44,117 nt of DNA, taken from positions 1 through 44,117 of the forward strand of contig CACDDC010000007.1 of the NCBI GenBank assembly GCA_902551455.1, written 5' to 3'. A model generated the notes under the pieces. It searched no databases. It saw only the letters and a list, made by a program, of their open reading frames with translations, and was not told the origin of the DNA. Position numbers and translations under genes: made by a program. Position 1 is the first letter of the stretch; the number at the start of each line of letters is the position of its first letter. The stretch comes from an uncultured Pelagibacteraceae bacterium. GTDB taxonomy: Bacteria > Pseudomonadota > Alphaproteobacteria > Pelagibacterales > Pelagibacteraceae. Shown piece by piece: positions 1 through 44,117 of this stretch.

Positions 1-749
1 ATTTTTAAAACTTTGTCATCATGTTTTGTGGAGATATGATTAAATAGTGACTTTGCATTTCTTCTCATTATTTTTTGATACTCTGTAATTGGTTTCTTGT
101 CATATTTTGATTTAAATTCTCCTTGACCTGACTTTGTAAAAGGCAAATCATATATTGCCTCTTCAACAGTTACATATTCTTTATTTATTTTATTAGGAAA
201 TAAGAATTCTGGATCAATACCTAAATTGTTTCCAATAAAAAAAGCTCTCTTTCTCAATTGAGGCACCCCATAATCAGCTGCAAGAAGGACTTTTACTTTG
301 GTGTCATAACCAATCGATTTAAAGATTGATAAAATTTGGTTTTTTGTTTTGCCTTGATAAATGTTTAATATTCCTGGAACATTTTCCATTAAGAATATTT
401 TAGGTTTTAAATCTTTAATAACTCTAACAAACTCTTTAAATAGTTTGTTCCTTTTATCATTTAGAAAAATACCGTTACCTCTTATCCGTTTTCCAGACAT
501 GCTAAAACCTTGGCAAGGAGGGCCTCCAACAATCACATCTACATTTGATTTATTAACTAACAAATCATTAGAATTAACTTTCGTTATATCTTCCTCAAAT
601 ATTTTGGTTTTTTTGAAATTTTCCCTATAAGTTTGTGAAAGATTTTTATCAATCTCTACTGCTGAAATAACATCAAAGCCTGCATCTCTAAACCCTTGAG
701 ATAAGCCCCCAGCTCCAGAAAATAAATCAATAACTTTTAAAGAATCCAT
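1..749 (-). CDS. DNA (cytosine-5)-methyltransferase, C-terminus beyond the window
   Basis: This is the N-terminal ~249 residues of a 5-methylcytosine DNA methyltransferase. Visible motifs are the AdoMet-binding FSGAGG near residues 10-15, the catalytic PCQGFS loop with Cys79, the ENV motif at about 122-124 and QLRKR at about 164-168. The target-recognition domain and last motifs lie left of base 1. The ATG at 749 overlaps the end of the upstream methyltransferase gene by 13 bases, which indicates translational coupling. Together with that gene and the helicase it forms one minus-strand operon, so a role in protecting host DNA from a co-encoded restriction enzyme is likely. The family is certain; the recognition sequence cannot be read. 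Confidence 0.93.
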   Translation of the reverse strand, partial: MDSLKVIDLFSGAGGLSQGFRDAGFDVISAVEIDKNLSQTYRENFKKTKIFEEDITKVNSNDLLVNKSNVDVIVGGPPCQGFSMSGKRIRGNGIFLNDKRNKLFKEFVRVIKDLKPKIFLMENVPGILNIYQGKTKNQILSIFKSIGYDTKVKVLLAADYGVPQLRKRAFFIGNNLGIDPEFLFPNKINKEYVTVEEAIYDLPFTKSGQGEFKSKYDKKPITEYQKIMRRNAKSLFNHISTKHDDKVLK

Positions 750-2320
750 CCGTAGGTAGTTTTACTATTTTTGATAAGTTTTTTATATTTAAAATTTTTA
801 TTTAGAAGGTTTTCTACATCAATAATCTTATTATCTTGATCTCTATAAAGATTATTATTTACAATAAACGGTATAATTTTTTCGTATAGCTTATCAGGAG
901 TAATAAAACCCTTGTTTTTTTTTATATTTTTTTGAATTTCTTTTTTTAAATGCTCAACAGGTGCAACACCATTCAATTTTTGTCTTTTGACTAAAGATTG
1001 TTTTTTAAAATTGTAAACAAAATCTCCCTTAAAGGTGTTTTTTCTATTTAATCCCTGTGTTCCAGAAGATACGGCTTGCTCTTGGTAGACAATATTTTCT
1101 AATCTAAACCCAATTTTTTGGAGATTAGAAATAACAATTTCCCAAATCTGTATATCTCTATTGTGAAAAGTTAATGATAGATGCTTGTTATCTTTTAGCA
1201 CTCTGTGCATTTCTTTAAATACATTAATCAACCGCTTTGAATAATCATCATATTTTTTATTTCTATAAGGGTCATAAATAATTTCTTTATTGTATTTAAC
1301 GCTATTTCTTAACCATGAATTCCAGAACATGCTCAAACCAAAATATGAGATACTTTGACCATATGGAGGATCTGTAAATATATAATCGATACTTTTAGAT
1401 TTGATAAATGATAAATTTTCAGAAGATTTATTATAAATTTTAACCTGTTTATCATCAATTAAATTCATAGCCTCTTTCTTGCCTTCACAAAATTTTTTAA
1501 ATCTTGTCTGGAATGTTATGAAAATATTTTTTTCAGTATGTATTTTTGGTACCCATAACTTGCTTACCACCCAACCGGACCTTCCTTGAACTTTTTTTTC
1601 ATCACCAGGTATCATTCTTGAGACGCTTGATAGCATGGATGAAAAACATAGTTTTAAATTATCTCTAATTTTTTGATTTGAAATTTTTCCAATATCTTTA
1701 TTAATATTACCTAATATGATTAATGCTCTTTCTGTAAAAAGCATATTCATATGAGTTTTATCACTTCTTTTTACATATTTAAGTATTTTTTCTTTTGGAT
1801 AATAAAAGTTATTTTTTTCTTTATTAAAGATTAGGGAAATTGTACTTAGTAATTTTGTATCTAACTCATCTGCTTTTTTAATCAAAATACCGCATTTTTT
1901 ACAACGAATTTTTATTGAGTAAAATTTTTTTTCTTTCCAAACAGAGTTTTCAATTATTGCATTAGATTTACATTTTTTACACTTGCTAAAATAAAAACTT
2001 TCGTATTTTTTTTTATTCTTATTAAATATTCTGGTAAAATTTTTTTCTAAGAAATCTAAATCAATTTTGTTAATGGTATTATTAACAATGAAAGTTGAAA
2101 TGGGATTTAAATCCACACCAATTGCTTTTCTTTGCATCTTAGAACATTCAATTGGAACAACGCCACTGCCCATAAATGGATCTAGAACAAGATCATTTTT
2201 CTTGGTGTAGCTCTTAATATACTCATTAACTACATTATGAGCTTTTCTTCCCCAGTACCTATGTAATAGATAATGTTTTGAGTGAGAACTGGCTTTAATA
2301 TTTTTGTTTATTTTTTTCAA
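737..2320 (-). CDS. DNA amino-methyltransferase (N6-adenine or N4-cytosine) with zinc ribbon
   Basis: A 527-residue AdoMet-dependent DNA methyltransferase. The AdoMet-binding motif DPFMGSG lies at 47-53 and the catalytic DPPY at 317-320, the signature of enzymes that methylate exocyclic amino groups. The ~265 residues between them hold a CxxC...CxxC pair (Cys114, 117, 140, 143), probably a structural zinc ribbon in the target-recognition region. It starts 2 bases after the helicase gene and overlaps the C5-methyltransferase gene, so all three are one operon. Motif order I then IV with a long insert suggests an alpha-like layout. Whether the target base is adenine or cytosine cannot be told from DPPY alone. 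Confidence 0.88.
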   Translation of the reverse strand: MKKINKNIKASSHSKHYLLHRYWGRKAHNVVNEYIKSYTKKNDLVLDPFMGSGVVPIECSKMQRKAIGVDLNPISTFIVNNTINKIDLDFLEKNFTRIFNKNKKKYESFYFSKCKKCKSNAIIENSVWKEKKFYSIKIRCKKCGILIKKADELDTKLLSTISLIFNKEKNNFYYPKEKILKYVKRSDKTHMNMLFTERALIILGNINKDIGKISNQKIRDNLKLCFSSMLSSVSRMIPGDEKKVQGRSGWVVSKLWVPKIHTEKNIFITFQTRFKKFCEGKKEAMNLIDDKQVKIYNKSSENLSFIKSKSIDYIFTDPPYGQSISYFGLSMFWNSWLRNSVKYNKEIIYDPYRNKKYDDYSKRLINVFKEMHRVLKDNKHLSLTFHNRDIQIWEIVISNLQKIGFRLENIVYQEQAVSSGTQGLNRKNTFKGDFVYNFKKQSLVKRQKLNGVAPVEHLKKEIQKNIKKNKGFITPDKLYEKIIPFIVNNNLYRDQDNKIIDVENLLNKNFKYKKLIKNSKTTYGWIL

Positions 2321-2322
2321 TT

Positions 2323-4866
2323 TTATTCCAAAAAAGGTTTCGGATTATATAGCATTTCCTCATACTCTCCCCTCTCACCATTTTCAAGTGGGAAAGGCAC
2401 CTTATCTTCTTCAAGTTTTTTCTCAAAATTAGATGTAATGTTTTTAATTCTATCAATATATTTTTCATTGATTCGAATATAACCTTCATCGTGATTATAA
2501 ATTAGAGAAGGTATGTATTTAAAAACCTGATAAAATCTGTCGTCAAGTTTTGGTTTGTTGTTGGTTAAATCATCCAAATATCTTATTATATATGGAGATT
2601 CAGTTTCGTTCCTTAATAACAAAATATGATCAACTATATCTTTATATTCATTATAGTTTCTAGAGATAAAAACAAAAAACTTATATTCCAAATATGATAT
2701 CTCAAATTTTTTGGTTTTTTCACCAATTGTTAAAAGAACTTTATACAAAGTTATTATTAAAAAGTTTTTAAAATTTTTATTAAACGACTCAGACTCTGGA
2801 TTTCTAATGTCTGTATCTTTGGCTATTCTATTCCAATAGCAAATTTTTTCAAATTGAGACTCAATTAAATCTACATATTTATTTATCTCATCAAAGTTAT
2901 TGGTTCTTTTACAAATTTCATCAAAAACTTTTGTTGGGGCGTTCTTTTTATCTTTATCTAATAATCCTAAATATCTAGACAAAATCATCGTTCTAGTGCC
3001 AGATGTATCATCTGAAATATTTTCTAATTTCTTTTCAAAATCTTTCACATTTATCTCAGGATTATCTTTATAAATTTTACACCCTTTAAGATTGGTTATT
3101 ATATCTTTTTTTTGCTGACCTATTTTTGAATACATATTTGATTTTGCCTGTCTTACCAAATATTCTCCCCATTTTTTCCAATTCTGTGGAATCCTTTCGA
3201 CATCAATTTTTGGAGAATAAAGAGCCTCTTCTTGTCTAAAGATATCAATAACCTCTCTTTCAAAGATTATTTCATTTCCATTATTATCATAGTAAAAAAG
3301 ATCTTTTTCAGGTAACTCGACTGTGCCTGTGACACCTTCAAATACACCAAGTGCATTACGTTGATTTTGACCAACAAAATCCATAACTCTTAATTTAAAT
3401 TTATTATCAGAAAGTCTTAACCCTCTACCAAATTGTTGGATCGCAATTGTTGATGAATTTGTTGGTCTTAGTAATAATAAACAGTCAATTTTTTCAATAT
3501 CAATTCCCTCATTAAATATGTCAACAACACAAGCAATATTAATTTTACCGTCAATAAAATCTTGAGTATTTTTTTTTCTTTGCTCTCTACTAAGAAAAAA
3601 TTCACTAGTTGTATTTGTATTGCTATGTATTACAGCTGCATTAAGGTTTTGATTATTTAAAGCTGCTGCAAATCTATGTGAATGTTCTATATTGACACAA
3701 AATGCGAGAGTTTTTTTTGGTAAAGGATCTTTTAATAATCTAAATTTTTCGATAATCAAATTATCTCTTTCTTCGATAACTAAAAGTTGATTAAGATCCT
3801 CCTCATAATACTTTCTATTGTTCCATCTAATATTGCTATAATCAACATTATCTTTATGTCTAAACCATTGATATGGAACCAAATAACCTTTTGCGATGGC
3901 CTCCTCTGTTCTTACCTCATGAACCAAATTTCCATCATAAATTTCATTTATTATATCAAAATCATCTGCTCTCTCAGGTGTAGCAGTCAAACCTAATAGA
4001 AATTTAGGTTTAAAATGATTTAATACACTTGAATAAGTAATATTTTCATCTGAAGAATGATGCGTCTCATCAATAATAATATAATCAAAATGACTTTTAT
4101 CGAACTTCTCTAAATTTTCTGGTCTATATAAAGTTTGAATTGATGCAAAAATGATATCTGATTTAGTATCTTTTTCCTCAGCATTAAAAAACCCAGATGT
4201 TTTTTCAGGCCATACATTTTTAAAAGACGTTTGTGATTTTTTTAAAATTTCATCTCTATGTACAACAAAAAGTGTTTTTCCATTAAAATTCTTAGCATCA
4301 AAAGCTGATAAATAAGTTTTACCAAGTCCAGTAGCATAACATACAAGGCCTTTCTTTTTTCCTTTTTTTCTAATTTCTTTTAATCTTTCTAATGTTATTT
4401 TTTGAACTTCATTTGGCTGCGGTTTTCCTGAGATAAAAGTTTTAGAGTTTACGTTAAACTCTGGCTCAGCCACAAAAAAACGTAATAATGTATCCCTACC
4501 TCTAATCTTATTTTCTATAATATCGAAAAGTGGGATGGTTCTATAATTACCTTTAAAATACTCGTTGATAGAATTTTTTTTAAGCTGATCATGCGAATAA
4601 TCTTCAGCAGAAATTTGATGATGTGTGGGATCATCTACTTCTATAGCGTACTTTCCATTGTCTCCATGTAAAACAAAGTCAATTCGTCTTTTATTTCCCT
4701 CTGCATCTGTAAAATTAAACTCATTCTCTAATCGATCTAAACCTCTTTCTCCCCATGTTGGATAAAATAGCTCTGTAATAAATGAGTAGTTACCAAATGT
4801 TTTAACTTTTTTAGACTCTGGTCTTCTGCAGTGAGGATATTTTATAAAGTAGTCTTCTAATTTCAT
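2323..4866 (-). CDS. Restriction-type superfamily II helicase with N-terminal nuclease-like domain
   Basis: An 847-residue protein with an N-terminal nuclease-like domain (about 1-120), a superfamily II helicase core (about 150-500) and an unassigned helical C-terminus. Helicase motifs are complete: Walker A ATGLGKT (178-184), DETH (266-269), TATPER (294-299), motif V around 445-457 and QQFGRGLR (477-484). The N-terminal pattern RIDFVL (61-66) then IEVDDPTHH (75-83) resembles Vsr/DUF559-like PD-(D/E)xK folds, with ExD in place of ExK. It is first in the operon with two DNA methyltransferases, so it is most likely the restriction subunit that translocates on and cuts unmodified DNA. The helicase assignment is firm; the nuclease role is inferred. 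Confidence 0.85.
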   Translation of the reverse strand: MKLEDYFIKYPHCRRPESKKVKTFGNYSFITELFYPTWGERGLDRLENEFNFTDAEGNKRRIDFVLHGDNGKYAIEVDDPTHHQISAEDYSHDQLKKNSINEYFKGNYRTIPLFDIIENKIRGRDTLLRFFVAEPEFNVNSKTFISGKPQPNEVQKITLERLKEIRKKGKKKGLVCYATGLGKTYLSAFDAKNFNGKTLFVVHRDEILKKSQTSFKNVWPEKTSGFFNAEEKDTKSDIIFASIQTLYRPENLEKFDKSHFDYIIIDETHHSSDENITYSSVLNHFKPKFLLGLTATPERADDFDIINEIYDGNLVHEVRTEEAIAKGYLVPYQWFRHKDNVDYSNIRWNNRKYYEEDLNQLLVIEERDNLIIEKFRLLKDPLPKKTLAFCVNIEHSHRFAAALNNQNLNAAVIHSNTNTTSEFFLSREQRKKNTQDFIDGKINIACVVDIFNEGIDIEKIDCLLLLRPTNSSTIAIQQFGRGLRLSDNKFKLRVMDFVGQNQRNALGVFEGVTGTVELPEKDLFYYDNNGNEIIFEREVIDIFRQEEALYSPKIDVERIPQNWKKWGEYLVRQAKSNMYSKIGQQKKDIITNLKGCKIYKDNPEINVKDFEKKLENISDDTSGTRTMILSRYLGLLDKDKKNAPTKVFDEICKRTNNFDEINKYVDLIESQFEKICYWNRIAKDTDIRNPESESFNKNFKNFLIITLYKVLLTIGEKTKKFEISYLEYKFFVFISRNYNEYKDIVDHILLLRNETESPYIIRYLDDLTNNKPKLDDRFYQVFKYIPSLIYNHDEGYIRINEKYIDRIKNITSNFEKKLEEDKVPFPLENGERGEYEEMLYNPKPFLE

Positions 4867-4894
4867 TTTTTGTATAATGTACTTTTAGATTACT

Positions 4895-4900
4895 ATTATA
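4895..4900 (-). promoter_or_regulatory. Predicted -10 box for the restriction-modification operon
   Basis: On the minus strand this hexamer reads TATAAT, 28 bases before the helicase ATG at 4866, giving a predicted leader of about 22 bases. No good -35 hexamer is seen at normal spacing. That region is occupied by the inverted repeat at 4921-4940, so transcription may depend on a bound factor. There is no clear Shine-Dalgarno before the ATG. Confidence 0.45.
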
Positions 4901-4909
4901 TTATCTCTC

Positions 4910-4931
4910 CATGCTCTAGTCTTGCTCTAGT
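4910..4931. repeat. Tandem 11-bp direct repeat (cluster A)
   Basis: Two adjacent 11-mers, CATGCTCTAGT and CTTGCTCTAGT, differ at one position. The 11-bp period places both on the same DNA face. They lie just upstream of the predicted -10 box of the restriction-modification operon. They share the core TGCTCTAG, close to TACACTAG of the cluster at 5159-5180. Confidence 0.75.
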
Positions 4932-4940
4932 TTGAGCAAG
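4921..4940. promoter_or_regulatory. Inverted repeat, candidate operator
   Basis: CTTGCTC and GAGCAAG form a perfect 7-bp inverted repeat with a 6-base centre. Its centre is about 42 bases upstream of the predicted start point of the helicase-methyltransferase operon, over the -35 position. It overlaps the second unit of the direct repeat. A dimeric regulator of the restriction operon is a reasonable guess; no control-protein gene is seen nearby. Confidence 0.5.
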
Positions 4941-5010
4941 TTAATTAAGCTTTATTTTCTAATCTTAATTGAAAACTAAATAAAAGTTATGTGTATTTAT
5001 AAAATTTTTG

Positions 5011-5040
5011 GACTACCTTAGACTACTATGGACTGACTTT
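5011..5040. repeat. Three degenerate 10-bp direct repeats (cluster B)
   Basis: GACTACCTTA, GACTACTATG and GACTGACTTT lie end to end with a 10-bp period. The first two share GACTAC. Offset by one base, ACTACCTTAG matches ACTACACTAG of the cluster at 5159 at 8 of 10 positions. The cluster sits 10 bases from the end of the tRNA-Leu fragment, where arm-type recombinase sites could lie. Confidence 0.55.
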
Positions 5041-5047
5041 AACTTCT

Positions 5048-5096
5048 ATCCCTCGTCTTTTAAGTCCTTTGTGTCTACCAATTTCACCACGAGGGC
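5048..5096 (-). pseudogene. tRNA-Leu(UAA) 5' half / internally deleted tRNA remnant
   Basis: Reading leftward from 5096, the sequence matches a bacterial tRNA-Leu from the acceptor strand GCCCTCG through the D-arm (TGAAATTGGTAGACAC) to the anticodon loop CTTAAAA (anticodon TAA). The match ends at 5058, exactly at the 3' edge of the anticodon loop. The 3' anticodon stem, variable arm and T-arm are missing. Two bases further on, CGAGGG could pair with the 5' acceptor strand, so this may be an internally deleted tRNA rather than a clean half. It cannot be a working leucine tRNA. The anticodon loop is a common crossover site for tRNA-targeting integrases. Confidence 0.75.
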
Positions 5097-5158
5097 ATTA
5101 TTTGAGTTGTGTTTACTTACTTTTTTTAACATAAAAAATCAATTTTTTTATTTATCAC

Positions 5159-5180
5159 AACTACACTAGAACTACACTAG
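5159..5180. repeat. Perfect tandem 11-bp direct repeat (cluster C)
   Basis: AACTACACTAG occurs twice back to back with no mismatch. It lies about 50-70 bases upstream of the predicted start point of the DUF2130 gene and about 60 bases from the tRNA-Leu remnant. The 11-bp period matches the cluster at 4910-4931 on the other side of the gap. Confidence 0.85.
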
Positions 5181-5214
5181 TTAAATTTATTAAAGAATTA
5201 ATATTTATTAAATA

Positions 5215-5223
5215 TGTTATATT
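5215..5223 (+). promoter_or_regulatory. Predicted extended -10 promoter for the DUF2130 gene
   Basis: TGTTATATT fits an extended -10 element (TG, one base, then TATATT) and ends 14 bases before the ATG at 5238, giving a leader of about 8 bases. No -35 match is obvious, which is usual for extended -10 promoters. Confidence 0.4.
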
Positions 5224-5237
5224 AAAGTAAATTTATA

Positions 5238-6304
5238 ATGAGCAATATACTAAAGATAAAATGTCCAGATTGTGGGAATATATTTGATGCTGGAAGTGCA
5301 TTTAATGACCATGTAGAAAAAACTAGGAAAGAAGAAAAAAAAAAGCAGAGCGCACTGCTCAATTAAATGCTGAAAAAAAATTCAAATCAGACAATGAAAA
5401 ACTTGAGAAAGAAAATTTAAAATTAAAAAAAGATAAAGAAAAAGATGAGGAAAAAATTAGAAAAGAAGAACGAGAAAAAGCATCAAAAGATGCAGAGGAA
5501 AAATTCAGTAAAATAAATGAAAAAACGACTAAAGAAAATCAAATTAACAATAAGAGATTATTAGATAGACTTGCAAAATCTGAACAAAATAATAGAGAAC
5601 TAAAAAAAATAATTAAACAAAAATCACCAGAAGTTCAAGGCGAAGTTCAAGAAGAATTAATAGAGGATTTTCTTCGAAGAAAATTTCCATCTGACTCAGT
5701 TACACCTATTAAGAAAGGTGAGAAAGGTGGTGACTGTATAATGACACTTCATAACAAAAAGAATGATGAAATCGGTCAAATATATTTCGAGAGTAAAGAT
5801 AGAGAAAAAGTATTTCAAGAAAAATGGGTTGATAAGTTATTAAAAGATATGCAAGAAAGAAATATTAGTTACGGAATTTTAGTTTCAGTTTCAAAACCAA
5901 AAGATTTAAAGAAAGATGATGGTTATGTTACAAGACATAATTGCATCATAATAATAGAGATGAATTATAGACTTATACATTCTGTTGTAAGTTTTGTTAA
6001 AGATAGTCTCGAAACACAGTCACAAAACTCAAAAGATTTTGATGGTACAGCAGAAATGAAAAGACTCTGGGAATTAATCAGAAGTGATCAATTCAAACAG
6101 GGTTTGAGGGTTTTGTACCTTAAAATGTTAAAAATTGAAAAAAATATAGAAAAACAAAAAAAATTCTTTGAAAAAAATATTGCAGATCAAGAATTAAGTC
6201 TTTTGGAGATGAACCAGGAACTTAAAAATGTTGTTCTGTCATTTAGATCAAAAGTTGGTACAATTTTACCAGATAATTTACTTGATAAACCTGAAGATAA
6301 ATAA
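5238..6304 (+). CDS. DUF2130 family nuclease-like protein, interrupted by a -1 frameshift
   Basis: Read as annotated, the ATG at 5238 gives a 42-residue peptide ending at 5366. Shifting -1 at the A10 run restores a ~355-residue DUF2130 protein ending at 6304. It has an N-terminal CPDCG motif, a long charged coiled coil (about 25-140), then a PD-(D/E)xK-like domain beginning EVQGEVQEE with Asp166 of GGD and E185-S-K187 as likely metal-binding residues. The downstream frame has no stop for 319 codons and keeps these residues, which argues against an old pseudogene. The alternatives are programmed slippage, a recent mutation, or a homopolymer error in the sequence. DUF2130 proteins have no settled function. 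It is transcribed divergently from the restriction operon. Confidence 0.8.
5335..5345 (+). other. A10-G slippery run at the DUF2130 frameshift
   Basis: Ten adenines followed by G place the heptamer A AAA AAG (5339-5345) in the zero frame, the same -1 slippery motif used by E. coli dnaX. A -1 shift there leads directly into the frame of the main DUF2130 domain. A weak hairpin can form just after it (GAGC 5348-5351 with GCTC 5357-5360), and the zero frame stops at 5364. Confidence 0.55.
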
Positions 6305-6351
6305 AAATTCAATTCCAATAAATTATCTGAATATTAAAAAAGATATAAAAA

Positions 6352-6555
6352 TTATGAACTATTTATAATCTTAGGTAACATAAAAATATCTACAACAGTA
6401 TTACCTTCTATATCCCAAACCTTAAATTCATATCTGTAAAAATCATCGGTTTTTTCTAATAATTTGTTGATTAAATTAAATGCTTTTAAAGTATGAGATA
6501 AGGATTCATCACCAGCATCGTTGAATTTTATTCTAATAAAGTTGTTTTTATTCAT
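6352..6555 (-). CDS. Small hypothetical protein (67 aa)
   Basis: A 67-residue reading frame not recognised as any family. It is soluble, has a mixed helical and beta-like pattern (an amphipathic stretch HTLKAFNLINKLLEK at about 21-35, then alternating hydrophobics around VWDIEGNTVVDIFML) and no membrane segment or signal peptide. Its composition looks like a real protein rather than shadow sequence and nothing better overlaps it. It converges on the DUF2130 gene with 47 bases between, and lies 36 bases upstream of the epimerase gene region on the same strand orientation. No Shine-Dalgarno is seen. Confidence 0.5.
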   Translation of the reverse strand: MNKNNFIRIKFNDAGDESLSHTLKAFNLINKLLEKTDDFYRYEFKVWDIEGNTVVDIFMLPKIINSS

Positions 6556-6591
6556 TTATTTTTTTTTATGGATATGCCAATAATTTATAAA

Positions 6592-7602
6592 CTAAATTTC
6601 TTTTTTTAACCAAGTTTCTGGTGTTAGTTCATTTTTAATTTCTAAATTAATATGATAATCAAATGGTCTTATACCACGCTTTTTTATATAATTATAAGTT
6701 TGTTGTATTCCTTCTTTTAATGAGGTCTCTGTTTTATAATTTAAAAGTTTTCTAGCTTTATCCGCAGAACACGTTGCATGCTTTACTTCTAGTGGTCTAT
6801 CTTTTTTATAAATAGGTTCTAAATTGCTTTTGGTTATGTTTGAACACATTTCAAATACTTCATTAATAGTAACAAATTCTTCGTCAGGACCGATATTAAT
6901 TATTTGTTTGTTTAGACTTTGATCATCTTTCATTGGTATAAGGCAGCTTAAACAATCATCTATATAAGAAAAACATCTTTTTTGATTACCATCTCCATAA
7001 ATTATAGGAGATTTATTTTGCATAATTCTGTTTAACATGATTGATACTACATTTCTAAATGGATCATCATATTTTTGCCTAGGACCGATAATATTATGAG
7101 GTACTGCTATAACCCACTCTATTTTATTTAAGTTACACAAACTTATTAAAATTTTTTCTGCAGCTACTTTTGAAATTCCGTATGGGTCTACAGGAGCTGG
7201 TTCCATATCTTCAGTAAAAGGTGTTTTTTGCGAACCATATCTAGCCATGGATGAACAAAATATAATTCTTTTTACTTTATTTGAAATAGCGGCTGAAAAA
7301 ACAGTAACAGAGGCTTGTAAATTATTTTTTGTAATTTCTTGAGGAGAAAAAACAGACAGTCCTTCGTGAGCAGCGGCGGCACAATGGTATATTACATCTA
7401 CACCATTCATAATATTATTCATTTTATTAAAATCACAGCAATCAGAATTGTGAAATTCTATATCTTTTGGAATATTATCCTCATAACCAGAGGACATATT
7501 ATCAACTCCAATAATTTCATAATTTAAATTATATAATTTTTCTGCTAAATGAGATCCTAAAAAACCAGCGACGCCAGTTATAAGGATTTTTATTTTTTTC
7601 AT
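6592..7602 (-). CDS. NAD-dependent nucleotide-sugar epimerase/dehydratase (extended SDR)
   Basis: A 336-residue extended short-chain dehydrogenase/reductase of the UDP-glucose 4-epimerase type. The NAD-binding TGVAGFLGSH motif is at about 8-17, a catalytic Ser lies in FCSSMARYG, and the YGISK pair supplies Tyr and Lys in the 140s. It would interconvert or modify UDP- or GDP-sugars in the cytoplasm for surface polysaccharide. The exact substrate cannot be told from sequence. It lies directly downstream of a glycosyltransferase gene, which supports a glycan role. SAR11 genomes typically carry such genes in variable islands. Confidence 0.88.
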   Translation of the reverse strand: MKKIKILITGVAGFLGSHLAEKLYNLNYEIIGVDNMSSGYEDNIPKDIEFHNSDCCDFNKMNNIMNGVDVIYHCAAAAHEGLSVFSPQEITKNNLQASVTVFSAAISNKVKRIIFCSSMARYGSQKTPFTEDMEPAPVDPYGISKVAAEKILISLCNLNKIEWVIAVPHNIIGPRQKYDDPFRNVVSIMLNRIMQNKSPIIYGDGNQKRCFSYIDDCLSCLIPMKDDQSLNKQIINIGPDEEFVTINEVFEMCSNITKSNLEPIYKKDRPLEVKHATCSADKARKLLNYKTETSLKEGIQQTYNYIKKRGIRPFDYHINLEIKNELTPETWLKKEI

Positions 7603-7653
7603 TCGTGACTTATTTATATTTTTTTGTGAAAAATAAAACTAAAATAAACAAAA

Positions 7654-8547
7654 TTATTTAAAATCAAACCATTCATTATATTTTTCTTTATTTTCTTGTA
7701 TATATTGAGGTAATTTTTCTATTGGAAAAATGTTCAAATTGAACTCACTTTCATATTTAGATTTTTTAGTATCTGCTAAATGATCATGATCTATTTTTCT
7801 ATTTTTAATTAACTCTGTTATTTTTGCAACATTTTTACCTGATGCCCTATACTCATCATGATGTTCTGCATCGAGTTCTTTTGAATGTATATCTTCGGGT
7901 GTTTGAAGTCTCGTAAAATGCCAACCACCTTCTTTTACTATTTCTAAACTAATTTGTTTATCAAATTCAAAAATTGTATCTAATCTGTAAAAAGGATATT
8001 TTTTTGGTTTTATTTGTCTAAGATTTTCAAAAGATTTAAGATATTTTTTTTTACAACCTTTAGTTCCATACCAATTGACTCTATTCAAACAGAGATTTAA
8101 TTTATAATAAAAAAGTTTTTGTTCAAATAATACATATTTTTTATTGAACATTTGAAAGTTAAATTTATTTAAATTTGGTATTTCGTCGTTATCACTATAC
8201 AAAATAAAATCTTCATCTTCAGCATCATTTATTCCATCCAAAAGTTTATTTCTCTGATAGGAAATTCTTTTTATAGCATTAAATCTATAATTTTCTGGCA
8301 ATTCTTTTCTATGAGTTGTTTTTTCAAATAATAATCCATCTGGTTCATCATCAGAAACTATATATATAATTTTTTCTTTAAACTCTTTAAATCTATTAAT
8401 GTTGAAATTCAATTTTTTTTCCCTTCCACTATGAGAAAATTTAGATTCACATATTATAAATTTATCTACAAATTTTGATAAAATATTTAACCTCATATCA
8501 AGTATTAAATCTTCATCATGATATAATGTGCAATCGTAAATCTTCAT
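7654..8547 (-). CDS. Glycosyltransferase family 17 protein
   Basis: A 297-residue protein resembling family GT17, whose best-known member is eukaryotic beta-1,4-mannosyl-glycoprotein N-acetylglucosaminyltransferase III. Recognisable parts are the start MKIYDCTLYHDEDLILDMRL, the CESKFSHSG stretch near residue 38, the acidic SDNDEIPN motif near 117-124 (a metal-nucleotide-binding DxD-like site) and the GGWHFTRL motif near 206-213. It probably transfers a sugar onto a surface glycan. It precedes the epimerase gene by 51 bases on the same strand. Donor and acceptor are unknown. Confidence 0.82.
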   Translation of the reverse strand: MKIYDCTLYHDEDLILDMRLNILSKFVDKFIICESKFSHSGREKKLNFNINRFKEFKEKIIYIVSDDEPDGLLFEKTTHRKELPENYRFNAIKRISYQRNKLLDGINDAEDEDFILYSDNDEIPNLNKFNFQMFNKKYVLFEQKLFYYKLNLCLNRVNWYGTKGCKKKYLKSFENLRQIKPKKYPFYRLDTIFEFDKQISLEIVKEGGWHFTRLQTPEDIHSKELDAEHHDEYRASGKNVAKITELIKNRKIDHDHLADTKKSKYESEFNLNIFPIEKLPQYIQENKEKYNEWFDFK

Positions 8548-8576
8548 GAAATATGTTTATAATAAATATTTTTTAT

Positions 8577-9020
8577 TTACCAATTAATTTTATAATTTAT
8601 AGTGTAGAAGGAAATTCTTTTTTTTAAGTGTTTTAATTCCAAATCACAATTTTTATACCCTTCTATTATCGTATGTAAATAAGATGAACTAGGTTTTTTT
8701 TTTACAAAATCATTTTGAATATATACCAAAACTTTTTTTTTATTCCATTTTATATACTCTTTTTGATAATAAGTGGGAACACCCTCATATAAATCTAATA
8801 TTTTTTCATTCTTAATTGTAATATTCCAAATTGCTCCAGGAACTTTTGAGTTTTTATTTTTTTCTATATTTGCATGACCAAATATACTTTTAGGGTTGTG
8901 GTTACTAAATATAAGTTTGTATCCATGTAGATTGTATTTGGTAATAAATTTTGCGCCGGGACATCTTTCTTCTAGCATTTGTCTCCTATTTAAATTACTT
9001 CCGTAAGCAAAATATAACAT
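8577..9020 (-). CDS. Gamma-glutamylcyclotransferase-like (AIG2/GGCT fold) protein
   Basis: A 147-residue protein starting with the family's FAYGSNLN signature (about 4-11), the substrate-binding loop. The LYEGVPTYYQKE segment around residue 77 carries the Glu expected as the catalytic acid-base. Family members cleave gamma-glutamyl bonds releasing 5-oxoproline, often in glutathione turnover, but many bacterial members are uncharacterised. The ATG at 9020 shares one base with the stop of the cinA-like gene, so the two are probably cotranscribed. The family call is firm; the substrate is inferred. Confidence 0.85.
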   Translation of the reverse strand: MLYFAYGSNLNRRQMLEERCPGAKFITKYNLHGYKLIFSNHNPKSIFGHANIEKNKNSKVPGAIWNITIKNEKILDLYEGVPTYYQKEYIKWNKKKVLVYIQNDFVKKKPSSSYLHTIIEGYKNCDLELKHLKKRISFYTINYKINW

Positions 9021-9772
9021 TAATCTCTTTCGATTATTTCTATATTTTTTTCTTTAACAAATTTAATTATTTGTAAATTACAATTTTCAATTTTAGTTTT
9101 ATCATTACTTCTTAAAACAATCGATACACCTAGTTTTCCAGCTCTGAAAAAAGGATAGCTTCCAATTTCTACTTCTTTATTATTATGTTGTACTTTTGCT
9201 AATGATTTAGCAATTTCACTTTCAACTGTTCTTAAGTTTATCGTATGAGTTAAAATTGGAATACCTCCAGTAAGTTTGTGGTCGATTCCTCCTAACATAG
9301 ATTTTAAAATTGATGGAACTCCTGGAAGACAAAAAACATTTTTAATTTGAAATCCCGGTGCTCCACTGGTTGGATTAAGAATTAATTTGGCTGTTATTGG
9401 CATCCATGCCATTTTTTGTCTGCCTTCACTAAACTCTCCAGATTTATAATATTTTCTTAAAATACTCATTGCTTCCTTATGAGGCCCATATTTTATATTG
9501 AATGCTTTTGATATGGATGAAGCTGTAATATCATCGTGAGTTGGTCCTATGCCACCTGTTGTAAAAACATAGTTATATTTTTTTCTTAATTCGTTAACTG
9601 TGTTTATAATATTTTTTTCAATGTCTGGTATTACTCTTACTTCTAATACTTTAATACCCAAAGAATTTAACCATAACGAAAGTGTTCCAGTATTAGTATC
9701 TTGTGTTCTACCAGATAGTATTTCGTTACCAATTATAATTATTCCAGAATTTATTTCTTTTTTATTTTTCAT
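9020..9772 (-). CDS. CinA N-terminal / molybdopterin-binding domain protein
   Basis: A 250-residue single-domain protein of the CinA-N (MoCF-like, COG1058) family. IIIGNEILSGRTQDTN at about 10-25 and TTGGIGPTHDD around 71-81 are the family signatures. It lacks the C-terminal CinA deamidase (PncC) domain of full-length CinA. Related proteins include nucleotide pyrophosphatases, so a pyrophosphatase or FAD-hydrolase-like role is possible but not shown. It diverges from sfsA with only 22 bases between start codons, and its predicted -10 box overlaps that of sfsA. Confidence 0.87.
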   Translation of the reverse strand: MKNKKEINSGIIIIGNEILSGRTQDTNTGTLSLWLNSLGIKVLEVRVIPDIEKNIINTVNELRKKYNYVFTTGGIGPTHDDITASSISKAFNIKYGPHKEAMSILRKYYKSGEFSEGRQKMAWMPITAKLILNPTSGAPGFQIKNVFCLPGVPSILKSMLGGIDHKLTGGIPILTHTINLRTVESEIAKSLAKVQHNNKEVEIGSYPFFRAGKLGVSIVLRSNDKTKIENCNLQIIKFVKEKNIEIIERD

Positions 9773-9777
9773 TTACA

Positions 9778-9785
9778 AATATAAA
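9778..9785. promoter_or_regulatory. Overlapping divergent -10 boxes between cinA-like gene and sfsA
   Basis: Plus strand TATAAA (9780-9785) ends 9 bases before the sfsA ATG. Minus strand TATATT (9783-9778) ends 5 bases before the cinA-like ATG at 9772. The hexamers overlap by four bases and predict almost leaderless transcripts both ways. A+T-rich DNA makes chance matches common, so this is a prediction. Confidence 0.4.
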
Positions 9786-9794
9786 TAAAATATA

Positions 9795-10481
9795 ATGAAA
9801 TTTACCAACACTTTAATTAAAGGCAAGCTAATCAAAAGATATAAAAGATTTTTTGTAGATATAAAAGTGAATAATTCATTGGTAATAGCACATTGTCCAA
9901 ATACTGGGTCTATGAAGGGAATGTTGAAAAAAAATAATAATGTTTGGGTATCAAAAAACAATGATCCAAAAAGAAAATTAAAATTCACATTAGAGATGAT
10001 AGAGGTAAATAAAAAGTTAATTGGAGTGAATACCCATAGAGCTAATAGGATTGTAGAACACGGTCTAAATAATAAACTTATTAAAGAATTTCGCAGTATC
10101 AAAGAAATTAAATCTGAGTTTAAATACTCGACAGATACAAGATTTGATTTTTTATGTGATAAAAATATTATCGAGGTTAAAAATGTTACTTTAAGAAGAA
10201 CTAATGATTTTGCTGAATTTCCTGATGCAATTACATCAAGAGGATCAAAACACTTAAAAAAATTAATAGATTCAATTAAAAAAGGTTATCAACCTTACGT
10301 CTTATTTTTAACTCAAATTCAAGATATAAATAAATTTAAAATAGCAAAAGATATTGATAATAATTATTATGAAAATTATCTTTTAGCAAAAAAAGCTGGT
10401 GTTAATTTTCTAGCATACAGGTGTATTTTGAGTAAAAAAGAAATTAAAATTGAAAAGAGAATTGAAATAATTGATGAATGA
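9795..10481 (+). CDS. sfsA: Sugar fermentation stimulation protein SfsA family
   Basis: A 228-residue SfsA family protein. Diagnostic stretches are VDIKVNNSLVIAHCPNTGSMKGM at about 21-43 and the DFLCDKNIIEVKN core near 138-150, whose Asp-Glu-Lys arrangement resembles a PD-(D/E)xK nuclease site; FPDAITSRGSKHLK follows. E. coli SfsA was linked to maltose use and DNA binding, but its biochemical role is unsettled. It opens the plus-strand run that continues into map and the purine genes, overlapping map by 8 bases. Confidence 0.93.
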   Translation: MKFTNTLIKGKLIKRYKRFFVDIKVNNSLVIAHCPNTGSMKGMLKKNNNVWVSKNNDPKRKLKFTLEMIEVNKKLIGVNTHRANRIVEHGLNNKLIKEFRSIKEIKSEFKYSTDTRFDFLCDKNIIEVKNVTLRRTNDFAEFPDAITSRGSKHLKKLIDSIKKGYQPYVLFLTQIQDINKFKIAKDIDNNYYENYLLAKKAGVNFLAYRCILSKKEIKIEKRIEIIDE

Positions 10482-11247
10482 TAATTATTCTGAAAAATTT
10501 GAAAAGATGAGAGTCGCAGGAAAATTAGCTTCTCAAACATTAGACATGATCACAGATTTCATTAGACCGGGGATTTCAACAAATAAAATAGATCAAATAT
10601 GTTATGAGTATATTAAAGATAATGGAGGTTACTCAGCACCATTATATTATAGAGGTTATACAAAATCTTTATGTACATCATTAAATCATGTAGTTTGTCA
10701 TGGTATTCCTTCAGATAGAATTTTAGATGAGGGTGATTTTTTAAATATAGATGTTACTACAATTGTAAATAATTATCATGGCGATACTAGCAGAATGTAT
10801 ACAGTTGGAAAAATTCCTGTAAAAGCTGAAAATTTAATTGATGCAACATATAACTCAATGATGAACGCAATTAAAATTTTGAGACCGGGAATAAAATTAG
10901 GCGATATTGGTTATACCATACAGTCTTATGTGGAGAGAAAAGGTTTTTCAGTTGTAAGAGATTTTTGTGGACATGGTATAAGTAGTGTGTTTCATGAACA
11001 ACCAAATATTCTTCATTATGGTAAAAAAGACAATGGATTAGAGTTAAAACCTGGAATGACTTTTACCATTGAGCCAATGATTAATTCAGGAAAATATGAT
11101 GTGAAAGTTTTAAATGACGGATGGACTGCGGTTACTAAAGATAAGTCTTTCTCAGCGCAATTTGAACATACGCTTGGAATTACAGAAAATGGTTATGAAA
11201 TTTTCACAGAATCTGCTAAAGGTTATAGAAAGCCTCCGTATAATTAA
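10474..11247 (+). CDS. map: Methionine aminopeptidase, type I
   Basis: A 257-residue type I methionine aminopeptidase, which removes the initiator methionine from new proteins. Metal ligands fit the family: Asp in FLNIDVT, Asp in NYHGDTSRM, His in GHGISSVFHE, Glu in FTIEPM and Glu in QFEHTLG. ATG at 10474 is chosen over the in-frame TTG three bases upstream. It overlaps the end of sfsA by 8 bases. The purB ATG shares one base with its stop. Confidence 0.96.
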   Translation: MNDNYSEKFEKMRVAGKLASQTLDMITDFIRPGISTNKIDQICYEYIKDNGGYSAPLYYRGYTKSLCTSLNHVVCHGIPSDRILDEGDFLNIDVTTIVNNYHGDTSRMYTVGKIPVKAENLIDATYNSMMNAIKILRPGIKLGDIGYTIQSYVERKGFSVVRDFCGHGISSVFHEQPNILHYGKKDNGLELKPGMTFTIEPMINSGKYDVKVLNDGWTAVTKDKSFSAQFEHTLGITENGYEIFTESAKGYRKPPYN

Positions 11248-12539
11248 TGATATCTCGATATTCTAGAAAAGAACTTTTAAATATTTGGTCCAAAGAAAAT
11301 AAATACAAAATTTGGTTAAATATTGAAATTGCTGCAGCTGAGGCAATGGAAAAATATAAAATTATTCCAAAAGGTGTAGCGTCTTTAGTTAGAAAAAGGG
11401 GGAAAATTAAGGTTAATAGAATTCACCAAATAGAGTCAAAAGTTAAACACGATGTAATTGCTTTTTTAACATCCTTAACGGAACAAGCAGGTTTAAAAGC
11501 TAGGTATTTGCATCAAGGAATGACTTCATCAGATATTTTAGATACAAGCTTTAACATTCAATTAGTTCAATCTGGCAAAATATTAATTAATGATATTGAT
11601 AAAATTCTATCTATTTTAAAAAAAAATGCAAAAAAATATAAAATGACTCCCTGCGTAGGAAGAAGTCATGGAATACATGCTGAACCAATTACATTTGGTT
11701 TAAAACTAGCTTCTTTTTATGAAGAATTTAAACGTAATAAAAAAAGGTTAATTAAGGCGATCGATGAAATTTCTACTTGTGCAATTTCAGGTGCGGTTGG
11801 AACATTTGCAAATATTGACCCAAGAGTTGAGGTATATGTTTCTAAGAGATTGAAATTAAAACCTGAGCCAATATCTACTCAAATTATACCTAGAGACAGA
11901 CATGCTTATTATTTTTCTATTTTAGGAATTATAGCTGGATCGATTGAACGAATTTCAATAGAAATAAGAAATTTACAAAGATCAGAAATATATGAACTTC
12001 AAGAATACTTTTCAAAAGAACAAAAAGGTTCTTCGGCAATGCCACATAAAAAAAATCCAATCTTAAGTGAAAATTTAACAGGTTTATCAAGGATGGTAAG
12101 GAGTTATGTGGTGCCAGCTTTAGAAAATATTGCTCTATGGCACGAACGAGATATTTCTCATTCAAGCGTTGAAAGAAATATAGGTCCTGATGCAAATATC
12201 ACATTAGATTTTGCTCTATCAAGATTAGCAAGTATTTTAGATAATATGATTATATATCCAAACAATATGCAAAAAAACTTGAATTTAACCAAAGGTATTA
12301 TTTTTTCACAAGAGCTAATGATTGAGCTTACTAAATCTGGGATTTCAAGGGAAAAGTCTTATCGGATTATCCAAAAACATGCTTTATCTAGTTTTAAGAG
12401 AAATGTAAATTTAATAGATCTAGTAAAAAAGGATAAGTTAATATCTAGCAAACTTTCTGAAAAAAAAATTGATAAAATTTTTAATTATTCTAAACATTTT
12501 AAAAATATTGACTATATCTTTAAGAGAGTTTTTAATTAA
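11247..12539 (+). CDS. purB: Adenylosuccinate lyase
   Basis: A 430-residue adenylosuccinate lyase, acting twice in purine synthesis: on SAICAR to give AICAR plus fumarate, and on adenylosuccinate to give AMP. Family markers are the TSSDILDT segment near 90-97, GRSHGIHAEP near 139-148 with the general-acid His, and the fumarase/lyase signature GSSAMPHKKNP near 257-267 with the catalytic Ser loop. It shares the TAATG stop-start overlap with purC, so it is translationally coupled to the purine operon. Confidence 0.97.
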   Translation: MISRYSRKELLNIWSKENKYKIWLNIEIAAAEAMEKYKIIPKGVASLVRKRGKIKVNRIHQIESKVKHDVIAFLTSLTEQAGLKARYLHQGMTSSDILDTSFNIQLVQSGKILINDIDKILSILKKNAKKYKMTPCVGRSHGIHAEPITFGLKLASFYEEFKRNKKRLIKAIDEISTCAISGAVGTFANIDPRVEVYVSKRLKLKPEPISTQIIPRDRHAYYFSILGIIAGSIERISIEIRNLQRSEIYELQEYFSKEQKGSSAMPHKKNPILSENLTGLSRMVRSYVVPALENIALWHERDISHSSVERNIGPDANITLDFALSRLASILDNMIIYPNNMQKNLNLTKGIIFSQELMIELTKSGISREKSYRIIQKHALSSFKRNVNLIDLVKKDKLISSKLSEKKIDKIFNYSKHFKNIDYIFKRVFN

Positions 12540-13321
12540 TGAAAAAAGGTAAAAAACTATACGAAGGTAAAGCAAAAATAATTTATGCTTCACCAGAAAA
12601 AAATTCAGTTATACAGCACTTCAAAGATGATGCTACAGCTTATAACAATCAAAAAAAAGCAACTATCGAAGGAAAGGGAATTTTAAATAATAGAATTTCT
12701 GAACATATATTATCTTCTCTATCTGAGATTGGAATTAAGAATCACTTAATTAAAAGATTAAACATGAGAGAACAACTTGTTGAATTTTTAGATATTATAC
12801 CTATTGAATTTGTAATTAGAAATATAGCAACCGGCTCATTAACTAAAAGAGTTGGTATAGAAGAAGGAACTATTTTAGACTTTCCTTTAATAGAATACTG
12901 CCTAAAAGATGATAAGCTTGGAGATCCTATAATTTCTCAAGAACATATATTAAATTTTAAATGGTTAAAGAAAATTGAAATAGATCTAATTAATGAACAA
13001 TGTCTAAGAATTAACGATTTTCTTCAGGGAATGTTTAAAGGCATCGGTATTAAATTGGTTGATTTCAAAGTAGAATTTGGAAAAACTAAATCAGATGAAA
13101 AAATAATATTAGCAGATGAAATAAGTCCTGATACCTGTAGATTGTGGGATAGCAAAACTGATAAAAAGTTAGATAAAGATAGATTTAGAAATGACTTGGG
13201 AGAAATAATTGAAGGTTATCAAGAAGTGGCTAGAAGGCTAGGAATTCTTCATGAACAATCGAATATAAGACCAATTAAATTTTCCAAACCAACGGCAGTT
13301 AAAATCAAAAAAAATAAATGA
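12539..13321 (+). CDS. purC: SAICAR synthetase (phosphoribosylaminoimidazole-succinocarboxamide synthase)
   Basis: A 260-residue ATP-dependent ligase that joins aspartate to CAIR to form SAICAR. The N-terminal KLYEGKAKIIY (about 5-15) forms the nucleotide-binding loop, VIRNIATGSLTKR (about 92-104) and LADEISPDTCRLWD (about 190-203) are family signatures. Length is slightly above the usual ~240 because of a short lysine-rich tail. It overlaps purS by four bases (ATGA). Confidence 0.97.
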   Translation: MKKGKKLYEGKAKIIYASPEKNSVIQHFKDDATAYNNQKKATIEGKGILNNRISEHILSSLSEIGIKNHLIKRLNMREQLVEFLDIIPIEFVIRNIATGSLTKRVGIEEGTILDFPLIEYCLKDDKLGDPIISQEHILNFKWLKKIEIDLINEQCLRINDFLQGMFKGIGIKLVDFKVEFGKTKSDEKIILADEISPDTCRLWDSKTDKKLDKDRFRNDLGEIIEGYQEVARRLGILHEQSNIRPIKFSKPTAVKIKKNK

Positions 13322-13551
13322 AAATAAAAGCAATAGTTACTCTAAAAGAAGGAGTGCTTGACCCTCAAGGTAAGGCTATCCAGCAAACACTAAGTAGTAT
13401 GAGTTTTTCTGAGGTAAAAAAAGTTAGGCAAGGTAAATATTTTGATATTGAAGTTAACATAGAAGATGAAAAAAAAGCAAAAGCTAAAGTTGAGGAAATG
13501 TGCGAGAAACTATTGGCCAATCTAGTAATAGAAGATTATAAAATTTTATAA
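13318..13551 (+). CDS. purS: Phosphoribosylformylglycinamidine synthase subunit PurS
   Basis: A 77-residue PurS. It opens with an amphipathic beta strand and the LKEGVLDPQGKAIQQ segment (about 9-23) typical of the family, followed by VRQGKYFDIEV. PurS bridges PurQ and small PurL in the three-part FGAM synthetase complex. It sits between purC (4-base overlap) and purQ (5-base gap), the order expected for this complex. Confidence 0.95.
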   Translation: MKIKAIVTLKEGVLDPQGKAIQQTLSSMSFSEVKKVRQGKYFDIEVNIEDEKKAKAKVEEMCEKLLANLVIEDYKIL

Positions 13552-13556
13552 AATTA

Positions 13557-14240
13557 ATGAAATCATCTGTAATAATTTTTCCAGGATCTAATTGTGATAG
13601 AGACATGGATGTAGCTTTAAAAAAATTTGGTTTTAAAAATCAAATGGTTTGGCACAACGAACCTGAAATACCTAAAAGTGATTTAATAGTTTTGCCTGGA
13701 GGTTTTTCTTATGGAGACTATCTAAGATGTGGGAGCATAGCTGGAAAATCAAAAATAATAAATTCATTAATTGATTTTGTTAAATCAGGACGTTTGGTTC
13801 TAGGAATTTGCAATGGATTTCAAATTTTAACTGAGACTGGATTGCTACCTGGAGTTCTTCAAAGAAATAAAAATTTAGAGTTTATATGTAAAAATGTTTT
13901 TATAAAAATAAACAATAATTCAAATAGTTTTTTTAATAATATTAAAAAAAATGTTTTAAAACTTCATATTGCTCATAATGAAGGCAATTATTTTTGCTCT
14001 AATGATGAATTAAAAACTATTGAAGACAATAATCAAATAGCAATAACATATTGTAATTCTGAAGGTCTATCGAATGAAGAAAATAATCCTAATGGAGCAA
14101 TTAAAAATATAGCTGGAGTATTAAATAAAGAAAAAAATGTTCTAGGAATGATGCCTCATCCTGAAAGAATGATTGATAAATATCTTTCAGGAGATGATGG
14201 TTCAATTTTTTTTGAAAATATACTTGGAAATTTTAAATAA
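13557..14240 (+). CDS. purQ: Phosphoribosylformylglycinamidine synthase, glutaminase subunit
   Basis: A 227-residue class I glutamine amidotransferase that supplies ammonia to PurL. Visible features are the FPGSNCDRDM start, the GGFSYGDYLR loop near 48-57, the nucleophile elbow LGICNGFQ with catalytic Cys near 85, and the His-Glu pair in MMPHPERM near 200. Stop and the purL start share one base. It acts only with PurS and PurL encoded next to it. Confidence 0.97.
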   Translation: MKSSVIIFPGSNCDRDMDVALKKFGFKNQMVWHNEPEIPKSDLIVLPGGFSYGDYLRCGSIAGKSKIINSLIDFVKSGRLVLGICNGFQILTETGLLPGVLQRNKNLEFICKNVFIKINNNSNSFFNNIKKNVLKLHIAHNEGNYFCSNDELKTIEDNNQIAITYCNSEGLSNEENNPNGAIKNIAGVLNKEKNVLGMMPHPERMIDKYLSGDDGSIFFENILGNFK

Positions 14241-16432
14241 TGGTAGTAAATGAAAAAATTGCTATAGAGCACGGATTAAAAAAAGAAGAATTTGAAAAAA
14301 TATGTAATCTTTTAAAGAGAAATCCTAATATTACTGAACTTGCTATTTTTTCAGCTATGTGGAATGAACATTGCTCATATAAATCTTCAAAAGTTCATTT
14401 GAAAACACTTAATTCTAAAAGTAAAAAAGTTATTCAAGGGCCTGGGGAAAACGCCGGTGTTGTTGATATAGGAGATGATGATGCTATCGTATTTAAAATA
14501 GAAAGTCATAATCATCCATCTTTCATTGAACCTTATCAGGGAGCGGCTACAGGTGTAGGTGGAATTATGAGAGATATATTTACAATGGGAGCTAGACCTA
14601 TTGCAAACTTAAATTCATTACATTTTGGATCTCCCCAGCATAAAAAAACTAAAAATTTATTAAGAGGTGTTGTTCAAGGAATTGGTGGTTATAGTAATTG
14701 TATTGGTGTACCGACTATTGCCGGTCAAACATGTTTTGATGAAAGCTACAATGGAAACATACTAGTTAATGCTATGACTATCGGTTTGGTAAATAAAAAT
14801 AAAATATTTTATTCAAAAGCTGTAGGAATAAATAAACCAGTAATTTATGTTGGGTCTAAAACAGGAAGAGATGGAATTCATGGTGCTAGCATGGCTTCAG
14901 CTATTTTTGATGAAAAAATAGAGGAAAAAAAACCTACAGTTCAAGTTGGAGATCCATTTACAGAAAAATTACTATTAGAAGCCTGTTTAGAGCTAATGGT
15001 TGGTAAATCAATTATTGCAATTCAAGATATGGGCGCTGCAGGTCTGACTTCTTCAAGTGTAGAAATGGCATCCAAAGGAAAATTGGGTATTGAATTAAAT
15101 TTAAATAAAGTTCCATGTAGAGAAGAAAATATGTCACCATATGAAATAATGCTATCTGAAAGTCAAGAAAGAATGTTGATTATTTTAGAAAATGGTAAAG
15201 AGAAAGAGGCAAAAAAAATTTTTGATAAATGGAATTTAGATTTTGAAATAATTGGAAAAACTAATGATAGTAAAAAAATTGAAATTTATTTTAACAATGA
15301 AAAAACTGTAGATATACCTATTGATTTTCTTTCAGAAAGCGCCCCACAATATGATCGTAAATGGAAAAAAACGAAGCTTCCTCAAAAAATTAAATTTAAA
15401 AAGGATGAATTTAAATCATTAAAAATAAATGATTGTCTTAAAAAAATTTTATCTAGCCCAAATATTTGTGAGAAAAGATGGATCTGGGAACAGTATGATC
15501 ACACTATAATGGGTGATACAATCCAAAAACCTGGTGGAGATGCGGGAGTTGTTAGAGTGCATGGTAGTAAAAAAGCAATAGCTGCTTCGGTAGACTCTTC
15601 TGCGAACTATTGTTACTCACATCCATTAACTGGTGGAAAACAAGTTGTTTGTGAAAGTTGGAGAAATTTAATATCAGTAGGATCAGAACCTATAGCAATA
15701 ACTAATTGCCTAAATTTTGGTAATCCAGAAAAAGAAAAAAATATGGGTGAATTTGTCGAATGTTTAGAGGGAATTAATGATGCAAGCAAATATTTAGAAT
15801 TTCCGATAGTTTCTGGAAACGTATCATTTTATAATGAAACTAAAGATAAAGGCATTAAACCAACACCAACAATTGGTGGCATAGGCCTAATTAAAGAATA
15901 CGAAAAAATGATAACAATGGATATAAAAAAAATAAATAACCATGTTATTGTTTTAGGTAAAACTGATGGACATTTAGATCAAAGCATCTTTGCTAAAGAA
16001 ATATTGGGAGAAAAAAAAGGTCCTCCTCCAGAAGTAAATTTATTTAATGAAAAAAATATAGGCCAGACGTTGCTAAAACTCCATAAAAATAACTTTATTG
16101 AGTCTGCTCATGATGTTTCTTTGGGTGGGATTATCGTAGCAATATCTAAAATGTGTATTAAAGGCAACAAAGGTATTAAAATTGGTAAGTTAAAAAACTT
16201 AATGAATAAATTTGAATTTTTTTTTGGAGAGGATCAAGCCAGATATATTATTGAGGTAAAAGAAGAAAATTTAGATAAAGTGCAAGATATTTTAAATCAA
16301 AACTCTGTACATTATGATAAATTGGGAATTATTATGAAAAATTATATAGAAATTGAAAATGAGCCAAAACTGTCAATTGACGAACTTAAAAACTATAATA
16401 ATAATTGGATTAAAAACTATATGGTAAACTAA
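14240..16432 (+). CDS. purL: Phosphoribosylformylglycinamidine synthase, synthetase subunit (small PurL)
   Basis: A 730-residue small-type PurL, the ATP-dependent FGAM synthetase. The catalytic region MWNEHCSYKSS lies near 35-45, the ATP/metal region ESHNHPSFIEPYQGAATGVGG near 87-107, and DMGAAGLTSSS near 258-268, with a second ATP-grasp-like half (GGDAGVVRVHG; SAHDVSLGG). The length fits the PurSQL type rather than the ~1300-residue fused enzyme. It follows purQ with a one-base overlap and runs directly into bolA. Confidence 0.97.
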   Translation: MVVNEKIAIEHGLKKEEFEKICNLLKRNPNITELAIFSAMWNEHCSYKSSKVHLKTLNSKSKKVIQGPGENAGVVDIGDDDAIVFKIESHNHPSFIEPYQGAATGVGGIMRDIFTMGARPIANLNSLHFGSPQHKKTKNLLRGVVQGIGGYSNCIGVPTIAGQTCFDESYNGNILVNAMTIGLVNKNKIFYSKAVGINKPVIYVGSKTGRDGIHGASMASAIFDEKIEEKKPTVQVGDPFTEKLLLEACLELMVGKSIIAIQDMGAAGLTSSSVEMASKGKLGIELNLNKVPCREENMSPYEIMLSESQERMLIILENGKEKEAKKIFDKWNLDFEIIGKTNDSKKIEIYFNNEKTVDIPIDFLSESAPQYDRKWKKTKLPQKIKFKKDEFKSLKINDCLKKILSSPNICEKRWIWEQYDHTIMGDTIQKPGGDAGVVRVHGSKKAIAASVDSSANYCYSHPLTGGKQVVCESWRNLISVGSEPIAITNCLNFGNPEKEKNMGEFVECLEGINDASKYLEFPIVSGNVSFYNETKDKGIKPTPTIGGIGLIKEYEKMITMDIKKINNHVIVLGKTDGHLDQSIFAKEILGEKKGPPPEVNLFNEKNIGQTLLKLHKNNFIESAHDVSLGGIIVAISKMCIKGNKGIKIGKLKNLMNKFEFFFGEDQARYIIEVKEENLDKVQDILNQNSVHYDKLGIIMKNYIEIENEPKLSIDELKNYNNNWIKNYMVN

Positions 16433-16668
16433 TGGCAATGAATTTAGAAGAAATTAAAAAAATGATAAAAGAAGCATTGCCAGATGCTCTGGTAGATATT
16501 CAAGATTTAGCTGGTGATGGCAATCATTATTCAGCAACAATTTCTTCATCAAAGTTTAAAGGTATAAGTAAAATTGAGCAACACAAATTAGTTTACAATT
16601 CTCTTAAAGGAAAAATGGGAAATGAGCTACATGCTTTAGCAATTAAAACAAAGGAAAGAAATGGATAA
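16432..16668 (+). CDS. BolA family protein
   Basis: A 78-residue BolA-like protein. The pattern DLAGDGNHYSATISSSKFKG (about 23-42) with its following HKLVYNSLKG carries the conserved glycine, the His ligand region and the IbaG-like helix-turn of the family. BolA proteins form [2Fe-2S]-bridged complexes with monothiol glutaredoxins, and the next gene is exactly such a glutaredoxin, overlapping by 8 bases. An iron-sulphur trafficking role is therefore well supported. A second in-frame ATG lies six bases downstream. Confidence 0.92.
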   Translation: MAMNLEEIKKMIKEALPDALVDIQDLAGDGNHYSATISSSKFKGISKIEQHKLVYNSLKGKMGNELHALAIKTKERNG

Positions 16669-16999
16669 CAATATTAAAGAAAAAATTTCCAACGAAATAA
16701 AAAATAATGAAGTTTGTTTGTTTATGAAAGGAACACCAGAAGCTCCTCAATGCGGTTTTTCTATGGCTGTTTCGAATATACTAAAACTCATGGATGTAAA
16801 GTTTAAAGGAATAAATGTTTTAGAAGACCAAAGCATAAGACAAGGTATTAAAGAGTTTAGTGATTGGCCTACTATTCCTCAGCTATATATTAAAAATGAG
16901 TTTGTAGGAGGTTGTGATATAATAAAAGAGATGTTTGAAAATGGAGAACTAGCTAAAATACTTGAGGAAAAATCTATTAACTTTAAAAAATCATCGTAA
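16661..16999 (+). CDS. grxD: Monothiol glutaredoxin (Grx4/GrxD type)
   Basis: A 112-residue monothiol glutaredoxin with the CGFS active site at about 27-30 in APQCGFSMAV, and the family's WPTIPQLYI and GGCDI motifs. It coordinates a [2Fe-2S] cluster with glutathione and hands it to client proteins, probably with the BolA partner encoded upstream. It ends the plus-strand purine run; its last 9 bases overlap the 3' end of the convergent methyltransferase gene, so no terminator separates them. Confidence 0.95.
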   Translation: MDNNIKEKISNEIKNNEVCLFMKGTPEAPQCGFSMAVSNILKLMDVKFKGINVLEDQSIRQGIKEFSDWPTIPQLYIKNEFVGGCDIIKEMFENGELAKILEEKSINFKKSS

Positions 17000-17602
17000 A
17001 ATACTTCTCAACTTTTTTGAAATAAATTTCTTAAACAAATTTAAAATCGATATTTTACTTGGTTTTTGACTATCCTCATTAGTAAAAGTAAAATCAATAT
17101 TATCTTCCCAATAAAGTTCAATAACTAAACTACTTCTAAACAAGTTTCTAAATTTTTGAGAACTTGAAACTGTTAAAATTGGTTCAAATATTTGAATTTT
17201 TTTTTTTATATTTAAATTTTGTTTGTCATCATCAAATTCTAAATGCCACAAATGATCTTTTTTATTCTCAAAAACTAAATTATCTTCAAGAGTTGTGGGC
17301 ACTTCAATATATCCCTTTGATGAGATTCTTTGTAATTCTTTAATAAAATGTTCTGGCTCTTTAGTATGTTCTAATACGTGAGAAGCAATCACAAAATCAA
17401 ATTCTTTGTCGTTGAAAGGTAAATTATTTGTTTCCAGTTTAATAAATTTTTTATCTGGGTATTGATTTTGTAAATCAATTACATCGCATAATGTATTAGC
17501 ATTTTCATTTGCTGTATATCCACAACCAATATCTAACACTTTCCAATTTTTATTTTCTTTTAATAATTTGTTAATAAATTTTAGTGAGGATCTTTTTATC
17601 AA
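16991..17602 (-). CDS. Class I SAM-dependent methyltransferase (type 11)
   Basis: A 203-residue AdoMet-dependent methyltransferase. Motif I VLDIGCGYTANEN is near 22-34, the acidic VIDLQ loop near 42-46, and FDFVIASHVLEHTKEPE near 67-83 is motif II and post-II typical of type 11 enzymes. The C-terminus is lysine-rich. The substrate is unknown; such enzymes act on small molecules, sugars or lipids. It lies 6 bases downstream of rpsD on the same strand, probably by operon read-through. Confidence 0.85.
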   Translation of the reverse strand: MIKRSSLKFINKLLKENKNWKVLDIGCGYTANENANTLCDVIDLQNQYPDKKFIKLETNNLPFNDKEFDFVIASHVLEHTKEPEHFIKELQRISSKGYIEVPTTLEDNLVFENKKDHLWHLEFDDDKQNLNIKKKIQIFEPILTVSSSQKFRNLFRSSLVIELYWEDNIDFTFTNEDSQKPSKISILNLFKKFISKKLRSILR

Positions 17603-17608
17603 TTATGC

Positions 17609-18226
17609 TTATCTTGAATAATATTCGATTACTAAATTTGGTTCCATAGTGACTGGATAAGGTACTTCTTCAAATTTTGGAATTCTTACAAATTTTACTT
17701 TTTTATTTTTTTCATCTAACTGAAGATATTCAGGTACTTCTCTCTCTTTATTTGCTAATGCTATATCAACAATGGCTAATTGTTTTGATTTATCTCTTAT
17801 TTCAATCATATCCTCTTCTTTTGCTTGGTAACTAGATATATTAACTTTTTTTCCATTAACTTTAACATGTCCATGATTAATTAATTGTCTTGAAGAAAAA
17901 ATTGTATTTGAAAGTTTAGATCGATAAATAATTGCATCTAATCTTCTTTCTAATAATCCTATTAAGTTTTCTGCAGTATCTCCCCTTTTCATTATTGCCT
18001 TTTTGTAAATATTTCTAAATTGTCTCTCATTCATATTCCCATAATAAGATTTTAATTTTTGTTTAGCCTGTAATTGAATACCATAATCTGAAGGTTTATC
18101 AGCTTTTGTCTTGCCATGTTGTCCTGGGGGATATGCTCTTGTATTAAATGGACTTTTGGGTCTGCCCCATAAATTTACACGAAGTCTTCTATCAACTTTA
18201 TGCTTTGAGTTTAATCTTTTTGTCAT
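17609..18226 (-). CDS. rpsD: 30S ribosomal protein S4
   Basis: A 205-residue ribosomal protein S4, a primary 16S rRNA binder that begins 30S assembly. The N-terminal FNTRAYPPGQHG segment (about 27-38) and the S4 RNA-binding domain (RRLDAIIYRSKLSNTIFSSRQLINHGHVKVNGKK, about 92-125) are unmistakable. It lacks the four zinc cysteines found in some S4 proteins. It is not with the alpha operon ribosomal genes here but between trmJ-like and a methyltransferase. Confidence 0.97.
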   Translation of the reverse strand: MTKRLNSKHKVDRRLRVNLWGRPKSPFNTRAYPPGQHGKTKADKPSDYGIQLQAKQKLKSYYGNMNERQFRNIYKKAIMKRGDTAENLIGLLERRLDAIIYRSKLSNTIFSSRQLINHGHVKVNGKKVNISSYQAKEEDMIEIRDKSKQLAIVDIALANKEREVPEYLQLDEKNKKVKFVRIPKFEEVPYPVTMEPNLVIEYYSR

Positions 18227-18262
18227 TTAATAAAGGGCTTTATAAACTTACTCATATTTTTG

Positions 18263-18979
18263 TCAATCAACCTTTTTTTTACTTAAGCTAGCGAATACAC
18301 TTGATAATATGCGAGTTTCTTTTTGTGATAAATCCATTTTATAAAATATGCTTCTTAAGTTTTCTAACATTTTAGGTTTTTTTTCTTTTGGTTTAAAGAA
18401 ATTGATTTCCTCTAAATGTTTAACACATAAATTAATCATAGACTGAATATTTTTCTTGGTTGCTGGTTTAATTTTCTTTGATTTAGAATATTTTGATTTT
18501 TTCATATTTAATAATTGAAAAGTGGCTTGAGCTACAATTATTAAACTATGGGATAAATTTAATGATTGAAATTGAGAATTACTTGGTATCTGTAAAAGAT
18601 AATTCGAAAAACTTATTTCGTTATTTGACAAACCTGATGCTTCAGGACCAAATAAAAAAGCAATTTTTTTGCTAAAATCTATTTTGTTTAATTCATTTAA
18701 TTTTATATGTTTGATATTTTTATTCCTAAATCTAGAAGTGGTTGAAATTAGACAATCTATATTTTTGATCGCAGGCTCTATGCTCTCATAAATCCTACTT
18801 TTTTTTATAATATCTTGAGCACCTACAGAAGTAGCTATTATTTTATCATTTGGATAAATAGGTTTGGGATTAATTACAACCAATTTTGAAAAATTAAAAT
18901 TTTTCATAGCTCTAGCGCATGCACCAATATTTTCTGATAATTGAGGTTTGTTTAGAATAAAAGAAATATTATTAAACAT
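18263..18979 (-). CDS. trmJ: tRNA/rRNA 2'-O-methyltransferase, TrmJ-like (SPOUT)
   Basis: A 238-residue SPOUT methyltransferase most like TrmJ, which 2'-O-methylates nucleotide 32 of tRNAs. Motif 1 NIGACARAMKNF is near 17-28, the knot motifs LFGPEASGLSN near 118-128 and IPSNSQFQSLNLSHSL near 140-155 form the AdoMet-binding trefoil. The C-terminal helical extension (about 170-238) fits the TrmJ dimer. It shares one base with the stop of cimA upstream. Another SpoU-family target cannot be excluded. Confidence 0.88.
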   Translation of the reverse strand: MFNNISFILNKPQLSENIGACARAMKNFNFSKLVVINPKPIYPNDKIIATSVGAQDIIKKSRIYESIEPAIKNIDCLISTTSRFRNKNIKHIKLNELNKIDFSKKIAFLFGPEASGLSNNEISFSNYLLQIPSNSQFQSLNLSHSLIIVAQATFQLLNMKKSKYSKSKKIKPATKKNIQSMINLCVKHLEEINFFKPKEKKPKMLENLRSIFYKMDLSQKETRILSSVFASLSKKKVD

Positions 18980-20580
18980 TAAAGACTTGCGGGCGCTTTA
19001 TCTTTAAACAATTTATAGTCCAAACTATCAATAAGAGCTTTAAATGAAGCATCAATAATGTTTGCAGATACACCAATTGTAAACCAGTTCTTTCCTTTTG
19101 AATCCGTGCTTTCAATAGAAACTCTTGTTACTGCTTCGGTTCCAGTGTTAAGAATTCGTACTTTATAATCTACCAATTTTAAATCTTTTAAATATTGTGA
19201 ATATTTGGCTAGTTTATCTACATTATTTCTAATTGCATTATCCAAAGCATGAACGGGACCATTACCCTCACCTTCACAAAGAATTAATTTTTTATCAACT
19301 TCCAATTTAGCTTTAGCTGAAGAAATAATTTCTCCTGAACTATTTTTTTTTACACTAACATCATATTCTTTTATTGAAATATATCTTGGAATTTCACCCA
19401 TTATTCTTCTTGCTAATAATTCAAAAGAAGCATCAGCTCCGTCATAACTATACCCAATAAATTCTCTATCTTTAACTTCTTCTAAAAGTTTTTTTATTTT
19501 TGGATCATCTTGTTTAAAATATACACCTATAGATTTTAATCTAGATACGATATTTGATTTTCCAGATTGATCTGAAACAACAATATTTCTTACATTTCCT
19601 ACGGTTTCAGGATTTATATGTTCATATGTTTTAGGATCCTTTTGGACTGCTGAAACATGCAACCCACCTTTGTGTGAAAATGCAGCGGCTCCAACGTAAG
19701 GTAAATGTTGATTTGGTTTTCTATTTAATATTTCATCAAGTAATCTCGAGCATTGTGTTAATTTATTAATATTTTCTTTATTAATATTTATTTCAAAATT
19801 CTTGTAGTAAGTTTCTTTTAAATGTAATGTTGGAATTATTGACATTAAATTTGCATTTCCACATCTTTCTCCCAATCCATTAATTGTTCCTTGTATTTGT
19901 CTAACCCCAGATAAAACAGCCGCTAAAGAATTTGCTACAGCATTTCCAGTATCATTATGAGCATGAATACCTAGATTTTTTTCTGGAATAGATTTGACTA
20001 CTTCTCCTACAATTTCAGAAACTTCATGGGGCAATGTTCCACCATTTGTGTCACAAAGCACAATCCATCTAGCACCATTATCGTAAGCTGATTTTATGCA
20101 TGAAAGCGCATATTCTTTATTATTTTTAAAACCATCAAAAAAATGCTCTGCATCAAACATGAATTCTTTTTTTTCTTTTACAAATAGTTTTGCACTTTCT
20201 GATATATTTTCTAAATTTTCTTCGTTTGATATACCTAAAGCTACATCCACATGAAAATCCCAAGATTTTCCAACTAAACATACAGCTAGAGTATTGCTAT
20301 TTAATATAGAAGAAAGCCCAGGATCATTATCAGCACTTCTTCCAGATCTTTTAGTCATGCCAAAAGCAGTTAGTATTGAATTGTTTAATTTAATTTTTTT
20401 TTGAAAAAACTCTGTATCAGTAGGGTTGGCACCTGGCCAACCTCCTTCTATATAATCCACACCTAAATCATCTAAGGCTTTAGCTATTTTTAATTTATCG
20501 TCTATTGAAAAATCTACACCCTGGGTCTGAGCTCCATCTCTTAGCGTAGTATCAAATATATGTATTTTTTCTTTGCTCAT
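18979..20580 (-). CDS. cimA: (R)-citramalate synthase
   Basis: A 533-residue enzyme of the isopropylmalate/homocitrate synthase family, best matched to CimA, which condenses pyruvate with acetyl-CoA to (R)-citramalate for isoleucine synthesis. The DTTLRDGAQTQGVDFS signature lies near 10-25 and the metal-binding HAHNDTGNAVANS near 205-217. A C-terminal LeuA-like allosteric dimerisation domain follows (about 400-533). The DGAQTQGV variant and length point to CimA rather than LeuA. It overlaps cysS by four bases. Confidence 0.88.
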   Translation of the reverse strand: MSKEKIHIFDTTLRDGAQTQGVDFSIDDKLKIAKALDDLGVDYIEGGWPGANPTDTEFFQKKIKLNNSILTAFGMTKRSGRSADNDPGLSSILNSNTLAVCLVGKSWDFHVDVALGISNEENLENISESAKLFVKEKKEFMFDAEHFFDGFKNNKEYALSCIKSAYDNGARWIVLCDTNGGTLPHEVSEIVGEVVKSIPEKNLGIHAHNDTGNAVANSLAAVLSGVRQIQGTINGLGERCGNANLMSIIPTLHLKETYYKNFEININKENINKLTQCSRLLDEILNRKPNQHLPYVGAAAFSHKGGLHVSAVQKDPKTYEHINPETVGNVRNIVVSDQSGKSNIVSRLKSIGVYFKQDDPKIKKLLEEVKDREFIGYSYDGADASFELLARRIMGEIPRYISIKEYDVSVKKNSSGEIISSAKAKLEVDKKLILCEGEGNGPVHALDNAIRNNVDKLAKYSQYLKDLKLVDYKVRILNTGTEAVTRVSIESTDSKGKNWFTIGVSANIIDASFKALIDSLDYKLFKDKAPASL

Positions 20581-21938
20581 TTAAATTTCCACTGGGTTTT
20601 ATCATCTTTATCTTCAATTAAAACTCCTTTATCTAATAATTCATTTCTGATTTTATCAGCTTTTTTATAATCTTTGTTATTCCTAGCAGTATTTCTTTCA
20701 TTAATTTTTTTTTTAATTTCTTCTACAGAGATTTTTGATTTACTTTGTTTAAATTTATCCCACAAAGTTCTGCTTTCAGTTAACAAGCCAATAAAATTAC
20801 ACGCGGAAACAAACATTTCTTTGTCTTTCACTGATCCTTTTTGAGATTTTTCAAATAGTTTATGAAGATTGGCAATATAACCTGGGGTATTTAAATCATC
20901 ATACAATGGAAGAAGATATTCTTCAGGTATTAAAACTGATTTTTCAATATTTGTATAACTTTCATACCACTTGCTTATAGTTTTTTCACATTCAGATAAA
21001 AGTTTTTCATTCCAATCTAATGGTTGTTTATAATGAGCGCTAACTAAGGCTAGTCTTAAAACTTGTCCACTTACTTTTTTTTTAAAATCACTAATTTTTA
21101 AAATGTTTCCTTGTGATTTTGACATTTTTTCATTTGATACAGTTATAAAACCATTGTGAACCCAATAGTTTGCAAAAATTTCATTTTGATTGGCACATCT
21201 TGATTGTGCTATTTCATTTTCATGATGAGGAAAAATTAAATCCATTCCTCCTCCATGAATATCAAACTTATCTCCTAAAAATTTTTTAGACATAGCTGAG
21301 CATTCAAGATGCCAACCTGGTCTTCCTTTACCCCATGGAGATTCCCAAGATGGTTCTTTTTCTTTTGAAGGCTTCCACAATACAAAATCAGCAGGATTCT
21401 TTTTATCTTCAGATATCTCTACTCTTACTCCTGAAATTAATTCATCTAAATTTTTATTTGATAATTTTCCATAATCTTTAAATTTATTTACTTCAAAATA
21501 AACATGATTGTTAGTTTCGTAAGCAAAATTATTTTCAATAAGTTTTTTAATCATTTCAATCATTAATAAAATATTTTCAGTAGCTTTTGGTTCGTGCGTT
21601 GGAATTTCACAATTTAAATATTTGCAATCCTCATGAAAAATATTTGTAATTTTTTTTGTAAGATCGTTTATCGAAATTTTTTTTTCTAAGGAAGCTTCAA
21701 TAATTTTATCATCAATATCTGTTATATTTCTAATATATGTAACTTTATTTTCACCAAATTTACATTTCAAAATTTTGTACAAAATATCAAAAACAACTAG
21801 AGGTCTTGCGTTACCTATATGTGGGTGATCATAAACGGTTGGTCCACAAACATACATTCCAATATTTTTTTCATTTATTGGAATAAATCTTTCTTTTTTA
21901 TTACCTAAGCTATTTGATAAAAATATATCTTTTTTCAT
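20577..21938 (-). CDS. cysS: Cysteinyl-tRNA synthetase
   Basis: A 453-residue class I aminoacyl-tRNA synthetase charging tRNA-Cys. The HIGH motif appears as HPHIGNARP near 38-46, zinc ligands include the Cys in MYVCGPT and in HLECSAMS, and KMSKS occurs in EKMSKSQGN near 270. The C-terminal DALR and tRNA-binding helices are present. It is the first gene of the pair with cimA, overlapping it by four bases. Confidence 0.97.
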   Translation of the reverse strand: MKKDIFLSNSLGNKKERFIPINEKNIGMYVCGPTVYDHPHIGNARPLVVFDILYKILKCKFGENKVTYIRNITDIDDKIIEASLEKKISINDLTKKITNIFHEDCKYLNCEIPTHEPKATENILLMIEMIKKLIENNFAYETNNHVYFEVNKFKDYGKLSNKNLDELISGVRVEISEDKKNPADFVLWKPSKEKEPSWESPWGKGRPGWHLECSAMSKKFLGDKFDIHGGGMDLIFPHHENEIAQSRCANQNEIFANYWVHNGFITVSNEKMSKSQGNILKISDFKKKVSGQVLRLALVSAHYKQPLDWNEKLLSECEKTISKWYESYTNIEKSVLIPEEYLLPLYDDLNTPGYIANLHKLFEKSQKGSVKDKEMFVSACNFIGLLTESRTLWDKFKQSKSKISVEEIKKKINERNTARNNKDYKKADKIRNELLDKGVLIEDKDDKTQWKFK

Positions 21939-21983
21939 TATTCTAGAAATATACTGTAATTTTAGTTTTGTGAATCTAATTGA

Positions 21984-22721
21984 TTACTTGGGAATCTTAC
22001 ATACTGGAATTGGTTCCATTTTATGTAAGTTGGTTTTTCTAATTTTGTTATATTTTTCTCTGTTTTTAGAATCTTCATTATTCATTGCTTCTTCTAATTC
22101 CTTATAACTTAAGCCAAGTTGTCCTTCATCTGTTCTTCCATCATCCCAAAGTCCATCAGTAGGAGCGGCTTCTATAATTTCATTTAAAATTTTTAATTCT
22201 TTTCCCATTTCCCATACTTCAGATTTATTACAGTCTGCTATCGGTGAGATATCTACCCCACCATCACCATATTTTGTGTAAAAACCTACTCCAAAATCTT
22301 CTACTTTATTTCCAGTACCAACTACAATACCTTTATTTGCGGCTGCAACTTGGTATAAGGTTGTCATTCTAAGTCTAGCTCTTGAATTTGCCATACCATG
22401 ATCATTATCAAATTTATTTAATGTAGATTCAAAAGTAGTAAATAAATTATCTAATTCAATAGTATAACCTTCTACGTTTTTAAAATTTCTTTTAAGCCAT
22501 TCTTGATGTTTTAAACTTAAATCATGTTGAGAACTTCTTTGTTTAATTGGCATTGTTAATACAATTGTTCTCAATCCTGTCATAGCACTTAAAGTGCTGG
22601 AAACTGAGGAGTCTATTCCACCAGAAATTCCAATTACCAAAGTTTCTGCTTTGATTGGCATAGAATTAACATAATTTAAGATCCAATCTTTAATAAATGT
22701 AACTTTTTTACTTACTTCCAT
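21984..22721 (-). CDS. nadE: NAD(+) synthetase, ammonia-dependent type
   Basis: A 245-residue NAD synthetase that amidates nicotinic acid adenine dinucleotide. The PP-loop SGGIDSSV is near 34-41, and GTGNKVEDFGVGFYTKYGDGG near 137-157 is the family's substrate-binding region, followed by APTDGLWDDGRTDEGQLG. There is no N-terminal nitrilase (glutaminase) domain, so it is predicted to use free ammonia. It stands alone between cysS and the DAHP synthase gene, with 45- and 39-base gaps. Confidence 0.95.
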   Translation of the reverse strand: MEVSKKVTFIKDWILNYVNSMPIKAETLVIGISGGIDSSVSSTLSAMTGLRTIVLTMPIKQRSSQHDLSLKHQEWLKRNFKNVEGYTIELDNLFTTFESTLNKFDNDHGMANSRARLRMTTLYQVAAANKGIVVGTGNKVEDFGVGFYTKYGDGGVDISPIADCNKSEVWEMGKELKILNEIIEAAPTDGLWDDGRTDEGQLGLSYKELEEAMNNEDSKNREKYNKIRKTNLHKMEPIPVCKIPK

Positions 22722-22760
22722 AGTCTATATATATGTTAAAGAATCTGTTTTATAAATGTG

Positions 22761-24140
22761 TTAAGATACCGCTCTAATACCACTTTTTGCGTTATTAGAA
22801 TTTTTTTTAATCTCATCAGATATTAAAAATGCGAGCTCAATTGCTTGATTTGCATTTAACCTTGGATCACAATGTGTTCGATATCTACTAGACAAATCCT
22901 GATCTGAAATTTTTTGTGTACCACCTGTGCATTCTGTAACATTTTGGCCTGTCATTTCTATATGGAGCCCCCCAGCATACGATCCTTCACTTTGATGAAT
23001 AGCAAAAACTTTTTTAACTTCATTTAATACGTTGTTGAAAGGTCTTGTTTTGAAACCTGTGGCTGACTTAATCGTATTTCCATGCATGGGATCACATGAC
23101 CATACAACATTAAGACCTTCTTTTTTAATACCTCTAATTAATTTTGGTAAAAATTTTTCCACTTTATCATGTCCAAATCTTGAGATTAATGTAATCTTAC
23201 CTTTTTCATTTTTAGGATTAATTACATTTATAATTTTTGCTATTTCATCAGGTTTTGATGTTGGTCCACATTTAATCCCTATAGGATTTTCAATCCCTCT
23301 ACAAAACTCAACATGGCCTCCATCTAATTGTCTTGTTCTATCGCCAATCCAAACAAAATGTGCAGAGGTATCGTGATATTCGCCAGTAGTAGAATCTATT
23401 CTTGTCATACATTCTTCAAACGGTAATAACAAAGCTTCATGTGATGTCCAAAAATTTACAGTTTTTAATCTTCTGTTAAATTCTGAATTAATTCCGCAAG
23501 CATCCATAAATGCTAATGCATCAGCTATTTTATCTTCCAATTCTTTAAATTTTTTAGCTTGCGGACTTTTTTTTATATAACCTAAATTCCACAAATGAAC
23601 TTTTTTTAAATCAGCAAATCCTCCATGACAAAAAGCTCTTATTAAATTTAATGTAGATGCTGCCTGAGAATAAGCTTTGAACAGTCTTTTTGGATCAGGT
23701 TTTCTTGCTTTGTTTGTAAACTCTATGCCATTAATATTATCACCAAGATAACTTGGTAGTTCAATATCACCTTTTTTTTCTGTAGGTGCGCTTCTTGGTT
23801 TAGAAAATTGTCCTGCTATTCTTCCTAATTTAACCACTGGTAATGATGCAGAATATGTTAACACTAGTGACATTTGCAGCATAACTTTAAAATAATCTCT
23901 AATATTATCAGGATTAAATTCGGCAAAACTTTCTGCACAGTCACCTCCTTGTAATAAGAAAGCTTTTCCATCAACAACTTCTGCAAGTTGTTGTTTTAAA
24001 TGTCTTGTTTCTCCAGCAAAAACTAAAGGGGGGAAATCTTTTATTTTTCCTAGAACCATATTAAGTTCTTTTTCATCCTCATATGTAGGGATGTGTTTAA
24101 CAGGATAATTTCTCCAACTATTTGTTTTCCATTTTTTCAT
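22761..24140 (-). CDS. Class II DAHP synthase (3-deoxy-7-phosphoheptulonate synthase)
   Basis: A 459-residue class II DAHP synthase, condensing phosphoenolpyruvate with erythrose 4-phosphate in the first shikimate pathway step. Characteristic stretches are LLQGGDCAESFAEF near 78-91 with the metal-binding Cys, GRIAGQFSKPRSAPTE near 106-121, ISRFGHDKVEKFLPKL, and HIEMTGQNVTECTGG. I start it at the ATG at 24140 because an AGG element precedes that codon at normal spacing; an in-frame TTG six bases upstream is the alternative. There is no fused chorismate mutase. Confidence 0.95.
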   Translation of the reverse strand: MKKWKTNSWRNYPVKHIPTYEDEKELNMVLGKIKDFPPLVFAGETRHLKQQLAEVVDGKAFLLQGGDCAESFAEFNPDNIRDYFKVMLQMSLVLTYSASLPVVKLGRIAGQFSKPRSAPTEKKGDIELPSYLGDNINGIEFTNKARKPDPKRLFKAYSQAASTLNLIRAFCHGGFADLKKVHLWNLGYIKKSPQAKKFKELEDKIADALAFMDACGINSEFNRRLKTVNFWTSHEALLLPFEECMTRIDSTTGEYHDTSAHFVWIGDRTRQLDGGHVEFCRGIENPIGIKCGPTSKPDEIAKIINVINPKNEKGKITLISRFGHDKVEKFLPKLIRGIKKEGLNVVWSCDPMHGNTIKSATGFKTRPFNNVLNEVKKVFAIHQSEGSYAGGLHIEMTGQNVTECTGGTQKISDQDLSSRYRTHCDPRLNANQAIELAFLISDEIKKNSNNAKSGIRAVS

Positions 24141-24175
24141 ATTCAACCTAAGAGTGTTCTAGCAGAGTTTATTAA

Positions 24176-25996
24176 TTATTCAACAGTGACAGATTTTGCT
24201 AAATTTCTTGGCTTATCAATGTCATAACCTTTTTTTAAGGCAGAATAGTAAGCTAATTTTTGTAGTGGAACTGTAATCAAAAAAGGTAAAAGATCATCTG
24301 AGATGTTTTCTACTTCAATCTTCTCCCAAATGTTTTCTGAATAAATTTCATCTTTACTTTTATTTGTAATTAATAAAACTTTAGCACCTCTTGCTATAAC
24401 TTCTTGCATATTAGAAATTGTTTTTTTATAATATTGATCTCTTGGTGCCAATACTACAACTGGCATACCTTCTTCTATTAAAGCAAGAGGTCCATGTTTC
24501 ATTTCTCCTGCTGGATATCCTTCCGCATGAACATAAGCTAACTCTTTTAATTTAAGTGCGCCTTCTAAAGCTATAGGAAAGGAATATCCTCGTCCTAAAA
24601 ACATTGATCCTTTAATATCTACAAAAGAACTACAAATTGTCTCAATTCTGCTTTCTGTTTCTAATGATTTTTTAAGCATTTTTGATAAATCAAAAAGAGA
24701 TTTTATTTTTGTAAAATATACTTTTTTATTTATATCATTTCTCATCTTTCCAATTTTTAAGCATAAAATATATAAAACCAACATTTGTCCTAAAAAAGCT
24801 TTGGTTGATGCTACACCAATCTCCGGCCCACAATGGATTGGAAGTACAAATTTAGACTCTCTTGCTATAGAACTTTCAACAACATTTACGACACTACAAG
24901 TTTTCATTTTATTTTTATTGCATAGATCTAAGGCTGCAAATGTATCTGCGGTTTCACCTGATTGGGAAACAAAAACGTATAGTGTTTCTTTATTAAACCT
25001 ATTATTTCGATATCTAAATTCTGATGCAATATCTACACTTATGTTTATTGAGGTTAGTTGTTCAAACCAATATTTTGCCATAAGACATGAGTGATATGCT
25101 GTTCCACAACCAATCAAAGTTATTGAAGAAATTTCACTCGATTTCCAAGGAAAATTAAAAATATTTATGGAACTATTAATTTTATCTATATACTCATTAA
25201 TACAATTTTTTATTGTTGTTGGTTGTTCTTCAATTTCTTTTGCCATGTAGTGTTTATAATCACCTTTATCATAAGTTTGCTCATTTGAAGACAATTCCAA
25301 AATCTTTTTGTTAATCTTAAGACCTTTCACATCAAAAAATTCTACTCCATCTTTTTTAATTACACAAAATTCACCATCATTCAGATATGAAATTTTATTT
25401 GTCATAGATTTTAAAGCATAAGAGTCTGATCCAAGATAATTTTCGTTTGGACCATAACCAACAGCAAGCGGTGACCCTCTTCTAGCTCCAACAATTAAAT
25501 CTGGTTCGTCTTTGAAGATTATACCTAAAGCAAAACTTCCATGAAGTTTTTTTAATATTTTTAAAATAGTTTTTTTTAAGTCATCTTTTTTTAAATATTC
25601 TGTAATTAAATGAACTATAACCTCTGTATCAGTTTGAGATTTAAATTTATGGCCTTTTTTAATTAGATATTTTTTTAATATAGTCGAGTTTTCAATTATT
25701 CCATTGTGTACAACTGAAACTTTTTCAGAGGAATGAGGATGAGCATTTATAGTACTTGGAATTCCATGAGTAGCCCATCTAACGTGACCAATACCAACAT
25801 TTCCTTGCAGTTTGTTTTTTGCCAAATTTTTTTCTAATGCATTCACTCTTCCTTCACATTTAACTTCATTTATAAATCCATTATTTAGAGTTGCTATACC
25901 TGCAGAGTCATAACCTCTATATTCTAATTTTCTTAAAGAATTAATTATTGATGAAGTAACTTGTTTATTGCTTGTAATTCCAACTATACCACACAT
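24176..25996 (-). CDS. glmS: Glutamine-fructose-6-phosphate aminotransferase
   Basis: A 606-residue GlmS making glucosamine-6-phosphate from fructose-6-phosphate and glutamine. The N-terminal Ntn glutaminase starts MCGIVGI with the catalytic Cys2 and continues with GHVRWATHG. Two SIS sugar-isomerase domains follow (about 285-600), with FVSQSGETADT and the C-terminal KSVTVE typical of the family. It follows the GlmU-like acetyltransferase with a one-base overlap, so both steps toward GlcNAc-1-P are coupled. Confidence 0.97.
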   Translation of the reverse strand: MCGIVGITSNKQVTSSIINSLRKLEYRGYDSAGIATLNNGFINEVKCEGRVNALEKNLAKNKLQGNVGIGHVRWATHGIPSTINAHPHSSEKVSVVHNGIIENSTILKKYLIKKGHKFKSQTDTEVIVHLITEYLKKDDLKKTILKILKKLHGSFALGIIFKDEPDLIVGARRGSPLAVGYGPNENYLGSDSYALKSMTNKISYLNDGEFCVIKKDGVEFFDVKGLKINKKILELSSNEQTYDKGDYKHYMAKEIEEQPTTIKNCINEYIDKINSSINIFNFPWKSSEISSITLIGCGTAYHSCLMAKYWFEQLTSINISVDIASEFRYRNNRFNKETLYVFVSQSGETADTFAALDLCNKNKMKTCSVVNVVESSIARESKFVLPIHCGPEIGVASTKAFLGQMLVLYILCLKIGKMRNDINKKVYFTKIKSLFDLSKMLKKSLETESRIETICSSFVDIKGSMFLGRGYSFPIALEGALKLKELAYVHAEGYPAGEMKHGPLALIEEGMPVVVLAPRDQYYKKTISNMQEVIARGAKVLLITNKSKDEIYSENIWEKIEVENISDDLLPFLITVPLQKLAYYSALKKGYDIDKPRNLAKSVTVE

Positions 25997-26607
25997 TATT
26001 TTTTTCTTTTATAATTTTTAATTTCTATTTGAGAAGTCCTTGTAATAGCGAGAGATTTTTTACTTACATCTTTTGTTATTACAGATCCTGCGCCAATAAT
26101 ACTTTTTTCATTTATTTTAACAGGAGCTACTAAAGAAGAGTTTGACCCTATGAATGATCCATCTTTAATTATTGTTTTATTTTTCTTAATACCATCATAA
26201 TTACAAGTTATTGTACCAGCACCAATATTTACTCTTTTTCCAATTTGAGAATCTCCAACATAAGATAAATGATTTATTTTAGAATTTTTATCAATAGTGC
26301 TTTTTTTAATTTCAACAAAGTTTCCAACTTTTGATCCAGATTTTAAAATTGTTCCCGGTCTAAGTCTTGCGTAAGGACCAACTGTTACATTGTTTTCTAT
26401 TTTTGTATTTTCTAAATGGGAAAAAGAATAAATTACTACATTGTTATGAATTTTCACTTTTTTTCCAATAACAACATAAGGTTCGATTAATACATTTTTT
26501 CCAATTATTGTATCGTTTGAAAAAAAAACTGTATTAGGAGCAACCATTTTTACTCCCTGTTTTACAAATTTTTTTCTTAATTTATCTTGTAAATTTATTT
26601 GTTTCAT
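25996..26607 (-). CDS. Stand-alone GlmU-type glucosamine-1-phosphate acetyltransferase domain
   Basis: A 203-residue left-handed beta-helix protein matching only the C-terminal half of bifunctional GlmU. Hexapeptide repeats run from about 30 to 190; RLRPGT (81-86), KVGNFVEIKKS (93-103), INHLSYVGDS (111-120) with the expected catalytic His113, and NIGAGTITCNYDG are conserved with E. coli GlmU. The N-terminal uridylyltransferase domain, with its GxGTRMxS motif, is absent: the ATG is preceded by non-coding sequence. It should acetylate GlcN-1-P; the UDP-transfer step must be encoded elsewhere. It is coupled to glmS. Confidence 0.88.
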   Translation of the reverse strand: MKQINLQDKLRKKFVKQGVKMVAPNTVFFSNDTIIGKNVLIEPYVVIGKKVKIHNNVVIYSFSHLENTKIENNVTVGPYARLRPGTILKSGSKVGNFVEIKKSTIDKNSKINHLSYVGDSQIGKRVNIGAGTITCNYDGIKKNKTIIKDGSFIGSNSSLVAPVKINEKSIIGAGSVITKDVSKKSLAITRTSQIEIKNYKRKK

Positions 26608-26680
26608 TTAATAAGATTCCTTATAGTTTAGTGTACATGTTCTTTAATTCACAAATTATTTCTTAATAATACTTTTTAAT

Positions 26681-27370
26681 ATGACTCAAAAACTAACAAT
26701 AATATTTGATCTCGATGGAACTTTGGCTGATACAGCACCTGATCTCTTAAGAGCACACAATCATGTAATGAGAAAGTTTGGTTATAATACAAAAAATATT
26801 GAAGAAATTAAAAATTATGTAGGGCAAGGAGCTGCAGTAATGATTGGAAAATCAATTTGGAGTTCTGCAAAAAAAGAATTGTCAAAAATTACAGATCAAA
26901 AAGTTAAAGATGAAATGATAAAAGAATTTTTAGAATATTATGGGAAAAATACTGTTGTTGATAGTAAACTAATTAAAGGGGTTTATGATTTTTTAAAATG
27001 GGCTAAAACCCAAAATATTTCAATGGCTGTTTGTACTAATAAGCAAGAACACTTAGCTGTAGATTTTTTAAAAAAAATAAAAATTTATGATTTTTTTGAA
27101 TATGTTGCTGGCAGAAATACTTTTGATTATTGTAAACCTGATCCAAGACATATAACGAGTATAATTGAAATAATGAATGGTGATCTAAAAAAAAGCTTAA
27201 TGATTGGTGATAGTGAAAATGATAGTGAAGCAGCAAAATCTGCAGGAATTCCAATGATTCTCCTAGAAGATGGATATACAGAAAAAAAAGTGGAACAACT
27301 GCATCATGATTATTTAATAAAAGACTTTGTAGGCTTGGAAAAAATAATATCAAAATATTTAAATGATTGA
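26681..27370 (+). CDS. gph: HAD-family phosphatase, phosphoglycolate phosphatase-like
   Basis: A 229-residue haloacid dehalogenase-like hydrolase. Motif I FDLDGTLADTAPDLLRAHN (about 9-27) closely matches phosphoglycolate phosphatases, with cap domain about 20-85. Motif II Thr is in AVCTNKQE, motif III Lys in CKPDPRH, and motif IV in MIGDSENDSEAAKSAG. Gph clears 2-phosphoglycolate; other HAD substrates remain possible. It diverges from the GlmU-like gene with a 73-base gap and overlaps the exporter gene by 8 bases. Confidence 0.85.
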   Translation: MTQKLTIIFDLDGTLADTAPDLLRAHNHVMRKFGYNTKNIEEIKNYVGQGAAVMIGKSIWSSAKKELSKITDQKVKDEMIKEFLEYYGKNTVVDSKLIKGVYDFLKWAKTQNISMAVCTNKQEHLAVDFLKKIKIYDFFEYVAGRNTFDYCKPDPRHITSIIEIMNGDLKKSLMIGDSENDSEAAKSAGIPMILLEDGYTEKKVEQLHHDYLIKDFVGLEKIISKYLND

Positions 27371-27965
27371 TCTAAATATTTTAATAGCTTTAATAAGTTT
27401 TTATTTTGTTATGTATGTAACTCCTGGACCAAATAATGCAATGGTTTTAACTTCTGGTCTTAAATTTGGATTTACAAAAACTATTCCGCATATGTCTGGA
27501 ATTACCATTGGTCATATCATACAACTAATTTTAGTTTGTTTTGGACTTGGAAAAATTTTTCAAATTTTCCCTCAAATACAAAATGTTCTCAAAATTCTCT
27601 GTTCTTTATATTTATTATATCTTGGTTATAAGATTTTAGGTTCGTTTAGTAAAATTAAAGAAGATGACTCACGTCCATTAAAATTTCACGAAGCAGCATT
27701 ATTTCAAATAGTAAATCCAAAGGCTTGGACGATATCTAGCATGGCAGCCTCAGGTTTTTTACCAAAAGATGGAAATTTGATTATTTCAATATTTTATATT
27801 GCAACTGTTGCATTAATTGTTTGTCCTTTATCAATATCACCTTGGGCAGCTTTTGGGTCTGCTATTAGAAATTTAGTGAAGAATAATAAAATAAAAGCTT
27901 TAATTGAGTATTTTTTAGCTTTTTTACTTTTAATTACTGCCATTTTGATTGTAATACAAAAATAA
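27363..27965 (+). CDS. LysE/RhtB family amino-acid exporter
   Basis: A 200-residue inner-membrane protein of the LysE/RhtB family with about six hydrophobic segments. The first helix leads into the family signature TPGPNNAMVLTSGLKFGF (about 20-37), and FQIVNPKAWTISSMAASGF matches the conserved middle motif. Members export lysine, homoserine, threonine or similar compounds; the substrate is not evident. It overlaps the phosphatase gene by 8 bases and precedes prpD after 37 bases. Confidence 0.88.
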   Translation: MIDLNILIALISFYFVMYVTPGPNNAMVLTSGLKFGFTKTIPHMSGITIGHIIQLILVCFGLGKIFQIFPQIQNVLKILCSLYLLYLGYKILGSFSKIKEDDSRPLKFHEAALFQIVNPKAWTISSMAASGFLPKDGNLIISIFYIATVALIVCPLSISPWAAFGSAIRNLVKNNKIKALIEYFLAFLLLITAILIVIQK

Positions 27966-27991
27966 ATTATAGTTATATAAAAGAATAATTT

Positions 27992-27997
27992 AAGGAG
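27992..27997 (+). promoter_or_regulatory. Strong Shine-Dalgarno deciding the prpD TTG start
   Basis: AAGGAG lies 5 bases before the TTG at 28003. Most genes in the window lack a recognisable Shine-Dalgarno, so this one is unusual and supports the rare start codon. Confidence 0.7.
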
Positions 27998-28002
27998 TTT
28001 TT

Positions 28003-29505
28003 TTGATTTTACATAAAATAAGAGTTTATCCTTCAAAAAAATATTTGCCAAAACAAAAGCAATTAGCTTGGAAGATAGCTGAAATGGCTAGTGATAATGC
28101 AAAATTAAATAAAAAATCTGTAGAGATGGTTATTAATAGAATTATAGATAATGCTTCAGTAGCTATAGCATCACTAAATCGAAAACCAGTAATTTCATCA
28201 AGAGAAATGGCATTAGGTCATCCAAAAAAAAATGGTGCTGCTTTATTTGGAGTAAATTCAAAATTAAGATTTGATTGTGAATGGGCTGCTTGGTCTAATG
28301 GTACAGCGGTAAGAGAATTAGACTTTCATGACACTTTTTTAGCAGCTGACTATAGCCATCCAGGAGACAATATTCCTGCTCTTTTAGCTGTAGCACAACA
28401 AAAAAGAAAAAGTGGTTTAGATTTGTTAAGAGGTATAATTACCGCTTATGAAGCACAAGTGAATTTGGTGAAAGGCATATGTCTTCATAAGCATAAAATA
28501 GACCATATTGCTCATTTAGGCCCAAGCGTAGCCGCAGGAATTGGATCAATGTTAAAATTAAAAACTGAAACTATTTTCCAAGGTATCCAACAAGCATTAC
28601 ATACTACAATTTCAACAAGACAATCAAGAAAAGGTGAAATTTCAAGCTGGAAGGCTTATGCTCCTGCTCACGCAAGTAAACTTGCGATCGAAGCTATCGA
28701 TCGAGCTATGAGAGGTGAAGGAGCGCCAAGTCCTATCTACGAAGGAGAGGATAGTGTTATAGCAAGAATACTTGATGGAAAAAAAGCTTTATATACAGTT
28801 CCACTTCCTAAAAAAAATGAAGAAAAAAAAGCAATTTTGGAAACTTATACAAAAGAATATTCTGCTGAATATCAAGCCCAAGCTTTAATTGATATTGCAA
28901 TTAAATTAAAAAAAAAAATTAACAAATTAAATCAAATTAAAAAGATAGATATTTATACTAGTCATCACACTCATTATGTAATTGGAACTGGGGCAAACGA
29001 TCCACAAAAAATGGATCCAAATGCAAGTAGAGAGACTCTTGACCATTCAATTATGTACATTTTTGCTGTCGCACTTGAAGATGGTGCTTGGCACCATGTA
29101 AAATCTTATACTAAATCCCGAGCAAATAAAAAAAGTACTATCAAAATTTGGAAATCTATAAAAACTCATGAAGATAAAAAATGGACTAAGAAATATCATG
29201 ATCCAAATCCGAAAAAAAAATGCTTTGGAGCAAAAGTAACAGTGCTATTAAAAAGTGGAAAAAAGATTACAGAAAGTTTAGAACGAGCAGATGCACATCC
29301 ATATGGATTAAGGCCTTTTAACAGAAAAAATTATATAAATAAGTTTCTGATACTTACTAAAAATTTAATATCAAAAAAAGAGAGCAAAAAATTTTTAAAT
29401 AATGTCCAAAAATTAAAGAAACTTAAAGCGGGTCAATTGTATAAGTTAAATATAGAAATAAAAAAATCTAATTTAAAAAAAAATAACAAAAAAGGAATTT
29501 TTTAA
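28003..29505 (+). CDS. prpD: 2-methylcitrate dehydratase (MmgE/PrpD family)
   Basis: A 500-residue MmgE/PrpD family protein, predicted to dehydrate 2-methylcitrate to 2-methyl-cis-aconitate in the methylcitrate cycle. The conserved FHDTFLAADYSHPGDNIPALLA (about 103-124), HKHKIDHIAHLGPSVAAGIG and ADAHPYGLRPFNRKNY motifs are present. It starts at TTG with a strong AAGGAG 5 bases upstream. It heads the prpD-prpB-prpC unit, each junction overlapping by one base, so the three enzymes are made together to dispose of propionyl-CoA. Confidence 0.92.
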   Translation: MILHKIRVYPSKKYLPKQKQLAWKIAEMASDNAKLNKKSVEMVINRIIDNASVAIASLNRKPVISSREMALGHPKKNGAALFGVNSKLRFDCEWAAWSNGTAVRELDFHDTFLAADYSHPGDNIPALLAVAQQKRKSGLDLLRGIITAYEAQVNLVKGICLHKHKIDHIAHLGPSVAAGIGSMLKLKTETIFQGIQQALHTTISTRQSRKGEISSWKAYAPAHASKLAIEAIDRAMRGEGAPSPIYEGEDSVIARILDGKKALYTVPLPKKNEEKKAILETYTKEYSAEYQAQALIDIAIKLKKKINKLNQIKKIDIYTSHHTHYVIGTGANDPQKMDPNASRETLDHSIMYIFAVALEDGAWHHVKSYTKSRANKKSTIKIWKSIKTHEDKKWTKKYHDPNPKKKCFGAKVTVLLKSGKKITESLERADAHPYGLRPFNRKNYINKFLILTKNLISKKESKKFLNNVQKLKKLKAGQLYKLNIEIKKSNLKKNNKKGIF

Positions 29506-30401
29506 TGCATTTTATTAAAAAAAATTCAAAAGAAAAAAGATTAGATTTAGCAAAAAGATTAAAAAAAAACAAAATATTAAGAGTGCCTGGTGCTTATAAC
29601 CCTCTCACTGCAAAACTTATAGAAAGAATTGGCTATGATGCAGTTTATGTATCTGGCGGGGTAATGTCTAACGATTTAGGATATCCAGATATAGGTTTAA
29701 CAAAATTAAAAGATGTAAGTTACAGATCAAATCAAATTGCTAGAGTTACAAATCTTCCTACAATAGTAGATATAGATACTGGTTTTAAATCTTGCAAAAA
29801 AACAATTAATACCTTTGAAAAAGCTGGTGTTGCAGCCGTACATATTGAAGATCAGATATGCCAAAAAAGATGTGGTCACCTCGACAACAAAGAATTAATT
29901 TCTACAAAAGAAATGGTAAAAAAAATAAAAGAATGTGTCAAAGCAAGAAAAGATAAAAACTTTAAAATAATTGCTAGATCAGATGCTAGAAATGTTGAAG
30001 GTTTAGATAAAATGATCGATAGATGTAAATCTTATATAGATGCAGGGGCAGAAATTATTTTTCCAGAAGCTTTAAAAGATAAAAAAGAATTTGCTACTGT
30101 AAGAAAAAAACTCAATTCTTATTTATTAGCCAATATGACTGAATTTGGAAAATCAAAATTATTAAATTTTAATGAATTGGAAAATTTAGGATATAATATA
30201 GTAATTTATCCGGTTACTACTCAAAGATTAGCTATGAAAAATGTTGAAAATGGATTGCGTGCTATTTTTCAGGATGGACATCAAAATAATATTATAGATA
30301 AAATGCAAACTAGAAAAGAATTATACGAGCTAGTGGATTATGAAAAATATAATTCACTTGATGAAAAAATATATAACTTTAGTACTGATGGACACGAATA
30401 A
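29505..30401 (+). CDS. prpB: 2-methylisocitrate lyase
   Basis: A 298-residue isocitrate lyase-family enzyme splitting 2-methylisocitrate into pyruvate and succinate. RVPGAYNPLTAKLIERIGYDAVYVSGG near 25-52 forms the substrate pocket, TIVDIDTGF near 85-93 is the metal site, and the catalytic loop is QKRCGHLD near 121-128 (K[KR]CGH is usual). Oxaloacetate decarboxylases and phosphonomutases share this fold, but the setting between prpD and prpC supports PrpB. Confidence 0.93.
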   Translation: MHFIKKNSKEKRLDLAKRLKKNKILRVPGAYNPLTAKLIERIGYDAVYVSGGVMSNDLGYPDIGLTKLKDVSYRSNQIARVTNLPTIVDIDTGFKSCKKTINTFEKAGVAAVHIEDQICQKRCGHLDNKELISTKEMVKKIKECVKARKDKNFKIIARSDARNVEGLDKMIDRCKSYIDAGAEIIFPEALKDKKEFATVRKKLNSYLLANMTEFGKSKLLNFNELENLGYNIVIYPVTTQRLAMKNVENGLRAIFQDGHQNNIIDKMQTRKELYELVDYEKYNSLDEKIYNFSTDGHE

Positions 30402-31525
30402 TGAGTGATGAAGTAAAAAAAGGATTGCTAGGAATAGTTGTTGATGAAACTACCATATCTCAAGTAATGCCAGACATAAATTCTCTTACTTATAGAGGTT
30501 ATGCTGTTCAAGATCTTTGTGAAAAATGTAACTTTGAGGAAGTTGCTTATTTAGTTCTTAATGGTGAACTTCCAAATAAAAATCAGCTTAAAAAATTTAA
30601 AAATCAAATAGAAAAAAACAGAAATATATCAATTAACTTAAGAGAAATTGTTAAACATATGCCTAAAAAATCTCATCCAATGGATGTAGCGAGAACTATT
30701 GTTAGTGTTTTAGGATTAGAAGACAAGGAAACTAATGATAATTCACCTAAAGCGAATATGAGGAAAGTAATAAGAATATTTGCTAAAACCCCTACAGCAA
30801 TAGCAGCTTTTTTTAGAGCTAGAAAAAGTAAAAAAATTATACCACCAAAAAAAAATTTATCATTTGCTGAAAATTTCTTTTATATGTGCTTTGGAAAAGT
30901 GCCTAACAAGGATATTGTTAAGGCTTTTGATGTATCTTTAATACTTTATGCTGAACACAGTTTTAATGTATCAACTTTTACAGCAAGGACTATTACAAGT
31001 AGTTTATCAGATATTCATGGAGCAATAACAGGTGCAATAGCAAGTTTAAAAGGACCATTGCATGGAGGTGCCAATGAAGAGGTTATGCATATGATGAATA
31101 AGATAAAAAAACCAGATAATGCTTTGAAATGGATCAATAATGCACTTAAAAAAAAAGAAGTTGTTATGGGTTTTGGACACAGAGTTTATAAAAAAGGAGA
31201 CTCTAGAGTTCCTACAATGGAAAAATATTTTAAAAAGGTATCAAAAATAAATGGAGATAAAAAGTTTATTAAAATTTATGATATAGTTAAATCTGTCATG
31301 ATAGAAAGAAAAAATATTCATCCTAATGTTGATTATCCAACTGGTCCTACTTACCATTTGATGGGCTTTGATACTGATTTCTTCACTCCGATCTTTGTTA
31401 TATCTAGAATAACTGGTTGGTCAGCACATATAATAGAACAGCATGCTGCGAATAAATTGATTAGACCTTTATCTAAATACAGTGGTCCTGATCATCGTAA
31501 AGTTATGTTGCTTAATCAAAGATAA
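30401..31525 (+). CDS. prpC: 2-methylcitrate synthase / citrate synthase family
   Basis: A 374-residue type II citrate synthase-like enzyme, predicted to join propionyl-CoA and oxaloacetate. The catalytic residues appear in GPLHGGANEEVM (His, near 220), GFGHRVYK (His, near 258) and YPTGPTYHLMGFDTDFFTP (Asp, near 310-330). The short length and N-terminal GLLGIVVDETTISQV resemble 2-methylcitrate synthases. It ends the prp unit, converging on nrdB with only 6 bases between. Use as an ordinary citrate synthase cannot be excluded. Confidence 0.9.
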   Translation: MSDEVKKGLLGIVVDETTISQVMPDINSLTYRGYAVQDLCEKCNFEEVAYLVLNGELPNKNQLKKFKNQIEKNRNISINLREIVKHMPKKSHPMDVARTIVSVLGLEDKETNDNSPKANMRKVIRIFAKTPTAIAAFFRARKSKKIIPPKKNLSFAENFFYMCFGKVPNKDIVKAFDVSLILYAEHSFNVSTFTARTITSSLSDIHGAITGAIASLKGPLHGGANEEVMHMMNKIKKPDNALKWINNALKKKEVVMGFGHRVYKKGDSRVPTMEKYFKKVSKINGDKKFIKIYDIVKSVMIERKNIHPNVDYPTGPTYHLMGFDTDFFTPIFVISRITGWSAHIIEQHAANKLIRPLSKYSGPDHRKVMLLNQR

Positions 31526-31531
31526 ATTTTA

Positions 31532-32545
31532 TCAAGTAAAAGCTTCAGTCCAAGTTCCTTTGGTGGATGCTTTAGAATATTCAGTTGCTCTGCCTTCAAA
31601 GAAATTCATATGCTCTACAGCATTTAGCATTGTATCTAACCAAGTAAGAGGATTTTTATCTATTTTGTAAATTGGTTCTAATCCTAGCTGGATCAACCTT
31701 CTGTTTCCAATCCATCTTATATAATCTTTAATTTCTTGGGGAGTTAATCCTTCTATCGGTCCTTGTTGAAATGCTAAATCTATAAAAGCATCTTCATGAG
31801 ATATAATTGTTCTACATGATTCATAAATTTCTTTTTTCAATTGTGGAGTCCATATTTCAGGTTGTTCCTTAATAAAACTTTTAAAAAGTCTGATCATAGA
31901 ATTGCAATGAAGTGTTTCGTCTCTAACAGACCAAGTTACTATTTGGCCCATTCCTTTCATTTTATTATGTCTTGGGAAATTTAATAAAATCGCAAAACTT
32001 GCAAACAATTGAAGACCTTCAGTAAAAGCACTAAAAACTGCAATTGTTTTTGCAATGTCATGATGAGACTTAACATCAAAGCCTTGCATATAGTCGTACT
32101 TATCTTTCATTTCTTTATATTTTAAAAAAGCTGAGTATTCTGTCTCTGGCATTCCTATTGTATCTAATAAGTGTGAGTACGCAGCTATGTGAACAGTTTC
32201 CATTGCAGCAAAAGCTGACATCATCATTAATACCTCTGTTGGTTTAAATACATTCATGTAATGTCTTATATAACAGTTGCTTACCTCAACATCTGCTTGA
32301 GTAAAAAATCTAAATATTTGTGTTAGAAGGTTTTTCTCTTCTGGTTTAAGGTTTTTTTGCCAATCTCTTACATCGTCACCTAAAGGTACTTCTTCTGGCA
32401 GCCAATGTATTCTTTGTTGAGTTAACCAAGCATCATAACACCAAGGATATCTAAATGGTTTATAAACAGGATTTTCCACTAACAAACCCATCTCTTTTGC
32501 TTTTGGTTGAATTATTTGATTTTTTTTAATTTTCTCTACTGACAT
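31532..32545 (-). CDS. nrdB: Ribonucleotide reductase class I, beta (radical) subunit
   Basis: A 337-residue class I ribonucleotide reductase small subunit holding the diiron-tyrosyl radical centre. Numbered from my start, Asp85, Glu116, His119 and Tyr123 line up with E. coli NrdB Asp84, Glu115, His118 and Tyr122; later ligands lie in SVRDETLHCNSM. I choose the ATG at 32545: a GAGGAG Shine-Dalgarno lies 8 bases upstream inside nrdA, whereas the in-frame GTG at 32554 overlaps that element. It overlaps the end of nrdA by 10 bases, coupling the two subunits. Confidence 0.95.
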   Translation of the reverse strand: MSVEKIKKNQIIQPKAKEMGLLVENPVYKPFRYPWCYDAWLTQQRIHWLPEEVPLGDDVRDWQKNLKPEEKNLLTQIFRFFTQADVEVSNCYIRHYMNVFKPTEVLMMMSAFAAMETVHIAAYSHLLDTIGMPETEYSAFLKYKEMKDKYDYMQGFDVKSHHDIAKTIAVFSAFTEGLQLFASFAILLNFPRHNKMKGMGQIVTWSVRDETLHCNSMIRLFKSFIKEQPEIWTPQLKKEIYESCRTIISHEDAFIDLAFQQGPIEGLTPQEIKDYIRWIGNRRLIQLGLEPIYKIDKNPLTWLDTMLNAVEHMNFFEGRATEYSKASTKGTWTEAFT

Positions 32546-34473
32546 GATAAACACTCCTCATAATCACTTTCATTTGATTGATTTTCATCAGATTTATAAA
32601 CGTTTTTAGTTACATCTGTTGAAGATCCACTATTAATATTTTCAGCTCTTTGAATTGATTTAGATCTACAATAGTAAAGGCTCTTTAGTCCCTTTTTCCA
32701 CGCTTGAAAATGGATTTGATGTAAATCTTTTTTATGAATGTCAGCTGGAATAAAAATATTTATTGATTGAGCCTGTGAAATATGAGGTGTTCTATCTGCA
32801 CCTAAATCAACTATCCATCTTTGATCCAATTCAAAGGCTGTTTTAAATACATCTTTTTCTTCTTGTGTTAAAAAATCGAGATGGGACACAGAGCCTTGAT
32901 TGGTGGTAATACTTGACCATGTAGCATCATCATTTTTTCCATATTTTTCTAAAATTTTTGCTAAATATTTATTTTGAACATTAAAAGAACCCGATAATGT
33001 TTTGTGAGTGAAGCTATTTGCAGCTATAGGTTCCACACCAGGAGAAGTCCCACCACAAATGATGGAAATAGATGCTGTTGGCGCAATTGCAGTTTTATTT
33101 GAAAATCTTTCTTTAATTCCATAATCTGCCGCATCAGGACATGCTCCTCTTTCTTCTGCTAAATCTTTTGAAGCTTTATCGACTTGATTCTGAATACTTG
33201 CAAATATTTTTTTATTCCAAACTTTGCTCATTACAGACTCGAAAGGTATCATTTTTTTTTGAAAGTATGAATGAAGACCCATCACACCAAGACCAACACT
33301 TCTTTCTCTTAAAGCTGAATATGTTGCATCGCTAAAAGAATCTGGAGCTTTTTCAATAAAGTCTGTAAGTACATTATCTAAAAATCTCATCACATCACTA
33401 ACAAAATTTTTGTCATCTTTCCATTCATCATATTTTTCTAAATTCAATGAAGACAAACAACAAACAGCAGTTCTATCTTGTCCATCTTTATCTATTCCTG
33501 TTGGTAAAGTTATTTCGCTACATAGATTAGATGTTTTAACCGTTAAACCTGCAAGCTTATGATGTTGAGGAATCATTCTATTTACAGTGTCTATAAATAT
33601 AATATATGGTTCACCTGTTTCTATTCTTGCAGTTAAAAGTCTAATCCATAAATTTCTTGCAGAAACAGTTGACTGAACAGTTCCATCTTTAGGACTTTTT
33701 AAAGCCCATTGTTCATCTGTCTCTACAGCTCTCATAAAAGAGTCTGATACTAAAACTCCATGATGTAAATTTAAAGATTTTCTATTAGGATCTCCGCCTG
33801 TTGGTCTTCTCATTTCAATAAATTCTTCTATCTCTGGGTGATCTATTGGTAGATAACAAGCAGCTGATCCTCTTCTTAATGAACCTTGGCTGATTGCCAT
33901 TGTCAAAGAATCCATAACTTTAATAAATGGAATTATACCTGAAGTCTTTCCTACTCTTCCAATTTTTTCACCGATAGATCTTAAATTTCCCCAGTAACTT
34001 CCTATACCCCCTCCTTTTGCTGCAAGCCAAACATTTTCACTCCATAAATCTAATATCCCATCTAAACTATCTCCTGCTTCGTTTAAAAAACATGATATTG
34101 GTAAACCTCTTTTTGTTCCTCCGTTTGAAAGTACTGGGGTTGCAGGCATGAACCATAGATTGCTTATATAATTATATAATCTTTGTGCATGCAAATTATT
34201 ATCTGCATAGTGACTAGCAACTCTTGCAAATAAATCTTGGAAAGATTCATTAAATCCTAAATATCTGTCTAAAAGTGTTGCTTTTCCAAATTCTGTAAGA
34301 TTATTATCTTTTGATCTATCTATTTTAATTGTTATGCCTTTTGAGTTTTGAAATAGTTCGGTTTCATTACTTAATGAAAATAAATCTGGTCTCTTTTCTT
34401 TTTCTTGATTATTGATCTTTGGTGAAAATTCAGAAACAGCTTTCTTTATTGCCTGAGATAGTACTTTATTCAT
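32536..34473 (-). CDS. nrdA: Ribonucleotide reductase class I, alpha subunit, without ATP-cone
   Basis: A 645-residue catalytic subunit converting ribonucleoside diphosphates to deoxy forms. Cys128 (PISCF), the NLCSE site (Asn316, Cys318, Glu320) and Cys338-Cys339 match the active-site cysteines and radical residues; the C-terminal CLSCQ supplies the redox pair. E. coli NrdA has ~761 residues with an N-terminal ATP-cone; here the catalytic domain begins within ~60 residues, so the overall-activity site is missing. It is cotranscribed with nrdB. A palindrome 25 bases upstream may regulate it. Confidence 0.95.
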   Translation of the reverse strand: MNKVLSQAIKKAVSEFSPKINNQEKEKRPDLFSLSNETELFQNSKGITIKIDRSKDNNLTEFGKATLLDRYLGFNESFQDLFARVASHYADNNLHAQRLYNYISNLWFMPATPVLSNGGTKRGLPISCFLNEAGDSLDGILDLWSENVWLAAKGGGIGSYWGNLRSIGEKIGRVGKTSGIIPFIKVMDSLTMAISQGSLRRGSAACYLPIDHPEIEEFIEMRRPTGGDPNRKSLNLHHGVLVSDSFMRAVETDEQWALKSPKDGTVQSTVSARNLWIRLLTARIETGEPYIIFIDTVNRMIPQHHKLAGLTVKTSNLCSEITLPTGIDKDGQDRTAVCCLSSLNLEKYDEWKDDKNFVSDVMRFLDNVLTDFIEKAPDSFSDATYSALRERSVGLGVMGLHSYFQKKMIPFESVMSKVWNKKIFASIQNQVDKASKDLAEERGACPDAADYGIKERFSNKTAIAPTASISIICGGTSPGVEPIAANSFTHKTLSGSFNVQNKYLAKILEKYGKNDDATWSSITTNQGSVSHLDFLTQEEKDVFKTAFELDQRWIVDLGADRTPHISQAQSINIFIPADIHKKDLHQIHFQAWKKGLKSLYYCRSKSIQRAENINSGSSTDVTKNVYKSDENQSNESDYEECLSCQ

Positions 34474-34497
34474 TTAACTTCCTTATTTTTTCGTAAA

Positions 34498-34512
34498 ACA
34501 ACTAGATGTTGT
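34498..34512. promoter_or_regulatory. Palindrome upstream of nrdA, candidate operator
   Basis: ACAAC and GTTGT form a perfect 5-bp inverted repeat around a 5-base centre, 25-39 bases before the nrdA ATG. Minus-strand TTGATT and TATTAC with 16-base spacing upstream of it would place the palindrome near +10, where a repressor would block transcription. It is loosely like an NrdR box (ACA...TGT ends) but not a full consensus match. Confidence 0.4.
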
Positions 34513-34551
34513 ATGTAGACTTCTGTAATATACTAAATAATATAGAAATCA

Positions 34552-34570
34552 ATAGAACATATATAGAACA
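34552..34570. repeat. Direct repeat in the nrdA-phosphomannomutase gap
   Basis: ATAGAACA occurs at 34552-34559 and 34563-34570, an 11-base period. It lies near the predicted -35 side of the nrdA promoter. In DNA this A+T-rich a chance origin is possible. Confidence 0.35.
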
Positions 34571-34620
34571 AATAAAATAATTATCAATAAAAAAATTGAA
34601 AAAATTGTACATATATCTAC

Positions 34621-36066
34621 ATGCAAAATTCCATAAAAATTGATCCTCTGGGTTTTCGAGAATATGACGCAAGATGGTTATATCCCAAGAACATAAATGC
34701 CGAAGGAATTAAATCAGTAGGAAAAGGATTTGGAACTCAAATAATTAAAAAAAATAAAAAACCAAGAGTAACAGTTGGACACGATTATAGATCTTATAGT
34801 GAAGAAGTAAAAAAAAATTTCATAGAAGGATTAATTTCAACTGGTTGCAATGTCGAAGATTTAGGTCTTTGTTTATCACCTACAATATATTTTTCTCAGT
34901 TTGAATTAGATACCGATGCAGTAGCTATGATAACCGCCAGTCATAATGAAAATGGTTGGACTGGAATAAAAATGGGCATTGAAAAAGGATTAACGCATTG
35001 TAGTGATGAAATGAATGAGCTCAAAGATATTGTTATAAATAATAAATTTATTGAAGGAAAAGGTAGTTATAAAAAAATAGAAAATTTTAATAAAAAATAT
35101 ATAAAATTTTTATCCAAAAATAAAATAAAAAAAAAAATTAAAGCTGTTGTAGCTTGTGGTAATGGAACTGCAGGAATTTTTGCACCGGAAATACTTAAAA
35201 ATATTGGATGTGAAGTTATTGAACTAGATTGTAACTTAGATTTTAATTTTCCAAAATATAACCCAAATCCTGAAGATATGAAAATGCTTCATGAAATTGC
35301 TAAATGTGTAAAAGAAAATCAAGCAGATGTAGGTTTTGGTTTTGATGGTGATGGAGATAGAGTCGGCGTGATAGACAATAACGGTAATGAAATATTTGCA
35401 GATAAAATCGGATTACTTATAGCAAGAAATATTTCTAACACACATCCAAATTCTAAATTCATTGTAGATGTCAAATCCACAGGACTATTTGAAAATGATA
35501 AAATTCTAGAAAAAAATAATTGTAAAACAATATATTGGAAAACTGGTCATTCATACATAAAAAGGAAAGTTAAAGAAGATAAAGCAATAGCTGGGTTTGA
35601 AAAAAGTGGACATTTTTTCTTTAATAAACCCCTTGGATATGGTTTTGACGATGGAATAAATTCAGCAATCCAAGTATGTCATTTATTAAATAGTCAAAAT
35701 AAAAATATTAAAGAACTAGTTGAAAGTTTGCCGAAGACATTCCAAAGTCCAACGATGGGGCCATATTGTAAAGATGATGAAAAATATAAAGTTATTGAAC
35801 AAATAACTAAAAATATAAATCAAATGAAAAATGAGGGAAAATTAATTGATGGGCAGTCAGTTGTAAGTATTTTAACGGTTAATGGTATTAGATTTGGTTT
35901 AGAAGATGGTTCATGGGGGTTAATTAGAGCTTCATCAAATAAACCTTCATTAGTTGTTGTTACTGAAAGCCCTACATCAGATAACAGAAAAAAAGAGATA
36001 TTTTATTTTATTGATAAATTATTACAAGAAACTGGAAAAATTGGTGAGTATGACCAAAAAATATAA
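34621..36066 (+). CDS. Phosphomannomutase/phosphoglucomutase
   Basis: A 481-residue alpha-D-phosphohexomutase interconverting hexose 1- and 6-phosphates for nucleotide-sugar and glycan synthesis. The phosphoserine loop TASHNENGW is near 104-112, the magnesium loop GFDGDGDRVG near 239-248, and the sugar-specificity loop GFEKSGHFFF near 327-336. The overall form is closest to AlgC/ManB-type enzymes. It diverges from nrdA, and its stop abuts the convergent TauE gene with no gap. No Shine-Dalgarno is evident. Confidence 0.93.
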   Translation: MQNSIKIDPLGFREYDARWLYPKNINAEGIKSVGKGFGTQIIKKNKKPRVTVGHDYRSYSEEVKKNFIEGLISTGCNVEDLGLCLSPTIYFSQFELDTDAVAMITASHNENGWTGIKMGIEKGLTHCSDEMNELKDIVINNKFIEGKGSYKKIENFNKKYIKFLSKNKIKKKIKAVVACGNGTAGIFAPEILKNIGCEVIELDCNLDFNFPKYNPNPEDMKMLHEIAKCVKENQADVGFGFDGDGDRVGVIDNNGNEIFADKIGLLIARNISNTHPNSKFIVDVKSTGLFENDKILEKNNCKTIYWKTGHSYIKRKVKEDKAIAGFEKSGHFFFNKPLGYGFDDGINSAIQVCHLLNSQNKNIKELVESLPKTFQSPTMGPYCKDDEKYKVIEQITKNINQMKNEGKLIDGQSVVSILTVNGIRFGLEDGSWGLIRASSNKPSLVVVTESPTSDNRKKEIFYFIDKLLQETGKIGEYDQKI

Positions 36067-36900
36067 TTAGAGATTTAAATATCTATATAAAAATATGGTT
36101 CCCACTATATATAAAAAAATTCCAAAGAATGTCTGTAATTTTGATTTGTTAATTTTATGAACTGCATTTGCTCCTACTCTAGCCATAAACATAGTTATTG
36201 GTATAAATATTAAAAAAGCAGGGATGTTTATAAATCCCACACTTAATGGTAAATCAGTTTTTAAAAATAAGCCTGAAATTAAAAAACCTATTGCACCGAA
36301 TGAAGAAATTACAGAACCAATAGCAACTGCACTGCCTATAGCTTTATTAATTGGATAACCGAAATATTTTAAAATAGGAACATTCATAATTGCCCCTCCT
36401 ATGCCCATAGTCGCTGAAATGAATCCTGAAACAAAACCAAGTAAAACCCTTGGAATTATATTAAAATTCTTTTTTAACTGATCAGTTTTATCTTTAATAT
36501 TTAATAAATAAGCTCCACACAAATAAACAATAATAGTAAAAAACAACAAAAGAGTGCTGCTATCCAATATAGCTGCAAAAATAGTTCCTGATAAAACTCC
36601 TATTATTACAAAAATTGCATAATTTTTGATCACACTAAAATCAACTGAGCCATGTTTTTTGTGAGTTAATAAAGAAACTATAGATGTAGGAACAATAATT
36701 GAAAATGAAGTTCCAACTGCTAAATGCATCAAATAATTTTGGTTTATGTTAAGACTGTCAAAGATAAAAAATAGAAAAGGAACAGTAATAAGTCCTCCTC
36801 CAATTCCAAACAGACCAGCAAGAAAACCAACGGGAAACGCTGTCAGTATCATTAAAATTATAAAATATGAATATTCGCTTGATAAAATAGAGCTAATCAA
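36067..36900 (-). CDS. TauE/SafE family membrane exporter/permease
   Basis: A 277-residue inner-membrane protein with about eight hydrophobic segments in two repeated halves, each opening with the family motif: GLFGIGGGLITVPFL (about 29-43) and ATMGIGGAIMNVP (about 163-175). Family members move sulphite, sulphoacetate or other small organic anions; the substrate here is unknown. It begins with TTG at 36900, preceded by GTAGG at 5 bases, and lies one base downstream of dusA, so it is probably cotranscribed with it. Confidence 0.9.
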   Translation of the reverse strand: MISSILSSEYSYFIILMILTAFPVGFLAGLFGIGGGLITVPFLFFIFDSLNINQNYLMHLAVGTSFSIIVPTSIVSLLTHKKHGSVDFSVIKNYAIFVIIGVLSGTIFAAILDSSTLLLFFTIIVYLCGAYLLNIKDKTDQLKKNFNIIPRVLLGFVSGFISATMGIGGAIMNVPILKYFGYPINKAIGSAVAIGSVISSFGAIGFLISGLFLKTDLPLSVGFINIPAFLIFIPITMFMARVGANAVHKINKSKLQTFFGIFLYIVGTIFLYRYLNL

Positions 36901-36901
36901 T

Positions 36902-37885
36902 TTAACCTACTTGATGTGCTTCAGGTGCTAATTTTACTTTATCCATAATATGATCAATTTTTTTAATATCAGCATCTCTAACACACATATTTTCACTTAA
37001 ATATCTTTTCCAAAAAGATGAGCCAGTTTGACCATGAAACAATCCAAGAGTGTGTCTCATTATTTGATTCATTCTTGTTCCTTTTTTTATTTCTTGTTTA
37101 ACATAAGGGATTAATTTTTCTATTACTTCCTGTCTAGATAAAATATTCTCATTATTAAAAATTTCTTTTTCTATATCGGCTAATAAGTATGGTGAATGAT
37201 ATATAGAACGTCCCATCATTACACCATCAGTTTTTTTTAAATTATTTTTAACTTGTTCTATAGTTGTTATTCCACCATTTATTATTATTTCTAAATCTTT
37301 AAAATCTTTCTTTAATTTATAAACCATGTCATATTTTAATGGAGGTATATTTAAATTTTGTTTAGGAGTAAATTTTCCTAACATGGCTTTTCTTGCATGT
37401 ATAATAAAAGTTTTTATACCTGTAGATTTTAAGATATCTATAAAATTATAAAGATTTTCGTAGTCCTCGACATTGTCATAACCAATTCTTGTTTTTACGG
37501 TAACAGGTAGATTTGTAGATGACTGCATCGCACTTAAACATTCAGCCACTAGATTAGGTTCTTTAATTAAACATGCTCCAAATTTATTTTTTTGGACTTT
37601 TTTACTTGGACATCCTAAATTTAAATTAATTTCATCATAACCAAATTCTTCTCCTATTTTTGATGCATTGGCTAAAAGTTTTGGAGATGACCCACCTAAT
37701 TGTAGCGCAACAGGTTTTTCATTTAAATTAAAAGATAAAAGTTTTTTTTTATCTCCTCGATCTATTGCTTCTGAAACAATCATTTCAGTATACAAAAGAA
37801 CATTTTTACTTATTAATCTTAAAAAATATCTTTCGTGTTTATCAGTACAATCCATCATTGGTGCAACTGAAACTTTTCTAATCAT
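36902..37885 (-). CDS. dusA: tRNA-dihydrouridine synthase A
   Basis: A 327-residue flavoenzyme reducing uridines in the tRNA D-loop. VAPMMDCTDKHERYFLRLIS near 7-26 is typical of DusA; the NLNLGCPSKKVQKNKFGACL segment near 87-106 includes the catalytic Cys, and the FMN phosphate site lies around INGGITT and GVMMGRSIY. It sits 25 bases downstream of rpoZ and 1 base upstream of the TauE gene. Confidence 0.95.
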   Translation of the reverse strand: MIRKVSVAPMMDCTDKHERYFLRLISKNVLLYTEMIVSEAIDRGDKKKLLSFNLNEKPVALQLGGSSPKLLANASKIGEEFGYDEINLNLGCPSKKVQKNKFGACLIKEPNLVAECLSAMQSSTNLPVTVKTRIGYDNVEDYENLYNFIDILKSTGIKTFIIHARKAMLGKFTPKQNLNIPPLKYDMVYKLKKDFKDLEIIINGGITTIEQVKNNLKKTDGVMMGRSIYHSPYLLADIEKEIFNNENILSRQEVIEKLIPYVKQEIKKGTRMNQIMRHTLGLFHGQTGSSFWKRYLSENMCVRDADIKKIDHIMDKVKLAPEAHQVG

Positions 37886-37910
37886 AGTATATGATTAATA
37901 TATTATTTTT

Positions 37911-38441
37911 TTAGCTATTTGTAGACTCTGTATCTTCTTCTTGAGTTGATTCTTCTGCTTCTTTTAAATCTTCGATTGAAACATCTTCATTTTGTTCTTC
38001 AGATGTTTCTTCTGATGTGGGTGTAGTTACTACCTGTTCTTCAGTATTTTGTAATTCAGCTAAATCTTCTTTCGAAACTTGAATTTTTTCTGGAATTTTT
38101 CTTGCTCTTTTTGAAGGCAAAATTGGAACACCGCTTTTAGAAATTTCTCCCTTATATAAATTTTCAAAATCATCGCCTATATCCTCATCATCTTCAGCTG
38201 TATCATCTACTTGCTCAACATGTTTTCTTAGTTTATAGACTGCACTCTCCCTAAGATCAGGAACTTTAATTTTCTCTTCAGCTATTTCCCTTAATGAAAT
38301 TACTGTATTTTTATCATTATCTTTATCAACAGTGGGTAACAAGCCTGAATTAAGCTGTGTAGCTCTTTCTTTGGCAACCAGAACCAATTCATATGGGCTG
38401 TCTACTTTATCTATACAATCTTCAACTGTAACTCTTGCCAT
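37911..38441 (-). CDS. rpoZ: RNA polymerase omega subunit with long acidic C-terminal tail
   Basis: A 176-residue omega subunit, which helps assemble and stabilise RNA polymerase. The first ~80 residues match Rpo[28 protein letters not shown], then [13 protein letters not shown]. Bacterial omega is usually ~80-130 residues. Here a further ~90 residues follow, rich in Glu, Asp, Thr and Ser with few hydrophobics, probably disordered. It lies between an MFS gene (42 bases) and dusA (25 bases). Confidence 0.92.
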
Positions 38442-38483
38442 GCGAGCTATTTATACTCCGAATTTGGCAAAATCAAGGTTTTT

Positions 38484-39692
38484 CTAAATTTTTATTGGAT
38501 TGAGTTTTTCTTTAATAAGAAAAAGAAAAACTAGGGAAATTATTATGTAAATGCCAGAAATTATGGCTATCTGCTCTATAGAAAAACCTTTATCAATAAG
38601 TATTCCAAATAATGCTGTTCCAAAAGCAGTTGCAAACACCATTAAAGCTGTAGTTAAAGCTTTAATTGAACCAATATATTTAACCCCATAAATTTCAGCC
38701 CATGTAGATGAACCAAGTACATTGGCTAGGCCATTTGAAATACCAATTAAACCAAGAAATATAAAAGATGAAACTGGATTATTAAAATAAATTATTACAA
38801 ATACAGATAAAAGTAATGGAATATTCATATAAATTAATATTTTTCTACTTGTAAATTTATCGATTAAAAATCCTGAAATAAATAATGTTAATAATGACAA
38901 TACAGAATAAGCCATAAAAGATTGAGCTATTACATATGGTCCCCAGTTTTTTGACTCAAGTATAAACGATTGATATACAAAAGTACCTGTAGCTATCCAA
39001 GGCATAGCAAGCATGTTTGCGCATATAATGTAAAATCTAAAATCTTTTATTACCTCTATTCTTTTCCACTGCTTAACTTTTTCATCTTTGATGTTTTGAT
39101 TTGAGTCACCTTCTCTAGATTCAAATTTAAGATTCTTTACTAATAAAAATGAAGCTATAGGTAAAAAAATAATTACTATTATAGAAATATATAACCATAT
39201 ATTTCTCCATTCTGTAATTGTTAAAAGATATATCATCAAAACTGGAAGGATAAATTCAGCAGAAGATAATCCAAACCAACTTGTGCTTAATGCTTTTCCT
39301 CTAGACTTTGTAAAATATCTTGAAATAGTAGTTGTTGCGGTATGAGACATCATTCCTTGACCAGAAAATCTCATTAAAAATATTGCTAAAAATAAAAATA
39401 ATAAAGATGAAATATTCGAAAAAATAAAACAAGAAAAAGATAATAGTAATATTACATAGAAAGCAAATCTTGAAATATTTATATCATCTATTTTTTTTCC
39501 AACCCAAATTAATACAATACTGCTTAACAATGTAGCTGAAGCATAAATTGAGCCAAATTGTCCATGCGTAATTGATAATTCATTTCTAATACTGGTATTG
39601 AAAATTCCTAAAAAAAAACTCTGTCCAAAACTAGAAAAAAATGTAAATATAAATCCAAATATAATTACTTTTAAACTTAAATTTTTAAACAT
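38484..39692 (-). CDS. Major facilitator superfamily transporter
   Basis: A 402-residue membrane protein with about twelve hydrophobic segments and a central cytoplasmic loop near 190-215 rich in charged residues. WVGKKIDDINISR in the loop after helix 2 and SGFLIDKFTSRK in the second half match the MFS motif A positions. GQFGSIYASATLL and GQGMMSHTATT resemble anion/proton symporters of the oxalate-formate type, but the substrate cannot be assigned. Its ATG is only 8 bases from the ATG of the divergent dehydrogenase gene. Confidence 0.88.
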   Translation of the reverse strand: MFKNLSLKVIIFGFIFTFFSSFGQSFFLGIFNTSIRNELSITHGQFGSIYASATLLSSIVLIWVGKKIDDINISRFAFYVILLLSFSCFIFSNISSLLFLFLAIFLMRFSGQGMMSHTATTTISRYFTKSRGKALSTSWFGLSSAEFILPVLMIYLLTITEWRNIWLYISIIVIIFLPIASFLLVKNLKFESREGDSNQNIKDEKVKQWKRIEVIKDFRFYIICANMLAMPWIATGTFVYQSFILESKNWGPYVIAQSFMAYSVLSLLTLFISGFLIDKFTSRKILIYMNIPLLLSVFVIIYFNNPVSSFIFLGLIGISNGLANVLGSSTWAEIYGVKYIGSIKALTTALMVFATAFGTALFGILIDKGFSIEQIAIISGIYIIISLVFLFLIKEKLNPIKI

Positions 39693-39700
39693 TTTTAAAT

Positions 39701-40570
39701 ATGACTTGTAAAGTTGCTTTCATTGGTCTTGGTGTTATGGGTTTTCCAATGGCTGGTTATATATCAAAAGCTGGTCACAATGTAACTGTTTTTAATAGAA
39801 CAACTTCAAAAGCAGATGCATGGCTAAATAAGCACAAAGGATCAAAGGCTGAAACACCGGCTAAGGCAGCTGAAGATGCAGATTATGTATTTACCTGCGT
39901 TGGTAATGACAATGATTTAAGAGAAGTTACTTTTGGAAAAAAAGGTATTTTCAAAACAATAAAAAAAGATGCTATTTATGTGGATAACACAACTGCATCA
40001 GCAACAATGGCAAGAGAAATTTATGATTACTCCAAAGAAAATAATTTTGGTTTTTTAGATGCACCAGTTTCAGGTGGACAAGCGGGTGCAGAAAATGGAT
40101 CACTCACAGTAATGATAGGTGGTGATCAAAAAGATTATGATAAAGCAAAAGAAATAATTGATTGCTACAGCAAAAAAATGAAATTACTTGGTAAAGCTGG
40201 TAGTGGACAACTAGCTAAAATGGTAAACCAAATATGTATAGCTGGATTAGTTCAAGCACTATCTGAGGCTATAAACTTTGGTTTAAATGCTGGGCTTAAA
40301 ATGGAAGATGTTATTGAAGTTATTTCAAAAGGGGCTGCTCAGTCGTGGCAAATGGAAAATAGATATAAAACAATGATAGATGATAAATTTGAATTTGGTT
40401 TTGCTGTTGATTGGATGAGAAAGGATTTAAAAATTGCATTAGAAGAAGCTAAAAAAAATAATTCTTTGCTACCAATAACTGAGATTGTGGACCAATATTA
40501 TGGCGAAGTACAAAAACTTGGTGGTAGCAGATGGGATACATCTAGTTTGATAAGAAGATTAAGGAAATAA
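39701..40570 (+). CDS. 3-hydroxyisobutyrate dehydrogenase-like beta-hydroxyacid dehydrogenase
   Basis: A 289-residue NAD(P)-dependent beta-hydroxyacid dehydrogenase. GLGVMGFPMAGYISKAGHNVTVFNRTTSK (about 9-37) is the Rossmann nucleotide site, DAPVSGGQAGAENGSLTVMIGG (about 120-141) the substrate-binding motif, and the catalytic Lys is in GQLAKMVNQ near 174. Asn-Arg-Thr after the second strand hints at NADP preference. It could be 3-hydroxyisobutyrate dehydrogenase (valine breakdown) or tartronate semialdehyde reductase; sequence alone does not decide. The next gene follows after 5 bases. Confidence 0.88.
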   Translation: MTCKVAFIGLGVMGFPMAGYISKAGHNVTVFNRTTSKADAWLNKHKGSKAETPAKAAEDADYVFTCVGNDNDLREVTFGKKGIFKTIKKDAIYVDNTTASATMAREIYDYSKENNFGFLDAPVSGGQAGAENGSLTVMIGGDQKDYDKAKEIIDCYSKKMKLLGKAGSGQLAKMVNQICIAGLVQALSEAINFGLNAGLKMEDVIEVISKGAAQSWQMENRYKTMIDDKFEFGFAVDWMRKDLKIALEEAKKNNSLLPITEIVDQYYGEVQKLGGSRWDTSSLIRRLRK

Positions 40571-40575
40571 ATCGT

Positions 40576-41175
40576 ATGCAACCTGCATACTACGAAAATT
40601 TTAAAGAAATCAAAAAAAAAATTTGGTCAATGCTTGATGATGCGATTACTAATAGAAGTTCACAATTTAGAATTCCTGTTTTTGTTTGTGGTGATCAAAA
40701 AGATTTTGATGGAAGAATTGTAGTATTAAGAAAGTCTGATCAATCAAATAATCTACTACAATTTCATAGCGATATAAGATCAGATAAAATTACTAAACTT
40801 AAGAATAATAAAAATGCCTCTATGCTTTTTTATGATAAGGATGAAAAAATTCAAGTAAGATTAAAAGTAGAATGTTCAATTAATCATAATAATGAAATAA
40901 CAAAAGAATCTTGGAGTAAAACAGGTCATATAAGTAGAAAATGTTATTTAGCTGATAATGGTCCTGGAACTGAGTCCCCAACTCCAACATCAGGATTAAA
41001 ATCTGAATTTGATAATTTTGAATTTACAATGGAGCAAAGTGATGAGGGTTATAAAAACTTTACTGTTATTCAATGTAAAATAAAAAGTATTGAATGGCTT
41101 TATTTGGCAGCTAAAGGCCATAGAAGAGCTAGATTTGAAATTGATACTAATAAAATGTATTGGCTGGTTCCTTAA
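40576..41175 (+). CDS. Pyridoxamine 5'-phosphate oxidase-like FMN flavoprotein
   Basis: A 199-residue protein of the PNPOx-like split-barrel family. The N-terminal pattern AITNRSSQFRIPVFVCG and the FMN-binding stretch FHSDIRSDKITKLKNNKNASMLFYD (about 55-79) are typical, and the C-terminal RARFEIDTNKMYWLVP closes the dimer interface. The form resembles the uncharacterised flavoprotein group acting on unknown substrates rather than PdxH, because PdxH's pyridoxal-phosphate residues are not evident. It is followed after two bases by a small membrane protein gene. Confidence 0.82.
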   Translation: MQPAYYENFKEIKKKIWSMLDDAITNRSSQFRIPVFVCGDQKDFDGRIVVLRKSDQSNNLLQFHSDIRSDKITKLKNNKNASMLFYDKDEKIQVRLKVECSINHNNEITKESWSKTGHISRKCYLADNGPGTESPTPTSGLKSEFDNFEFTMEQSDEGYKNFTVIQCKIKSIEWLYLAAKGHRRARFEIDTNKMYWLVP

Positions 41176-41177
41176 GA

Positions 41178-41378
41178 ATGATAAAATTTATTTTTTATCT
41201 ATCCCTCATAATATTAGGAATGTTCGCAATGAGATTTGGGATAATTCAAATAAGACAATACAAGCAAGGCAAAACCAAAATTAAAAAGAAATTTCTCGAG
41301 CAAATTGCTTTTGTAATTTTTTTTATAATAATTTTAGGATTAATTATTTATTCTATTAATGGCTTGCTTTTTATTTAA
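41178..41378 (+). CDS. Small two-helix membrane protein (66 aa)
   Basis: A 66-residue protein not assigned to a family. Two hydrophobic helices (about 3-20 and 43-64) flank a very basic loop (about 25-42, many Lys, Arg and Gln), predicting a hairpin in the inner membrane with the loop in the cytoplasm. I start it at the ATG at 41178, two bases after the flavoprotein stop; an in-frame upstream TTG would overlap that gene. Its end overlaps the convergent gamma-carbonic anhydrase gene by four bases. Confidence 0.65.
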   Translation: MIKFIFYLSLIILGMFAMRFGIIQIRQYKQGKTKIKKKFLEQIAFVIFFIIILGLIIYSINGLLFI

Positions 41379-41887
41379 AATATTGACTTTGAATATTTTT
41401 TCCAATTATTTTGGTAATGAATTGCGTTCTCTTTAATTTTTTTCATCTCTTCTTCTGTAACTTTTCGGATAATTTTTCCAGGAGAACCAACTACAAGTGA
41501 ATTATCTGGTATCTCTTTGTTTTCAGTTATAAGAGCTTTTGCACCTACAATGCAATTATTTCCAATTTTAGCATTATTTAAAATAACAGCACCTATTCCA
41601 ATTAAACTATTATCTCCAATAGAACATCCGTGAAGCATAACTAAGTGTCCAATAGTAACATTTTTTCCAACTTTTAATGGATAGCCTGGGTCTGTATGTA
41701 AAACACTTCCATCTTGGACATTAGAACCCTCTCCTATCTGAATATTTTCAATATCTCCTCTTAGGGTTGCATTAAACCAAATACTTGAATTTTTTTCTAG
41801 AGTAACATCTCCAATAACAACGGCATTAGGTGCTACCCAATTTTCGCCTGAATTTTTTGGTTTTTTATTTTCCAAATCGTAAAACAT
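41375..41887 (-). CDS. Gamma-carbonic anhydrase family protein
   Basis: A 170-residue left-handed beta-helix protein of the gamma-carbonic anhydrase (YrdA/PaaY) family. NVQDGSVLHTDPGYPLKVG (about 61-79) and the GHLVMLHGCSIG segment (about 84-95) carry the three zinc-binding histidines. Some members are active carbonic anhydrases, others bind CoA esters or metals. The gene diverges from the thioredoxin-like gene with 19 bases between start codons and a mirror-image -10 region. Confidence 0.92.
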   Translation of the reverse strand: MFYDLENKKPKNSGENWVAPNAVVIGDVTLEKNSSIWFNATLRGDIENIQIGEGSNVQDGSVLHTDPGYPLKVGKNVTIGHLVMLHGCSIGDNSLIGIGAVILNNAKIGNNCIVGAKALITENKEIPDNSLVVGSPGKIIRKVTEEEMKKIKENAIHYQNNWKKYSKSIF

Positions 41888-41893
41888 ATCTTA

Positions 41894-41900
41894 TATAATA
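41894..41900. promoter_or_regulatory. Symmetric bidirectional -10 region TATAATA
   Basis: Plus strand TATAAT (41894-41899) ends 7 bases before the ATG at 41907. Minus strand TATTAT (41900-41895) ends 7 bases before the ATG at 41887. Both would start transcription at or next to the A of the start codon, giving leaderless mRNAs. Clear -35 boxes are not seen. Confidence 0.5.
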
Positions 41901-41906
41901 CTTAAC

Positions 41907-42464
41907 ATGTCGCTTACAAAAACACCAATATGTGATTTTGGAAAGAAAGCTGAAAATTTCCAATTAAATGCAACTAGTAATAAAATTGTTTCTCTTAAAG
42001 ATGTTAAGGGTGAAAATGGTACATTAATAATGTTCATATGTAATCATTGTCCATATGTTAAAGCAGTAATTACAGAGATTGTTCAAGATTGTAAAAAGTT
42101 AGAGTCAAATGGAGTTAAGGCTGTAGCTATTTGCTCTAATGATGTAAGAAATTATCCTGAAGACTCTTTCGAAAACATGGGTAAATTTGCAAAAAATCAT
42201 AACTTTAATTTCCCTTATCTTTTTGACGAAACTCAAGAAATTGCTAAAAACTATGGTGCTGTGTGTACTCCTGATTTTTTTGGCTACAATAAAAATCTAG
42301 AATTACAATACAGAGGAAGAATAAGAGAATTAAAAGATTTAAAACCTGTTGGCAGTGGTGATAGTGATTTGTATAAAGCAATGAAACAAATTGCAGAGAC
42401 TGGCAATGGTCCCAAAGAACAAATTCCAAGTATGGGCTGCAATATCAAATGGATAAATAGTTAA
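41907..42464 (+). CDS. Thioredoxin-like (AhpC/TSA-type) protein
   Basis: A 185-residue thioredoxin-fold protein. The redox motif CNHCPYVKAV (about 46-55) has a CxxC pair followed by Pro, and AVCTPDFFGY (about 113-122) contains the cis-Pro region with an extra Cys. It resembles bacterial peroxiredoxin-like/ResA-like thioredoxins found next to varied genes. No signal peptide is seen, so it should be cytoplasmic. The stop shares one base with the start of the glycosyltransferase. Confidence 0.87.
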   Translation: MSLTKTPICDFGKKAENFQLNATSNKIVSLKDVKGENGTLIMFICNHCPYVKAVITEIVQDCKKLESNGVKAVAICSNDVRNYPEDSFENMGKFAKNHNFNFPYLFDETQEIAKNYGAVCTPDFFGYNKNLELQYRGRIRELKDLKPVGSGDSDLYKAMKQIAETGNGPKEQIPSMGCNIKWINS

Positions 42465-43549
42465 TGTATTTAATAGTTACAAGATCTTTTCCTCCAGAAG
42501 TCGGTGGTATGCAAAATTTAATGTGGGGGTTATCAAACTCGATTTCAAAATATAACTTAACTAAAGTATTTGCAGACTATCAGGAAAACCATAAAGAATT
42601 TGATAATAAAGTTTCTTTTTCAATTGAAAGAATAAGTGGAGCAAAATTGTTTAGGAAATATAGAAAAGCTTACTTAGTAAATGATTTTATAAAACAAAAT
42701 AAAAATATTAATTGTGTAATTGCTGATCATTGGAAAAGTATCGAATTAATAAAAACTAATAAAAAAAAAATTTGCCTTATTCATTCAAAAGAAATAAATC
42801 ATGATAAAGGAACAAGACTAAATAATAGAGTACTTAATGTACTTAATAATGTCGACCATATAGTTTCTAATTCAGAATTTACTAAAAACCTAGCAATCGA
42901 AAAAGGTGTGAAACCAGAAATAATAAAAGTAATAAATCCTGGAGTTTACCCAATCAAAGAAATTGATAAAAAAATTTTAAAAGAAGCTGATGAATTATTA
43001 GGAAATAAGAGCCCGAGATTAATTACTGTTTCAAGATTTGATAAACGAAAAAATCATGAAAAAATTATAATGGCTTTAAGAAATTTAAAACAACTTTATC
43101 CAAATATTATTTATTCTTGTGTAGGATATGGAGATGAAGAGGAAAATATTAAAAAATTAGTGAAAGAATTATTCTTAGAAAAACAGGTTTTATTCTTTAA
43201 AGATATTTCTCAAGATTTAAAAAATGCATTAGTTGCAAAATCAAATGTATTTGTAATGCCATCTGTAATTCATAAACAATCAGTTGAAGGTTTTGGAATT
43301 GCTTATGTCGAAGCTGCCCAATTTGGAATTCCTTCAATAGGAGGTAAAGATGGTGGTGCATCAGATGCTATTCTTGATAAAGAAACTGGTATTGTTTGCG
43401 ATGGAAACAGTCTTGAAGAAGTATATTTAAGTATAGACTCAATTTTAAAAGACAGTTCATATAAAAAGTTTGGGGTTAAAGCTAAAGAATTTGCAAAAAA
43501 ATTTGAGTGGGATAATACAATAAAAGAATATTTAAAAATTTTATCTTAA
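42464..43549 (+). CDS. Glycosyltransferase family 4
   Basis: A 361-residue GT-B fold glycosyltransferase of family GT4. The N-terminal acceptor-side loop PEVGGMQNLMWGL lies near 10-22. The donor-binding half shows NPGV, VSRFDKRKNHEKII (about 189-202) and the E-x7-E region EGFGIAYVEA (about 270-280) that binds the nucleotide sugar. It probably adds a sugar to a lipid or surface glycan at the cytoplasmic membrane face. The substrate is unknown. It is coupled to the thioredoxin-like gene by a one-base overlap. Confidence 0.9.
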   Translation: MYLIVTRSFPPEVGGMQNLMWGLSNSISKYNLTKVFADYQENHKEFDNKVSFSIERISGAKLFRKYRKAYLVNDFIKQNKNINCVIADHWKSIELIKTNKKKICLIHSKEINHDKGTRLNNRVLNVLNNVDHIVSNSEFTKNLAIEKGVKPEIIKVINPGVYPIKEIDKKILKEADELLGNKSPRLITVSRFDKRKNHEKIIMALRNLKQLYPNIIYSCVGYGDEEENIKKLVKELFLEKQVLFFKDISQDLKNALVAKSNVFVMPSVIHKQSVEGFGIAYVEAAQFGIPSIGGKDGGASDAILDKETGIVCDGNSLEEVYLSIDSILKDSSYKKFGVKAKEFAKKFEWDNTIKEYLKILS

Positions 43550-43560
43550 TTAAATTTATT

Positions 43561-44117
43561 TTATTTTTTAAAACTTTTATAAGCTTGCCAACTAATTATT
43601 ATTATTGTGAATGCTAGTATAATTGCAGTTAATGGTCTATCCCATAAAAAGTTAAATGAACCATCGCTTATAAGCAATGATCTTCTTAAATTCTCTTCCA
43701 TTAAACCTCCAAGCACAAATGCAAGTATAAGTGGGGGCATAGGAAAATTATAAAGTCTTAAAAAAGTTGCAACAACGGCAATTCCAATCATTAAAAAAAT
43801 ATCAAAATTATTAAATGACATTAAATAAATTCCAGTAACTGAGAAAAATAAAATTAAAGGAATTAAAAAGTTTTTAGGTGTAGCAAGTACTCTTGCAATA
43901 TAAGGAATAAGGGGAAGATTTAAAATTAACAATATGACCATTCCAATATACATTGACATGATAACTGACCAGAATATTTCTGGATTAGTCATATAAAGTC
44001 TAGGTCCTGGCTGTATACCAAAACCTAAAAGTGCACCAAGCATAACTGCAGTTGTTCCACTACCTGGTATTCCTAAAGTTAATAAAGGAACAAATGAACC
44101 AGAACATGCTGCATTAT
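43561..44117 (-). CDS. Tripartite tricarboxylate transporter permease TctA family, C-terminal part
   Basis: The last ~185 residues of a TctA-type large permease, running off the right edge; the reading frame is open to base 44117. The family signature TLGIPGSGTTAVMLGALLGFGIQPGP occurs at the start of the visible part, followed by about five hydrophobic segments. With a periplasmic binding protein and a small TctB subunit, neither of which is in the window, such permeases import citrate or other carboxylates. The C-terminus FKK* is 11 bases from the convergent glycosyltransferase stop. Confidence 0.92.
   Translation of the reverse strand, partial: NAACSGSFVPLLTLGIPGSGTTAVMLGALLGFGIQPGPRLYMTNPEIFWSVIMSMYIGMVILLILNLPLIPYIARVLATPKNFLIPLILFFSVTGIYLMSFNNFDIFLMIGIAVVATFLRLYNFPMPPLILAFVLGGLMEENLRRSLLISDGSFNFLWDRPLTAIILAFTIIIISWQAYKSFKK

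Follow-up and report, generated by a model that had tools for sequence, protein, structure and literature searches.

Introduction

The closest described system is that of the K1 mycobacteriophages (CrimD, Anaya, and Adephagia), in which, according to the published account, the attP core lies between two pairs of 11-bp arm-type sites, and the arm consensus, which is not the same in closely related phages, varies in concert with N-terminal residues of the integrase, with one phage looking transitional (PMC3203893). This concerted change of arm site and integrase N-terminus is the nearest precedent that was found for the SAR11 locus described here. As far as the same account extends, the K1 pairs are mutually inverted, with one position that differs, and every K1 element carries its own integrase and no cassettes, whereas the SAR11 pairs are direct repeats, fall into 32 octamers, and lie on elements most of which have no integrase (PMC3203893). 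The novelty here lies in a large population of integrase-less cassettes that would employ such sites as addresses.

The P4-like integrases of the HPI/HAI7 type (3jtz, 3ju0, and 3rmp) resemble this locus in the predicted N-terminal fold of the helper integrase and in insertion at a tRNA gene, whereas the SAR11 core is the 5′ part of the tRNA and its site lies mostly on integrase-less elements. In the accessible text on CIMEs and on the accretion of ICEs and IMEs, att sites without integration genes are likewise stacked at one target, and CIMEs are described as decayed ICEs that moved in cis with a neighbour (PMC5704250). The SAR11 elements also keep their att ends while integration genes are absent, but, compared with CIMEs as portrayed there, they are small, far outnumber the integrase-bearing ones, and bear addresses that are both matched and diversified. 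The additive flexible genomic islands and the tycheposons of marine plankton are similar in that cassettes are added at a tRNA with repeated tRNA fragments; an arm-site code is not described in the portions of those reports at hand (PMC10872708, PMC7771536). The SAR11 cassettes are bounded by repeated tRNA-gene fragments, as in additive flexible genomic islands, but they depart from tycheposons, which the available text gives as 4–200 kb elements with a tyrosine recombinase (PMC10872708), since 134 of 141 are under 8 kb and the integrase is mostly absent. Pelagiphage HTVC105P and its relatives hold an identical 42-nt tRNA-Leu core beside the integrase gene, but their integrase, of 297 aa, belongs to another group, and neither the AGTC triplet nor matched 11-bp pairs were seen in the flanks. 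This phage was rejected as a helper of the SAR11 elements, as the core is common to both but matched pairs were not seen in the phage. No description of the SAR11 array, or of a matched arm code on integrase-less elements, was recognised in the non-subscription literature, mostly at the level of abstracts (including PMC7318151, PMC7542561, and PMC2217521).

SAR11 bacteria, the most abundant in the ocean, have streamlined genomes, and their gain of variable genes, restriction systems included, is poorly understood. If true, an array of addressed cassettes linked to a tRNA would provide a concrete route for this gain. Paired octamers together with a cognate integrase domain would constitute natural, readable specificities for a β-sheet DNA reader (25 seven-letter codes on 85 elements), predicting which helper moves which cassette and aiding the construction of orthogonal integration systems. 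The movement of integrase-less islands would thereby become a directly testable question.

Repeat Clusters and tRNA Core of the Window

The window, i.e., the whole stretch of DNA that was analysed, comprises the first 44,117 bases of a contig from the SAR11 (Pelagibacter) group, whose named relatives are Pelagibacteraceae. A preliminary description reported three clusters of short repeats in one orientation, and re-reading of the sequence located them at exactly the positions given there: 4910–4931 (CATGCTCTAGT/CTTGCTCTAGT), 5011–5040 (GACT starting at 5011, 5021, and 5031), and 5159–5180 (two perfect copies of AACTACACTAG). When read on the tRNA strand, the octamer of the first 11-bp pair is CTAGAGCA and that of the last is CTAGTGTA. 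The three clusters had been regarded as a single repeat family with one core, which had to be abandoned: the 10-bp AGTC triplet is distinct from the 11-bp pairs, and the pairs carry two codes. The half tRNA reported between them proved to be real. Its 39 nt (5058–5096, minus strand) are identical to the 5′ part, through the anticodon loop, of tRNA-Leu(taa) in relatives, whose complete genes were called as such by ARAGORN, and they make up the attachment core; the same segment, there 42 nt in length, is present in two Pelagivirus records. ARAGORN and Rfam called no tRNA in the window, and a complete tRNA-Leu(UAA) gene is absent from the assembly of this genome. The element bearing the complete gene would lie beyond the contig start.

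All of the repeats are assigned to the minus strand. AGTC ×3 at exactly 10 bp (5011–5040), which is conserved in relatives, corresponds to the inner (P′-like) left-end arm of the lower-coordinate element, and two copies of CTAGAGCA placed 11 bp apart (4910–4931) form its left-end address pair, found in relatives at the same position and with the same pattern. The core and this left end together constitute a block (4893–5100, minus strand) homologous to relatives, for which blastn gave matches of 77–89% identity over query positions 25–234 or part of them (L002–L009). Two copies of CTAGTGTA, also 11 bp apart (5159–5180), form the right-end address pair of the higher-coordinate neighbour element (type D), as judged from five loci (L092, L119, L129, L141, and L151) that have CTAGTGTA at both element ends and a similar right-end tail. 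The two pairs of the window differ in octamer because they come from two adjoining mobile elements.

Probable cargo was located on the minus strand, consisting of a restriction-like ResIII/Helicase_C protein (2323–4866), whose best PADLOC match was to the helicase part of type IV methyl-directed REase models, an N6_N4 DNA methylase (737–2320), and a C5 cytosine methylase cut by the contig end (3–749). The right end of the lower-coordinate element lies outside the assembly. On the plus strand, a DUF2130-like gene with a broken frame (5238–6304) is possible cargo of the neighbouring element, whose left end was not found. This frame breaks near its 5′ end in an A-rich run, reflecting either decay or an assembly error.

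Cassette Arrays at tRNA-Leu(UAA) in Relatives

Among 399 genomes of the genus, 279 contained a 30-nt core pattern, and none contained the reversed control pattern. From these relatives, 120 array loci were taken, one per genome; since they were picked mostly for two or more cores, array-locus frequencies are not population frequencies. With the window included, 121 loci were parsed, and 115 of them contain a complete tRNA-Leu(taa). Integration at this one tRNA is serial: zero, one, two, and three half cores lie upstream of the complete tRNA in 9, 79, 25, and 2 of the 115 loci, respectively. Each insertion leaves a 5′-half core on the far side and rebuilds the tRNA on the near side. The 141 bounded elements range from 267 to 15,495 bp with a median of 2,522 bp, and two of them (267 and 275 bp) are the attP module alone, with no cargo.

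The ends of the elements share a regular anatomy. Exact AGTC ×3 at 10 bp follows 87 of 147 half cores, or 123 when up to one mismatch per copy is accepted, as compared with 11 and 33, respectively, of 5000 random 110-nt segments; 86 of the 87 exact triplets lie exactly 23 nt after the core. Read along the tRNA, the left octamer pair (11 bp apart, with a GAGATAA tail) is situated about 75 bp beyond the triplet, while the right pair is situated about 100 bp before each internal core in the same orientation, and a fixed tail, GAGATAAAATAA, follows the address pair at both ends. The attP module of about 270–330 bp accordingly reads right pair, ~100 bp, 39-nt core, AGTC triplet, ~75 bp, and left pair. 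Of the 141 right ends, 107 passed a strict pair criterion, as did 102 of the 147 left ends, compared with 143 of 5000 random 270-nt segments; downstream of the complete tRNA, none of the 115 stretches did so. The caller placed right pairs at 121 of the 141 cores that are internal or complete versus 25 of 121 leftmost cores, the flank of which is mostly chromosome. The arrangement is that of an att site of a lambda- or P4-type tyrosine integrase, having as its core a segment of the target gene (39 nt of tRNA-Leu(UAA)) with repeated arm-type sites on both sides. The suggestion that helically spaced arm-type sites flank an attachment core at the tRNA half was borne out, as the clusters recur around each tRNA-half copy in relatives and integrase-bearing relatives show the same layout.

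Each insertion also swaps the sequence upstream of tRNA-Leu(UAA) for a conserved right-end stretch, TTGTTCAATTATAAATATTAGCATAAACAC (e.g., L043 8600–8705), which may have to serve as the promoter of this tRNA.

A cargo scan covered 96 of the 138 cargo representatives of at least 90 aa, the larger elements and the shortest ones being left out. Within this scope the cargo was mixed, with restriction-modification systems of types I, II, and IIG, MADS-like proteins, HAD hydrolases, and MORN repeats, besides a TctA transporter and a superoxide dismutase. In L047, L052, L040, and L048, the first gene opens with the same short signal-peptide leader (MKKLLGIVVLG-like) despite different cargo; remnants of this leader adjoin right ends, and it may be a second recombination module. 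Related 11–15 kb elements in L115, L158, and L181 bear the code CTTGCACC/CTTGCACA at one or both ends, and no integrase was detected in these three.

Matched Addresses at the Two Ends of an Element

The octamer is mostly of the form CTNGNNNN, and among 85 non-redundant elements it exists as 25 different 7-mers and 32 octamers. Of the 141 elements, 107 were called at both ends (34 were not), and 103 of those are in register (4 are not). An exact octamer is common to both ends in 93 of the 103 in-register elements, where shuffling gave a mean of 5.75 and a maximum of 16 (2000 runs). When elements with similar cargo were removed by cargo-only clustering, 77 of the 85 non-redundant elements still shared the octamer between their ends (shuffle mean 4.9, maximum 14, 10,000 runs), and the eight mismatches comprise seven that differ by one base and one that differs by two. 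L176 is frankly mismatched, with CTAGAAAC on the left and CTAGTAGC on the right. The caller favours C at position 0, G at position 3, and the tail, and it demands that the copies within one end be alike; these regularities are hence partly by construction; the left–right match is not built into it. The shared-repeat caller missed the left ends of type D (L092, L119, L129, L141, and L151), in which CTAGTGTA was seen separately.

The match is confined to the ends of one and the same element: the right end of one element and the left end of the next across the shared core match in 0 of 20 cases. Mutual information between the ends amounts to 0.7–1.6 bits at most of the variable code columns, but in the GAGATAA tail and the two spacer columns (8 and 9) it stays close to what shuffling gives. 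Plain duplication of the ends was ruled out, because the information sits in the code columns and not in the spacer or tail. No code is repeated within an array (0 of 19 arrays, 1.14 expected, P = 0.31); this orthogonality is not significant. Loss of the repeats in relatives with the flank retained had been named as an outcome that would speak against them, and the comparison went the opposite way: the att-end repeats are kept as a pattern, with their letters changing in concert.

Integrase-Bearing Relatives and Their Codes

Integrases are rare in the arrays. The Pfam integrase model matched nothing inside the arrays of 21 genomes, 14 of which have a match at other places. A family profile found three integrases in the 120 array loci, two of them (L097 and L177) inside the 141 bounded elements. 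Nearly all elements do not encode an integrase of their own. The same profile gave hits in 2 of 297 genomes of the order, and a search with one integrase as the query gave hits in 6 of 399 genomes of the genus and none in G000. No homologue of the helper integrases was matched in 50,697 phage records. A 7.8-kb contig from IMG/VR, L059, has the core at both ends and is evidently circular; it encodes a 545-aa integrase, a primase-helicase, and a RusA-like protein, and its relatives are also present in IMG/VR.

The integrase genes of L059, L080, L074, L078, L197, L198 (L097), and L199 (L177) each contain, in their first 110 nt, one or more exact copies of the right-end octamer. There are usually two exact copies, spaced 25 bp apart and preceded by a degenerate one; the left pairs are imperfect in the integrase genes of L059, L074, L078, and L197, with an extra copy located 25 bp on. 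A second group (L075, L077, and L196) has exact pairs on both sides of the att region. L195 shows only one end, a different motif is present once on the left in L200, L190 has a partial pair, and no pair was found in L192. Four of the six codes of integrase elements also occur on integrase-less elements, namely CTAGAAAC on 9, CCAGCACA on 8, CCAGTACC on 5, and CTAGGATC on 1 of the 85; CTAGGGTC and CTAGTAAT are absent from all 85.

At least two further integrase groups, the pelagiphage 297-aa type and a distant one, adjoin the same tRNA-Leu core (L060, L063, L065, L071, and L076; L082 and L083), which makes one tRNA-Leu a hub for unrelated elements. Upstream of the HTVC105P core, the attP flank of L082 has a single CTCGTACA, an octamer that also occurs as a cassette code, possibly by chance.

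Integrase N-Terminal Domain and Address

A structural model of the integrase (pLDDT 79, pTM 0.43) was compared with 3jtz, the arm-binding domain of the HPI integrase, and residues 29–124 were superimposed with a Z-score of 9.5 and an rmsd of 2.0 over 77 of 77 residues. When the L077 domain was modelled alone (pLDDT 83, pTM 0.75), the top three Foldseek matches were 3jtz, 3rmp, and 3ju0 with E-values of 4.0 × 10⁻³ to 5.7 × 10⁻³; no arm-binding domain was matched below E = 0.001. The Pfam arm-domain model had no sequence match in the five integrases scanned. The fold models thereby point to an integrase with a predicted arm-binding domain in related elements.

The N-domain diverges with the address. 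Between close integrases whose codes differ, the N-domain and catalytic domain are diverged by 23% and 6% (L059/L074), 42% and 6% (L199/L197), and 47% and 2% (L075/L077), respectively, whereas in L059/L080, the one close pair with the same code, the figures are 3% and 7%. The N-domains of L078 and L198 are similar (23% diverged) and their middle parts different (51%), the pattern expected of a domain swap. For 10 integrases, whose codes were put in register by hand, the Mantel correlation between N-domain distance and code distance was 0.76 (0 of 5000 permutations), and the partial correlation given the catalytic domain was 0.45 (p = 0.0038). Other proteins diverge between these elements as well. 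A 130-aa and a 178-aa protein show 36% and 47% identity between L059 and L074, and 34% and 63% between L059 and the same-code L080, where they diverge equally or almost equally far; a 331-aa protein shows 60% identity between L075 and L077, in which some ORFs have no match.

Apparent Exchange of Codes and Transfer Between Genomes

The same cargo is found with different codes at both ends in L044 (CTTGTACT) and L053 (CTAGAACT), and again in L105 (CCAGCACA) and L144 (CTTGGACA). The elements of L055 and L169, 2,654 bp in size, are 98% identical, and 45 of their 49 differences fall in the two ends, where all four octamer copies change from CTAGAAAC to CTAGTAGC. In a circle, the two ends of an element lie side by side. 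L139 has a hybrid right end. Together with the mismatched L176, these patterns suggest that codes are moved through the swapping of attP modules or of ends. A hypergeometric test on L055 versus L169 (8 of 49 differences in the code, P = 5.6 × 10⁻⁸) is not taken as evidence of selection, because the clustering of differences in the ends points to whole-end exchange.

Elements that are 96–99% identical lie in genomes whose tRNA flanks are only 70–81% identical in L055/L139/L169, L153/L155, L041/L162, and L144/L145; for example, L055 and L139 are 99.0% identical in the element versus 77.7% in the flanks, and L153 and L155 are 97.1% versus 70.3%. As judged from these identities, elements have been transferred between divergent genomes. 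In other cases, the elements do not exceed their flanks in similarity (L049/L172, 92.0% versus 96.3%; L104/L111, 81.9% versus 81.9%; also L117/L156).

Proposed Mechanism and Alternatives

We consider it probable that the gap in the window is a hybrid attachment site of two serially integrated elements, the addresses being read by an integrase and the cassettes being moved in trans. The address octamer would be an arm-type site that a tyrosine integrase recognises through its three-stranded-sheet arm-binding domain, and one integrase could bridge both arms only if both carry the same address, a constraint that would make the ends covary. Most elements would have lost, or never had, an integrase, and a rare integrase-bearing helper that reads the same address would carry out the excision and insertion of such cassettes in trans. 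From sequence comparison, we infer the binding of the address, the identity of its binding protein, mobilisation in trans, and a route between cells. A broader proposal, plausible but somewhat less likely than not, is that the addresses act as locks and keys, with hundreds of tiny integrase-less SAR11 cassettes each matching one of many integrase specificities. Helpers and cassettes would then diversify their addresses by swapping the arm-binding domain and attP module as units, perhaps as an arms race, with helpers evading free-riders and cassettes catching up.

The cassettes might instead be decayed integrated elements, i.e., CIME-like relics that inherited matched ends from a parent and were spread by homologous recombination or by movement in cis. 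Accretion of an array at one tRNA and loss of the integrase are typical of such relics in the text available (PMC5704250), and the exchange of whole ends between L055 and L169 (45 of 49 differences) would suit homologous recombination. We regard this origin as unlikely but worth serious consideration, given that the integrase-less elements far outnumber the integrase-bearing ones and keep both arms with matched codes over at least 25 seven-letter codes, that cargo-free attP modules exist among them, and that some nearly identical elements (96–99%) reside in genomes with flanks of 70–81% identity.

Another possible reader of the variable pair is a different helper protein, an excisionase or directionality factor, in which case the AGTC triplet would be the integrase arm site. 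With its 10-bp spacing, the triplet is similar to the lambda arm consensus, excisionases bind direct repeats, and the helper L059 encodes a 97-aa small protein that is a possible excisionase. However, this 97-aa protein is 93–95% identical whether the elements compared differ in code or not, whereas the integrase N-domain tracks the code, and L075 and L077 have matched pairs without the AGTC triplet. Such an assignment is hence quite improbable, and reading of the pair by the integrase itself is preferred.

The preliminary description had also allowed a shared operator of the divergent genes; the 11-bp pairs would then serve as regulator sites upstream of a −10-like GATAAAAT. Some activators typically use 11-bp direct repeats located upstream of a −10, and the fixed tail after the pair at both ends would fit such sites. 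This operator or promoter was rejected as very improbable, mainly because the left pair sits inside the integrase reading frame in integrase-bearing relatives; moreover, a pair is also present at the far end of the element, and the match joins the ends of one element rather than the sides of a shared gap (0/20). In a consensus promoter scan limited to one right end (L043 8450–8800), no promoter-like site appeared on the tRNA strand and one appeared on the other strand, fewer than the shuffle mean of 1.8.

Chance repeats in A+T-rich DNA can practically be dismissed, as judged by a dinucleotide-preserving shuffle test of the kind first suggested: in 3000 shuffles of 4867–5237, a single tandem 10/11-mer cluster with at most one mismatch arose 48 times and a perfect one 4 times, but the two clusters observed and GACT ×3 at 10 bp arose in none, and the layout is conserved in relatives.
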